Shown one piece after another: positions 1 to 64,000 of a stretch of 64,000 nt of DNA. The notes below the pieces were generated by a model that worked only from the letters and a program-made list of their open reading frames with translations, was not told the origin of the DNA and searched no databases. The translations under genes were made by a program, and so were the position numbers. The stretch spans positions 186,001 through 250,000 of the forward strand of contig JASKOT010000013.1 in NCBI GenBank assembly GCA_032158125.1. Direction: 5' to 3'. Within the stretch, counting starts at the first letter, position 1; each line of letters opens with the position of its first letter. The stretch comes from Papiliotrema nemorosa. Taxonomy: Eukaryota; Basidiomycota; Tremellomycetes; Tremellales; Rhynchogastremaceae.

Positions 1-281
1 GCACAAAGGGGACCATATTCTTATACGTCAGTGACATTCCATTTTCGCAACAATGGAGCGGAACTGACTTGCTCAGATACGCCTGGAGGAGGAGGTTACG
101 GTGTGGCTGGCACGGTAGATGATCGGTTGGACGAAGAGGTGTACAAGAGGAGTATAGTAGCGCCCGTCCGCGCGGCGGGAAGCCTGGCGTCGTTTAAAGC
201 TGCGCAGATGAGTGCAACATAATCTAGAACCATCAACCTCAATGCATACTGTAACATTCATAAGACTGATTTCCGTACCCG

Positions 282-1444
282 TCAATCTTCGCTGTCGACC
301 ATTTGCTCAGAGGCATCCTCAAATACCGGCAGTGTATCCAGCCAAGGTCTCGCAAAAGCGCCGATTCCAGATTTGCTCCATTCCGTCCAAGCCGACTTAG
401 TGGAGTAGTCAAGACCAGTCAGCTTCCTTTCCGAAATGAGCCTCGCAAAAGCCTCGCAGAGCTCTGCTTCGGAGATCTTGCCGTCTATTATGCGAATGTC
501 AGTGTCGAGCAGATCCCACGATTTGCCCTGTTGACGCGCTCCAAGCAAAGTTGCATTATCAGAGTCCACTTGAGAGATCGCAAACCAGACACTAGGATCA
601 TGCTTGTCGAATAGGGTAGCGACGGAAGCTCCGTGCCTCTCCAAGGATTCCAGAATGTCCTTTGCGGAGACGGGACAAGCTGTGTGGCGGACCCTGTACC
701 CCGACTCGACTTTCACCGCTTCTTGTAGCTGGTCGGCAAACTCTTCAGGAGAGTTGGCATACGTGTCTTGCGCTACGAGCTGCATGAGTCTACGCGGAGT
801 ATTCTTGCTGAGAAACTCGCCATTTTCTTGAAAGGCAAACGCCATCTTCTCGCTGATCCAGCTGATAGCTTTGGTCTGATCTTCCTCGGTGGATACTCTC
901 TTGCATAGATTGCTGAGCATCTCTGTCAAGTGCAGTTGACAATCTCTACCTCTGAGGACTTTTGAAAGGGCTCTGGTCAAGTGTGATCCGGCCCGCTCAT
1001 CCCTTGGTAATAGCATGTCTTCTCCGCCACGTCCATCAGCGCTTTGTCCCACTTTGCTTAGTTGACCCGCGCTGCTGAGATCAGGGGACACCTCAAAAAG
1101 TAGAACGTAGCTGAGGGTCTCTTTGGCTGATCGTCGTTGTAGGTAGGCACGACAGCCAAGATTCGATCTACCAATTCATCCTTGTCCTCCACGACCAGGT
1201 AGACACCCGGTGAGGCGACTGATAGGGTTTTGAGGGTCCCCTCAATGTATTGCGACTCTTGTGAGAGGAAAGAGCTGGGATAAGCCATAAAGTGGTCGCT
1301 GGGACCACGATCGAATCGTTCATTGAGGTATTGATAAAACGAGTGGAACCTCTCGTCGTTTGGCTCATCCTTCTCTCCATAATATACCTTGACCGCGTTC
1401 TCACCCAGAGTGGGCGAACTGTAGACGTAAACCCCGGAGCTCAT
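282..1444 (-). CDS. Unrecognised protein, tandem paralogue 1 of 3
   Basis: I do not recognise this family. The protein starts MSSGVYVYSS and has about 375 residues in two exons. The two reading frames join cleanly if a 35-nt intron (1057-1091 on the minus strand, donor GTGTCC, acceptor CTAAG) is removed, giving FYFL-SKVGQS at the junction. The C-terminal half aligns by eye with the next two genes: an LP-D-R-patch, a block rich in E/R/G before a VWFAI or VCYAL segment, and a closing W-x-x-x-G-x-x-x-x-A-x-PW motif (here GIGAFARPWL). It lacks the CDDxxC cysteine cluster of the other two copies. There is no signal peptide or membrane segment. The very short intron could instead be a frameshift; transcript data are needed to tell. 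Confidence 0.6.
1057..1091 (-). other. Putative 35-nt intron in paralogue 1
   Basis: Removing GT...AG from 1091 down to 1057 shifts the frame by exactly the amount needed to join the two open frames of this gene. Donor GTGTCC is acceptable and a CTAA-like branch sequence sits almost on the acceptor, so if real it is close to the minimum spliceable length. Confidence 0.4.
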
Positions 1445-1845
1445 GTGATGGTGGGAAGCTCGGCGGCCTGGGGGTTAGGAGTGTTGAGGTGGCCAATACA
1501 GTATCGCTTCGTACAGTACGATGGCAAAGGCAGCCATAGCCCCACGTAGAACGCTGGCCATCGATCTACCTTTCATCCCCAACGTCAGAGAAGCTCATCA
1601 ATGGAGAGACAATTATACTACAGCTGTGCTTGCAGGCCGTCCAAGTATCCGATGCATGCATAGGTTACATGCTTGAAAGCTTTGTTGCACTGAACATAAA
1701 GCCATACTGTCCATAGTGGCGAGTCCGACTATACTGTACTCTTCAGCATAAAGTACAGTACTCATAAGCCACGACGACATCAAATACAATCGGACCTTGT
1801 ACTGTGAATTACATGTAAAGTATATGTACACAGAATGCAGTACGC
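1445..1845. promoter_or_regulatory. Intergenic, likely promoter of paralogue 1, with GTACAGTA repeats
   Basis: No coding sequence is supportable here. The stretch carries several copies of GTACAGTAC/TACTGTAC (near 1511, 1732, 1752 and 1798), including a 9-bp inverted repeat. It must hold the promoter of the downstream minus-strand gene and the 3' end of the preceding one. Confidence 0.4.
1732..1760. repeat. 9-bp inverted repeat (TACTGTACT / AGTACAGTA)
   Basis: Perfect 9-bp arms at 1732-1740 and 1752-1760 are separated by 11 bases. The same core recurs nearby, so this may be a protein-binding palindrome rather than an RNA hairpin; its function is unknown. Confidence 0.5.
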
Positions 1846-2937
1846 TCACTTCTCCTCGGCCGCTGAGACTTGCGCTTTATGAGCCGATATCCATGGCTCT
1901 GCGTAAATTGATATACCTGTTAATCTCCAAGGTCTCATCCCCTGACCAGCTTGATGATAGGCTCCCGAAGGCTTTGAAGCTCTCGTCAAACGCTGGAATG
2001 TCTCTCCAAGCTGCCCCGTATCCAGGCTTTTCAGATCAGATAGCGGTGCATGTGTAACCACCCATGTATCGCTCATCACTCCCTCTTGCTCGGCTCCAAG
2101 ATGTCCACTGGGGTCTTCTACACGGGCGCAGAAGAGTGTTGTAGGTGGACTATCTGGGTCAGTTCCGAGAGCATAGCAGACTGTAGGCTTGCGGCTGTTG
2201 AGAAGAGTAGTCAGTTGCTGCCCACGTGCCTCCTGGTCTCTAATCCACTCGGCAAGGCTGTTGACTTGTCCGGGAGATAGGTCCGTGGTTTGGATCTTCT
2301 TGCACGACTCGGTAGACTCTTTCGATCCTTTGGATATGACCACAATCGGACAGTCGTATCCACATTCCGGGTCGTCACATTTCCCAAAGTGCGGATGAGC
2401 CCAGAAAGCCTTTGCAACTTCATCTACGAGCTTCTCGGTAAACCCCGTCGCAGTGACAACCTTGGTGAGCATCGACCTCAGATGTTGCTTCTGAGGGTTC
2501 AATGAAGTGTCCGCCATCGTGGTTTCCACGAGATCCTTCAGGTAAGTCGGCAGCCTGTCGTCAGAGGGTACAGCCACCGGAAAACCTGCGGGAGAAAGGT
2601 GTACGCCGCGGGTGTCGCCAAACCGCTGGATCTCAAATGGCGCGAGGCTGAGGGAGCACGCGAGAGGGTGCTCATCAGCCATGACAATGGTTCTAAACGA
2701 GACGCCTCGTAAACTAGAGAAGTCGGAATCAGTCACGATCACTTGCACATTTGCGACGGACTCCTCGAGCAAGAGGTCTCGCAGCCTTTTCAGCTCTGTA
2801 TTGTAAAAGGTGGCCCCTCTGTTTTGGTCTGAAAATGTATTGATGAGCACTGAAAAGGGGTGCTCTCGATCATACCTGGTCTGAGAGTAGACTTTGTATT
2901 CTAGGTCTGTACTTGAGGCTTGCCCTGTTGGGGACAT
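1846..2937 (-). CDS. Unrecognised protein, tandem paralogue 2 of 3
   Basis: A single 363-residue open frame from MSPTGQASST to a stop at the left end, with no intron. It is the only uninterrupted copy of the triplet. Visible landmarks are a PSDDRLPTYLKDLV segment near residue 125, a cysteine cluster CDDPECGYDCP near residue 190 that could bind metal or form disulfides, a hydrophobic VCYALG strand near 255, and the shared C-terminal motif TGISIYAEPWISAHK. No family is recognised and no targeting signal is seen. Its even length and shared motifs with both neighbours make it the reference copy for the cluster. Confidence 0.7.
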   Translation of the reverse strand: MSPTGQASSTDLEYKVYSQTRYDREHPFSVLINTFSDQNRGATFYNTELKRLRDLLLEESVANVQVIVTDSDFSSLRGVSFRTIVMADEHPLACSLSLAPFEIQRFGDTRGVHLSPAGFPVAVPSDDRLPTYLKDLVETTMADTSLNPQKQHLRSMLTKVVTATGFTEKLVDEVAKAFWAHPHFGKCDDPECGYDCPIVVISKGSKESTESCKKIQTTDLSPGQVNSLAEWIRDQEARGQQLTTLLNSRKPTVCYALGTDPDSPPTTLFCARVEDPSGHLGAEQEGVMSDTWVVTHAPLSDLKSLDTGQLGETFQRLTRASKPSGAYHQAGQGMRPWRLTGISIYAEPWISAHKAQVSAAEEK

Positions 2938-3341
2938 GATATACGGGAATCAAAGGCGTAAAGTAAAGACTCTTGACTCTGAAAGTGACAAGACAAAGTG
3001 AGCGCACGCACATGAAGAGCGACCAAATTGATGGGATTCTTATACGAGTTGCACGAGAAGAGTTTGATGAGGATTCCTTTGCTTCCAAATGGCCTCATGC
3101 ATGAAACAGGTGTCACTCTTACTGTTTATCTGCTTCGCGATGATACGATGCGAAGCAGACCTCCGACCATCACGGGCGAACTCGAAAGATGGTAATATGT
3201 AATTCAACAATCTGGAGGAGTTTCACAAACTACATATTGCATCACCCACCCATGTATGATATCTGCCCGTTGTAGGGGGTCTCCGTGCATGTTTCACCTC
3301 TTCGTACACCAATACCAATCAACCATAAGAAATATCCCATC
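2938..3341. other. Intergenic between paralogues 2 and 3
   Basis: About 400 bases without a credible gene. It includes the promoter of paralogue 2 and the 3' region of paralogue 3. Nothing else is recognised. Confidence 0.4.
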
Positions 3342-4483
3342 TCAAACTCCTAATTGCGCGTCATGGGAGGTGCCCTTCTTTGAGTCTGCAATATGTTCCT
3401 TGTGAGCAGACAGCCATGGTGCGGCGTATATCGACAGACCCGTATTTGACCAGTATTGCAACACCACACGCGCTTGGTGGTGAGCTATCCGCACGCGTCC
3501 GGACAGCGCCGATGTCGTAAGTCGCTTGAAAGGCTCAACGAGCTGCTCCTCGCTCAACGCATCAGTGGATGCTGGTAGATCCTCCCTGAAGATCTTCCAG
3601 GATGGCAGATCTTTAAACTCTCGGTTGTCCGTGACTGACTCTTCCTCTTTATCTTCGAAATAGCCACAGTACAGGGTTGTCTGTCCCGAAGGAGTCTTTC
3701 CAAGAGCGTAGCATACTGATGACGTGCCACCATTTAACATGGTCGTCATGACGCTTCCGCCTTCTTCTTGACCCTTGAGCCAATCGATGAACTCGGCATT
3801 TGGCCCTGAATCGTAGCGAGTACCCAAACTGCGGCCTTTGAGAGAGAGATGCGATGGTGGGTTGATCCTCGCGAGAAGATGACATGTGGACATGCTTTTG
3901 GACACTGCCAGTCGTCGCAATTCACAAAGTGTGAATCGTCAGTCAACGCTCTGGAGACCAGGTCCGCTACCTTCTGTACCGATCCCACACATGCGACCAC
4001 ATGCGCCAGAATAGCCTTCGCCTTGGGTTCTTCCCTCTCGCGTTCCGCCGCAGCGTGAATGACGTCTTCGAGAGCTCCTTGCAGCCGATCATCTGAAGGT
4101 AGTGCCGAAAGCTCGAGACTGACTGGTAAGGAAGTAGAGGCAAAGTTCGAACCAAGAGAATTGTTCTTGATCTGCCACGTGCTGAGGTTGATAGATGGCA
4201 CAAATCTGTGAACGTCCTCATTCCCGACCTCAAAGTGTACACCCGAAACTTCCGTCTCATCGTGGTCGATCACTACCACGTATGCATTTGCAATGTCAGA
4301 ATGTGGACCAAGCTTGAGGATGTTTGCCGCTTGAGATTTGGAGACACCGGGCTTTGTAGACAAGGCCCGGAGCAGGCCGTGGATGGGGTGTTTCTCGTTT
4401 GGATCCTTGGAGTCAGTGAACACCCGTACGGTAGTTTGCGAAGAGAGCACGGCAGAGTCAGCTGGAGTTGTGTGAGATGACAT
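3342..4483 (-). pseudogene. Unrecognised protein, tandem paralogue 3 of 3, apparently frameshifted
   Basis: The N-terminal frame (MSSHTTPADS, PSDDRLQGALEDV, cysteine cluster CDDWQCPKACP) covers about 210 residues and then runs into unrelated sequence. The family C-terminal half (VCYALGKT, TGLSIYAAPWLSAHK) continues in another frame. The switch falls in a CTCTCTCT run near 3840-3850; the frame change equals one extra CT unit. No GT-AG intron that I can see repairs it, and the intact copy is continuous at this place. Either it is a recent pseudogene, an assembly or sequencing error in the CT run, or an unusual splice. A TATATA element lies 90 bases upstream. Confidence 0.55.
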
Positions 4484-4820
4484 TGTTGATAGAGAAGGAG
4501 GTGCCGGTTGTGTTTAAGACAGCGCCAGTGAGGTGATGATTGAGGCTAAGACCAGAGGACTCGCCTGGCTATATATGGGCAAAGCGTGAGGGCAAGAAGT
4601 CATTCGAAAAATTCGTCAACATTTGCAACGTGTTTCAAGAGACCGGATATGCGCAATATATGATGGAATCCGGACTGAGATACTGCTCATTGCGTAGCCG
4701 AAATGCCACGGCGTGCTTCTTTGTTTCAAATGCCCTCTCCTTGGCCAGAGTCTACCATGATAGCAGAGGTCGAACTGCAAGACGCACTTTGGCCTACAAT
4801 ATGTCGTACGCTCAGCTTGT
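4484..4820. other. Intergenic between paralogue 3 and the sulfatase
   Basis: Holds the promoter of paralogue 3 and the 3' flank of the sulfatase gene. No gene or repeat was identified. Confidence 0.4.
4570..4575 (-). promoter_or_regulatory. TATA-like element upstream of paralogue 3
   Basis: TATATA about 90 bases upstream of the start codon at 4483. Position and sequence fit a fungal core promoter, which suggests the locus was recently expressed. Confidence 0.35.
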
Positions 4821-6834
4821 CTAAACCTGAACGACAAATCCTCCACTGTTTGACCAATGGGTTCCTTTGTACGCCAGCTTATCACTCCAGTCCGGCTTCT
4901 CCAGTCGAGCTTGGTACCCCAGCTCGCAGCGGGTATAGGCGACCTTGGGCAGATTGGCAAAGTACTCGTCGTACTTCTCATCCAGTGCGTGCGAGAGCTT
5001 GAAGATTTCGCCTCCAGTAGCTGAAATGTCGGGGAACAGCGCAGAGTAGGGTCGATGGCATACATCGCCTTGACACGTCTTGAGCACTAGTAAGAGTGCG
5101 TCGAGACGATGCAAAAGTCGTTGATGGTCGTGCGATATCAAGTTCTCGGCATCGAATGCTGCAAATGCTCCGAGATCGTTATGGGTTTTCAGCAAATTTG
5201 CAACCTGGTGAGGGTCTTCCTGCAGATCGTACAGTTCTCGCTCTCCAGTACACCACACTGAATACGAGTATGTGGTCGGTTTTGCGTCGTCGTCCTCGTC
5301 GTGTACTCGCAAAGTGCGATAGGCTATTGTCAGATTGTCCCGCTCGGTGACTCACTGTTGTTGTTTCGCAATATCCCTCCGTAAACACCCTCTTCCACGC
5401 CCAATACCCAGTATTCGCTAAGTGAATGCCGAGCCAGTTGATGTTCTGCTTGCTGCTCTTGATGCAAGTTGATCTTGACTCCATCGTTGTTATAATCCGT
5501 CTTGCCATCGGCAATCTCCAGAATGGTCCGGGAAAGATCGACCATGCCGTAGGAGGAGAGAGAATCACGGTATCCTTTGGGTATCTTTGGACCTCGAACA
5601 ACGAGGGGGACATGTATGTCCTCTTCGTAGCCGAGTGTCTTTCCGGGATTCCTGCGATGAGTGCCGAGAGCATAGCCATTATCGGCGGTGTAGAAGATGT
5701 AGGTATTCTCCAGTTGACCAGCCGCCTCAATCTTCTTGACGACAGACTCGACGAGCTCATCTACGGGTTGCAGCGATCGAAGACGACCTCGGAAGAAGTC
5801 GTCGAGATAAGCTTCCTGAGTGGAGTTCTGTTCGTCAGACTATATGTTGCAGACGCGGAATTAGACAAACCAGTTTCGGCAATGTGCGGACCCACGATAC
5901 CCCTTGAGGCTCGTCGGGGTTGAAAGATGCTGTTCGAGGGAGTTGTTCAGTTGGAAATTTGGTAGCATGTCGAGGATGAGCAGCGGGAATCTCCATGATG
6001 GGGGGTGTACCAGTATCCCGAGGGATGTTTGTGATCCCTGAACATCAGCCACAATTCGAATGGAGCCAGGAAACCCACAAGAATGACAAGCGATAGGCGC
6101 TATACCGAGGAAGAAAGGTCTATCATTGTTGTCCAGCGCAGTATCGAGGTAGTCTAGCGCTTTCTCTGCTACCAAATCGGTGGAGTATTCTCCCGGGTGC
6201 ACCTTGACCGGTCCGTTGTCTCGCGAGAATCCAGGCTAGACTGAGCTGCGGCCTGGCTTAGAAGAGAAAAGGCTTACCTTCCAATAGTCATAAGTGTAAG
6301 GATCGACTAGAATATCCGACGAGTTCCACCCTGATACTGGGAGGCTCTCGCAATTATTTTCGGTATGGTCGTTCCTGCAAGTCAACCTTGATCCGTCGAG
6401 TGGGTTGCAAAGAGCTCACATCAACTTTCCAGTGTAATAGGTATTATACCCGACGTCCTGTAAGAAGTCGGCTAGAGTATGTCCCACGTATCCATATTGG
6501 TTGAAAACCTCCCATCCTCCCCATGGTGCTGAAACATAGGTGATATTGTGATTATGCGCATATTGTGTCCGGAGCAGACTAACTCGAGAGGGACAACAGA
6601 CCGAGACGGGCGCAAAGAAGTTGTCGTAGTATACTCCTTCGTCGACGAGGTATTTGTGTATGAGAGGGAGGTACCGGCGTTGCGAGAAGGTGCTCTTGTC
6701 TTGATCGTCCGTTACTGAGAGATCAGCGGATGTAGATAGAGCACACTGGACATACGGATTAGGACAATGTTGGGTTTGGACGCCGCTGTCGCCAACCCAG
6801 CAGCTCCTAATGCTATCAAACCAGCGCCCAGCAT
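4821..6834 (-). CDS. Sulfatase (arylsulfatase / GlcNAc-6-sulfatase type), secreted
   Basis: Multi-exon gene for a hydrolase of sulfate esters. It starts MLGAGLIALGAAGLATAAS, a signal peptide, followed at once by SKPNIVLI and TDDQD, the usual sulfatase opening with metal-binding aspartates. The active-site signature is SVCCPSRVSLL, fitting C-x-P-S-R with the cysteine that becomes formylglycine. Further on are GYNTYYTGKL, RPFFLGIAPIA, a TYIFYTADNGYALGTH segment with the second Asp-Asn metal site, and a C-terminal GERELYDLQEDPHQVANL typical of this subgroup. All catalytic landmarks appear intact. The substrate cannot be read from sequence; scavenging of sulfate from extracellular esters is a reasonable inference. 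It is divergent from the MFS gene. Confidence 0.88.
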
Positions 6835-7373
6835 AGTCTAAGTCAGTGTGAAGTCGTGAGCTCGAGAGAATATCCCAGCCATAAGTTATGCATCCAGTAA
6901 TGCTGGCTGATCCCGAGCAGGTCGAGCTCGTGATTTAGAGTCACCCCTCCCTCATGTGGTTTATTGGTCATTTCCCGACCGCTCAACTTGCTTGTCCTCA
7001 AAACCATATGGCAAGCCGAGAACGCCTGGATCCCGCGAGATCGCTGTACATTTAATTCCAGATGACCAATGCGGTGGGCTGATAGGAGGAAAGGTCTTCG
7101 GGGGAAAAGAGGTGGACAACCCGGAGATGACCATCGATGGTGACATTTTGAACCATCCAATCCTCCCTCCACCTCGTCCCCTGTCCGCTGTACTCTCTCC
7201 TCTCCTTGCCAATTGTGACCGCCTCGGACGGAACCTTCACGCATTGGAAAGCCATGTGTACTGTTTGCGTCTCAGGCGAGAGCGTATGCATGGCGTTTAT
7301 GAAGCTGCGAGGCTCATTGTGACACTACGAGTCTCTCTTCACTGTCTAGTTCCATCTGGACTTGCAACTGACC
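6835..7373. promoter_or_regulatory. Divergent promoter region, sulfatase and MFS transporter
   Basis: About 540 bases between two divergent start codons, with only short overlapping open frames of no recognisable content. It presumably drives both genes and could coordinate them. Confidence 0.45.
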
Positions 7374-9234
7374 ATGGCCAGCAACAACGATGAGCGACAG
7401 CTGCTCTTGCCCAAAGAAGAGAAAGAAGTCCATCTCACAACAGCTCGGAAACGTGTGCTTGTTGCGACGACCCTTCTCACCGCCTTTCTCGGGACTTTGG
7501 ACCTGACGAGTACGTTTGCATAGGATTCATTTGCTGATCACAGTCGTCGCTACATGCATTCCGACAATCTCTTCCGAGCTCCGAACAGCAGATCAGGAGG
7601 CCTGGATCGGTAGGTGACTTGTGAAACCTTCCACTGACCTATAGGTACCGCATACTTGTGGAGTAATGTCACCTTTACACCTCTCTATGGTAGACTCTCC
7701 GATCTGATAGGTCGTCGAGCGGCCTATCTACAAGCCTTGATCCTCTTCACCATCGGCACAGTGCTCTGTGGGTGTGCACAAAACTTTGCGACATTGGTCG
7801 TAGCCCGTTTCGTGGCTGGAATGGGGGGAGGAGGTATGGGCACTGTAGCCAGTGTTCTGATCGGGGAACACTTTCCTCCCGCCGATAGGGGATTCTATCA
7901 AGGGTTGACCTTTGCGGTCTTTGGAGGAGGTATGGGTCTAGGGGGACCTATCGGAGGCTGGTTGACCCAGAATTTCGGCTGGAGAGCTGCTTTCTATGGT
8001 CCGTCCAGCTAACACCCTTCTCATCTTGGTCGCTGATCAACACAGCTCAGGTGCCGCTAGCTGCCGCAGCACTTGCCCTCGTCTTGATCATCGTACCGCA
8101 CAACATCGCTCACAAACAATCTACTCGTCAAGCACTATCCCAGCTCGACTTTGGAGGCTCCATCACTCTCTTATTATCCATCGGAGCTCTTCTTCAACTT
8201 CTATCCAGGAGCGGAGGAGATACACCTATCTCACATGACCGATTCGCCATCGCTATGGCAGTAGCTTTCCCTGTGTTCTTCTTGCTATTCATTTGGGTGG
8301 AGCTAAAAGTGGCCGTCCGACCCGTCTTGCCCCTCTCGCTACTCTCCCGCCGAACTCCCCTTTGCGTAGGGATCATAGCTGGCGTCATTGCGATCGTCAA
8401 CTTCAACATGCTTTACCATCTTCCGTGAGGTCCCGAATAGAGTCAATGGCAGCAGAGTCGAGAGTGCTGATACACAGGACGATATTTGAAATTGTATTCC
8501 AACAGGACCTCTCACTGGCTGGGGCGCATCTTTTACCAAACTCCGTCGCGTTGACCCTATCGGCACCGATCGTCGGTTTGATAGTCAAAAAGACCCTTCG
8601 ATACAAATGGGCTACGGTAGTCTGCTGCTTTGGCCCTGTTCTAGCGATGGCACTTCTCACTCAACTTGACGAACAATCCTCGCCGGCGGTGCAGTGGCTC
8701 AGTGTCATTCCCATGGGTGCGGGGTTTAGCGGTCTGCTCACCTTGACACTGATCGCCATGCTCAACTCGGTCGAGAAGAGCGAGATTGCCACTGCGACGG
8801 GGTTTGTCTTTGTGTGGAGAAGCCTGGGACAGGTGTTTGGTGTGGGGCTTTCGAGTGCCGTATACCAATACTCGTTGTCTCGCGAACTGGAAGAGAGATT
8901 CAGCGATCCCGAGGTAACGATCGGTATGATTTCGTTCCGCTGATATGCGAGATTATCGATCGACTGCGACATGCTTCTAAGGCGATCTACGAGCTGCCAC
9001 CTTCAGTTCAGACGGTGGCCAGAGGTGCATTCGGGATAGCGTTAAGAAACACGTTCATCTTTGGCTTGTTGGGTTCGGTAACTGTTTTGATCACTGCGCT
9101 TCTGGTAAGCTCCCCAGACTCTTCGTCAGGGTCTTCAAGCTGACCGATAGATCAAAGACGAAGCTCTACCTAGAGGGTCAGAACCAGGTCAGAAAGTTGC
9201 ACCAGTGAGACCCATCGATGAGGAGAGATCGTAG
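7374..9234 (+). CDS. MFS transporter, DHA14/VBA-like
   Basis: Multi-exon major facilitator with about 14 predicted hydrophobic helices. It starts MASNNDERQLLLPKEEK, a polar N-terminus with an LLLP motif that could be an acidic dileucine-type vacuolar or endosomal signal. Motif A appears as GRLSDLIGRR after helix 2, then ARFVAGMGGGGMGTVASV and GGPIGGWLTQNFGWRAAFY, the motif C region of drug:H+ antiporters. The last exon ends PIDEERS. Homologues include vacuolar basic amino acid permeases and multidrug pumps; substrate is not determinable from sequence. Confidence 0.88.
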
Positions 9235-9822
9235 TTTATAGATCCGTAGAGTTGATAGAATATCACTTTTGGCAGAATGTTGCCGGCGGCATTGACATGA
9301 ACCTAACGGACTGACAAGAGGGGGACATAGTTAAAAGCCGAAATCAACCCAATCATTGGTCTAGTCAATCCGCTCAAACTCCTCAATGATCGGAAACACA
9401 AGGTCAGCCAAATCAAGCGTCTTGCCGACCGGTTCGGCACGGTGTTTGATTCTGACTGACAGCCAGACAGACGACTTGTCACGTTTGTGCACTGTTTCAC
9501 CCGGTCCAGATCAGAAATTTTGCCCCCGAGCACGTTTTGGTGATTCATCAATGGCAATAATCACTGGAATCGCTGACCAAATCGCTGGAATGGGTGGCGA
9601 ATTCAAGGCACAATACCCTGAGACAAGCATGATAATCCCTGAATTATTCCAGCAAAACGCGTCACTCTTGAAGATGCTGAAAATGATATTTTGATGACGT
9701 GTGAAGGGAGGGAGAGAGGTAGTGAGTTGAAAGAGGGGGTCAGTTATTGGCTAGACTGTCCTTTATAAGCTGACTTTGCCGCTTCTCATTCTCCCTTTCA
9801 TCTCCATCAATTACTATACAAG
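9235..9822. promoter_or_regulatory. Intergenic, catalase promoter
   Basis: No gene is seen. Near the right end there is a run GAGGGGG (AGGGG is the yeast stress-response core), an ATTGG (inverted CCAAT) near 9746 and a TATAA box. Confidence 0.4.
9762..9769 (+). promoter_or_regulatory. TATA box of the catalase gene
   Basis: TTTATAAG about 60 bases before the ATG at 9823, just downstream of an AGGGG stress-type element and an inverted CCAAT. The arrangement suits an inducible stress gene. Confidence 0.5.
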
Positions 9823-12296
9823 ATGGCTGCGATTGCTCAGAAAGTCGTCAACTCCGCTGTGGGAGATTCCAAGCAGCGCCAGATGGAACAGTTCCGTCTA
9901 GAGGGCAACGAGAATACACCTCTGACCACCTACTGGGGGGCCAAGATCGCCGTGAGTTGCTTGAACACCAGATAGAATGTCGCTGATTGTGCAGGACACG
10001 GACCATGCGCTCAAAGCTGGTGCGAGGGGACCGACATTGTTGAATGACTTCCACAACCGAGAGAAAATCTCTCACTTTGACCATGAGCGGATCCCGGAAC
10101 GAGTGGTCCATGCTCGAGGAGCTGGTGCGTTCGGGGAGTTCAAGTTGCACACCCCTCTGACGGGTCTGACAACCGCCAAGGTGAGTCGACCGTTCTAGCC
10201 ATGAAAGGGTTGGAGGCTGATGTGGCAGATCTTGACCGATACTTCCAAGATCACACCCGCATATGTCCGATTCTCCACAGTCGGAGGATCGCGAGGATCA
10301 GCCGACTCTGTGCGAGATCCACGAGGATTTGCCGCTAGGCTGTATACAGATGAGGGTAACTGGGATCTGGTCGGAAACAACATGCCCGTGTTCCATATCC
10401 AGGGTAAGTTGATTTCACAAAACGTTGGATCCTTGAAGCGCTTCCTTCTTTCCATCACCTGTTCTTTCCACCGTCATTTTCGCCGAGAGGAAGGTCTGCT
10501 AACGAAAAAGAGGCCATTAAATTCCCCGATCTCGTACACGCGATCAAGCCAGAGCCGCACAACGAGATCCCGCAAGCTCAGACTGCGCACGATAACGCCT
10601 GGGACTTTATGGGACTCCACTCTGAGAGCACTCACATGCAGATGGTGAGTAGATCTGAGCGCCGAGACTCTTTAGCTGACTCGTCCAGTGGGTTTTGTCA
10701 GATCGAGCGATTCCTCGATCATACCGAATGATGCAAGGTTTCGCAGTCCACACTTTCCGACTAATCAACGAGGAAGGCAAGAGCACCTTTGTCAAGTACC
10801 ACTGGACTCCTCATCTGGGTACACATTCGCTGGTGTGGGATGAAGCACTCAAACTTGCTGGACAGGACCCGGACTTCCATCGAAGAGATCTTTGGGATGC
10901 TATCGAGGCTGGAGCTTACCCCAAATGGGAGCTTGGTGTGCAGATTGTCAAAGAGGAGGATGAGCACAAATTTGACTTTGATCTCTTGGATTCCACAAAG
11001 GTGAGCCGCAGCAGTCGCGCTCTCTCGCTCAGCGCAACGAGGTGGACGCTTACGTTCAGATCATTCCGGAAGATCTGGTGCCCGTGCAAAACATTGGTAC
11101 CCTCACGCTGAATGCCAACCCCGTCGACTACTTTACCGAGGTCGAAGAGGTGGCTTTCTGCACACAACACATTGTGCCCGGAATGGACTTCACCTCTGAC
11201 CCTCTGCTGGCTGGCCGAAACTTCTCCTACCAAGACACCCAGATATCTCGTCTGGGTATCAACTTTGGTGATATCCCGGTCAACCGACCTGTATGCCCCT
11301 TTATGACCAATCAACAAGATGGTCAAGGTGCCAAGTGGGGCAAGAAGAACCGAACAAGGTACCACCCCAACCGCTTTGACGCCGTACCTACGACGCCGGC
11401 GAAGAAGGGCGGATTCCAAGCGTACGCCGAGACCCTCGCTGAGGTTACGGAAAGAATCAATGGCCCCAAATTCAAGGAGCACGTCTCGCAAGCTACCTTG
11501 TTCTACAACTCGATGTCGGAAGCCGAGAAGGAACACATCGTCTTGGCCGCTCAATTTGAGCTGTCGAAATGTGCCGATGAAATTGTGCACCAGAACGCTA
11601 TCGCTCGCTTCGCTCTTATCGATCATGATTTCGCGGTCAAGGTAGCGGAAGAGTTCCCGCATGTCAAATTGCCCGAGCCATCCAAGCCAAACCACGGTCA
11701 AAAGTCTGCCTTCCTCTCGCAAGTGGAGGGAAAGACCCAAAGTGAGCCCCTTGTAATCGAACACCTATGGTGACTAACTTTCAGCCTTTACCGCTGCCGG
11801 ACGGAAAGTCGCCATCTACGTTCTCCCCGGCTTCGAATACTCTCAGATCACTACTACCTCGGCGGCCCTCCAAGCTGCCGGTATCATCGTCAAGTACGTC
11901 GGACCCGCCACTGGAGAGATCAAGTCATCCGGTGGTTCGAGCGTCACCGCCGAGTTCACTTTTGAAAACTCTCGATCGACCTACTTTGACGCCATCATCT
12001 TTGTCGGCGGATCCGACGATGCCTTCCTGAAAAAGCTCAAGGTTGGACGACTGGTGCATGCGGTCCGAGAGGCGTACATGCACTTGAAGACGATCGGGGC
12101 AACTGGTAATGCTGTCAAGTGGATCGAGTCTACTTGTTTGCCTGGTGACGTCTCGTTCCAGTCTGGCGTGACTTTGGATAAGGGAGTTGTTCTAGCCGAG
12201 AGCGTCGGAACTGGTGCAGAGTTTGCGACCAAATTTATCGATGGATTGAGCAAGCACCGAGTCTGGGACCGAGATGTCTCCCATATCGCTGCCTAG
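9823..12296 (+). CDS. Catalase, large-subunit (clade 2) type
   Basis: Haem catalase that converts hydrogen peroxide to water and oxygen. Starts [17 protein letters not shown]. The distal histidine lies in [20 protein letters not shown], the catalytic Asn region in [15 protein letters not shown], and downstream come [21 protein letters not shown] and [19 protein letters not shown], all diagnostic. After the core, a C-terminal flavodoxin/DJ-1-like domain begins near [19 protein letters not shown] and ends DVSHIAA, as in HPII-type enzymes. The normal FFIQ is FHIQ here if the intron after it is read as I propose. No signal peptide is seen, so a cytosolic or peroxisomal site is likely; the C-terminus is not a PTS1. 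Several introns of about 50 nt. Confidence 0.95.
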
Positions 12297-13091
12297 GTGC
12301 GGACTATATGTAGCAGTGTCATACCTTTTGGCAAATGTATCGCATAGTGAACCGCTGGCTGGAGATGATTAGATTCGGCGCCCAGGGTTGAAATAGTTGC
12401 CCAAAGTGGCAAGGTGGCAAAGTGGCTGTTGCCGAGAGGTGATCATCCTGCGTGTGGTTGGATACTTCTTATTGTTCTTTGGCACCATGACCTTATTGTT
12501 CTTGACCCCTACCCTCGCCAGTCACCTTTGGGCATGGTCCCTACCTCATCCGTCCACTCGCAGACGAGGTCTTTTAAGCAAGTGAAAAAGTCATGCAAGA
12601 GGCGTATATATGCCATGGAGGTCCTCGCTACTGCTTCTGATTGCCCATCTTCTCATGATCAAGAACTGACCCCGGTCAAACGGTGAACTCACCTTATAGT
12701 CTAGTCTAGTAACAACCTATCCCTCTACCCCTTTGACCTAGTCCCTCGATCGCCCACACACTCAAACCCTTCTCCCCACCCTTGCACCCTTGGCCAGCGC
12801 AAGGTATTTCTCCGATAGTCACCATCAGCACCTATTCCTGTACCTCATCGCCCACTGTCCTCGCATCATCACCTACTCGCATCCCCGCAAACCTCGTCAA
12901 CCTCCTTTGCCTCGTGTATAAAGGCTTTTTGTAATCGTACGTGCCCCTCCCTACCTCTTCACCCTCCTCATCTGGTAATCAACCCCAATTCTCGCCCATC
13001 TTGTTTCCTCACCCACATCTTTCTACCCATATCCGCGACATACCTACGCCCCACAGTGTTATTGTCCTATCTCCATTATATATAGCTGATC
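12297..13091. promoter_or_regulatory. Intergenic and long pyrimidine-rich leader before the CCCH gene
   Basis: About 800 bases lacking a credible gene. The right half is strongly C/T-rich, typical of transcribed fungal 5' leaders, and follows a TATAAAGG element. Confidence 0.45.
12917..12924 (+). promoter_or_regulatory. TATA-like element of the CCCH gene
   Basis: TATAAAGG about 170 bases before the ATG, followed by a pyrimidine-rich leader. Confidence 0.35.
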
Positions 13092-16005
13092 ATGTCTTTC
13101 TCCAGATTGCCCATTTGGACCATGTCCGTCACTCCATCCACCACCTCACCACCCATTACACCCCGTACCCCTCCCCGTCCTGAACCCAGCGTAAAGGTGA
13201 CCCTGCCTACCCCATCTTCCTTCTCATCACGACGAGACAGATCATACTCCATCGATCCAGCCTCGCCACACAGCCAGGAAAGCACTCCAAAGGGTAAAGG
13301 CCATACACGAAGTGTCAGTTTCTCTGTCGAGTCTCCGGAATCGCCCTCGGACGATGAACGATACACCCCTCGAGTGGAAAACAATGAAGGGCCAAAGCTG
13401 CACAGGATCCCGCAAAGATCACAGCCAGTCTCGTCTTCGGCGCCTCCCACGGCCAACACGTTCATCTCGCCTCCCTCGTCTTTACGACGAATGAACGCTC
13501 CAAAACCTCTCAATTTGGCGAAGCCGATCTCTGGAGCAAGACTCGCCTCCCTCTCGCCGTTTTCTAGGGGTCCTTTAACCGCTCCGGCCTCGCGTCTGTC
13601 CAGTACAGCCGCATCACGAGGTATCTCCATTGCTCCTGCATCGGCACGAGGCGCCAGACACTCCCTCTCGGGTGGATCAGGATCAATCTGGTCAGCAGGT
13701 CTCGATGCGCCGCCCGGGTGGATCTCCCCTTCACCCAACTCCGCTCAAAGTACCGGAACAGCCGCGAGGCAGCGTGGATTGACAGTTGCTGTGCTTAAAG
13801 ATGGCAAGGAGATGATTATAGGGGATGTCCCCGTCACCCCGAGCTTGAGCACTGGCGGTCTCAAATCGGGAGGTTTGATTGGTAGTGCACCTTTCAAGGG
13901 ATCACCTATCATGGAAGAGCACGAGAACGGTTCCGTGACTAGTCCCGGGTCGGATAATAAAGCAAAGAAGCCAGAAGGTGGGTACGCGTCCCCATTGGGA
14001 GTGTAGCTGATCAGAAGTCATCATTCTGTGTCGTTACTATCATACGCCAGGTCTGACCTGTACTTCTCGACCATGTCGATTCGTGCACAATCTGGATGCC
14101 ATCGCATCACCAAAAACGATGGATCAATACCAAATGAAATCGCCCAACGCCGACCCGACAGGCGGGACATTCGCCGAGGCGCAAATGAAAGCTCAAGCCA
14201 AGATTCTCAAGGTGGATGAGCTGGTTGCAAATGGTGCTACGCCTGGAGAGACTGTCGTGCTTGCTGATGAGGGGGGCAAGGAGGTCAGGGGTACTGTGTA
14301 CTTGATGAGCGGTGGTGGGAAAGGTCCAGCAGGGAAGAGCCGAGCCAAGTTTAAGAGTGAGCTTCCCGTTTGTATCGAGAAGTTTTGACTGATGATCAGC
14401 TGTGCCGTGCAAGGATTTTGCGGAGGGGTACTGTGTATATGGCGACTACTGCTCATTTATCCAGTGAGTCGAGTTCAGGTGTAACCTTTTGAGCCTATTG
14501 CTCATGTGCCAGCGACGAGAAGATTGCCGAGGCCAAAGTTGAGAAGCCGGAGTTGATCAAGAAAGCCTCTTCAGCCTCTGAAGCAGAATCCGAAGCATCG
14601 CAAAATACCGTCAAGGTCAAGGAAGCCTCCAGCCGAACGTCGTCCATCTCAAAGCCTTTGGACGCGTGGACGAAGGCGCTGCCGCGAGCCGTTCTCGTTC
14701 CATCTGTCGCTATCGACTCATCGGCTCTCGAGAAGCAGCGAATTGGTCTGTCCGCATTCGCTGTCCCATTTTCGAACCCCCCGGTTCGAGTGGATGAGAA
14801 GGGTCAATTGGTACCTGACGAGACTACTATCGCAGAACCCTCGGGCGCTCAGACCTTGTTCAAGCCGAAGACAAGTCCCAGATCATCCATTTGGGCCTCG
14901 GTCACACCGTTGTCATTGAGAAAGGTCTCCATTGTCGAGCCGTCGGCCGACCCTGGGCCCACATCGGCACACCTCGCTCCTCCCGTCTCGGCATTCTCGA
15001 TGTTCGGCACGGAGTCTGATCCAGCCACACCTTGGGATCCGGCACTTATGAGTCGAATGACCGAGGAAGATTCGTACAATCACGATTATGACTCGACCAT
15101 CGTTACGCCCCCTGAGCCTTTCTCTGCTCTTCCACTGGTCGACGCACAGCATCCATGGTCGTCGCTAGGATATCCCTGGGGCATCCCGATGAGCCCGTCC
15201 AGCCCGTTGGGCACCGATGACCCTTTGGCTGCAATTCCCGGTGGACCTGGGGTCATGTGGACTCCAGCTGGTTGGGCGGTTCAAGATGCGGCAATGAAGC
15301 TCTCGCTTCGGGCCGCACAGGTCAAGGCCAAAAATGAAAAGGCTCATGTCAGAGGAAAGAGCTACTATAAGAGTGAGCAGTACCTCCAATGACATGGCTG
15401 ACATCTAGCAAAGGCTTGCAAGTGGTTCAATGAAGGCGACTGTCCCCACGGCGACAGCTGCACGTAGTAAGTCTCAGCAGTCCTGTGGCATCCCAATCGC
15501 TCATCATAGTCTCCATAAATACCCTGGGAGCGTCCCTGCTACCGTTGCCAAATCTCACAAGACTAAGACTCTCCCTTGCAAGTTCTACAACTCTGCCAAG
15601 GGTTGCCTGAATGGAGACGACTGTGACTTCTTGCACCAACTGGTCGTCCCACCTTCTGTGCCCCTCGTGGAGAGACCCAGACCATGGCGGACCAAGCCTT
15701 GTAGACATTGGCAACTGGGCAGATGTACATTGGGCGACGCCTGTCATTTCGCCCATGTCCGAGATCCCGCCAGACACTCCTTGACCATCGCCAGTGTCGA
15801 AAAGGAGGAGAAACCATGTCGACACTGGCAATCGTTCGGCATGTGCAGTAAAGGATTCGAGTGTAAATTCAATCATGGCTCCTCGGACGTCGACACGCAC
15901 GTCAGCGGTGAACGACTCGCGGATGCGTTTCGAGAGATGAAGATGAATAGGAGGGCTCACGAGGAGAGTGATGGTGAGGATGATGACGTCGAGATTGTAA
16001 GTTAA
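13092..16005 (+). CDS. Multi-finger CCCH zinc-finger protein
   Basis: Long protein with a disordered Ser/Pro-rich N-terminal third (many SP/TP sites) and five C3H1 fingers. The first finger is PCKDFAEGYCVYGDYCSFIH (C-x7-C-x5-C-x3-H). The second, CKWFNEGDCPHGDSC, begins a cluster of four near the C-terminus; the others are PCKFYNSAKGCLNGDDCDFLH, PCRHWQLGRCTLGDACHFAH and PCRHWQSFGMCSKGFECKFNH. The tail is acidic (EESDGEDDDVEIVS). The first intron is phase 1 (donor after GAAG near 13977, acceptor at 14050), which removes the stop otherwise met at about 14006. CCCH arrays generally bind RNA, so a post-transcriptional role is likely but inferred. The start may be the second ATG ten codons on. Confidence 0.8.
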
Positions 16006-16507
16006 GTTGTGCTTGCATACGGGGAGTTTGGCTCATGAGACAGGTCACTGCCTCTCACACTTCATTCAGTCCTGCACACAGTGTTCGAGCTTGAGCGTGA
16101 CCCTGTGTCGAATCATAGGGCGAACTGAACGGGAAAGCACTGCCGAGGCATCAGGTTGCGTGCACTTGTCTATATCTTTGTCCATATATCCTAGCTGTCT
16201 AGTATCTGAATGTCGATTTCATGTCAACATCACGAACGAGAACGGATCTAGTACTATCGGCCATGCGAAACGTCAGTCGTGACAGGGTTGCATTTGGCTG
16301 TTCTGGCTATCTAAAAGCCCACTCGCAGAGTGTCCATCAAGGTAAAAAGAGACCAGACGAAGGCAAGTCGAAAAAGTGAGATATAGACTTGGTGAGGAAC
16401 AAAAAATTTCAATGGGAGAAAACAAGGTCTGAGCAAAACGAAGGGGTTATCATTTCGTTAATGGCCTGGGGGCCCGAATAGCTCATGAGGTTTCGAGGGA
16501 TTTGTGT
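16006..16507. other. Convergent intergenic region
   Basis: About 500 bases between two converging genes. No gene, hairpin or repeat of note is seen. Confidence 0.4.
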
Positions 16508-17264
16508 TTACTCGCAGTAGGGGAGGTAGGTGTACGCCACGGTCTGAAGCGATCAGTTGAGGGACTGTAACAGTGAGTATGTGGGCAACTCACGTCGTAT
16601 CGAGTTTGGTTGAATTGAGGGTAGTCGAATGCGCTTGTGTCGACACAGAGGACCTCTCCAATGTAGATGTTTGAGCAGGTAGCGTCGATTTGCGGGTTGT
16701 TGGCCCAGAGAGTGGCATTGTCGATACCGTATACCTCTTGGATCCAAGCGCAGGTACTATGAGTGAGCTCAATCCAAGGGGAATTACAAAAGTTCGAGGG
16801 ATCGGTGAGAAGGAGAACATGGACTCACTCGTTCTCGACGACAGTGTAGACTTTTGTGCAGTCGTGAGATTCGATACCGAGACAGATGTTTTCTCCAGGT
16901 TGTAAGTTGTCGCAGTTTTCGGTGATCACATCTTCGTTCACGAGGGCCAACTGGAATGTCGAGACACCATATCGGTGGGCTAAAAGTCAGGTCTGATGCC
17001 CGTGGTAGAATAGCTCGACAACGGGAGGGATGAATTGTGTTACCCAAAAGGGTAACTTCTAGCAAAGCAAAGGAGGTTGTTGGATGCATGGTGTCGGGAT
17101 ACTCACAAATCGCGTCACATGTGTCATTTGAGACGACGGTGGCACTACGAGTACATCCGTCAACAGCCATTACAGCTGGGGGTCAGTCAAGATACAGGAT
17201 GAGCGGTGGGACGGGGTGACTTACAGGAAAGAAGGGGAAGAGCAGCGAAAAGGATAGCGAACAT
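16508..17264 (-). CDS. Small secreted protein with two LysM domains
   Basis: Four short exons encode about 150 residues. It starts MFAILFAALPLLSSVMAVDG, a signal peptide. LysM 1 runs from CTRSATVVSNDTCDAI through YGVSTFQLALVN to CDNLQPGENICLG; LysM 2 from CTKVYTVVEN, TCAWIQEVYGIDNATLW to CSNIYIGEVLCV. The paired cysteines and D-T-C-x-x-I spacing are those of fungal LysM proteins, which bind chitin or its oligomers. The protein ends YTYLPYCE and has no catalytic domain, membrane anchor or GPI tail. In plant pathogens such proteins hide chitin from host detection; here a wall-binding or chitin-masking role is inference. Introns are about 49-75 nt. Confidence 0.85.
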
Positions 17265-18185
17265 TGTTATTGGTTGATTGATCAGTTTCTCAGATGTTTA
17301 CCGATGGGAGTCTTGATGAGCAGGTCGATGATCGTGTCGAGGTAATGAACGTGAGTGAGAACGAGTGGGGTTGTCGAGGTCGGAGCACCTAGATGGGTCG
17401 AGCGATAGATGGAGTACAAGTTAATGTCAAAATGAAGAAGGAGGAATTGATGGATGCAAAGGGGGCAAGAAGGGGGGGTCGAGGGGTGGTCAGAGCAGCC
17501 AAACAACCCAAGAGAGCCACAGGGGTCTGACATGCCTCGTCGGATGAAACATGGGCATCAAAACAATCAGGTGGCGCATCCCCTCCCCTCTCCCTTTCTC
17601 TGTATTGAAAAATCACTCGCGTCGTGTTCTCTGCGTCACCACTTGGCATCGATGCAATTCGATGCAGCTAGTCTTGTAGGAGGAGAAGGCTCGCATCGTT
17701 GATGATAGCTCGCTCTGTCTCTGGATACACTGACACTTTCACCCAGCTGAAAGAGTAGCAGTACTGGTGGTTGCCATGTTTCCACCTTGGCGCGCCATGA
17801 CCTCTTCTAGGCAAAACACGGTTCATCGTTTCGCGTTTCAGATTTGATCCCGCGTGGCTACCGCTTTTTGTTTTGAGCATACTTGGTCGAAGAGTCATTT
17901 AGGCATTGTCCACTTAGGCGGACCTTTCCTGCATCTGCTGTCGTCCAGGCTTCACGACCAAGAAAAGAAGGCAACTTGCGCGTGAATACAGAGCCTGAGC
18001 TGTATACTGCCTAGACAAGTTGTCGACCGCCACCTCGCGGTCGTGTTCGTCACCTCATTTTCGGAATATTGGAAGTCATACAGATACGCATGAGGTACTG
18101 TTCGTGGCACACCACTATTGAGCTTGACCCGAGCCTACAGTCGTACACACCGTCGATACCTCGAACTGTCGGTGTCGTCCTGAAC

Positions 18186-18191
18186 CACGTG
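18186..18191. promoter_or_regulatory. CACGTG E-box
   Basis: Palindromic CACGTG within CCACGTGAC, 150 bases before the 2-oxoadipate dehydrogenase start. bHLH factors bind this core; which one acts here is unknown. Confidence 0.3.
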
Positions 18192-18276
18192 ACATTCAGA
18201 GGTGAGCGCTTGTGGCGCCTAGCGGGTTGATCGGGTAAGGTCCGGCCACCTGGAGATGAGCGACCATCTGTGTCCA

Positions 18277-18282
18277 TATAAA
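18277..18282 (+). promoter_or_regulatory. TATA box of the DHTKD1-like gene
   Basis: TATAAA 54 bases before the ATG at 18336. Confidence 0.45.
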
Positions 18283-18335
18283 GCCATCCCAGAGATGCCC
18301 CAGAAGAGCCCCACGTATCGCCTACTTATCTAATC

Positions 18336-21300
18336 ATGTTCATAGCGCGAGCTCGACGAGCCAGTCGGGCGAGTCTGACAGGAGAAAGGGCGTTGAGAAG
18401 GTATCACGATGATGCGAGTTTCGGGTACCGGATGCCGGCAAAGTATCGTTTGCCAGATTGTAAGTGGGCGCGTCAGCGAGAGTGTGAATAAGCTGATTAG
18501 ATAGACACCCAGGAAGAGCTGGCAAATAGGTGAGATAGTACCAGTGTAGGAATGAGTGGCTGCTCAAGGCAGGAATAAGAATGCAGCGTTGCTGCGGTAC
18601 GTCGAATCGGTCAGGAGGCATGGTCATCGAGCCGCCCAGGTGCGCTTAACTCGTTCATCACATCCCAGCTGACGACAGATTGATCCACTGGACCTGATGG
18701 AACGAGAGTGAGTATGAGGCCCCCGGATGCAGAGCCGTCGCTCATGACAGCCCCGTAGGAGCCATCGATGCCTCTCGATACGGCCTGGAAACAAACACAT
18801 CATACCCCCTGCAAGGGATCCTCCACGTGCCTCCTGAATCGGAAACACCTGTAGCCCCACCAGACACTGCTGCTCCGCCAAGAAGTGAGACCGGTGAAGG
18901 AACCCCGGTCGAACTGCCATTGGAAGAGATCACGAAGCATTTGATGGGGGTGTACGTGGACAAGATTGGGTACGAATACATGCACTGTCCAGAAAAGGAC
19001 GAACGATTGTAAGTGTGCCTCGATGTTTGCCGAGGTGGAGAAGGGGAAGAATGGCTGACTTTAGGTGGTTCTCGCATCATGTAGAGACTGGAGCGTCGTC
19101 GTTTCCCAAACCATTAGAGGACGATAGGAAGAAGAGGATATGGGAGATGTTGGCTAGAAGTGAGGAACTGGACAAATTTTTAGGAAAGAAGTTCCCCAAC
19201 TTGAAGCGATACGGTGAGCACAGTCATCGACATGATTGTATAGGCTGAGGGTAGGCTGCGAGGGTGCCGAGAGTATGCTGCCGGCGTTAGACACCCTTTT
19301 CGAGCTCAGCGCATCCGGTGAGCTGAGACATTCCCGATTTCCGTGCAAGCTGACAATGCAGCCGACGTAGGATCGGTAATCGTCTCCTTACCTCATCGAG
19401 GTCGACTGTCCATGTTGTGCGACCCAGACCTGCTGGGTTATTCTCCTACCGCTTTGTTCTCCAAGATCAAGGGTCAGCCAGAGTTTGACCCAGAGACGGC
19501 CCCAGGAGCCACAGGGGACGTGATCAGTCATCTCGCTGCGACTCGTCGGATCCCCTACGGAAAGAAGGAGGTCAAGGTGGAAGTACTCCAGAACCCCTCG
19601 CATCTCGAGGTCAGTACCGCACATTGCTTCTTACCGTTCGATGTTGAGCTGACCGTAGGCTGTCAACCCTGTCGCTTTGGGTGTAACGAGGGCAAAGCAG
19701 ATGTCTTTGCTGAAATCATCACCTCAAGAATGCCAGCTCGGTGACAAGGTCCTCTGCGTACAACTCCACGGAGACGCTGCATTCGCAGGACAAGGGGTGG
19801 TAGCTGAATCACTCGGACTGTCCGGTCTTCCTCACTACGGAAGCGGCGGTACCATCCATATTATAGTCAACAACAACATAGGCTACACTACGCCTGCCAC
19901 ATTTGCCCGATCGAGCATATACTCTTCAGACATCGGCAAGGCCATTGGCTGCCCGATTTTACACGTGAACGGAGATCATCCAGAATCTGTTGTTCGGGCG
20001 GTAGACGTGGCATTCCGATATCGACAAATGTTTAGGAAAGATGTCATCATCGATCTGATATGTTATCGACGGTGGGGACACAACGAGCTGGACGAGCCGG
20101 CATATACACAGCCAAAGATGTACGAGAAGATCAGGAATAGATCTTCTGTCCCGGAGTTGTTCGAAAAGAAGCTGGATGCGGCCGGGGTGCTTGATGAGAA
20201 TGCTGCCAAGGAGTTTAAGAAGAAATATGGGGAAGAGCTAGATAGCGATCTGACAAAGGTCGAGGGGTTCAAGGCGAAATCGGAGATGCTTGGTGGGAAA
20301 TGGAAAGAGATGGTCTGGCCAGCTGGTCCGCAGGCGGATCATGCACCGGAAACAGGTGTTGCCAAGGAAGAGTTGAAGGAAGTCGCAGAGGCCAGCGTGA
20401 AGCTACCCGAGTCTTTCGTGAGTCTCTCTTTTTTGAGCAGCGCTAAAAGGAGAATGTACACCCTCGGTTGAAACGACACATCTCTTCTAGGCTCAAGTCG
20501 TTAGACGGCAAAGTAGACTTTGCTACAGCCGAAGCGATGGCCTTTGGGACGTTGATGAAGGAGGGATACGATATTCGGATCTCTGGCCAGGATGTCGGCA
20601 GAGGGACCTTCTCCCAGAGGTAAATCAGAATATCAAATGGTCACACACTCCAACTCACGCTAGACACGCCATGTTCGTGGACCAAGAGGATGAATCTTGC
20701 CTGATACCATTGAATGGGGCTATAGATGCCAAAAGGGGTCGTCTAGAGCTGGCGAACAGTAAGCTTTTTCCCCCAGGGAGTAGGGCATCAGTTTAATGAC
20801 CAGGCTCGCTCAGTGAGATGGCCGTGTTAGGTTTTGAGCTCGGCATGAGTTGGGCCAGCCCCAGATTGCTGCCTATATGGGAAGCTCAAGTGTGTACACC
20901 TTCCGCAGCTGTGATCTGATGCTTATACTAGTTCGGCGACTTCTTCAACGGCGCACAGAGCATGATAGACACCTTTATCGTTGGGACTCAAGCCAAATGG
21001 CTGAAACAGACCGGTCTGGTCATGCAGCTACCTCACGGGTTTGATGGAGCTGGACCCGAGCATTCCTCTTGCAAGATTGAGCGATTCTTACAGGCAAGTC
21101 AGAACATCAGGTATAGATTTCATGCTGATATGTAGCTGTCAAACGACTCGGATTCGCCTTCAAATGCTGGGGATATCAACTTGATCGTCGCCAATCCATC
21201 CACACCCGCGCAGCTGTTCCACCTGCTTCGAAGGCAGATGTTGAGGAATTACCGCAAGCCTCTGGTGATCGCTTCTCCCAAGGGTCTCCTTCGTGCCCCT

Positions 21301-21787
21301 GTGAGTCAGAGTAGCATCATCTCTTGGTGTCCCACTGATGACATAGGCGGCGGCGTCGTTTTTGAGTGAGATGTCAGAAGGAACTTCGTTCAAGCCTGTG
21401 CTCGACCTTGATACTAACCCACACTCGCCCGACCGTGTTATTCTGTGTTCGGGAAAACACTTTTACACTATTTCCGAAACTCTAGCCGCCAGATCGTCGA
21501 GCAATATCGCGCTAGTACGAATCGAAGAGCTCTCGCCGTTCCCGCGCAAGGAGGTCAAAGAGGTCTTGGAGAAGTACTCGGATGCAGAGATAGTCTGGGC
21601 TCAGGAGGAACCGGAGAATCAAGGGGCTTGGACGTACCTCCGTCCAAGGCTAGATGAAATTTTGAAAGATGTAGGGATGGACGAGGTGGCCTATAGAGGC
21701 AGGAAGAGCTGCGCTACTGTCGCGGTCGGGGTAGGAGCGTGGCACAAGCGGGAAGTCCAGGAGTTGGCTGAGGAGGCTTTCAAATGA
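18336..21787 (+). CDS. 2-oxoadipate dehydrogenase E1 (DHTKD1-like), mitochondrial
   Basis: Thiamine-diphosphate E1 enzyme that decarboxylates 2-oxoadipate from lysine and tryptophan breakdown. It starts [20 protein letters not shown], an Arg/Ser-rich mitochondrial presequence. Key segments are [42 protein letters not shown], the ThDP site [18 protein letters not shown] with [42 protein letters not shown], and in the pyrimidine domain [18 protein letters not shown]. The wording matches DHTKD1 better than the 2-oxoglutarate enzyme ([16 protein letters not shown], short N-terminus). More than ten small introns split it. It lies directly upstream of a leucine-catabolism enzyme on the same strand. 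Confidence 0.88.
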
Positions 21788-22470
21788 GCTTGACTGGGTG
21801 ATGACTCATTGCTGCATGCTTCGCAGATGCTCTTTGTTTCAGCGTCTAATATCCGAAACGCGTTGGAATGCATCGGAGAAGCGTTATAGCTCTTTTCAAA
21901 GGATCTGAAGAGGGGAGAGAGAAGATACCTCCATAAATTTGCGCAGGCACTAGGCTATCTGTTCCGCCTCTGATTGTCTCCTCGTCTTTTCCAGAGTTTT
22001 ACTAATTGAGTACTTGTACTGCACTATACATCTCAACATTGCTGCCAGTAGCAATGCAACAATGCACTGAAGTGAATGCCGAAGTCCCCAGCCAGGCTGA
22101 GGATTTCATAGGCAAGATTTGGCGGTTCTGATCATATATGCAATATGCCAATACATTCATTCGCACCGGGCCCTCAAGGGTTGGCTCGTGACTTGGAACA
22201 CATTGAGTTTCCTATGATAAATAAGTTTAACAACAACAGAAAGAGGAAGTAGAAACCTTCAGAGACCAGCTCCAACTGTCACCATAAAGTGGTGGATGTA
22301 TACGAGTTTGGTGTGTAATTCCTGACATGTGGACCATTCGGTCGGAGCTTAGCCGGAGTGATCAACCTTCCGGATGATGTGCATTACCCGAGGTCATGTC
22401 CATGTCCATTCGGCTCGTACAAGTCTTGACCGTCTTTTGATCACCACCAGACCATCACGCGTACTGCACG
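21788..22470. promoter_or_regulatory. Intergenic, promoter of methylcrotonoyl-CoA carboxylase beta
   Basis: About 680 bases with no credible gene between two same-strand mitochondrial enzyme genes. No clear TATA box close to the next ATG. Confidence 0.4.
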
Positions 22471-24718
22471 ATGTTGAGAGCTACACTGTCGAGTAGAATG
22501 TCGACTGCCGCGTGCAAGGCGACTAGAGGCACAGCGACATGTCGGAGGACTTTGATCACTCAACCGGCGCCCCGCTTGGTTCACCCTCGGCCTCTTCCGA
22601 CCACCTTCCTCGCGTCTTCCGAGGAAGCCAAGGCGAACAGGGCAGCTATGGTGGAGACAATCAGAAGTATTGAGCAGCTCAGAGCAAAAGCTAGAGAAGG
22701 AGGGGGAAAGGCAGTCTTGGACAAGTGGAAGAGCCGGGGCAAGGATAAATTGGGCGTCAGAGAGCGGTGAGTTGGATCTGAATCACCGTCTATGCGAGGA
22801 CCGAGGTCAATCAATATGTTACGGCAGCTGAAAAATCAGCGTAGATGCATTGATCGATCCTGGAAGCCCTTTCTTGGAGCTGTCACCGCTGGCAGCCCAT
22901 GAATGTTATCCCGACCCTCTGCCCGGAGCAGGTATAGTCACAGGCATCGGTCAGTCGATCAGTGCAGCGGGAATTGGGCACAATGGCTGAACATGTAGGT
23001 ATGGTGGCTGGGAAGAAGTGCATGATAGTAGCCAATGATCCGACGGTCAAAGGTGGAGCGTACCACCCTCTCACGGTTTGTCCAGTGTGGGCCGAAGGTG
23101 GTGCTAAGTGTCCCAGGTGAAGAAGCATCTTAGAGCGCAACAGATTGCACTGGAGAACCGGCTACCTTGCATATATCTGGTCGAGTCTGGAGGTGCGGCA
23201 CTCCCATTTCAATCTGAAGTCTTTCCCGATGTTGTGAGTCTCGACCTCTTCTTGCTGCCGAACGACCTGACGGGCAGGACCACTTCGGGAGAATCTTCTA
23301 CAACATGGCTAGGATGTCTGGGCTAGGCATACCGCAAATCAGCGTAGTCCATGGCATCAGCGTTGCTGGGGGAGCGTGAGCTCTTATCAACTCTTCGGAG
23401 GTGATGGCTGATCCAACTAGGTACATGCCGGCTATGAGCGACGTCGTGATCATCGTCAAGAACCAGGGAAGGATTTTCTTGGCCGGTCCACCTTTGGTCA
23501 AGGCCGCCACGGGAGAGGTCGTGGATGAAGAAACTCTAGGCGGAGGAGAAATGCATACGGGGGTATCCGGCGTGGCAGACCACTTGGCGACAACAGATGC
23601 GCATGCGATTCGACTCGCGAGGGAAGCGATCTTGGATCTGGGCAACATCACCACAAAGTCTCTTCCACCGGTGAGTCGGTCCGACACCGTATGCTGATCT
23701 CACAGCCGTCAGCAAATAGAGAGATCCGACCGCCCGTATACCCCACCTCCGATCTTGATGCCATCGTTCCCGTGGAATCAAAGCAAACGTACGATATGAG
23801 AGAAGTCATAGCTAGAGTCGTCGATGGAAGCGAGTTTAGGGAGTTCAAGTCGGAGTATGGGAAGACCATCATCACCGGTTTTGCAGAGATACATGGGCAC
23901 ACGTACGTACCACCAGTGGAAGCGTCTTGATTGAGGGCTGAGCGGTCTCAGCGTTGGAATTATTGCGAATAACGGGGTCCTCTTGTCCCCCTCAGCGCTG
24001 AAAGCGACACATTTCATGGAGCTGTGTTCGCAAAGGCAGATACCGCTGGTGTTCCTAGTGAATGTTTCGGGATATATGGTCGGTGAGAAAGCAGAGAGAG
24101 GAGGAATCGCCAAAGATGGAGCAAAGATGGTCAGAGCAGTCGCGAGGGCAAAGGTGCCCAAGTTCACCATCATCGTTGGTGGCAGTTTCGGGTGAGTCCC
24201 GACTGCATTCCATTGCGAATAACGCTGATTGGCAGGGCTGGAAATTATGGTGAGTAATGCCCAGATTATGAATATCACCCGCTGACTATGGGTGAAGGGA
24301 TGTGTGGCCGAGCTGTAAGTGGACATGTGGAAAGATGAATTCAGCAAGATGAGCTCATTTGCAGTATTCGCCTCGATTCCTCTTCATGTGGCCAAATGCC
24401 AAGATATCAGTCATGGGCCCCGATCAGCTCTCGTCTGTCATGCAATCAGTCTCGGGAAAACGTAATCAGGAAGCAGGCGAGGACCGATGGAAGGAGCTCC
24501 GGACAACGATAGAAGGGCAAAGTACCGCCTTGTACTCGACAGCAAGGCTGTGGGATGACGGGATTATTGCGCCATCAGAAACGCGGCATGTGCTTGGTCT
24601 AGGACTGGAGCTGGCTGCCGAGGAACGAGAGGCGAGACAGGACCAGGGGATTAGAGGTAGTCGAGGAGAGATTGGAGCAGATGGCGATGGAGGGGATTGG
24701 GGCGTGTTCCGCATGTAA
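22471..24718 (+). CDS. Methylcrotonoyl-CoA carboxylase beta subunit, mitochondrial
   Basis: Carboxyltransferase half of the biotin enzyme that carboxylates 3-methylcrotonyl-CoA in leucine breakdown. It starts [20 protein letters not shown], an Arg/Ser-rich presequence. Recognisable blocks are [61 protein letters not shown], the acyl-CoA pocket [26 protein letters not shown], and the second crotonase half [31 protein letters not shown] and [12 protein letters not shown]. The glycine-rich oxyanion segments are intact. About nine introns. The alpha (biotin) subunit is not in the window. With the upstream gene it forms a pair for branched-chain and lysine catabolism. Confidence 0.93.
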
Positions 24719-24973
24719 GATCCGTTCGAATGGGCTTCAAAATTGTATGAAATGGGGCCAGGCTTTAGTCATGACATATCAAGCACAGTCATACTCACGA
24801 CGTATTCCCCCAAGTCAATTGAATGAGATGGGACACAAGCAGGTATGGTGATCGTCCCTTGTGGCTTTGAACCTTCGCCGGCGTCGGCCAGGAACACATC
24901 GTCGATTGCCATCAAGATAACGTCCTTCATGTCATTAACCTGATCTACACTTACGAATGGGGCGTGTTCAATC

Positions 24974-26478
24974 ATGAAATACCCAGTCTGCTCGATTGCG
25001 GAATGCCAGAGAGATTCGCTGTTGCGGAGCGGTCACTGCTCGTCGTGCAGTGGAAGATTCTGCTATGACCACGTCGAACATTCGGGGTTGCACCAATGTC
25101 ATACCGCTCGAACGAGGCATCGTCCATTCTTGGGAGAAGCCGCAGTATGTGTGATTAGATTGATCAGTAACTGATGTGGCAGTATCGACGCACGACTGAT
25201 TCTATCTCACTATCTCAGGTTGTGATGGAAGCGGAAGCTCATCGACCGGGTCACAAATGTCAAGCGCCCTCGGCGCTCATTGGAATCGGGCCAAATAGCA
25301 GCATCATTCAACACGGGACGAACCTTCATTTCCAGCTAGAGTGGGACGACGGTCAGAGGTGGATGGTCAGAGTTCGTCGGAACCTTGGCGAATCGGGAGA
25401 ATCTGGTGAGACGATAGAAAAGGCGATGAAAAGTGAAGCGGCGACTTTTTGCCTGCTTCACAAGGCGGCCTTGCCTGTACCTCAAGCTTGGGCTTGTTCG
25501 ATTGTATACGACTGTGAGTGTTTTCACGGTAAGCTATACTGTATACTCGCTGAGTCATTCGTAAGTCTCGAATGATCAAGCTCACTACTACTTTGTCGAC
25601 TTTGTCCAATGACAAAGTCAGCCTTGCCTTTGGAGGTCGGACATGGAAGCTATGCCGGACTTCGAGAGTCGACTGATGCTCAACATCGCTCGGTTCCACA
25701 TTCAACTCGAAGCATTGAGCTTTGACAGCGTGGGAGGCCTACACTTCGATGATACTGGCGGGACTCGCGTTGGATCCCTCATGACGACTTTGCAGACTTC
25801 ATCGCAAGCGCCATTCCATCTTGGACCTTTCACCAATGCCAAAGATCGGTATGTCGCTTGGTTCGATAATATCATCAGACATATTTCTGAAGATGCGTGG
25901 TGTCCCCCATCTCAAGCCAGGAAGAGGCTCCTCGTGGCGCTCGAATCAAGGGATCTGGTGTCGGAATGTGAGGAGATGGAGCAGGGACCGTGGTACTTGA
26001 AGCACGGGGAAGTAAAGGGAGATCACTTCTTGTTCGATGAACAAGGTGATATAGCTGGGGTAATCGATTGGGAGTTGTGAGTGACGATACCGCTCTCCGC
26101 TCTATGTTGGGGACTGATAGAAGCTCGTATACCACTTGCAAGGGCGACGCTTTTGCAGCTCCCAAGGGATTCTTATCCGAGGACTTTCATCGAAATTGGT
26201 CTAACGACATCAGTCGGAGGGAGAAACACCTCTGTGAGGCATACAGGATTCTGGGGAGGCCAGATTTGGCTCTGCTGGTCGAAAGAGGCAAGAAATATCA
26301 AAGAATAGAAGACGTGAACCTGGGTCTTACCAATTGGCGCGGAATGGTTGCCACGCGTAAGGCTTTCAAGGGGCTCTCAGACGATGGGAAGGCATCTCCC
26401 AGGCACGAGCAAGAGTGGGAGGCAGCCATCATCGTACGGCATGAGGGTGAGACGGATCTAAAGCGTTTCTTTGGGTAG
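24974..26478 (+). CDS. AN1-like zinc finger fused to an APH-type kinase-fold domain (copy A)
   Basis: The N-terminus carries a Cys/His cluster C-x4-C-x10-C-x2-C-x4-C-x2-H-x6-H-x-C (CSIAEC ... CSSCSGRFCYDH ... HQC), close to AN1 fingers. An APH/choline-kinase-like fold follows: IQHGTNLHFQLEWDDGQRW, an Ala/Glu-rich lysine-containing segment, AALPVPQAWAC, and LKHGEVKGDHFLFD with GVIDWEL. In true APH enzymes the loop is HGD-x4-N and then IDxE. Here the catalytic Asp is Glu and the Asn is His, so phosphotransfer is doubtful; the metal-binding Asp of IDWE remains. Introns are small. A paralogue lies at 37.9-39.5 kb. Substrate and role are unknown. Confidence 0.72.
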
Positions 26479-26801
26479 CCGAGTGCGGGCTTGTGACACA
26501 TTTGGGTCAGCAGAGCAGATTGCGAAACACAAGAGACGCTACATTGCTCAGAACTCTCTTCCAGCCTGGATCACAGTCACTCTCATTCTGATTTCCAGTC
26601 CTGTGACGTCTCCTCTCACATGTTCCCTATCCTCCTCGGCGATCCCGACCGTTCATTGCCTCTACGTCGACTTCAGCACCGTGGTGCTTCGTATGTCTCG
26701 CCACCCTGAACTTGATCCCCCTGCACCACTCGCCGTCCTTCAAGATTCCACATAGACAATGCATAATGCTGAGCTCGTTGCCTGGATAATCTGACAAAAC
26801 C
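26479..26801. other. Convergent intergenic region
   Basis: About 320 bases between two converging genes; nothing identified. Confidence 0.4.
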
Positions 26802-28234
26802 CTATCGCGTGACCCCGTGGACCGGGTTGGTGATATCCCTCCATTGCCCATCATCTCCGACCTCCAACAACAGCCCATCAAAGCCCGGTTCAATGACACC
26901 TCCCCATGCCTCCCAATCCTGCCGTAGCTGTCCTTTCTTGCCTAGTATAGCATCACTTTGCACCCGTTTGACCAACCCCTTGCTGATCTCCGCATCTGGG
27001 TGATCTGACCTTTTACCATCCTGTCCGATGAAAGATCGACACACTTCTTCCCACATGAAGTGCGTCGTCGGATGGGTGGAGCCGATCGTGTAGGTGATAT
27101 CGGGTTTCAAGCGCAGCGCCGTTTCCATCGCTTGTCCAAGAGAAAAGTGCGAGGCATGTGTGCGAAGAGGCCATAGAGCATCCACAATGAATATCGGGAG
27201 GTGTTCCGGCGAATCAACTTCGTCTTTGTGCGATTTGGAAATCGACAAATCGGCGAGCGCTTCGGTAGAAGTTGAGGCATGTCCGTTCGCCTTGCCGTTC
27301 AACCTCTTGCTCTTGATTCCTAAAGCTTCCCAGGTTCGCTCAGGTACCTCACTGACATCGCCCATGTAAAGGATTTTGTTGTCGAACATGAATGACAAGC
27401 AGATGAGGGGTGTCGGGCCGAGGCGTCTATTTGTAGCAGCAGGTGCGGATTGGGTGATCTCGAAGGTACTTTTTGGCGGATCATTGAAATATACACCGTG
27501 ATGTGCAGGAAACGTCTTCACCTCGACCCCACAAACGTCAAATGTGTCGATGTCTTTGACAATGTTCCACACCAATGTGGGTCTGGCACGATCAGCACGA
27601 AACCTCTTAAGCAGGTCGACTCACACATCCCCGCCTCCACTCGCCTGACTCGCATCGACCAAGTATGGGAACGACTTTGCGACGATCTCATAAGTCGGCC
27701 TGTCGAGATATATCGGTATTGCCCTTCTCTGTCTGATACACCATTCTCTAAGATCGTCTAACCCGAAATACGCATCGGCATCAGTTGATCAGCTCATGGT
27801 CGAAGTGCATGTTTGGAACACTCACGACCATGGGTGAGCAGCACCGCATCTATGGTTTGGACTCCATATCGAGGGAACCAATATCTGGCTTGTTCCAAAA
27901 AGGTCTTTCCACAATCTACCAAGATGTTCTTCCAGACCCCATCGGCGCCCTTGCGCCTGATTACAGCACTGGTGTTTCCCCGCTTGTTCTTCCAGCCTTC
28001 CGGGACGTCAGGATCGACAGCGCTTCGACAGCATGCGCACTGTATATTGCGAGGCCAAGGTCCCTCCGGATCATAGTGACCTGGAGGGGCCTTCGATCCT
28101 TTCGGAGGAGGGGTCGGTCGAGGAACGTGGGATGTGAATGCTTCGGGATACGAGTGGGATAGTGTCAGGCAGGGAGTGAGTGGGAGACCTGTTGATGTCC
28201 CTGTACCAAGGAGAAGACATTGTAAAGGGGCCAT
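26802..28234 (-). CDS. Metallo-beta-lactamase-fold hydrolase (PhnP-like)
   Basis: Starts MAPLQCLLLGTGTSTGLPL, the usual opening strand and G-T-G-x-S/T-x-G-x-P loop of PhnP-like hydrolases. A short Cys segment CACCRSAVDPD, typical of this eukaryotic group, precedes NTSAVIRRKG and ILVDCGKTFLEQ. The zinc-ligand region begins AVLLTHG and continues across an intron into DAYFGLDDLREW. Later come KTFPAHHGVY and LSFMFDNKILYMGDVSEVPE, holding more metal ligands, and IFIVDALWPLRTHASHFSLGQA with a late histidine. Fission yeast has a similar uncharacterised hydrolase. The substrate is probably a phosphodiester or related small molecule (inference). No targeting signal. Confidence 0.82.
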
Positions 28235-28780
28235 GAGTCGGCAGTGGTTAGAGATGATAACGATGAGAGAGGTACTGCCAGTCTGTCATCTTTTGAGTTT
28301 ATCATCGAGAAGATCACACGGGATTCGCATGCCGTCACTCAGGGGTTACTTCCGATGGAACAAAGGGTCAAGGAGATTGTGTTTCAGGTTGAGATTACAC
28401 GTCATGTCGAGAGAAAAGCTTATCAAAAAGACTGAGATTTTGCCACCCCCCCCATTTACCCCCGATTGCTTGGTGATCATGCTCCTTTGGTAATAATAGG
28501 TCTGGATCTTCTCGTCTCATCCTCTCCCGGTGATTCTATCATCGAGTCTCTCCCACTCTCACACCGCTCAATCCTGTCGACATGGGCCGACAGAAGGCTT
28601 AGACAGCCAATCGATCATCAAAACAGTCACGTTGACAGCGACGTATACGCACATTCCTCGCTTATAGTCCGCCCTGATCTCGCGATCTCCTTGCCCGCCT
28701 GACTATCTCCACACTTTCAAGCCGCAACCGAGACCGATTTCCAGTGACGTGGTCCATACTTGACCCACTATCTGCTCGTC
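28235..28780. promoter_or_regulatory. Divergent promoter region
   Basis: About 545 bases between two divergent genes. It contains a run of nine C residues and C/T-rich leader sequence before the right-hand ATG. No gene seen. Confidence 0.4.
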
Positions 28781-29654
28781 ATGTCGAGCTCTGTGTCAAA
28801 CCCCTCAGTCCCCTCATCCGCATCCCCTTCCGCCAGTTCCAGCAACAGTAACAGTGGGAATACTGCTCCTGCTAGTTTCTACAAGAACGTGAGTTAGCTC
28901 TGGTTGACGTACCTATGTCTTACTCACTTGTAGCTCTTCTACATACTCATCGGTCTACTATGTGCATTCGGGTTGGTGTCCTTCTTCTCTTTGATGCGGG
29001 CTCGTCGCCGACGAACCGCCATATTCCGCGAGGTGAGTCACCATCCGTGTTCTGCGAGAGACGGCGTAATTCAGATCGCTGACAAACGTAGGCTAATCGA
29101 CTGGGAGTGCTGGTGCCTGGCCTTCCAGGATACATTCCTCTTCGAGATAGGGCCATGATGAGGTGGACCAAAGCGGACGGGACAGAAACGCCAGAATGGT
29201 GGGAAGTGGGACAAGATGAAAAATCACATCCCGCTTCCACCTCTTCCCCGGCTGAGGATATTGTTGCGACAGTGGACGGCCAAAACTTTGTCAGTTTTCT
29301 TGCGCACTCGTAGGCACATCTGATAGTTAGAATCCTCTTGGAGTCATACCGCCTGTGGAACCATATGTCCGACCAGCTCCACCGCCCGCATCTACCTTAC
29401 CTTACTTCCCCAATCATCTCGCATACAAAGCTGAATCCCTTCTGCCCCCTCCATCACGCTTCAAAGCGGATAACCCGGACTCGTTGGAAGGGCTGGATGG
29501 GGAGCATGTGGAAGTGTTGACTATCATTCAAATGCCGAAAGAAAATTGGCCAGAAGGAAGGGAAGTACCGGAAGAAGAGGAGGTTATGAAAGAATGGGCG
29601 GGAATTGAGCTCGGGTCGATGAAGATCGACGTGAGCTCCTCGCGCAGGCGGTAA
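28781..29654 (+). CDS. Small single-pass membrane protein, unknown function
   Basis: About 230 residues in four exons. A Ser/Asn-rich N-terminus (MSSSVSNPSVPSSASPSASS) leads to one membrane helix (LFYILIGLLCAFGLVSFFSL) followed by a basic stop-transfer RARRRR, so the C-terminal part should be cytosolic. The tail has proline motifs (VIPPVEPYVRPAPPP), a LPYFPNHLAYKAESLLPPPSR block and VEVLTIIQMPKENWPEG. The layout is seen in small fungal membrane proteins of unknown role. A 41-nt intron at 29290-29330 is needed to join NF to NPLGVIPP. I do not recognise a family. Confidence 0.65.
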
Positions 29655-30215
29655 AGCATTCCCGATAAGGCAAAATCGCTTCGTTTTGTAACACGACGGT
29701 AGTGGGCATTTGTAAGGTTACATGCAGGTTCATAATTCCATTCAGATTTCGTGCCATTCATTTCCTCGACCTCGCCCGAGCTGGTTCTCGCAGAGGTGTT
29801 GCTCTCTGACACAGTTCTGTCACCATGACGAGATTGGCAGCTCCATCACAAATCCTGCCTCCCGAACGGGATGGACCACTCGCGAATGGCCAAGCTAGGA
29901 AGGGTTGGAGGGCTGGGGCATGTGCATCGATCAGAAATCAAGCCAAACACCCAACACTTTTTGGGCCATCTATTTCTATGATGGCACCTCGGCTTTTCTA
30001 TCTATGCCCATGTGTCTCTCCTATTTGATGCACCAGTGAAGAGCGCATACTCCAGTGCATGGATAACAGTACTCGTAATGTTGAGATAAGGAATAGAATG
30101 TGGGGCACAATGTCGGATTCGGCTCGGGGTGATTCCCAAGCGGTATGTCGATCACTTTCCGGCTGTTCACCATGACTTGTTCTATACACCGTGGGCTCCC
30201 GTCCCCTTGGGCGTC
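29655..30215. other. Intergenic before the CHAT locus
   Basis: About 560 bases. Short open frames exist on both strands but none resembles a protein. Presumably it holds the 3' flank of the membrane-protein gene and the promoter of the CHAT gene. Confidence 0.4.
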
Positions 30216-30716
30216 ATGTCGACCTCGACAATAAGGGACCGATGGATCAACGTCTCGGCATGTCATGTACGCCTCTCAAGGGCGCTGTACATCGTCTATT
30301 TCAACATTGACCCCGCTCCATTGGACGACAACGACGAGGACAAGATTCTCTCCGTCAAGCTGGACGAGTCTCGTATGGTCAACTTCAACAAAGGGAGTGT
30401 CTATCTATCTCTCGAGATTCACCCTATCGGCTTTACCATAGCGGGCCGAGTTGCACGTACCGAGCCCCGACTGTATACACCCGGCTCGAGCGCTCAGACC
30501 AAACTCGGGTTGGTATCCATCACTCCTCACACATTTCCTGTACCGACAGCTTCGACCCTCTCATGTCGCCTATTCCAGGAAGACAGATTGATTCAGACGT
30601 TCGAGACGCCCTGGAGCTTGGTGGAGAAGACGATCGGGAAGGTGGGAACGACTGTGACTTTACCAGGGACGGTTGGTGCGCTCTACCTACCCGAAACCAT
30701 CTTGCTCATTGCATAG
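30216..30716 (+). CDS. N-terminal part of the CHAT locus (open frame ending in TAG)
   Basis: 166 residues from MSTSTIRDRWINVSACHVRL to a TAG at 30714. It looks like a beta-rich globular domain (alternating hydrophobic strands such as LYIVYFNID, VYLSLEIHPIGFTIAGRV, LGLVSITPH, GALYLPETILLIA). I do not recognise a family. The next open frame lies in the same reading frame and the 114 bases between contain no other stop, so the two may be one protein interrupted only by this TAG. A possible 45-nt in-phase intron (30672-30716, donor GTTGGT, acceptor CATAG) would remove the stop but also a plausible strand. The alternatives are two genes, stop readthrough, or a disabling mutation. Confidence 0.5.
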   Translation: MSTSTIRDRWINVSACHVRLSRALYIVYFNIDPAPLDDNDEDKILSVKLDESRMVNFNKGSVYLSLEIHPIGFTIAGRVARTEPRLYTPGSSAQTKLGLVSITPHTFPVPTASTLSCRLFQEDRLIQTFETPWSLVEKTIGKVGTTVTLPGTVGALYLPETILLIA

Positions 30717-30830
30717 GCCAATGATGGGGCAGGCTCATATGGTGGTAGAAGGTCTAACCTACCGGCTAAAGTCTCTACCGGATATAGGTATACATTGAGT
30801 CAGAAGGATCTGGTCGCTGCTCCACTGCCG

Positions 30831-32558
30831 ATGCTGGGCGCAGATTGGAGCGAACAATCCGTCTCGAGCCCGCCCCCATACCATATTCCAGTAGCTCAAC
30901 CTCCTGTTACACCGCAGGAGAAGACTCGACATGTCACAGTCAATCTATCGCCCGTCCCGGTCGAACCCCAGCCAGTATCATTCAATCGACCATACAACCT
31001 CACCTTCAATGTTGCCGACATATTATCACCTCAAATGTGGGCAGTTGCTCTGACTCCAAGTGGCTTCACAGCGGAAGACAAGTCGGAAGTCACTTTTAGG
31101 ATATTGCTCGAGACGAAAGATTTCAAAGTCAGAGATCCGGTTCAAGATCTTATAGTCGGTCCTACCGGGCCAGGTGTACTGGCGGCGATTTTCGAAATCG
31201 AGCCACTACGTCTGGGAGGCTCCAAGATCAGAGCTATCCTGTATCGTGGAGCCCGATGGCTCCAGCGGATCCTGATTGATATCAACGTCGACCAGAATAC
31301 CGCTACTATTACCCATCTTTCCACAAACTTTCTGCTTCCGACCACTACGACCCCTAGTCCTCCACCTGCAATGTCCATCAATGTCTACCGGGCTGAAGGA
31401 GCAGACGACTCGTTTAGATGCATCATCTCGGAAAGAAGACAGATGAAACCTTTTCGTCTGGCTCTCACATCGGGAGAGATGTCTCACATTGTGGACAAGT
31501 CCCGGACGGCTTTGCTGGACATCGTACAGTATGCCGATGAGAAGGGCGAATTGGTCTTCCAAAAGGACGTCTTGATACCAAAAAAGGATTCGGACTTAGC
31601 TCTGGCTGCGTTGGCCACAGCTGGATTACGTATGTTCAGCAAGGTCTTCAAGGCGAATTCAAATGATCGAGAAGCCGATACTCGTGCAGAGGAGATGCGA
31701 CAATCGCTCACGATGGGCAAGACTTATGTTGTACAAATCGTTTCGGGTGATGCGCCTCTCCCGTGGGGATTGCTATACCTCGGTACCGATCTCGACAATC
31801 CACGGTGGGATTTGTTCTTGGGCATGCGACATATCGTCGAGTTGGGTCTGGAAGAAGCGCCGATTCCCCCGACCAACACAATCGCTCGAACAGAAAAACT
31901 GAAAGTTTCCCTCAACTTCAACCCCCAGCTCGACATTTCGCTCAGAATAGATCCAGACCACGAGTGTTCGGTCACTCGACAAAAGGAGTGGTGGAGCACT
32001 GCCCGACTCGGGGAGTTCATCGAGTACCGACTCAACGAGACGGTCTCGGACGTTGTTGCCAGCCTGAAACGTCGAGATGACCATCTCATCTTCTTTTACT
32101 GCCACGGCCATTCAGGTGACGGAGATCCGTGGCTCTCTCTGACGGGTATGGAGCAAGATCGGATCTTTCTCGACGATCTTATACCCCAAGCCCCGACCAC
32201 TCAGACGTTTATGACACCTCCTTTGATAATTATCAACGCGTGTGAATCTGCCGGTCGTACCACTCATTTCTTGGACGGGTTCGTCCCGTACTTTCTCAAG
32301 AAGGGGGCGCTAGGTCTAATAGGGACGGAGTGCAATATACCCGCTGTATTCGCTGTCCACTTTGTTCAAGAGCTGTTTGAGGAGATTTTCCACGGAGAGA
32401 TGGTAGGACCGACCATGTTGAAGCTGAGGAAACGATATCTGGAAACACAGAACAATCCGCTTGGTGTCTTGTACGCGAGTTTCTGCGAGGCGGAAACAAG
32501 GATCGATCCGTCTTTCTTCCCTTCGGATAGTGACTCGACATTGGAGACAGCGCAATAA
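30831..32558 (+). CDS. CHAT-domain (caspase-like peptidase) protein
   Basis: 575 residues from the first in-frame ATG, without an intron. The N-terminal half is beta-rich with a proline-rich linker (TTTTPSPPPA). The C-terminal half is a CHAT domain: YVVQIVSGDAPLPWGLLYLG, then the histidine strand LIFFYCHGHSGDGDPWLSL (His427 or His425) and the cysteine strand PPLIIINACESAGRTTHF (Cys471), followed by FLKKGALGLIGTEC and FAVHFVQELFEEI. The His-Cys dyad of this clan CD peptidase family is intact. CHAT proteins act as regulated proteases in bacterial and fungal conflict or cell-death pathways. A same-strand alpha/beta hydrolase follows. The lack of introns in this genome suggests acquisition from bacteria (inference). 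Possibly fused to the preceding open frame. Confidence 0.8.
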   Translation: MLGADWSEQSVSSPPPYHIPVAQPPVTPQEKTRHVTVNLSPVPVEPQPVSFNRPYNLTFNVADILSPQMWAVALTPSGFTAEDKSEVTFRILLETKDFKVRDPVQDLIVGPTGPGVLAAIFEIEPLRLGGSKIRAILYRGARWLQRILIDINVDQNTATITHLSTNFLLPTTTTPSPPPAMSINVYRAEGADDSFRCIISERRQMKPFRLALTSGEMSHIVDKSRTALLDIVQYADEKGELVFQKDVLIPKKDSDLALAALATAGLRMFSKVFKANSNDREADTRAEEMRQSLTMGKTYVVQIVSGDAPLPWGLLYLGTDLDNPRWDLFLGMRHIVELGLEEAPIPPTNTIARTEKLKVSLNFNPQLDISLRIDPDHECSVTRQKEWWSTARLGEFIEYRLNETVSDVVASLKRRDDHLIFFYCHGHSGDGDPWLSLTGMEQDRIFLDDLIPQAPTTQTFMTPPLIIINACESAGRTTHFLDGFVPYFLKKGALGLIGTECNIPAVFAVHFVQELFEEIFHGEMVGPTMLKLRKRYLETQNNPLGVLYASFCEAETRIDPSFFPSDSDSTLETAQ

Positions 32559-32976
32559 TTATGACAGTAACGATACAACTCTATGACCAGTACAATAGGA
32601 AACGCGATGGACGAGGGTACAGTCATGCGTTTGGATAATGTTGGAAGCGGAAACAATGCCCCTGAGACGTTACGTGCATACTACAGGAATCCTTGTCTGC
32701 TCTCTAGCTCGAATCTTGTTGCACTCATCTTGAATAGGCTGAGAAGAGGTCACACTCGTCTGAGAGATCCACGGCGGGTACCTTGAACACCGTGGCTGGA
32801 GGTGAGGCACCCGAAAGCTAGATCTCACAGGATCCGTTCACCCTTGATCCCTTCTCCGCGCGGTCATGTACAAGGTCATTCTTCTCCCCCTCTCTCTCCA
32901 GCTTCTCCTTACCTTTCTCATTCCTTCACACTCACCTTCTGATCTCTCATCCCTGACCTAGCCCAATCCTGTCCAT
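32559..32976. promoter_or_regulatory. Intergenic between CHAT and hydrolase genes
   Basis: About 420 bases, with a strongly pyrimidine-rich segment at 32880-32950 just before the next ATG, as in other leaders of this window. This implies a separate transcript for the hydrolase. Confidence 0.45.
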
Positions 32977-34752
32977 ATGCCAGTTCGAACCGTTCCCAAC
33001 GCCGACCCGACGCACCTCACTACCTACTATCTTGTCTGCTTCAACGCTGCAGGGGAAGAACGGAAAGAAGACGATGGCACCCTTCTCAGCGAGACCATCA
33101 CCTCCCTTTTTCAATCCGCCGCGACATCCTCTTCACCCTATACCGACATCTTCTTCTGTTCACACGGTTGGCATGGCGATGTACCTGCCGCTATAGCGCA
33201 GTATGACAAGTGGATCGGGGCCATGGTGTCACCTCTCACCCAATCCGACCGAGATGCAGCCCATAGACAGATCAAGGGTTTCAAGCCCCTGATTGTCGGA
33301 TTACACTGGCCGAGCGAGCCATGGGGAGACGAGGACATACCGGATGGCGTGCAGATCATCACTGACAAAGAGGTCAAAGCCTGTGCCAAGAGGATTGTGG
33401 ATACGGACAAAGCTAGAGAATCCATCCGGACCATCTTGGAAACTGCAAACTCTGTCAAAGACCCGAAAGATATCCCTCCAACAGTGGATGGAGCGTTCGA
33501 TACATTAGCCAAGGAAGCAGGAGTAACCAAGCACAATGTGAAGGTTCCGTTGGAAGAGAGGGTTCCAATGGGTGGACCAGCCGACTGGGAGAAGATCACA
33601 GAGAGCGTCAAACCCAAGCCCATGGCTGGTCCAGGTGTGTTGGGCATCACCGACTGGCTCCACACAGCCAAAGATATCCTTCTTGCAGGACTCCGACAAT
33701 TCTCCTTCTACACGATGAAGAACCGAGCTAGGGTTGTAGGCGAATCAGGAGGACACACGCTTCTCAAGCAGATTCAGGAGGCAGCTCCGAATGCTCGATG
33801 TCATCTGATGGGTCACAGCTTTGGATGTATTGTCGTGTCTGCTACTACGGCCGGTCCCGACCATCCAGACATCCAACCTCTGCCTGTCCATTCACTCTTC
33901 CTCGCCCAAGGTGCGCTCTCCCTATGGTCATACGCCAACGATATCCCCTTTGCAGTCGGTACTCCTGGTCATTTCAATCAAATCGTCAAGACGGGATTGG
34001 TGAACGGTCCGATCGTCACCACTCGATCGCACTTTGATACTGCCGATAGAATCCTCTATCCCGCCGCGGCAACTTTTGCATCACAGCTCGTCCTTGGAGA
34101 CACCAAGTACCCGAAATACGGCGCAGTAGGGACGTTTGGTCTGCAAGGTATCGATCCCAAACAGACCGCAGAATGGACTATGAAGTCGACTTCTCAGCCG
34201 TACACCTTTCAAGCGAAACACTTTTACAATTTGGAAGCTAGCGGTATCATCAGAAATGGAGGAGGATTCGCTGGGGCGCATAACGATATCGCACATCCAG
34301 AGGTAGCTCATGCCTTCTGGGCAGCGATCCTTTCCGGTACATTGGACACGGCCCCACTTTCCACCGGAACTCCCACCGAAACTACTCCCGCCGAACACAA
34401 CACGGAAGTCATACAACAGTGGGTCAACGTCAAAGTTGCCCCTGGACCTATCAACTCGTGGCGAAAGATTGAAGTCACGGTGACGCCTGCACAAAGCGCC
34501 TCGGGGACTGCTTCGGCCCAGGTCGACGTATCCAAGTTGTTCGGAAGTGGTGCGACCACCGCGCAAATCTCCATCATCGTCGAAGGAGGATCGGAGATAT
34601 CCATCAAGCCGCAAACCCGAACCACGGTCATTTCCAAATCGACAGGTGTCCATCTGCAGACTTTTGCCGCAATGGGACCGTCTCCGGCTCACATTAAGGT
34701 TTCGCTGCAGAAAGATGGGGTCGATGTTCCAGGAATCAGCTTTGACTTCTGA
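32977..34752 (+). CDS. Alpha/beta hydrolase with C-terminal beta domain
   Basis: 591 residues in a single exon. It starts MPVRTVPNADPTHLTTYYLV, then TDIFFCSHGWHGDVPAAIAQYD (oxyanion HG), KPLIVGLHWPSEPWGDED, and a helical insertion. The nucleophile elbow is CHLMGHSFGCIVV (G-x-S-x-G, Ser281), and the late histidine probably lies in GAHNDIAHPEVAHAFW. From about residue 470 a beta-rich domain runs to the end (SWRKIEVTVTP, AQISIIVEGG, HIKVSLQKDG). There is no signal peptide, so it should act in the cytosol; a lipase or esterase reaction is likely but the substrate is unknown. The gene is next to the CHAT gene, on the same strand, and also intronless. The two may work as protease and effector (inference). 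Confidence 0.8.
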   Translation: MPVRTVPNADPTHLTTYYLVCFNAAGEERKEDDGTLLSETITSLFQSAATSSSPYTDIFFCSHGWHGDVPAAIAQYDKWIGAMVSPLTQSDRDAAHRQIKGFKPLIVGLHWPSEPWGDEDIPDGVQIITDKEVKACAKRIVDTDKARESIRTILETANSVKDPKDIPPTVDGAFDTLAKEAGVTKHNVKVPLEERVPMGGPADWEKITESVKPKPMAGPGVLGITDWLHTAKDILLAGLRQFSFYTMKNRARVVGESGGHTLLKQIQEAAPNARCHLMGHSFGCIVVSATTAGPDHPDIQPLPVHSLFLAQGALSLWSYANDIPFAVGTPGHFNQIVKTGLVNGPIVTTRSHFDTADRILYPAAATFASQLVLGDTKYPKYGAVGTFGLQGIDPKQTAEWTMKSTSQPYTFQAKHFYNLEASGIIRNGGGFAGAHNDIAHPEVAHAFWAAILSGTLDTAPLSTGTPTETTPAEHNTEVIQQWVNVKVAPGPINSWRKIEVTVTPAQSASGTASAQVDVSKLFGSGATTAQISIIVEGGSEISIKPQTRTTVISKSTGVHLQTFAAMGPSPAHIKVSLQKDGVDVPGISFDF

Positions 34753-35008
34753 TTTGAATTCAGAGTTACCATTATGGGTATACAGGACGGGATGTTTGTA
34801 CATAACGACATGATTGACGTGGACACGATAATTGAAGATACTTGCCAGCAATGGCGCAGTGGAAGGAATGTACTTTTAGCGTATATGACTTGTTTATGAT
34901 ATGAATGATACGAGATTGCCAGTGATGGGGACGCCAAAATATGCATTTCATGGTAGTTGTACATAGGAGACATTGTTGAACAATCTGTCGAGACTGAACA
35001 GTTTTTGT

Positions 35009-36085
<1,077 letters not shown>

Positions 36086-36927
36086 TTTGACGTGTATGTT
36101 TTACTGTGATACAGTGGGGAGGGATATGAGATACACAAGAAAGGTATATGGGGAGTGTTTGAATATCGATACACGAGTGAGTTGAAAGAAAGGAAAGAGA
36201 AGAAAGGGAAAGGGGGGGGTGAGGGCCTGCTATATGAGAAAAAAGGCGAGGTGGTCGATGTGTACGGGTGGATGGTCTGTGCGGCAGTGGTGGCAGGAAA
36301 TGGGAATCTCGCGAGGAGGATGATGATGTCACTGGTCGCCCCCCCTTTTTATCCGATGTGTGGCACAACCATCCCCCCTGAGATCAATTCCGTCGGCGGC
36401 TTGAAGATTAACGTTATCTCAGGGGGAACCCTTCTCGTGGCGAACATAACCCTGTCGGACATTCGAGTTTGACGGATTCCTGCATTCAACAACGGTCCAT
36501 TCTTGTGTGAGGGCGATGTAGCAGATCAATCCGCATCAAGAATCTCTCGATTCCCCACTCCTCCATATTTCACCGTGTCGCTCCCGTCTGTGTGGTTTTA
36601 GAATCCATTGTCTTCTCAATTCCATTGTTCCTCTGGTCATGGGACACATCAATGCTGATCGGATAGCTCGGCGCGACAGTGAAGCTCGATTTCGTACGCT
36701 TTTGAGCTCTGCTTCAGTGATCGGCGACTAAAGCGAATTGAATGAGGCTACTCACACAAGGGCCTCGGGCAACGAGGCATGCCAGTGACAGAAGCCTATT
36801 GTTCTCAACACATTGCTACAGCCTGTCTCTCGGGCATGGAACACTTGATCGAGGTATATAAGGCGAATGTGAGCTCTCGAAATGCTCATTGGGGACTCCT
36901 CCCTCTACATATTTAGACCTCGAAACC
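36086..36927. promoter_or_regulatory. Divergent intergenic region, SDR and acidic protein
   Basis: About 840 bases. The SDR side is very C/T-rich when read on its strand, with runs of C and T, as in other leaders here. A TATATAAG element lies before the right-hand gene. No gene seen. Confidence 0.45.
36855..36862 (+). promoter_or_regulatory. TATA box of the acidic-protein gene
   Basis: TATATAAG 66 bases before the ATG at 36928. This supports the otherwise weak gene call. Confidence 0.4.
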
Positions 36928-37662
36928 ATGAGTCACCCTTACAACACCAGAAACAATCCATGGTACTCTGCGAACGACGATGATGATCACGATGCCCACG
37001 ATGATGATGAGCGAGAAACGGAGTCCGATATTGCAGCCAGGTGATCAGTGGAAACGTGTATTTGCTCATGCTAGACTCGCTCTGTCTCGATTGAACATCC
37101 AAGGTGATGAAGACGATGAAGAGGGCAGTGGCGGTGAGAGTGGAGAGTCATCAGAAGAGGAGCTCCCAGCTCCTACGTGAGCCAGAACTCCAGGCAAAAT
37201 GATGCTGAATCTCAGTACTTCAGCGCATCGTATGGGCACGTCCAAGCGTTGCTTGGAGCTCCAGAATCACGGGACCAGTGCTTGCGAAGTCCGTAGCACA
37301 GCGGCGGCCAACACTGCCGGGAAATCGCTGTGCGCTGAGCGTGAGTGTCCTCAAGCGGAAGCCCCGTCTCAATCAGGAACACGCTGATTCCCAGACTGGG
37401 ATGCTTCCAAGGATGACGAGGGTGGTTCGTCGGATGGGGAAAGCTCTCCAGACGACGATGAGGCCCCTGCTGCCCCTGCAACTGCTGCTACGGCCCATCC
37501 TTCGTCACCGAGAAGAAGCAGCAGGATCCTGACGCTTCGTTCAAGCCAGAAGATTCGTCGTCTTCGGAGGAGAGCAGCTCCGAAGGAGACACCGAATCAA
37601 CTCTCTCCTCAGCGGAGGAAGATGAACGAGACGACGATCTAATTGTCGCTGCTCACTCATAA
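36928..37662 (+). CDS. Acidic low-complexity protein (tentative gene model)
   Basis: Starts MSHPYNTRNNPWYSANDDDDH and continues through an intron into DEDDEEGSGGESGESSEEELPAP. Later frames give DDEGGSSDGESSPDDDEAPA and a final SSSEGDTESTLSSAEEDERD ending DDLIVAAHS. The shared Asp/Glu/Ser-rich character across several open segments suggests a single disordered acidic protein, but the middle exons are uncertain. No domain is recognised. Such proteins are often nuclear or chaperone-like, though nothing here proves a role. A TATATAAG element stands 66 bases upstream. Confidence 0.45.
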
Positions 37663-37917
37663 TCAGTGTGATTCGCCCGGCCTCCCATGTCTTCGGGATG
37701 CCTCTGTTGCGTCTCTACTGAGCATGTTGACTGTGAATTCGCTGGAACAGGTTTGGCCGTATATCGCTTGCTGGGATCCGATTGTAACGGTAGGTAGTTG
37801 GCTCATGATATCCGTCTTTACGATCTATATACAATACATGCCACCAATTTGTAGATGCTCAGTACACCGAAGTGACAAGGCCTCACTCAAGCAATCTCCT
37901 TCCCCTATTCTGACCCT

Positions 37918-39507
37918 TCAAAGCTGGACGAAGGTCTCACGTTTCTGCTTGCACAGTCTCACTCTGGCTCGTTTCTCCTTTTGCAGAATCTTCAGTCCGG
38001 GATCTTTGGCGTACGCCTCGCCCGCAACCTGCTTCCACTCCTTCATATCGGCTGGCCAAGTTTCGTCGGCTTTGAGAGACGGCTGTCCGAAAGCCTGCCG
38101 AAGCAGGTTGAGATCCGACACATTTGGAGTCAAGCCCCAGATGATGCTAGTCAGCCACTGATACTTTCGTCCGCTTTCGACGAAGCCTGCCAAGTCTGGT
38201 CGGCCGAGGTGAAGGTATGCGTCCCCGAGCGCGATGTCGAACGGTCGAAGATGATTATCGTGTGCGGAGTCGTTGGGAAAAAACGGGGAAGCGAAAGCCA
38301 TCGCCTTCGTCGTAGTCCATGAACTGTACATCAGCCCCGGGAACCCCGCGCTGCACGTGTGGAACTCACTGCTCCCAGTCCAGCACCCCTGAGATCTCGC
38401 CATCTTCGGTGAACATGAATACGTCACTCTTAGGATCTCCATGTAACATGTAAAATGGTCCATGATCGTCTCTGAGCTCCGCACACTCCTCAACCAGCGT
38501 TCTCGCTTCGAGAAGCTGCAGGTAAACTCCGATCGTTTTGGCTGGAGTGCAGAAGTTTCCCGCGAGTACAAGCTCCATCATTCTGTCGAAGTAGGCGATT
38601 TGCCTCTGCCAAGGAGTGTCGTAAGGACCGAGAAAGTATGGCTCGCTGCCGTGCAGCGGAAAATTCATGATCACTGGGCCAATTGTAACGTTCCCATCGG
38701 TATCGTAAGTTGGACTGCCACACCTGTCATAGGTGACCTTCTCGAGAGAGATGTACCAAGCTGCAATCCTCAGGAAGACTTGGCGCGCTTGTTGTTCGAC
38801 GATGTTGCAGAAGTCGTGGTGGCCGAGGAACAGGGGGTGTTCTACTCCTAGGACGAATTCCATGAAGAAGTAGTCTTGTTTACCAGGACGATCTGACGGG
38901 GTGTCAGCATATGGGAAAAGCAGGTCCTTACAGTCACTTACAAGCCATGCCGTTTGACGGCAAGTATACCTTTGGTACCTTGACTTGCCCATCATAGAGC
39001 GATTGAACCGTCGCAGCTTCGCTTCTCATGCCCAGGTTGACTGCCACGGGTGCCGGATCGCGGGATTTCTTGATTCGAAGTCGTACCACCCATTTCAGTC
39101 CATCATCGAAAGTCAGGACAAACAGTATGTTCCTCAGATTTCCGAAAGTAGATTTGGTGATGGTGCCCAAGAGCTTTTTCTTTGGGGTCCTGCACGTATG
39201 GCCAGGACGAAGTCGACGAGCTTCGGCTCGGATCTCCTTGAGATCGATCTCCGCTATGGCCTCCTGTCGCTACGAGGTGTATCAGCCTTCATTCTAGCTG
39301 GCTAGCTGTAGTGACACAAACAACGCGGTCGTAGAGGTCCGTTGACTTTTTGATGATGTCCTTTTGGTCGTCAATGCCGAGACAGAGGTGCGCGGCCTTG
39401 TCGATGAGGTGTGTTCCACAATAATGATCCCCGCATGCCTCGCAATCACCGTTCAGCAGAAGGGCTTGGTTTGAGCATGTATCAACAGTGCAGCTCCAGC
39501 ACGACAT
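37918..39507 (-). CDS. AN1-like zinc finger fused to an APH-type kinase-fold domain (copy B)
   Basis: Paralogue of the gene at 25-26.5 kb with the same order of parts. The finger starts MSCWSCTVDTCSNQ and follows C-x4-C-x9-C-x2-C-x4-C-x2-H-x6-H-x-C. The kinase fold follows: FVLTFDDGLKWVVRLRIKK, VKVPKVYLPS, YFFMEFVLGVEHP, YMLHGDPKSDVFMF and GVLDWEQ. Here HGD is intact, unlike copy A, but the Asn of the HGDxxxxN loop is Val, so activity is uncertain. The C-terminal helical part (LGRPDLAGFVESGRKYQWL) matches LGRPDLALLVERGKKYQRI of copy A, proving common origin. The tail is longer and basic. Phosphate acceptor unknown. Confidence 0.72.
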
Positions 39508-39773
39508 GATGTGGAAGAGTACTCTGGATGTGGAAGAGGTCGAGTATATGAGAAGAAGGCAAACAAGTGTTGCAAACAAGTCGCTGCTCAATCCTCGAAG
39601 CACCCGAGGCACTGGTAGAACATCGCTCAACCCACATCATCTCCCTCACAGCCGTGCTCTATTGGAATCTTCAAGCAATGTCCTCTATACGATGCTTCCC
39701 TGCCGGCTTGAAAGCATTAAAAGTATTCTTTACATAGCTTAACAGAGATTACTGGGAGAACCCACACAGGTGC

Positions 39774-41287
39774 TCACAACTTTGCTCGGGCACCGCCTAC
39801 TACCAAACCGTTACCGTGCTGAAGACACTCTTTGGCTCCTTGGACCATCTCGTCGATGATCTGCTTGGCAGGCTTGACGTCCTATCACATCAGCACTGTA
39901 TCAGACTGCCGCATCTCCACGATGCTTGATCATCAGCAATAGAGGTGTTTTACTTACATGGATCAGCGCACTGACATCGCCCATGAGCCACATTTTCCCT
40001 TCAATCGACTTTTCAGGATGTTTCTCCATTTCCACATCATGTGGAATCTTGCCTTGACTTGTCAATTGCTTGCTTGCCATCAGCTCGTCTGGGTCAAATA
40101 TGATCGTGCCAACTCACATCTCGTCCTGCCGCTTATTCCACGACTTGACGTAATCTGTCTGCCTGACACGCAAAGGCCGGCCGCTATAGATCAAGGTCGT
40201 ATCGGCGTCTCCATGGTCCGCCGAAACAATACTGAAGAATCAATAGGGATTCTAGACCTTGACATCGTACGCACAGCTCCTTGTGCTTCTTTGGCGCTGA
40301 AGCCTCCTCGCTAGCGACAAATCGGGTTCCAACCCAGACTCCTTGCGCGCCATACATCAACGCTGAAGCCAATCCCCGTCCATCATAGATCCCTCCGGCA
40401 GCAATCACGTGAACCTGTAGATCAGATCAAGTGCCGCGGAGTACAACTCACCGATCCACCAGTCAGGGGTGACTTTTTGCCCTTGCAAATGTCCACACAG
40501 GCAGGGATCAAGATTGAAAATGCCGTTCGACCCGTATGTCCACCTCCTTCCCCTCCTTGCGCGCAGATCAGATCTACACCCACGTCCAGAGCTTTCTGGA
40601 CATGCTTGGGGTGTCCGACCATCTGTCAATGAGTACTATCATCCACCTCGACGTGTATTATTGTTGACTGACATTCATACAAACGATTCCAGCTTTATGC
40701 AGCCGGTCCACCACTTCCTTGGGTGGAACCCCGACCGCGCATACGAAAAGCTTGGCTCCTTCTTCGATGATGACACTGATGAGCTCGTGCAGATTGCCCT
40801 TGGTATAATCATAGTTGGTCTTCCGAGCAGTAGGGCCCAAGGAAGGGATCAAGAGATCAACTCCAAATGCTACCAGTCAGCTCTCTTTCTCTAAGAGAGA
40901 CGAGACGTCCAGAGTATGCGAATGAGCGAGATCGAACTCACGAAGATCGGGAGATTTGAGATTCGCCTTGATCTCTCTGATGATGCCTCTGAGATGTTTT
41001 GGTCTGTTCGCATTAGCCGAGTTTCCGAATACCGAATTGAATACCTACGTATAGCCTAGACCACCGATCACACCTAGACCACCGGCATTAGAGACTGCAG
41101 CAGCCAGCTCGGGTCCAGCAGCTACATTCATTCCACTGAGTCCGTCAGCGAGGGAATCCTGACCCGGACATGGATGACTCACGCTAGCATGATGGGGTGC
41201 TGAATACCGACTGAAAATCAGTCTCTTCTCCAGGGTGATACGTCGAAACTCACACATTTCGGTAATGGGCGTTTTGATGACGGACAT
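39774..41287 (-). CDS. Nitronate monooxygenase (2-nitropropane dioxygenase family)
   Basis: FMN-dependent TIM-barrel enzyme that oxidises toxic nitronates such as propionate 3-nitronate. It starts MSVIKTPITEM; the early HPIM segment leads into LAGMNVAAGPELAAAVSNAGG and LGVIGGLGYTPKHLR. Further motifs are LPFGVDLLIPSLG, AGIVCMNMVGHPKHV, VDLICAQGGEGGGHTGR (phosphate-binding and catalytic His region) and VIAAGGIYDGRGLASALMYGAQGVWVGTRFVASEE. The C-terminus reads GLVVGGARAKL; AKL is a usable peroxisomal targeting signal type 1, so a peroxisomal site is possible. About nine introns. A TATAAAT lies 120 bases upstream on this strand. Confidence 0.9.
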
Positions 41288-41593
41288 TCTGTCGATGAAT
41301 GAAGATGTATCTGGGATTGGAATGTTCAATTATGGTGCTCAAAAGGTGTTGAAGAAGCTACGGTGTCTGACCGTCGATGGGTGGTGCGAGGGTATTCGGG
41401 CCGGACATTTATAGAGTAGCCGATCAGAGCTGTTCCCGGTTATTCGTCACGCCGAACGATTCGCCCCGAATCCAGCAAACAACCACGAGAAGTTCATGTT
41501 GTGCAGACGGCGATCACTGGTAAATGTGCATGATGTAAAGTAATGTGCACGATCGAGGTCTAAGAAGCAGGCATGCAGTAGGTTTAATGGATT
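41288..41593. other. Intergenic between nitronate monooxygenase and GT90 genes
   Basis: About 300 bases holding the nitronate monooxygenase promoter, with TATAAAT on the minus strand (plus 41407-41413). No gene seen. Confidence 0.4.
41407..41413 (-). promoter_or_regulatory. TATA box of the nitronate monooxygenase gene
   Basis: TATAAAT on the minus strand about 120 bases upstream of the start codon at 41287. Confidence 0.4.
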
Positions 41594-44015
41594 CTACATG
41601 ACAGCCTGGCTTTTATAGGTCGCGGCAGTACGGTCGTCTGACCAAGCTCGGCGATACTGGTCTTAGCACCGGGAGCAAACCGCACATACCTCTAATAACA
41701 GCAGAAACATGTAAGACCTCATATCCTCCCATCTCAGATTATCCAGAGCAAATTTTCGACCTCTCTGACCGATCTCTTCGGCTAAATCGTCCCGACCTGG
41801 GTTAGTCCCATCCGGGGATCCAGTGAAGAAGGCCATAATGTCGAACAGGTCGGAATAGTCGTATAGAGACGGTATAAAATGGTACCACGGGACCGCTTGT
41901 GCCTGAAGTCAAGATTGTGAAAGGAAGGCCCTTTTTTCTACCCACCGTCCACCACTCGTTCTGAGGATCAGCCTGGGTCACACATTGGAAACCGGGTGCA
42001 CTTGCGTATATTGTCGTCTTGATGATGGCGCTCCCACTCGAAAGCTCTTTTCTCCATCTAGAGCTCCAGCCGTATCCGTCTACATCGAGAATGAACTTGT
42101 ACCTACGATACGTCAGTACATCCCAGAGTCGTGCAAAGATCGCTCACTTCTGAGCCTCCTCCGGGCTGACTCGCTCTTTCCACTTGTGCTCTTTCAACAT
42201 CTCTTGGCATGCTCTACCAGTCCCTGGACAAGCTGAGAAAGGTAATTGATCATCAATCCGGCAAGCGAACTGCTGAGCTCCGTTCAGCCCACACTGCTTA
42301 TCAACTCAGGCTCTGACATCTCTTGTTCTGTGAATACTCACATGCCAATCGATGTTCTGGGTCACATGAGCTAACGTGACCCGAGGATACAAGCGAGAAC
42401 TGACCTCGTTCACCAAACCGATGTCCAGGTATCGCTGTACCAACGCTTGATGCCCCCAACTTTCTCTCTCCACACTGGTCGAACGCTCTATCAGGATGTC
42501 TCTTTTAACAGGTTGCTCTTCATTGACCATGAACGCGAGTCGATCTCTCGGTCCTTGACGCCATGGATAACGGTCAATGTGGTATATGCCCGATATCTGA
42601 CCTCGATACAGTAGCCGGTCATCTGCTTTGTCTGCCCATGGTAGCGGGTCCTCGACAATACCTGCACCTCAGGGATTGACTGGTCCTCAGAGTCATCAGT
42701 ACTCACTCTGTGTCATTTGTGTCGGTGGACCAATGATGTCGATCCCATGTAAAGGCTGCTCTTGAGCATCATCTTGGACAAGGACATGTGACCCACCCTG
42801 CCAATGACCATGACCGGCTGCAGAGGTCTTGTCGGTAACTCCTGCCTCATGATCAGCTCTCCGTTCTGTCTGAATTAGCATTTGTAATGCTGGACGGGTA
42901 TGTTGGTTATTCTGACTTGTGCCAAAAGCTCTGGATGTCTGCAGTAATCCGTTGCGCCTTCGAGATCCGCTACAAAGCGTTTAGGAGATCGAAAGGTGCC
43001 ATTCCCGCTATCGTGGTCAGATTGTTGTTCCCAGTTGGGACATGTCGACGTCCTGGTGTGAGCAATCTTTCAAAGCACCGACTCACCAGCTCAAGTGCTG
43101 CTCTGCTTCGGTCTCCCTCCTCACCAGCTCTGCTTCCTCCCACACTGCAACGTCAGCACGTCATATGGGCAGCCGGGCTCTTCAACCCACCCTTGCCTGC
43201 ATGCGCCAAACGGATGGATTCCTGGACGATGTCCCCATCAGCCATCCGGAACGCCGAATCGTCTGCCCATATAGCGATGACGACGGGCTCCCGTTCATTC
43301 TGAGCTCTCGGCAAGCGGCCTGCATCTTGTTTTATCATCTTTGCCCAATCACTGTCTTTCAGCACAGGGCAACGACACGGTACGGTTGGTCTCACAGTGG
43401 CGTGACCCGTCGACCTGAAACATCGTCCAGTTCGATCAGTTCCGCCGGATGAGTAGCGTTCTCTGGCGTGATGACTATCCCACACATCGCTCGGAGAGGC
43501 AGCGCTTTCTTAACGCGCTGACGAAGAAGCGCTGGTGGAAGGGACAAGAAAGGGAGGACAGTTGTATGTGCGAGAGGGATGAGCGAAGGAGCTGTGGTAG
43601 CGTTTAATTCGATGGACAGTCGGTACCTACCCGTTAGAGTTGTACGAGGAAGGCGGGTGAATCACCATTCTTCAAACCCCTCGGGAGGATCCATGTTGAA
43701 AGCCCGTCGGTAGTCATCGATCGCGTCCCCCAATCTCTGTACATTGCTTCTGATACTTTGGATTTCCGCATAACGCCGACGACCTCGCTCGATGAGATCG
43801 AGAATAGGATGACGAGAAAGCGTGCCAGGATCTCCGACTGTGACTATCCCACTTTGAGGTGTAGATAGAACATATGGTCGGGACTGGTAGATTTTTGGGA
43901 AGCTTGATGAGAGGGATCCGAGCTGAGAGCGGTATGAAGGGTGTAACCAAAGGAGGGAGACGGCTACCAGGATTAGAGTGAGCACTATCAGCCATGGCCG
44001 CATTCGAGGCGGCAT
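41594..44015 (-). CDS. CAP10-family glycosyltransferase (GT90), type II Golgi membrane protein
   Basis: Starts MPPRMRPWLIVLTLILVAVSLLWLH, a signal anchor for a lumenal enzyme. The lumenal stem reads LIERGRRRYAEIQ and FNMDPPEGFEEW, typical of CAP10 proteins. The catalytic part includes the hallmark YKFILDVDGYGWSSRWRKEL and a GSAIIKTT segment, then WYHFIPSLYDYSDLFDIMAF. The last exon, after a 33-nt intron (41657-41689), reads YRRAWSDDRTAATYKSQAVM before a stop. GT90 enzymes in Cryptococcus include capsule xylosyltransferases; transfer of xylose or another sugar to capsule or glycolipid is inferred from the family only. The middle exons are short and their borders approximate. Confidence 0.85.
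41657..41689 (-). other. 33-nt intron in the GT90 gene
   Basis: GTATGT donor, GCTAAG branch-like sequence and CCAG acceptor within 33 bases. Splicing joins LLLLE to YRRAW, a normal CAP10 C-terminus, so the call is well supported for so short an intron. Confidence 0.65.
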
Positions 44016-44362
44016 GATCAGTGGACGAGAGGTAGAGGTGCATTTCTTGAGATGTTTCCCACTATCCTTTGGTGGTGATGCCAGGAGAGGAGAGGGCGTT
44101 GATGGTCAACCCATCAACAGGGTCAGGGAGTGAGAGCATTACAAACTTCTCTCTCGCGGTTGTTATATCGTCCAAAGCGGTTTAGAGTCATCCCATTAGA
44201 AATGCCCTCGTCGCATTACAAACCAGATGAAACACGCCTGCCCTTTCCCCTCGGTCACCTCCACCTCGCACACCGTCACCTCGACCCACCTCATCCTCAA
44301 CCCTTCATCGACTTCCCCTACTCCATCTATAACAGCTTCGCTCGTCTTCGATCTGTTCAGCT
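44016..44362. promoter_or_regulatory. Divergent promoter, GT90 and CSN3 genes
   Basis: About 350 bases; the right half is a C/T-rich leader before the CSN3 ATG. No gene seen. Confidence 0.45.
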
Positions 44363-46361
44363 ATGTCTCCATCTCATGCTGCATTCCCCGCAGCGCGAGC
44401 TCGAGACCTCAACTCCGACGAGCTGCCCAATACGCCTCAGGGAATTGAACAATTGAATCTCGCCCTCAGAGCTTCTCAGCCCGAAGTGCTCATCAATGCT
44501 TTGTTTCGTATCGCCGAAGGGGAGAATCAGCTCGGTCGTACCGCTTCAGAGAGACGAAAACATGGCGAAGAGATGCTGGGGCTGTGCGTGAAGGATATAC
44601 ATGGTTTGGGTGATGAGGATCTGTATGCCAATACGGCCACTCTGATCTTCCTCCTGTAAGCAAGCCTTTCACTCTGCATGTTAGCCAGTCTCCGCCACGC
44701 AACATTTTGGCTCAGAACATATATGGAGATCAATGGCTGATCCTCACAGATCATCTCAAATGGAGGATAAGACCAATGAGGACCGAAAAGATCTCTCGAA
44801 CTTGATCGACCTCGCCATCAGGTTGTGTATGGTAGGCGATCGACGACAATTTGAGTTTTGCGCAAGGCGAGGTGAGTACATCCGTTATCGACTCGACGGA
44901 TGCATAGGTTGACACACTAGTCGGTCGATTTGCCTGGGCCCTTTTGAATGTTGCAAAGTATCTCCGAGCGGTCCGTCTCATCGCTCTCGAAACGGGGGCA
45001 AAGCTGATGACAGGTGGAACACATCCTCGACCCGCTGTTCGCTCTGATTCAGAAAGTGTATCTGGCCGTATTTACTCCCGCACACGCTGTGCTGCTCGAG
45101 GTGAGCGTTCACGCATTGTTTGATACTGATCAGACTAAACATCCAGGCGATCATCTTGACCGGGAAACAAGTGCATATCGCCGAATTACTGGCGCAGTCT
45201 CCACCCTCAGATTTCTTCTGGGTACGTGACATCCCATTGCCACAGACAACAATGCTGAGCGGCAGGGTCGACCTAGCTATCGGGATGTCTTGACGTACTA
45301 CCATCATCTGGGATTGATCTTCTCCGTCCAAGGAGAGTATGAGCGAGCAAGGGACTCTTTCCTCTCGGTAGGTTTTATCAATTTCCGACAGTTCATGCTT
45401 ATCGTAGGCTGTCATCGTTCCCACATCAGCGGCGTCAGCTATCCAGGTGTCTTGCGCAAAGAGAGCTATACTATGCGAGATTCTCCTTTCAGGAAAGGTA
45501 AACTCGCCAACCCGCCGGCAGTGCTGTCAGCTGACAATCAGGTACTCGAGTTTCCAAAATATACATCGTCATCCCTCTCTCGTACTCTTGAAAGACAGTA
45601 TGAGCCATATATGAAACTCGCGAAAGCGTATCAGGCAAGAGATTGGGCCGCGGTGCAAAAGATGCAGGATCAAAAGATTTTCCGAGACGTGAGAAATGAG
45701 GGAAAGGCTCGAAAAGATGCTCATGGATCAGGATCAAAACTCCGGGATGCTGCGGCGGATCCTCATATCTATCGTCCGAGTGGGCATTCAAGACCTGAGT
45801 TTGATATATACGCGGATCACGGCGGGAAGCCTGGTGGAAGAACTACAGCAGCCTCCCCAAGCTGTAGAGGACACGCTGGTCGTTCTAGAGACAATGGTGA
45901 GTTACTTGTCAGATCGACTTGACGCACGTCTGATTTGCAGATTGAGACCGGCGTCATTCAAGCTGACATTGCGCCTGGAGCCAGCGCCGCAGAGAGTATT
46001 ATTACTTTCCACGACCCAGACGAAGCATCGAATTCCGCTGCTACTTTTGCGCAACTTATGCAGATCAAGGCAATGTCGGAGCACTTGGAGCGAGAGCTTA
46101 GTCTTGCCGGTAAGCGACTTGGAGCCAGCGAGGGGTATTTAAAGAGGGTGAGCTCAGCTATCGCCTTGGCTCTTGTCCTGACGAGTACAGCAAATAGACG
46201 CGAACCGTATCGAAGGGAGAGAGCCGAAAGGAGGCCGAAAAGGGGACGACAGGGAGATGGATCTTGTGGATCCGGGCGCTCCTTTGTTGGCTCCAGGGAA
46301 GCTCAGGCCTTCCAGAATGGGCGGAACGGTGGGCGGAGACGTAGACGACAAGGGGTTCTAG
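44363..46361 (+). CDS. CSN3: COP9 signalosome complex subunit 3
   Basis: Subunit of the nuclear complex that removes Nedd8 from cullins. It starts MSPSHAAFPAARARDLNSDE and is mostly helical repeats. Diagnostic stretches are TYYHHLGLIFSVQGEYERAR followed by DSFLSAV, SAIQVSCAKRAILCEILLSG, FPKYTSSSLSRTLERQYEPY with MKLAKAYQARDW, and the PCI/winged-helix part RRILISIVRVGIQDLSLIYT, ETGVIQADI and ITFHD. These follow the order of CSN3 in animals and filamentous fungi. The last intron uses acceptor GTACAG, so the tail reads QIDANRIEGREP and ends GGDVDDKGF. About nine introns. CSN3 is lost in budding yeast, so its presence fits a basidiomycete. Confidence 0.82.
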
Positions 46362-46622
46362 ATGGCTTAGCGAGGTGCAGACTATGAAATTTGATTCAAC
46401 CATGACATGTATGATAGCCAATCTGGACCGGGCATGTTTTCGAGTTCTCGCACACACGACATGCTGGAGATGAGGAGGGGAGAAAGAGGTGCACTATCGA
46501 TACATGATGTATTACGAGAAAGAAACTATAATACATGTTGAGAGGGAACGGCCGAGCTGGAGAAAGAGACATTGAGCCTTTACTCCAGCTCATCCTGGGT
46601 CGTTGCGCCAGGTAGACCGAGT

Positions 46623-47156
46623 CTAGGATGAAGTCTGCGTGTCGATAGATTTTGATTTTTCCGAGGTCAAAGCCGAACCATGGAGGAGATCGCCTTTGCT
46701 AAGGATCAGCTCCCGTTTCACGATTACATTGTGGTCGAAATGGAAGAGAAAAAAGAAAACTTACTCGGCAAGACCTTTCATCCCGTGATATACACTCTTG
46801 TGGAACTCGTATAATTCCGCGGAATACTTTCTCTTCTTCTGAGCCATAGTCCGAGTAGACGAATCGGTGCTGTCCAACTTTCCCGATATCTCAAATGGAG
46901 GGGAAGGATGAGTCACCTCTGCGTCTATATCCGCACCTGTTGATCCTTCCTCCATGGATATGGGTGGTGGGGAGTCGTATAGATCATTCTGCTTTGCCAA
47001 GTCTTTCGCGGTAAGGGCATGATCTGTGGATTTGGCTGCAGTGTCGGAAGAAGGGAAAGGGTACGGGGTATCTGGTTGGGGTTGTAGTGGGAGTGTAGAT
47101 TTGGGAGAGGTGGAGAAATTGTCGAATTGCGATACGAGGGTAGGCGAGGATGACAT
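46623..47156 (-). CDS. Small protein of unknown function
   Basis: Two exons give about 155 residues. A disordered Ser/Pro-rich N-terminus (MSSSPTLVSQFDNFSTSPKS) and an acidic middle lead to a basic helix QKKRKYSAELYEFHKSVYHG that continues MKGLAD across the intron into KGDLLHGSALTSEKSKSI. No family is recognised. The basic KKRK could be a nuclear signal. The model is supported by clean in-phase splicing and a stop at 46623. Confidence 0.55.
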
Positions 47157-48249
47157 GATTAGGCGGGCGGCTGGATCAAACGGGTATGCAGCTGATTATG
47201 ATGTGTACTGAGCCTCGTTGGGGGATCGGGAGAGGTTGATGGAAGACCGATTATGTCAGTTTATGCGGAGTCGTGGACGACGATGATTAAGATAAAGTCG
47301 GCGGGACAAATGTCGAGGTCAGACCAATGGTTAGGTGATCCGCAAGTTGTGGTTGATGTACCAAGTGCAGTCTGGTGTGCTGCTGCTATTGCAGAGAAGA
47401 GCTGACAGCTCGTCGGTGGAGTCAGAGGTCTACGTGAGGTACGGTCAAGCGCAACGGTGAACAAGGGCAGCAGAAAGGAAGAAGCAGCGGTAGGCTCAAT
47501 TATATCAGACCAGAGTACAGCTTGTACTTCTTTGGGGATGCTGAGCGAGAGAAAGCGATGGAGAGAGGGGGCCAGGCGATGATGCTGTTCATGATTTGGG
47601 TTGACGTCTTGCGGCTCTGACGCAGAGAAGTCAGGGTGGTTGGTTTGCATGGGGTTGCGGTCATGGATTGACGAGACACTAGAGTGATTCCCAGGAACTG
47701 GAGATTTCTGCAATCCAAGAGCTCATAACGCATCACAGAGCTGGATCCACCTGCACTCCTGGCTGCCGAGTGCAAGCTGCCTCGCCCATTTTCCCTGCCC
47801 GACTAACGCCCCAACGTCTTCCCACATATCATCATCAATTGTCCCCTGACCTAGATGCCATTATCCGGCACGGCAGGCGAGTCCCGACTCCCCAAGTGCA
47901 ACTTTGTCGCTCTGGTCGGTATCAGATCAATTTGGAGCTTCCAGGTCGGACCTGTCACGGTGATGCAGGCATGATAAAAACCCGTTACGTCATGATGTCA
48001 TCACTCAGGGCCGGATGCAGGGCGAGATGGGAATCAGGGGGGTCGCGAGGTCCAGTCCAAGAGATCCCCTGCCTCATGACGACGCCACTGTTTCAACCCT
48101 TGGATTCCAGCTGGTCATAGACATCATCGCACTCCAACGGCCCTCGAAAGCTTATATCCATCATTACTGGTACACGACACAGGCTCTACCAAGTACACCA
48201 AATTTACAGATGCCCCCGAAACACCCCGATGTCTGGCGCCACAGTCAAC
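47157..48249. other. Long intergenic region with CRE-like sites
   Basis: About 1.1 kb. Several open frames of up to 150 codons are present but none resembles a protein. A TTACGTCA and an adjacent TGATGTCATCA lie at 47985-48003. It contains the promoter of the left gene and the 3' flank of the Zn2Cys6 gene. Confidence 0.4.
47985..48003. promoter_or_regulatory. CRE/ATF-like site pair
   Basis: TTACGTCA followed at once by TGATGTCATCA, two half-palindromes of the type bound by bZIP factors of the ATF/CREB class. Distance to the nearest start (47156) is about 830 bases, so function is uncertain. Confidence 0.3.
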
Positions 48250-51200
48250 TCACACACCCGTTTCGAAATCCATTGGCAATGGCGCCTGATCCGTAAACAC
48301 CGACCCATAATCAAACGACCCTTCCTCCAACAAGCTCAAGATGGTAGCCGCAGATCTAAACATTAGCAAGGAATCCACTTGAGTACGTAACATCAACTCA
48401 CAGTCCCTGTCCCCCTTCGGCACCTTTCAACCCGTCCGAGACTGTATCCATCCCTTCTCCAGCTAATGCTTCCCCACCGAACCCTCCGTTCCCTTGTCCA
48501 AGAGTAAAGTCGAATTTCCCAAAATCGATTCCTTCCATTGTTGCTCCCAAGTCATTCGGCATGAACATCCCTTGACCCATTGTGGTATTGGAGCCGTTTG
48601 AACGCATACCATTATTGTTCAAGTTGGAATCCATGTTCTGAATATAACTCTGATTGGTGTCTTGTTGCTGGCTGCTGCCCCCATTGATAGACACAAAGTT
48701 TTCGAGGGTGTTCAGTTGTCCCGAGTTGTTGCCCAGCGTGACGTTGCCCATACTGGGCAGGACACTCGTGTCAGCCGGAGGAGGCGACATGGCTGACAAG
48801 TCAAAGTATTCCGATGTGTTGAACAATGCCTCGAGATCGGTCATTTGAGGTGCTGGAGTAATGTTGGTCTGCGTAGAGGCAATAACAGCGGGGTTCGACA
48901 TGATATCACCTGAACCACCAGCGTAATCGAAAATAGCCGATGGGGAAGGACGTTCGGGAGCTGGAGACGGGCTGGCACGTTTGCGGACAGGACGTAGCCA
49001 TGCTGGGGAAGGTCGACCTGTTCCATCCGGTACCCGGGGTGAATCGACGGGGATGTTGCAGACTGCGATGAGCTTTTCGTGTTACACAAGCGACAAATGA
49101 CCTACTTCGACAAAACTCGTCAATGATATCGGCCGACCGGAGACCACACAAATATCGGCCCGAGAAACGCCTGAGCAGTCCCACACAGGAGCGCAAACCC
49201 TCGATACAGGGAGCGATCATTGGACGGAAATCGCCATTTCTGCAATTGAGAATGACAGCGACAAGCGTTCGACCGGCTTGAGCGAGCTGATGAATGACGT
49301 GAACACCATCTACAGGGTCAGCATCGTCATGTTTAATCCTATGAGCTTACAATAGGTCATCATTCCACGTTGACTCTGCGCCGGTCAGTGCTCGCTATAC
49401 GGGGAGGCAACATGTACTCACAATATGAACGTGGTCCGCGATGATGGTCAAGGCGCATTGCATAGCTTTTCGACAGATATTCAGTAGGTTATGCTTTTCC
49501 TCCGAGCTCGATGTTCGCAGGCTGACGAAACCGGAGAATCGGTGCCGGTATATAAGCATCTTGACCAGATGTTCCAACTTCTCGTGAGTTTCTTTTGTGC
49601 ATCTTCAAGTGCTGTACCACTCACGCAGTGCAGACGTTCAGCCTGAGTGATTCGGATGGGATCCCTAGAGTTGGCAGTCTCTGTATCGTAGTGCCAGTAT
49701 TTCGGCAGTAACCTTTTCCACTCCTCCAATAACGATTCCTCCTCCTGTAAGGAGTCGTTTTGAACGGCTCTACGGGCGATTGTAGCGGATGCTTTCGCGA
49801 GGAAGGGCGAGGTGGGGAACGAAGAAGGTGAAGTTGCAGCATCGATTACACCCTGAGCGTCAGCTTTTCAACGATCAACGAGCGCGGGGGACTGACCTCG
49901 AGGATAACATGAAGTCTGATGGTGGCTACAAAGGCGCACATTCGCGAATTGTTCTCTTTGCCTCGCTCCTTGATCCCATCTGGGGATAAATCTTCGTCGT
50001 CGACAATGATCGGTTCGGTGACATCGCAGTCGCGAAGGTGTATGATCGGTGGTCGTCCAAACAATGCTAGATGATCAGTCACGGACTTTCAAGGACGAGC
50101 TTTTAACCCACCAGCAGACTGCTTATCCCACGAGTAGATCGACCAGAACGTCCTCTTTCTCGTCTCCTTTTCCACCATGTTGAAATGATCGTACCCATCT
50201 ACACTCCTATGCAGCCCTCCATCCAGACAGAGCGTTATACTTTCAGCCAACAGCGCAAATGCCTTGCTCAGGTTGCCCAGACCAAACGCATAGATGGCGG
50301 CCAGAAATGCCGCTTGGATGGAATACAACGTCGGTCGATCTGCACTGGGCAAGTCACGTAATCGCTTGAACAGCTCGAAATATCGTTTCCCTGCGGTACT
50401 GGGATCTTGGGGGTTGGCGCGAACTCTTGGATCGTCTACGTGTCGGGAAGAAAGGGTACAGACGGATACGATGAAACATGCAAATCCCGGTTCTCCCCAT
50501 TGTTGTGGGTTGGCGTAATCTTGCAAGAATGACGGAACGTGTAAAAATGGCCACAGCAAGTGTGAGGTGGAGAGGTAACACCGGACCAGGGTGTCCATCA
50601 GATCTGGAGGGATGACGCCGGTGATGACTTTCCATGAGGCTTCCGGGTTGAGCGTTTGATGTGGCCGAGGTGTACGGTCTGGGAAGAAGCGAGATTTGCG
50701 GGTCACTGGTGGGGAATTGGCGCTGGGTTGGGAGAACGAAGGGGAAGGGCGAGATTGATTGTTTGACATGGAAGACAGACGGCGGGTGTCGTGGTTTGTA
50801 TCCAGATTACTCGTCACATTGGCAGGCGAGGACGAAAAGGTATCTGGGAAGGTCGTACTTGTGATATCCACCTCGGGTTCTGGAGGTGCGTTTGAAGCAG
50901 TGAGCAGGTCCAGCAACGGGAAGCCAGACGTCGCACCTGGCGCATTAACATCGCACCATTATTTGACCGACGAGCTCACCCTGCCATTTGGCTTGTCCGA
51001 TTTCATCCTCGTAGAAGAAACTCATGCCTTCCATCTTCTTTGCCATGTTTTCGATGGGGTCCTCACGAGTCTTAGTCCTGCCTCTAGCCTTTTGCCATCC
51101 ATTCGACGGACCAGCTCCATTGTTGCTCTGATCCACCATTCCGCTCAGTAGGGTACTCAGATCCCCTCCCGCCAGCGCTTCCAATGCTACGCTGACCCCT

Positions 51201-51862
51201 TCTCCTTTGCCCTGTGTTATACCTACTCCTCCTCCGCTGCCCAACCTCGCATCGAGACTCGACAAGAAAGCATTGTGAACTTTCGGCGGGACGTCTCCTA
51301 ACATGGCTTCTAGCGCCGCGAGTCTAGCTTCCAAGTTTGCCTGACCCTCTCCGCCCAATGCTGCGATTCTCGCAGATCCAGGGGGACTATGTGGCCGTTT
51401 GACCCCGCTCGTACTTGAACTCCTATTCTCCGAACCTGACGCTTTTGGTTTTGTCACCCTGCGCGAAGGAGTGTTGAAAGTACATTGGTTCCGAGTTGCT
51501 TGACACGGTCCACAGGGTTGTTGAGTGTCACATCTGATTTTACGTTTTCGACATCGATCACATGCGTGCGCCAAGCGTAATCTGGGCCGTTTGGCGCCGT
51601 CGATAGCATTCCGGTCTTCATCATTCCCTTCATCGTTATCCGACCCTTCTTCTTCTTCTGGAGATGCGTGACCTAAAGACTGAGGGGGGAGAGTATTGAG
51701 TGTGGAATTATCACGAAAGGCGAACCCGGATGAAGAGTCGTGTCCGTTACCGGGATTGGAACCTGACGCGCCCTCAGAGAACGGTTTAAGATCTTCAAAA
51801 GTGGTGGAAGATGTCGATCCGGTCCCTCCTGTGGTGGAAGAATGCAATAATGAAGGGTCCAT
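48250..51862 (-). CDS. Zn(II)2Cys6 fungal transcription factor
   Basis: Sequence-specific regulator. From the chosen start [13 protein letters not shown], the binuclear cluster lies at residues 101-128 ([13 protein letters not shown] ... [11 protein letters not shown]) with canonical C-x2-C-x6-C-x5-C-x2-C-x6-C spacing. An acidic stretch precedes it and a Gly-rich linker with a helix follows. The fungal-specific regulatory domain begins near [16 protein letters not shown] and includes [31 protein letters not shown] and [13 protein letters not shown]. The C-terminal region is Gln/Asn-rich and probably activating; a short last exon ends MDFETGV. An open frame reaches farther upstream (52093) but its sequence is less protein-like. 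Regulated pathway unknown. Confidence 0.85.
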
Positions 51863-52162
51863 TATGCAAAAAGAGTGATCATTCGAAGCTGGACCGGTGC
51901 TGTAGGTGAATGTGAGGGACGGATTAGTCGTCTGACTAGGATGCCCAAATTGACAACCGGACCGATCTCGCGTGCCTATTTGTGTCCAAGAGCGGGATTC
52001 CGGACCGACGCGCCTATCGAGTGCCTGTCTCCCATCTTTCCCAAAGATAAGAGATGATCGGGGATGCGATAATACCATAGGTGGATTCCTCATGCAAAGT
52101 TTGTCACATTCATTCGCATCTTGCCTTGCAGCTCAGGCTACAATATCGGACCGTCGATAATC
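51863..52162. promoter_or_regulatory. Divergent promoter, Zn2Cys6 factor and FMP42-like transporter
   Basis: 300 bases between divergent starts; nothing distinctive seen. Confidence 0.4.
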
Positions 52163-54376
52163 ATGCTGCCAGACTCAGTATCACGGACGACCAGGTCCAT
52201 CCAGGTCGTCGCGAGTATCCTCTTCTGTTTCACCATAGCAGGTCTTATCTTTGGTCCGTCCCGCTTCTTCCACTTGACTTTCGATTAGTCTGACAAAGAA
52301 TAGGATTCGCAGCTCTAAAGCCAATCTTGATCGACTCTGATGTCTATGCTCATTTGTGCAACGGGGACGCGCCGTGCAAAAAGCAAGATACCAGGTTGAA
52401 CTTGTTATTCACCGTTGCGAGCAGTACAACCAATGTAAGCTCCATCTCTCGCAGCTTGGCTCTATCCGCCCATGTTGGCCGACATATCGATACTCTGGAT
52501 CAATGGATCAAAAGACGACAAATCTGACGCTCAGGTCGCTGCGCTGCCTATGGGCGCTTTTCTGGACCGTGTTGGACCCAGGATCGCCTCGATCACTGGA
52601 GGTGTCATCTTCGGTTTGGGATGTATCGTCTTCTCCCTTGGAGTCGTCCAGCCAGGTCAGTAGCAGATATTAGTTGAACTCAAGTGCTGATGATTCAGCC
52701 TTTGACAGCTACCTCCTGTGAGCGACTATCACGTTTCAAATGCATTGTGACTGATATTTAGCGGTTACACCTTGATGGCTCTCGGAGCACCAGCCATGTT
52801 CCTCGCTCAGTTCCATCGTAAGCGTTCGGGTTGATCTTCTTATGAGTATGACCTAATACCAGTGAGCAACGCCTTTCCCTCGCGGTCAGGTCTCATCCTG
52901 GGTGCCGTCACTGGCGCATTCGACGCTTCATCACTCCCATTGGTATTCTACAAGCTGGTTTACTTTGCCCATGGCAACAAGCCAAGCATGTCAGTCAATT
53001 GCGCAATTCCGAAAGCGATCCAGAAGAGCGCAAAACTGATGGGCAGTAAGACATTCTTCCTGTCGTATATGGTCATACCCATTCTGTACGTTCTGCTATG
53101 TGCATAGCTCACAGCAGGTTGATAATCTATCAACTCACCGTTGGCCCATCCGAGATCTACATCCGACCTTCTTCCTCGGTTCCTGATCGACCCGTCGAGA
53201 CACCCATAAAGCCTCCTCATATTAGTCGTAGGAACAGTTCAGGGTTCTCCAGAAGGTCATATGCCATCTCGGAGGATGCAGACGATGAAGACTTCAGGCA
53301 AGTCCTGGAAGCCAAGAGGGAAGATCCGATTGTTGGAGTGTTGTTTGGGCAGAGCGTGATGCGTCAAATATTGACTTCTTGGTGGCTGTAAGTAGCTACC
53401 GCTCAGTCTTCTTCCTTGACTGACTCTGCAGCTTGATGTTGTTCCAGGTGGTGGTCCATATGTCAGCTCTCGCCTGTTTGAGTCATGTAGTCTGAGCTGA
53501 TGATCAGGACCAGGTTGAATTGGTACATGGCTACCGTGAACACCCAGCTAGTCTTCTACACAGGCGATATAGATCTCGCCGACAAGCTGACCGACGGTGA
53601 GTCTACTTACCTGACGCCATGACTAAACCCAGCGTTCATCTTTCTCCTCCCTTTGGGCGGGATTGTCAGTACGTCTGACCAGCTTCTCCCTTTGGACCAA
53701 ATCGCTGAGCTGTACAGGTATTCCAGCTATAGGATGGCTGCTGGATACTCGACCCATGACCGATATCACCATCATCATGGGCGTCATGGGACTTCTCTTC
53801 GGTATCCTCGGTCTGGTGAGAAACAAGGTGGGACAGTTGATCGGAATCGCCTTCTTGGTTGTCTTCCGACCATTATACTACACTGCCATCTCGTATGTCT
53901 CGCCTTCCCTTCTCGCCTATGTCCAAACTGACGCGATAGTGATTACGCCGCAAAGGTCTTTGGGTGAGTATATAGGCTCTTTATGTCTCGAAATGAAGAC
54001 TCACGAGGTAGATTCGCCACTTTCGGTACGGTATATGGTCAGTCTACTCCAACCATTCTGTGTGAGTGCAGCTGACGGAGCAGGTCTTGCTATGACTGCC
54101 TCGGGACTGTTCGGCCTGATCCTCACTCCGCTTGGTGCGCTGAAATAAGCTTGATGTGGTGGATGACAAACTAATGATGCAGATATCCTAGTAAAGGGAC
54201 CTCTCAATGGGTCCTACACAGCACTCAATGTCGTTCTGCTCCTTCTTGGGGTCGTGTCGTCCTTGCTGCTGTATGTCAGGGTTCGTACTGCACCTAGAAT
54301 CGCCCTGCCAGTGGACGAGGAAAGGAGAGCACTGGAGAGTAACGTGATTCTCGAAGAGGATGAAGAGGAGGACTAA
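52163..54376 (+). CDS. MFS transporter, FMP42/SLC43-like
   Basis: Twelve-helix permease starting MLPDSVSRTTRSIQVVASIL, with the first helix at once. It has an extended loop after helix 1 (LIDSDVYAHLCNGDAPCKKQ) as in the yeast FMP42 group. Motif A appears as LPMGAFLDRVGPRIAS. The central loop is hydrophilic with RRNSSGFSRRSYAISEDADDEDF. Later helices carry IFLLPLGGIVGIPAIGWLLD. The acidic tail ends EEDEEED. About fifteen short introns. Related animal SLC43 proteins carry large neutral amino acids; the fungal substrate and location (mitochondrion or vacuole) are not established. Confidence 0.83.
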
Positions 54377-54639
54377 GCCGGAACTCATAAAGCCCGGTAC
54401 GGAGTCGCAGTAGGACGGATGGCGGTAGCTGTAGTCTATAGCACTCGGAGAAAGTTAGAGATTAAAGCATTCGAATGAAGCGCTGTATCTACATGAATTA
54501 CGATGCATAGTGTGGTAATATAGTATAAACCAGGAAACGTATCTACAACTTACAACCATGAACCTGGGACGGGTCATTCTCACATGAAGATATCGCGATT
54601 CCACACCCACTCCAGTTAGAAGCGGGAGGTGGGAAGGGT

Positions 54640-55515
54640 CTATCCGAGCCAGGGGTGCAGGACATTTTCACGATAATCAATCTCGTCCTCGCCTTCTTGT
54701 GTCGTGAGGATCTCTTTGATCTGACAGTCAGCCACATTCCACTTAATCAACCGAGAGATAGCATTCAGGCGAGACGTTGGACAGATTGTGGTTATTGCAC
54801 TGACCTCCTCGGGAGGATTCAGACCCCACTTCTTGGCTCGTTCCCATCGCTGTAACCTCGTTACTCCCACACAAGGTCCGTAAGATGCTGTGAGATCGAA
54901 CACCCGTAAGATGTCTAATGGTCAATGTCTACTCTATCGCTTTGAGCGAGATACTTACGGTGAATGTCGTTGTGTGTTTCTGGTCCAGCATGAACTACCA
55001 TCAGCACCTCCCTTACACATCACATCATCTTCGCCCCGCTTAGCCCAATGGACGTGTACGATAATCTTGATGATATGGGTGCACTCACTTGGCTGCATGA
55101 AACCCATCTCTGCGGCTGCCCTCTTCTTTGCATTCTTCCATTTAGGATCTTTCGGATCCAACCTCCTTCTCGCCCTCTTCCCTTGTTCTCCCTCCCCCAA
55201 TATCTTCTCCGACTCAATCTTCGCACCATGTGGCTCTGGCACAACATTTGCGTTGTGCACTTTGTGGGTATCCGGTTCCGAGAGATCGATTGATGTGGTT
55301 GAATTTGTTCGAGGGAGGGATTTGGCAGAGGACGACTTTTTCGAAAGGGTCGTGCTGGATTTACGTTGTTGAAAGCTCAACGTGGGCTGATATCAGCTCA
55401 TTTTCATGCGGTCCTGGCACTTGACACAAAGCTCTAATGCAAATGAAGGAAGGGAATCGATGCTCACTTGCGCTAGACCCCTCTTTGATCGGGTTGAACT
55501 TGTCTTTGGAGCCAT
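54640..55515 (-). CDS. DNA polymerase delta small subunit (POLD4 / Cdm1)
   Basis: Small fourth subunit of the replicative polymerase, starting MAPKTSSTRSKRGLAQ. After the first intron the chain reads PTLSFQQRKSST, so AQPTLSF resembles a loose PCNA-interaction motif. A basic, Ser-rich stretch follows, then LDPKDPKWKNAKKRAAAEMG. The conserved core is VFDLTASYGPCVGVTRLQRWERAKKWGLNPPEE, diagnostic of the family. The last exon adds IKEILTTQEGEDEIDYREN and ends HPWLG. About 160 residues, near the usual size. It acts in the nucleus with PCNA. Confidence 0.85.
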
Positions 55516-56006
55516 CCTGTCCACACCTTCAAGGTAGTTTCTGTTTGATGGTTGAAGTTTGATAGTATTTATGATTCACTCCGACCGGCGGGTAATGATT
55601 GCTCCTGTAGAGCGATGGATGGGTAGGGGAAGTGGAAGTTGTAGAGTAAGAAGTGTAGAGGATGGCTGTAGCGGGTCTCGAAGTGTCCGACATGAAATGG
55701 ACAATTTTCCGTTTCGGGCAATTTTGCATTGCCTGGAATGACGCACGCCGCCGATCGCGCATTCCAGCCATCCTTACCAAAGGATGCACGGGGAATACCC
55801 AAGAGAGCAGAATGAGATCTGCATGATGCATGTGTGATGATCGTGAATGCAATATGGAACACTTGAACGAAGGGCAAAAGCAATTCTGGCCCGGGAACAC
55901 AGCTACAGGACCAAGGCGCACCGCGGATGGGGGGGCTGACTGCAGGAGCGAATGAGAGATTGTCCATGTACTGTCCGTTTGGTAGCAAAGCGTCACGATA
56001 GTCCGC
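55516..56006. other. Intergenic between POLD4 and the GPI protein
   Basis: About 490 bases containing the POLD4 promoter and the 3' flank of the GPI-protein gene. Open frames here look like chance. Confidence 0.4.
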
Positions 56007-57364
56007 CTAGAGAACCAAAGCAGCTCCAGCTCCAATCATACCCAGAGCCGTTGCGACCAATCCCCACCTGACCTCTCCTACAGCTTGTCCAGCCGCACCG
56101 CTCGAGGCGGCAGCGGAAGAGGAACCTGAGGAGGCCGAACCTCCTGCTGCAGAAGATCGGCTGGCACCTGATTGCGACGAAGCACTGCCAGAAGCAGTCA
56201 TACTTCCACTGGCAGACGAAGAAGCCGAAGTAGAGGTGTTGGAGGAAGATCCACCCGAGACGCCAGACAAGGTGTATCCCAACTTTTGCCAGCTTGCACT
56301 GCTGGAGACCTCGTAATTGGACACGGCATTGTTGACATAGTAGATGGCACCGGACGAGTCGATCTGTACCAGCGACGAAGGAGAAGCGGCGTAGGCTGCC
56401 TGCGTATCTTGCGAAGTGGGAGCAGGGAGGAGTTGGGTTGTGTTGACCAATGAGAGGGACATGGGTGCTCCATCTGTGCTCAGGTAGTTGCTAGGGTTGG
56501 TCCAATGCGTGACGACGTAGCTTTGAGAAAAGTCGTTGGGGACAAAGACCATCTGATACGGCGTGTTGTCTCCGGCGTCCGGGATCGAAAAGGCTTGTCC
56601 GCCCGAATCCGGGAAAGCCGATCCGCCATTTTGGGTAGGGTATGACTGAGCCTGTTGTTGGAACAAGGAAAAGTGGACGATGAAAATATCGGCAGATCCA
56701 GCGGCGGTACCGGGGACACCAAAGTAGTTGATGTGGTTGGAGGCCTGAGCGGCTACGGGAGTGTAGCCCGACGTAGAGAAGGATGGGTTCTCTACCGCCG
56801 ACCAGGCAAGAGCCTCCGAGCTAGCGGTAGCTTGGACAGAAGATAAATCGAGCTGCCAGAGACCTGAAGATTGAGACAGTGTGAAGAAGACGTTGGTGTC
56901 GTGATCAAGAACGGTTGCTGATCGGGAGTTGCCGTAGTCTGATGGACCTGAATTGGTTGATTGGGTAGACCAAGAGTTGCCCGCAAAGTTGTAGATGTAT
57001 ATTTTCTGCATGTAAGTCAAGATTCAAGGCATAAAATGCGTGGTCAAGACTCACCGAGGCATCGCTTGCGTCGGCACCGATCACGTACATGGCGTTGTTG
57101 TATTGACTCAACAAACATTGCGTGTTGTTACCCGTCCATGGGGGTCGTCCGGACGATGTCAACGGGGTCACAGTGGGTTCTGATTGTCAGAAATTGATTG
57201 ATCTACCTGGAAGACTACTCACGAGCCCAAGAGGAGCTCTGTCCGAGGTTGACATCTTCGCTTCCACCGAAAGCATACAAGTTCCAAGCAGTGTCAAACT
57301 GCACACATGGAACGGCGGCCGCCAAGGGAGCCAAGAGAGGAAAGAGCGACAAAAGGGGTAGCAT
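56007..57364 (-). CDS. GPI-anchored cell-wall protein with beta-propeller-like repeats
   Basis: Starts MLPLLSLFPLLAPLAAAVPC, a signal peptide. The body has Kelch-like strand repeats (AWNLYAFGG, NNAMYVIGADASD, KIYIYNFAGNSW, FFTLSQSSGLWQLDLS, HINYFGVPGTAAG), suggesting a beta-propeller. A Ser/Ala/Gly-rich stalk follows (SSNTSTSASSSASGS onward), heavily O-glycosylatable, and the end is a hydrophobic tail WGLVATALGMIGAGAALVL preceded by small residues, typical of GPI attachment. Three or four exons. Similar secreted wall proteins occur across Tremellales; enzymatic activity is not apparent. It is divergent from NTF2. Confidence 0.75.
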
Positions 57365-57667
57365 TCTGAGTGATGTGTAGAAGAACAAGGTGTGAGGTGG
57401 GCTGTTGACAAAGGGGGAATACGATGAGTTGAAGAAAAGAGAGCTGTGCTGGTCAACTGGAACACAAAGAAAAGCGCGTCGAGGCTCCCGGGGTAGGATC
57501 TCGGAAGAATTGGGTGGCAAAAGTCAAGGGGTGACTGCGGAGTCTCCATAGCACAAATAGGCACCCGACATCCCCGTGCTCTTGCGCCTATTCCATGCCT
57601 CGTGGCTGGGAAGCCACCATCAATAGAAATCAATCCCTCCTCACCACCTATCAATTACCCATACACT
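57365..57667. promoter_or_regulatory. Divergent promoter, GPI protein and NTF2
   Basis: About 300 bases shared by two divergent genes; no clear TATA box. Confidence 0.4.
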
Positions 57668-58334
57668 ATGGCCGACTTCAACGCTATCGCAAAGCAGTTC
57701 ACCGGTGAGTATGCAACCACTCATTTCGTAGACGTTGCTCTGGAGGCATTTCAGTACCGAGTAAGACATGAGCTGACATGTAGACTTCTACTATCAGACC
57801 TTTGACGGTCCCCGAGACCAATTGAGCAATCTCTACGCAAGTTCAGCCTCAGTGCGGAGCGGGCTGTAGTCTGACGATCTAGAGAGATAGCTCCATGCTG
57901 ACATGGGAGAATACGCCGATGTTGGGTACAGCCGCCATCATGGAGAAGCTCAAGGTATGTCAATGTCCAGTCTTCACTGCTTTGCTTATTCTCCCACTCT
58001 CAACTGCCCGCTTTAGTGCTAATAACCAGGGTCTTCCATTCGAGAAGGTCGTCCACAAGGTGACTACTCTCGACGCTCAGCCTGCCGGACCCGCGGCTGG
58101 TAGCATCTTGGTGATGGTCACTGGTCAGCTGGTCGTTGACGACGGATCGAACATTCTCCCATACACTCAAATGTTCCACGTAAGTTGCGCCCGGGCAATC
58201 AGAGACGAATCAATGCTCATGATGCAGCTCGCACCGGAAGGAGGTAGCTTCTTCGTACAGAACGACGTTTTCCGACTGTGAGTTCCCTGAAGATGTGTTG
58301 TGATGGAGCTGATCGGTATAGGGTCTACGGATAG
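57668..58334 (+). CDS. NTF2: Nuclear transport factor 2
   Basis: Carries RanGDP into the nucleus through the pore. Five short exons starting MADFNAIAKQFT, then DFYYQTFDGPRDQLSNLY, SSMLTWENTPMLGTAAIMEK, GLPFEKVVHKVTTLDAQPAG, SILVMVTGQLVVDD, LPYTQMFH, and GGSFFVQNDVFRLVYG at the end. These follow NTF2 along its full length of about 125 residues. The final intron is about 44 nt, and the last codons come from a tiny exon. Confidence 0.95.
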
Positions 58335-58499
58335 ATGCTATCTCTTGTCTTCTATCCTTTTTGGTATCTGTCTCTGTGGTCACGTAAACATACGCGACCC
58401 AAGAGCGTTATTCGTCGTGCATAATATCTCCAAACACGGTCAAGGTCCGTCCGCAATCTGATTTATGCCCAAGTCTATATACGTTGGTGCCCATCAAGT

Positions 58500-59182
58500 C
58501 TACTCGTCGTGTCGACCGGCCAACCTGTCTTCCCTCCACGTCTCCGCCCATTGAACTATCCTGCCGACGTTCTCCGTCACTTCTTTGTCGCTCTCTCCAT
58601 CAGATTTCAATTCGACGATGATATTCTCATCGTATGATTCCCTTGTTTCCGTCAGACAGGTCATCATGATTTCCGCGGTTATATTCTCTTCCAGCTTTTT
58701 CTCCGGATAATTCCTGCGACATGAGTTTCACAACATGGTGTTTGGCCCACTTACCGTTCCGTGAGACGTTCGTGCAGAACACTATTTGAGCAGGTGAGGA
58801 CTACCGCCAGATCGACCCATCGTTCCGGGAACAAACTAGGATCATGATGATCAAGTATGAATCCTTCCAATCAACCTCCCTCTTCCACCTAAAACCATCT
58901 TCTAGGCAACTCACCGGTTGTTGCAGGCGCATCAGGCGGGTTGACGACTTCTTCCAGGTAATCCAACAATCTGTCCTCATCTACTGTATAAGACTGCCAA
59001 GTCTCGTCCCATCCTTCGTGAAAGCCTTTCTCTTTGACTATGTCTCCAATGTTCAAGTGTACCATGGGTGTACTGCTTTCTGCTAAATCTGAAGCGAGCA
59101 GAGTCGAGTGAAGAGTCTTGCCTGTTCCAGGTGTACCGGTGACGAGGATGACGGGGAACTGTCGAGTGTGGTGCGTTGTCAT
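58500..59182 (-). CDS. Adenylate kinase isoenzyme 6 / Fap7 ribosome-assembly ATPase
   Basis: Nuclear NMP kinase and ATPase needed for late 18S rRNA cleavage. It starts MTTHHTRQFPVILVTGTPGTGKTLHS with the P-loop GTPGTGK. LNIGDIVKEKGFHEGWDETW and TVDEDRLLDYLEEVV follow, then GGFILDHHDPSLFPERW and the lid with VVLTCSNSVLHERLTERNYP. The end reads EENITAEIMM, ETRESYDENIIVELKS, and GRHDE. An in-frame upstream ATG at 59227 would add 15 residues but family members begin near the chosen one. Divergent from the demethylase gene. Confidence 0.92.
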
Positions 59183-59724
59183 GATGAGGTTATTGAGGAG
59201 TTTCTGTACGCTCAATGAACTATGCAATGCAAGAGAGTGTCGTTGCGAGATGCTATATCGCTCAGAGGTGCTTGCGATGAACTTTTGCTCGTAAATGTCT
59301 ATGGGCCGTGCCTGAATCGAATACCCCCCTGGGGGTGGGTGGCAAATCTCAACGGGACCAGAAGGTTGCCAGTGCGAGCACTCCCCTTCATCGACTCCCT
59401 TCCCACTTTAGTGGGTTATGCATCGACACCTCGACAGTACTATCCTCTCTAGATAGTATCGCAACACCCAGAGTACAGTCAATTCCCGAAAATTGTGATC
59501 AGCGCGAAAGCAGGTTCGAAAAATATCGCATCGCCCCCCTCGAGTCCGGCCTCGTTGTCGTCTGATCGTCCACCCATCACCCATCACACATCACTTGTTC
59601 GTCGTCAAATATCCTTCCTTAACAATCGCTTCCAAGTCCTGAGCGATAGGTTATGCTTCGTCTGCCCCTGCAGAATCACTCAGCGTAACCTAGAGCATAC
59701 CTCAGTAGCCGACCTGTCTGCATC
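59183..59724. promoter_or_regulatory. Divergent promoter, AK6 and the demethylase-folate gene
   Basis: About 540 bases. The right-hand half is open in another frame (from 59495) but reads as low-quality peptide, so it is treated as promoter and leader. Confidence 0.4.
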
Positions 59725-62700
59725 ATGTCGGCCGACTTCGCAGCTGCACCGAGTGCAGCTGAGAGTACAATTACCGCTTTACCCACCGATCGCATCCCTC
59801 ATGATAGATTTCTGGCTGGAAATCCATCACTGCCTCAGGAAGTCTCGGCAGTCGACGCCAGCAGTCTTCCCTCGACCTCGACACCGTCATCGAACACCTT
59901 ACCTCCACCCGAATCTCCCTCAAGGAGGAGCACAAGGAGGACTGAAATACCGAAGCCCCAATTTCCCTCTCAGCCGGAATATCTTCAACCTTCGGAATTG
60001 TAAGGTCCTGTATTTGATACGTGTTCTTCCGCTGATATCAAGTTACCCATTGAGCAACCATTCAAATACTGTACCTCCTCCACCTCCACTCCCCGGTCAA
60101 TTCCTCTCTCCAGAAAATGACAAACTCGCTACCCGAGGCATTCCCATATTCCGACCTACAATTGAGGAGTTCACCGACTTCGAATCGTATGTAACGAGGA
60201 CTGTACCATGGGGACAATATTCCGGTATTGTCAAGATCATCCCTCCTACAGATTGGACAAATACCCTTCCTCCCATCCCGGCCTCCTCCCTCGCCAATGT
60301 GAAGATCAAGAGTCCAATTCAACAAAACATGCTAGGACAAGCGGGACTGTTCAGACAGACAAACGTGGAGAAGATGAAGAATCGACCATTGAGCATTAAA
60401 GAATGGTTTGATAAGTGTAATAATCCGAAATTCGCTGGTCCGGGACCTAAAGATGTGGATGTTACGCTGGATAGGGATAGTGCGGCTGCCAAACAGAAGA
60501 GAGCGGAAGAAGAGGCAGAACGTAAGAGGAAAAAGATGGAGATGAGAGAGAAGCGTCAGGCTGCAGCTGCAAGGAGGGAATCCAGGAGGACAGCCAGTCA
60601 GGCCGAGGCGAAGATTGAAGAATCGGTCAACGGGGAGGCGGAGGAGGAGATCCACGAAGAGGACCAAAAGATGGAGGAGGTGGCCACGAAGGCGGGACAG
60701 GTGGCTTCGGCAGAAGCTACAACTCAAGAGCCCGAGGCTACAGATGTTCCACCCCTGGATCCCTCTTCCCGACACTCCCCTCAAAGCTCACCTGATCCTC
60801 TTGCCAAAACGCCCGAGTCCACCTCATCTGTCGACCCCACACTGGAATGGTACCAGAATCTTGATCTTGCTTCCGCTTGGTTGCCTAAGGGCACATCGAC
60901 ATCCGACTACACCCCGGAAGCTTGCGCGCATCTGGAGAGGAAATTTTGGAAAACCCTAGGATTGGGCGAACCAGGATGGTACGGTGCGGATCTTCAAGGC
61001 ACTCTCTTCCCCGATCCTGAAACCCCATGGAATGTTGCGCATCTGCCAAACCTGCTCAATCGTTTGGGTCGGGAGTTGCCGGGTGTGAATAGGCCTTATC
61101 TGTACTTTGGCATGTGGAGGGCCGCCTTTGCATGGCACGTCGAAGATGTGAGTAGCTGTGCAGGTGAAGGTCTTGAGTTGACGCACCAGATGGATCTCTT
61201 CTCAATCAACTACATCCACTTTGGCGCTCCAAAGTTCTGGTATGCTATTCCACAGGGCCAAGCCGAACAGTTTGAGCGTACAATCACCAGTGAATTAAGA
61301 TCGGTGCTGTGTTGTCCGTGACAAGCTGAAATGTCAGGTTACTTCCCACGAGAAGCGGGTCAATGTGATCAGTTCCTCCGACACAAAGCATACGTCATGT
61401 CGCCTACTCGACTCGCCAAAGATGGAATACACGTCAATATGCTGGTGCACAATCAAGGGGAGTTTGTCATCACCTTTCCTCGAGGCTATCATGCCGGATG
61501 GAACATGGGATTCAACTGTGCAGAAAGCGTAAATTTTGCCTTGGATAGTTGGGTCGAGCTGGGTCGAAGGGCAAAAGTTTGCAAATGTGTCAGCCATAGG
61601 TCAGTCGTTGCAGACCGTACTGCATTGATCCGCTGACAGCTAGTGTGCGGATCGACATGGACGAGTTGATGAGCGACAAGGAGAAGGCAGCGCAGGAGGC
61701 CAAGATGAAGACAGAGCAAGATCTTGTCGCTGCCATTCAAGCGGAGAAGTCGCGCAAGAGGAATATGGCTACCTCTAATCGACCACACAAGAGAGCAAAG
61801 CATGACTCGTCGACGATCCATAATGAGTCTCACACATCGGAGAACGGGGATGACGGCGGCCAGATGGGACCCCCTCAGTCTCTTCCTTCAGCTGTATCGG
61901 GCCTGGAAAAGAAACGCAAGACTCTCTCGCTCGACGATGCGCCACGAAAGCCCAGTATCGTTAGCATACCATCGACTTTCCCTTGTATACTGTGCCCACA
62001 TCAGTCGATGGACGATCTCTTACCGGTATACCAGCCGGCCGATAACGTCAAGGCCATGTGTAAATCGCATGATGGGGTGGTACGAGCGCATGTCATCTGC
62101 GCCAACTCAGTTCCGGAAGTGTGGATCGATCAGGTGGATGTTGAGGGCAGGAGCGAAACTGTGGTAATGAATGTGAACGGGATTGCTAAAGCGAGGTGGT
62201 CTCTGGTGAGCTCTTAGGAATATAGTTTGGACACCAGCTGATCCTCAGAAATGCCAGAGCTGCGATGACAAGAAGCTAGCTGCGATGGGTGCAAAGGCTC
62301 AGTGTGTCAATGTAAGCAGACCCTACAACGGATTTTTCGAGTCTGATTTCTAGGGCAAATGTCCTCGTGCATTCCACGTCACTTGTGCAAGAGACGATGA
62401 GCAGGTGGTGTACCGATTACTTGAGGTGGAGGAGACGGTTCCAGGCGAAAATGGTGGTGAACCTACCCAACAGATGGTCATGAAGACCGATTTGTTATGT
62501 CCAAACCACAATCCTGTAAGCTGCCCCTACTTCTAAAGGTGAAGCTCACAAGACAGGATGTAAAAGAGGCCAAAAAGCTTCAGGCACTCAACCAGCTCAA
62601 GAATCGGGTTTTATCCATACTTCCCGGACAATCAGTCAAGATCAAACTCAATCGAGGCTCTTTCGAGGTCAAGATGGTCCGTGTCATCGAGGAGGAACAG

Positions 62701-64000
62701 AAGGCAGAAGTGCAACACGAGAATGGACAGATTGTGCTCGTGAAATGGTCAGAATTCGATTTCAAACCTGTCGTTGCGCCCAAAGTAGTGGAAAACGAAT
62801 ATGGTAAGTCGGCTGGCGTATTTTCATAATGAGGCTGATGGTTAGCTCGGGAGTACATGTACTCACGAAATGCTGACGGCAAAGCCGTCCCGGTTGTGCC
62901 CACGCCAACGACTGCGGCGAGCGAGAGTTCACGTCCTGCGCCGCAACCTAAACCGAAGGCGCCTAAACCTAGACCAGCTGCCAGTACAGGGAAGCCCAAG
63001 GTGGTCAACACGCAGCATCTCTCTGTCAATCAAATGCTCAATCATCCTTCCCAGGCTCGGCAAATACCTTCCAAGGTGGTGGTCTGTGACTCCGGGTACC
63101 AGTATCCCAAACACCCATCTGGTCCCTTCCAATCGGCATCCCGTTCCAATCACCGATCTCAGCATCTGATCGATTATCAAAACGGTCATCATGGGAACTA
63201 CGAGGCGCAGTACGCGTATCCTCCGGCAAATTACGGTTACGCGTATCAAACCCCTCAGCCTTACTACGCAGACCAAGGTCATGTTGCTTATGCGACTCCT
63301 CATCAGCACTATCCTACCTCAGAATACCCACCCAAGACCTCATATCAGCCGTCTGTCCTCCAACCGGTTCCCGCACAGTATCATATGCCGGGATCCTATG
63401 TTGGAGGGTATCACCAATCTATGCCGCCGGCAGGTCCGCACGTGAACGGTTACTCGGGCCTTCCACCACCCCTGGCTATGCCTCAGCCCGTTCATCGAGC
63501 CCCGGGTCAATCGCATGAATTACCCTCCCAGCAACCACCCTTAGCTGGACACGTCTCCCATCGTCCTTCACCGGTTACCTCCGTCTTGCTGCCACCGGTA
63601 TCAAATAGCGCGCTGGAGGCTCCCTCGACAAATGGTGTGGGCAAGATCGATCTTGGCTTGGGCCGTATGGAACGATTAATGGCATCTCTTGCACCTCTTC
63701 GCGTGCCTGCCATACACTTGGCAGGAACCAATGGGAAAGGTAGCGTCTCTGCGATGCTCGAAGCTGCGTTGTTAGCCTCTGGCATACGAGTCGGTCGCTA
63801 CAACTCGCCTCACCTTGTCGAACCACGAGATGCTATATCGCTTGATGGACTCCCGCCTCATCCACAAGATTATCAAACCGCCATGCAAAGGATCAAAACG
63901 ATCTCCGTTCAACAGAGTATCGAGGCGACGACATTTGAGATCGCTACTGCAGCTGCGTTCGACTTGATCAACGCGTATAATCCCGATATAATGATCATCG
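59725..64000 (+). CDS. KDM4-type histone demethylase fused in frame to dihydrofolate synthase (3' partial)
   Basis: Starts MSADFAAAPSAAESTIT. After a 43-nt intron (about 60001-60043) comes JmjN (GIPIFRPTIEEFTDFESYV), a charged insert, then JmjC: FAWHVED and, after the next intron, MDLFSINYIHFGAPKFWY, holding iron ligands His and Glu and the oxoglutarate Lys; the third ligand is in PRGYHAGWNMGF. An extended PHD (CILCPHQSMDD, AHVICANSVPEVW, CPRAFHVTCARD) and a Tudor-like strand set (GQSVKIKLNRGSFEV) follow. The last exon, open from about 62847 to the window edge, has a Pro/Gln/Tyr-rich linker and then, near residue 1190, KIDLGLGRMERL, HLAGTNGKGSVSAML (P-loop), YNSPHLVEPRDAI and TTFEIATAAAFDL, a Fol3-like dihydrofolate synthase. 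No stop separates the parts. Demethylation at H3K9/K36 is expected from the family. Confidence 0.82.
63637..64000 (+). other. Dihydrofolate synthase / folylpolyglutamate synthase domain (partial)
   Basis: Mur-ligase-fold domain that joins glutamate to dihydropteroate. The P-loop GTNGKGS is at 63724-63744, followed by SPHLVEPRDAISLDG and ATTFEIATAAAFDL; the edge cuts it after about 120 residues, before the ADP-forming catalytic centre and GLGGRxDATN region. It lies in the frame of the demethylase exon. Possible internal starts in frame (63421, 63478) would allow a separate protein. Confidence 0.85.

Follow-up and report, generated by a model that had tools for sequence, protein, structure and literature searches.

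A KDM4-type histone demethylase gene of Papiliotrema nemorosa that continues in frame into a dihydrofolate synthase

In the present work a gene was found in which a histone demethylase of the KDM4 type runs in one continuous reading frame into a dihydrofolate synthase (DHFS). The window, i.e. the whole stretch of 64,000 bases that was analyzed (C13:186001-250000), comes from a genome of 19.2 Mb in 68 contigs. Splicing of exons 1-9 (59725-65016) yields a single frame of 1648 codons plus stop in which the domains of both enzymes are matched, and the continuity of the KDM4 and DHFS frames in the window, as proposed in the initial annotation of this DNA, is confirmed. The last 1016 bases of the gene lie past the window and were read from the adjoining sequence of the same contig. 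All eight introns are short (41-48 bases each) and have GT..AG ends. Neither a gap nor an intron was found in the window DNA between the demethylase and DHFS halves, and exon 9 (62846-65016) lies within an open frame of 725 codons that holds the linker and the entire DHFS (Table 1). Retention of intron 8 would lead to an in-frame stop and to a predicted demethylase of 933 amino acids without DHFS. The explanation that we favor and consider probable is that of one gene and one bifunctional protein of old origin, undone in the C. neoformans/gattii line. A flexible tether, about 266 residues long, would connect a KDM4/Rph1-type demethylase to the cell's dihydrofolate synthase. As parts of this explanation we infer a single transcript and protein, its location, its activities and a single origin.

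Table 1. Features of the joined gene, with positions counted from the first base of the window.
Feature	Position	Strand	Remarks
Exon 1, N-terminal region	59725..59999	+	ATG at 59725, open frame, donor gtaagg
Exon 2, JmjN (protein 126-159) and JmjC start	60043..61147	+	Pfam PF02375, PF02373
Exon 3, JmjC core (MDLFSINYIHFGAPK)	61190..61277	+	
Exon 4, remainder of JmjC, holds GYHAG histidine	61326..61599	+	
Exon 5, spacer and first part of extended PHD	61644..62205	+	PF13771/PF13832
Exon 6, extended PHD	62249..62311	+	
Exon 7, extended PHD end	62354..62515	+	
Exon 8, Tudor-like candidate region, ends ENEY	62557..62803	+	Beta barrel in predicted P0001 model
Intron 8, 42 bases	62804..62845	+	
Linker in exon 9, 266 residues, about 926-1192	62846..63645	+	
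DHFS start (IDLGL..., GTNGKGS P-loop), same exon	63646..64000, on to stop 65014-65016	+	

The demethylase half was recognized by Pfam through JmjN at residues 126-159 (43 bits, cut-off 26), JmjC at 444-560 (130 bits, cut-off 24) and the extended PHD zf-HC5HC2H (PF13771) at 730-809 (52 bits, cut-off 29.1). H457 and E459 in the motif HVED (457), K475 in FGAPK (471) and H545 in GYHAG (543) align with Rph1 (3opt); we take H457, E459 and H545 to be the Fe(II) ligands and K475 to be the 2-oxoglutarate ligand. The Rph1 structure 3opt is also the best solved-structure match of the demethylase half (E 6e-96), followed by KDM4A-D. The window protein resembles Rph1 and KDM4 (JHDM3) in having JmjN plus JmjC with HxE...H and K475 intact, and differs from them in being about 720 residues longer past ENEY, with a low-complexity tail and a complete DHFS. 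Its extended PHD is also present in basidiomycete KDM4 relatives. In animal KDM4 proteins the PHD is followed by a Tudor domain, and a complete KDM4 layout including a Tudor-like part had been proposed for the window. JmjN, JmjC with its iron ligands and the extended PHD of this layout were recovered, whereas the Tudor-like part was not confirmed, as the Pfam search gave no Tudor match in the window protein. The predicted model of the relative P0001 suggests a beta barrel at the Tudor-like place, for which no match to a solved Tudor was established. Since the Foldseek and VIA matches for the P0001 model cover its DHFS part and not this barrel, the Tudor assignment was left at candidate grade.

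For the second half, the earlier reading as a Fol3-like DHFS with an intact P-loop holds at the level of the family, and a specificity as DHFS and not FPGS would agree with the separate FPGS-like gene on C9. On the exon-9 frame TIGR01499 (folC) scored 250 bits (cut-off 163); Pfam placed Mur_ligase_M at 1218-1451, above its cut-off, and Mur_ligase_C reached 26.6 bits, slightly below the cut-off of 28.4. FolC family membership, the P-loop (GTNGKGS at residue 1219), the DGAHN motif and the FolC fold are all present, and the matches among solved structures are FolC proteins (1o5z at 1e-36). In contrast to Fol3-type and FolC enzymes, the DHFS of the window has no initiator methionine at the domain edge and carries a histone demethylase at its N-terminus.

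Fungi are expected to need DHFS, a folate enzyme. The search of the genome for a second, stand-alone DHFS gene that the initial annotation had recommended was run with TIGR01499 and PF08245 and found none in this assembly, which may be incomplete. PF08245 matched the fusion locus only; TIGR01499 gave three matches, one at the fusion locus and two in fragments of a gene on C9. Besides these two no FolC-family gene was detected in the genome; the C9 gene carries GTKGKGS and YDSTN, presumably the signature of eukaryotic FPGS, and from these motifs it looks like the polyglutamate synthase FPGS and not like a second DHFS. Provided that DHFS is essential, and since no second one was seen, the fusion frame must deliver it.

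The linker between the two halves is rich in Pro, Ser, Ala, Gln and Tyr. Where about 264 stop-free codons rich in Pro, Gln and Tyr had been noted, 266 residues with 0 stops were found. Over its 798 bases the other two plus-strand frames contain 3 and 7 stops, and dinucleotide shuffles of the linker have a mean of 7.1 stops (1 of 2000 without any). A codon score, trained on the remainder of the same gene and applied to overlapping sub-windows, favors this frame in all 7 sub-windows over the two other plus-strand frames and in 6 of 7 over all six. One open frame, beyond what chance would give, is supported. Among eleven close joined pairs the linker is 42-75% identical with 1-9 indel runs, as compared to 75-92% identity in the DHFS; for the more distant pair of window and P0001 the values are 38% with 15 indel runs and 63%, respectively. 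As the pairs were chosen from joined rows, this comparison is support and not a test. Judged from these alignments, the linker changes fast and yet stays in frame, as would be expected of a tether that is translated, and the stretch of P0001 that matches the linker is predicted to be disordered. Two motifs of the window linker, LSVNQMLN and IPSKVVVCDS, are common to some relatives. A VVVCDS-type motif was found by pattern search in 0 of 92 KDM4 rows (last 350 residues), and an MLN-type motif occurs in 3 of six selected KDM4 rows (P0167, P0169, P0170); from these pattern results it does not follow that the linker motifs predate the fusion.

An annotation or assembly artefact would mean that two adjacent genes only look joined, because an intron was missed or because of a frameshift or a sequencing error. 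Gene models such as those from Lanmaoa, Wallemia and Coprinellus, in which DHFS is joined to unrelated domains, lend themselves to such an explanation; given the junction without intron or gap in the window, the coding-like codon use across the entire linker and the recurrence of this open frame in numerous other assemblies, we regard it as highly improbable here.

To judge conservation, as the initial annotation had advised, relatives were searched with both parts of the protein. The search with the DHFS part covered proteins of 906-2884 amino acids, scoring being restricted to the 7999 candidates with most words in common. It gave 52 matches, 30 of them with JmjC (PF02373) and 26 of these named, and the fusion is conserved in these 26 named clusters from two orders of the Tremellomycetes. 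The joined KDM4-DHFS occurs in Kwoniella, Kockovaella, Naematelia, Uapishka, Vanrija, Cutaneotrichosporon and Cryptotrichosporon as well as in Cryptococcus amylolentus and two Cryptococcus sp. Kockovaella, Kwoniella and Naematelia were checked as Tremellales, Vanrija and Cutaneotrichosporon as Trichosporonales and Naganishia as Filobasidiales; the orders of the remaining relatives are presumed from their names. The joined models have the order and domains of the window protein and a linker similar in kind, and their records are named H3 demethylase, RPH1, hypothetical or uncharacterized protein, with no DHFS in the (cut) names. Single models deviate: P0026 is over-merged and also carries a zinc-cluster regulator, P0033 has no P-loop and the linker of P0020 is only 28 residues long. 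All relatives are known as protein records and not as DNA; a scan of bacterial and archaeal contigs with the DHFS alignment for their DNA returned 80 loci, all bacteria or archaea by title. According to the accessible part of PMC11185503, proteins of C. neoformans H99 and C. amylolentus served as hints for recent Cryptococcus and Kwoniella models; here the genes are separate in C. neoformans and joined in C. amylolentus. Because such protein hints are shared in gene prediction, the 26 joined models are not independent. The search with the KDM4 part did not require DHFS. Among the 120 listed of 4055 matches, 29 are named Tremellales/Trichosporonales KDM4 clusters, 25 joined and 4 separate by annotation (C. 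deuterogattii, C. neoformans, C. depauperatus and T. mesenterica, the latter with a model marked partial).

Since annotated joins can come from gene predictors, metagenome proteins were examined as well. These read like unspliced open reading frames, with ends or middles entering stretches that are annotated as introns in relatives: P0001, P0073 and P0091 read through intron 8, and P0029 begins in other sequence just ahead of QFDVYME. We infer that the metagenome rows are unspliced open reading frames, as far as their sequences tell. The 59 rows were assigned to this group from their identity with the DHFS of the window; the tree includes only a part of them, and P0065 has an ncbi source as well. 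Four (P0002, P0025, P0027, P0029; 1061-1530 aa) extend across the linker, connecting the JmjC region with DHFS, and eight more extend to the end of the KDM4 part, and in these 12 longest-reaching rows the linker frame is fully open. At least 60 residues ahead of DHFS are present in 22 rows and fewer in 9; the C. neoformans/gattii-type rows are among these. The 15 rows that begin inside DHFS do not speak for a fusion, and one row (P0087) is without P-loop. KDM4 reading frames without name and without DHFS (e.g. P0176, P0210, P0220, P0255, P0257) are short pieces of 635-747 aa and were counted neither for nor against the fusion; in length the contigs of P0176 (8302) and P0220 (14072) equal those of the DHFS rows P0081 and P0097, respectively, a hint that adjacent fragments of a single gene may be involved. 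That two genes share one frame by chance, a sober alternative considered at the outset, is spoken against by the 26 named joined clusters together with the apparent unspliced reading frames.

The history of the join was analyzed with trees of the DHFS (74 rows, P0033 left out) and of KDM4 (42 rows), both calculated by a quick method with SH-aLRT as the only support. In the DHFS tree the KDM4-joined and the separate Tremellales rows form one group (99), and the C. neoformans/gattii-type rows and C. depauperatus stand among the joined Cryptococcus; the KDM4 tree has the same nesting of separate rows, with the entire group set off from the outgroup at 94. Due to this nesting the split in C. neoformans/gattii and C. 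depauperatus looks secondary, and one origin followed by later separation would be the simplest reading of these trees. Relatives with the two genes apart, which, with a stop at the same place, had been named beforehand as an argument against the fusion, do exist, in a minority of the named clusters (4 of 29), the three Cryptococcus ones nested among joined rows. In the tree the DHFS of T. mesenterica stands beside P0074, a joined reading frame (98), and its two models lie on equal-sized contigs; its separation may be an annotation split. The DHFS of the C. neoformans/gattii type has its own methionine at about -40, and P0098 has before this methionine a stretch that by eye is leader-like and not KDM4-tail-like. 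C. depauperatus, annotated with its own RNA-seq according to the accessible part of PMC9296135, has two separate models despite this. The own methionine, the leader-like stretch and the RNA-seq-based models speak for a real separation there, and real separation in these lineages is the main caution against one protein everywhere.

Furthermore, the start of the DHFS was compared between fused and unfused proteins. In 38 hand-picked rows with an N-terminal DHFS a methionine lies at most 11 residues from the domain edge (MSIDLSLDRI and similar). In 38 fused rows (P0033 dropped), where the common edge is G-V-G-K-I-D-L-G-L, the nearest upstream methionine is at least 30 residues off in 32 and nearer in 5, and P0020 has none in its linker; no methionine is thus present within 30 residues of the edge in 33 of the 38. 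The window has an in-frame linker methionine 56 residues upstream of the edge. From an internal methionine (63478 or 63421) or an own transcript most of the DHFS could be made if two overlapping genes were present, the joined frame being a by-product or both products being made. The separate models of C. neoformans/gattii, C. depauperatus and T. mesenterica would fit, as would a methionine shared at about -43 by the Cutaneotrichosporon-type rows and the G at -3 of Met 63478. However, the methionine positions are not conserved, 7 of the 38 rows have none for 77-190 residues, the linkers gain and lose residues yet keep the frame, also in the apparent unspliced reading frames, and no splice donor of the type GTRNGT or GTAAG was found in the window linker. 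Overlapping genes are considered unlikely, although they are the arrangement to be taken most seriously after a single bifunctional protein.

According to the favored explanation of one gene and one protein, the fusion would have arisen before the separation of Tremellales and Trichosporonales, and the DHFS would then have been left without a start codon of its own at the domain edge. With this loss its synthesis would be tied to the demethylase promoter and, most likely, to translation of the entire protein, and the loss of own start and promoter would be the reason why the fusion was kept. The Cryptococcus neoformans/gattii line would have undone it later. Each half probably keeps its ordinary chemistry, the JmjC domain removing methyl groups from histone H3 lysines and the DHFS half adding glutamate to dihydropteroate. 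The tether would let both enzymes fold and work independently, so that at least some DHFS of the cell would be linked to a chromatin protein from its synthesis on.

Each of the two enzymes is well known, and a conserved bifunctional KDM4-DHFS fusion is apparently undescribed. The initial annotation knew of no described protein with this pairing, which agrees with the open-access literature searched, where none of the papers listed dealt with it (most subscription journals lie outside that scope); the pairing was met only as database records. Should translation follow the frame as read, members of two fungal orders produce a folate enzyme as the C-terminal part of a chromatin regulator, which links folate supply to histone demethylation at the least through common expression and perhaps also through location. 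In these fungi the protein names hide the DHFS under 'H3K9 demethylase'. As joined and separate forms exist in close relatives, the importance of chromatin-bound folate synthesis is directly testable.

A functional coupling, compatible with the bifunctional protein and an addition to it, had also been proposed: folate synthesis at chromatin would capture the formaldehyde of the JmjC reaction as methylene-tetrahydrofolate or feed nuclear one-carbon metabolism. The accessible parts of PMC8594702 and PMC11375787 describe tetrahydrofolate as bound by LSD1 close to the substrate cavity, with folate as a possible acceptor of the formaldehyde that LSD1 releases; for a use of folate by JmjC enzymes nothing was found in the open-access literature searched. 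In favor of a coupling is also that the DHFS of Naganishia is joined to another histone-modifying enzyme, a deacetylase; on the other hand, deacetylases release acetate and not formaldehyde. A third lineage has the DHFS behind a membrane-protein-like tail, and the lineage whose genes are separate manages without a fusion. Moreover, the product of DHFS is dihydrofolate, and the acceptor tetrahydrofolate requires dihydrofolate reductase, which is not in the fusion protein. The coupling found no direct support and appears very doubtful to us. A wider proposal would be that Tremellomycetes repeatedly put DHFS onto histone-modifying enzymes (the demethylase in Tremellales/Trichosporonales, the deacetylase in Naganishia), with folate synthesis bound to chromatin and feeding nuclear one-carbon chemistry or taking up formaldehyde from demethylation, and that the C. 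neoformans/gattii line later released the DHFS; this we consider a rather improbable scenario.

With regard to the other partners, three named Naganishia models join DHFS to a histone deacetylase (PF00850), whose tail is common to the reading frames P0116, P0121, P0123 and P0127. As in the window protein, the DHFS is the in-frame tail of a histone-modifying enzyme, whereas the partner is a different one and the DHFS forms a separate group in the tree. In the P0111 group, the third lineage, DHFS follows a tail that by eye resembles the end of a membrane transporter; for this partner Pfam gave nothing and the PDB search two weak, unrelated matches only. This exchange of partners would indicate that upstream genes easily acquire DHFS as their tail. 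It is a curious side observation that two of the three DHFS partners modify histones.

In three protein records from Naganishia (P0034, P0035 and P0036), a histone deacetylase (PF00850) lies in front, followed in frame by dihydrofolate synthase (DHFS). The PF00850 assignment comes from a profile test run on P0034 and from the precomputed annotation of all three proteins. A tail block, K-I/V-I/M-L-K/R-F-K/R-N-P-A/T-S, precedes DHFS in these proteins and in P0116, P0121, P0123 and P0127, four ORFs that comprise part of the deacetylase tail and DHFS. In P0111, P0112, P0113, P0115 and P0118, a membrane-protein-like tail, longest in P0111, is found in frame ahead of DHFS; this tail is a third upstream partner. 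The DHFS ORF of P0032 carries a cysteine-rich stretch (CSVCNKHGVNYPKCMRCGLAFCSREC) ahead of DHFS, a possible fourth partner.

Retention of intron 8 of the fusion gene is predicted to end the protein after ENEYGKSAGVFS, yielding a demethylase devoid of DHFS. The place of this intron reads open in the metagenome-source relatives P0001, P0073 and P0091. Thus, such a retention switch is not conserved in these three. Within the linker, LxVxQMLN and IPSRVVVCDS-type motifs recur in several Tremellales, and a pattern search detected none in the Trichosporonales rows of the linker comparison set. These motifs may serve as sites binding a partner.

The P-loop AAA_18 gene, which resembles adenylate kinase isoenzyme 6/Fap7, is divergent and located directly upstream of the fusion ATG, so that the promoter region may be common to both genes. 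The second JmjN-domain gene of the genome perhaps encodes a KDM5-type demethylase.

Coordinates of the features discussed (window positions unless a contig is named)
Feature	Position	Strand	Evidence
AAA_18 domain gene	58889-59407	-	domain match
Intron 8	62804-62845		
Linker motifs	~63019-63093		
Second JmjN-domain gene	G000:C3:979359-979460 (contig C3, same genome)	-	JmjN profile match, 63.8 bits
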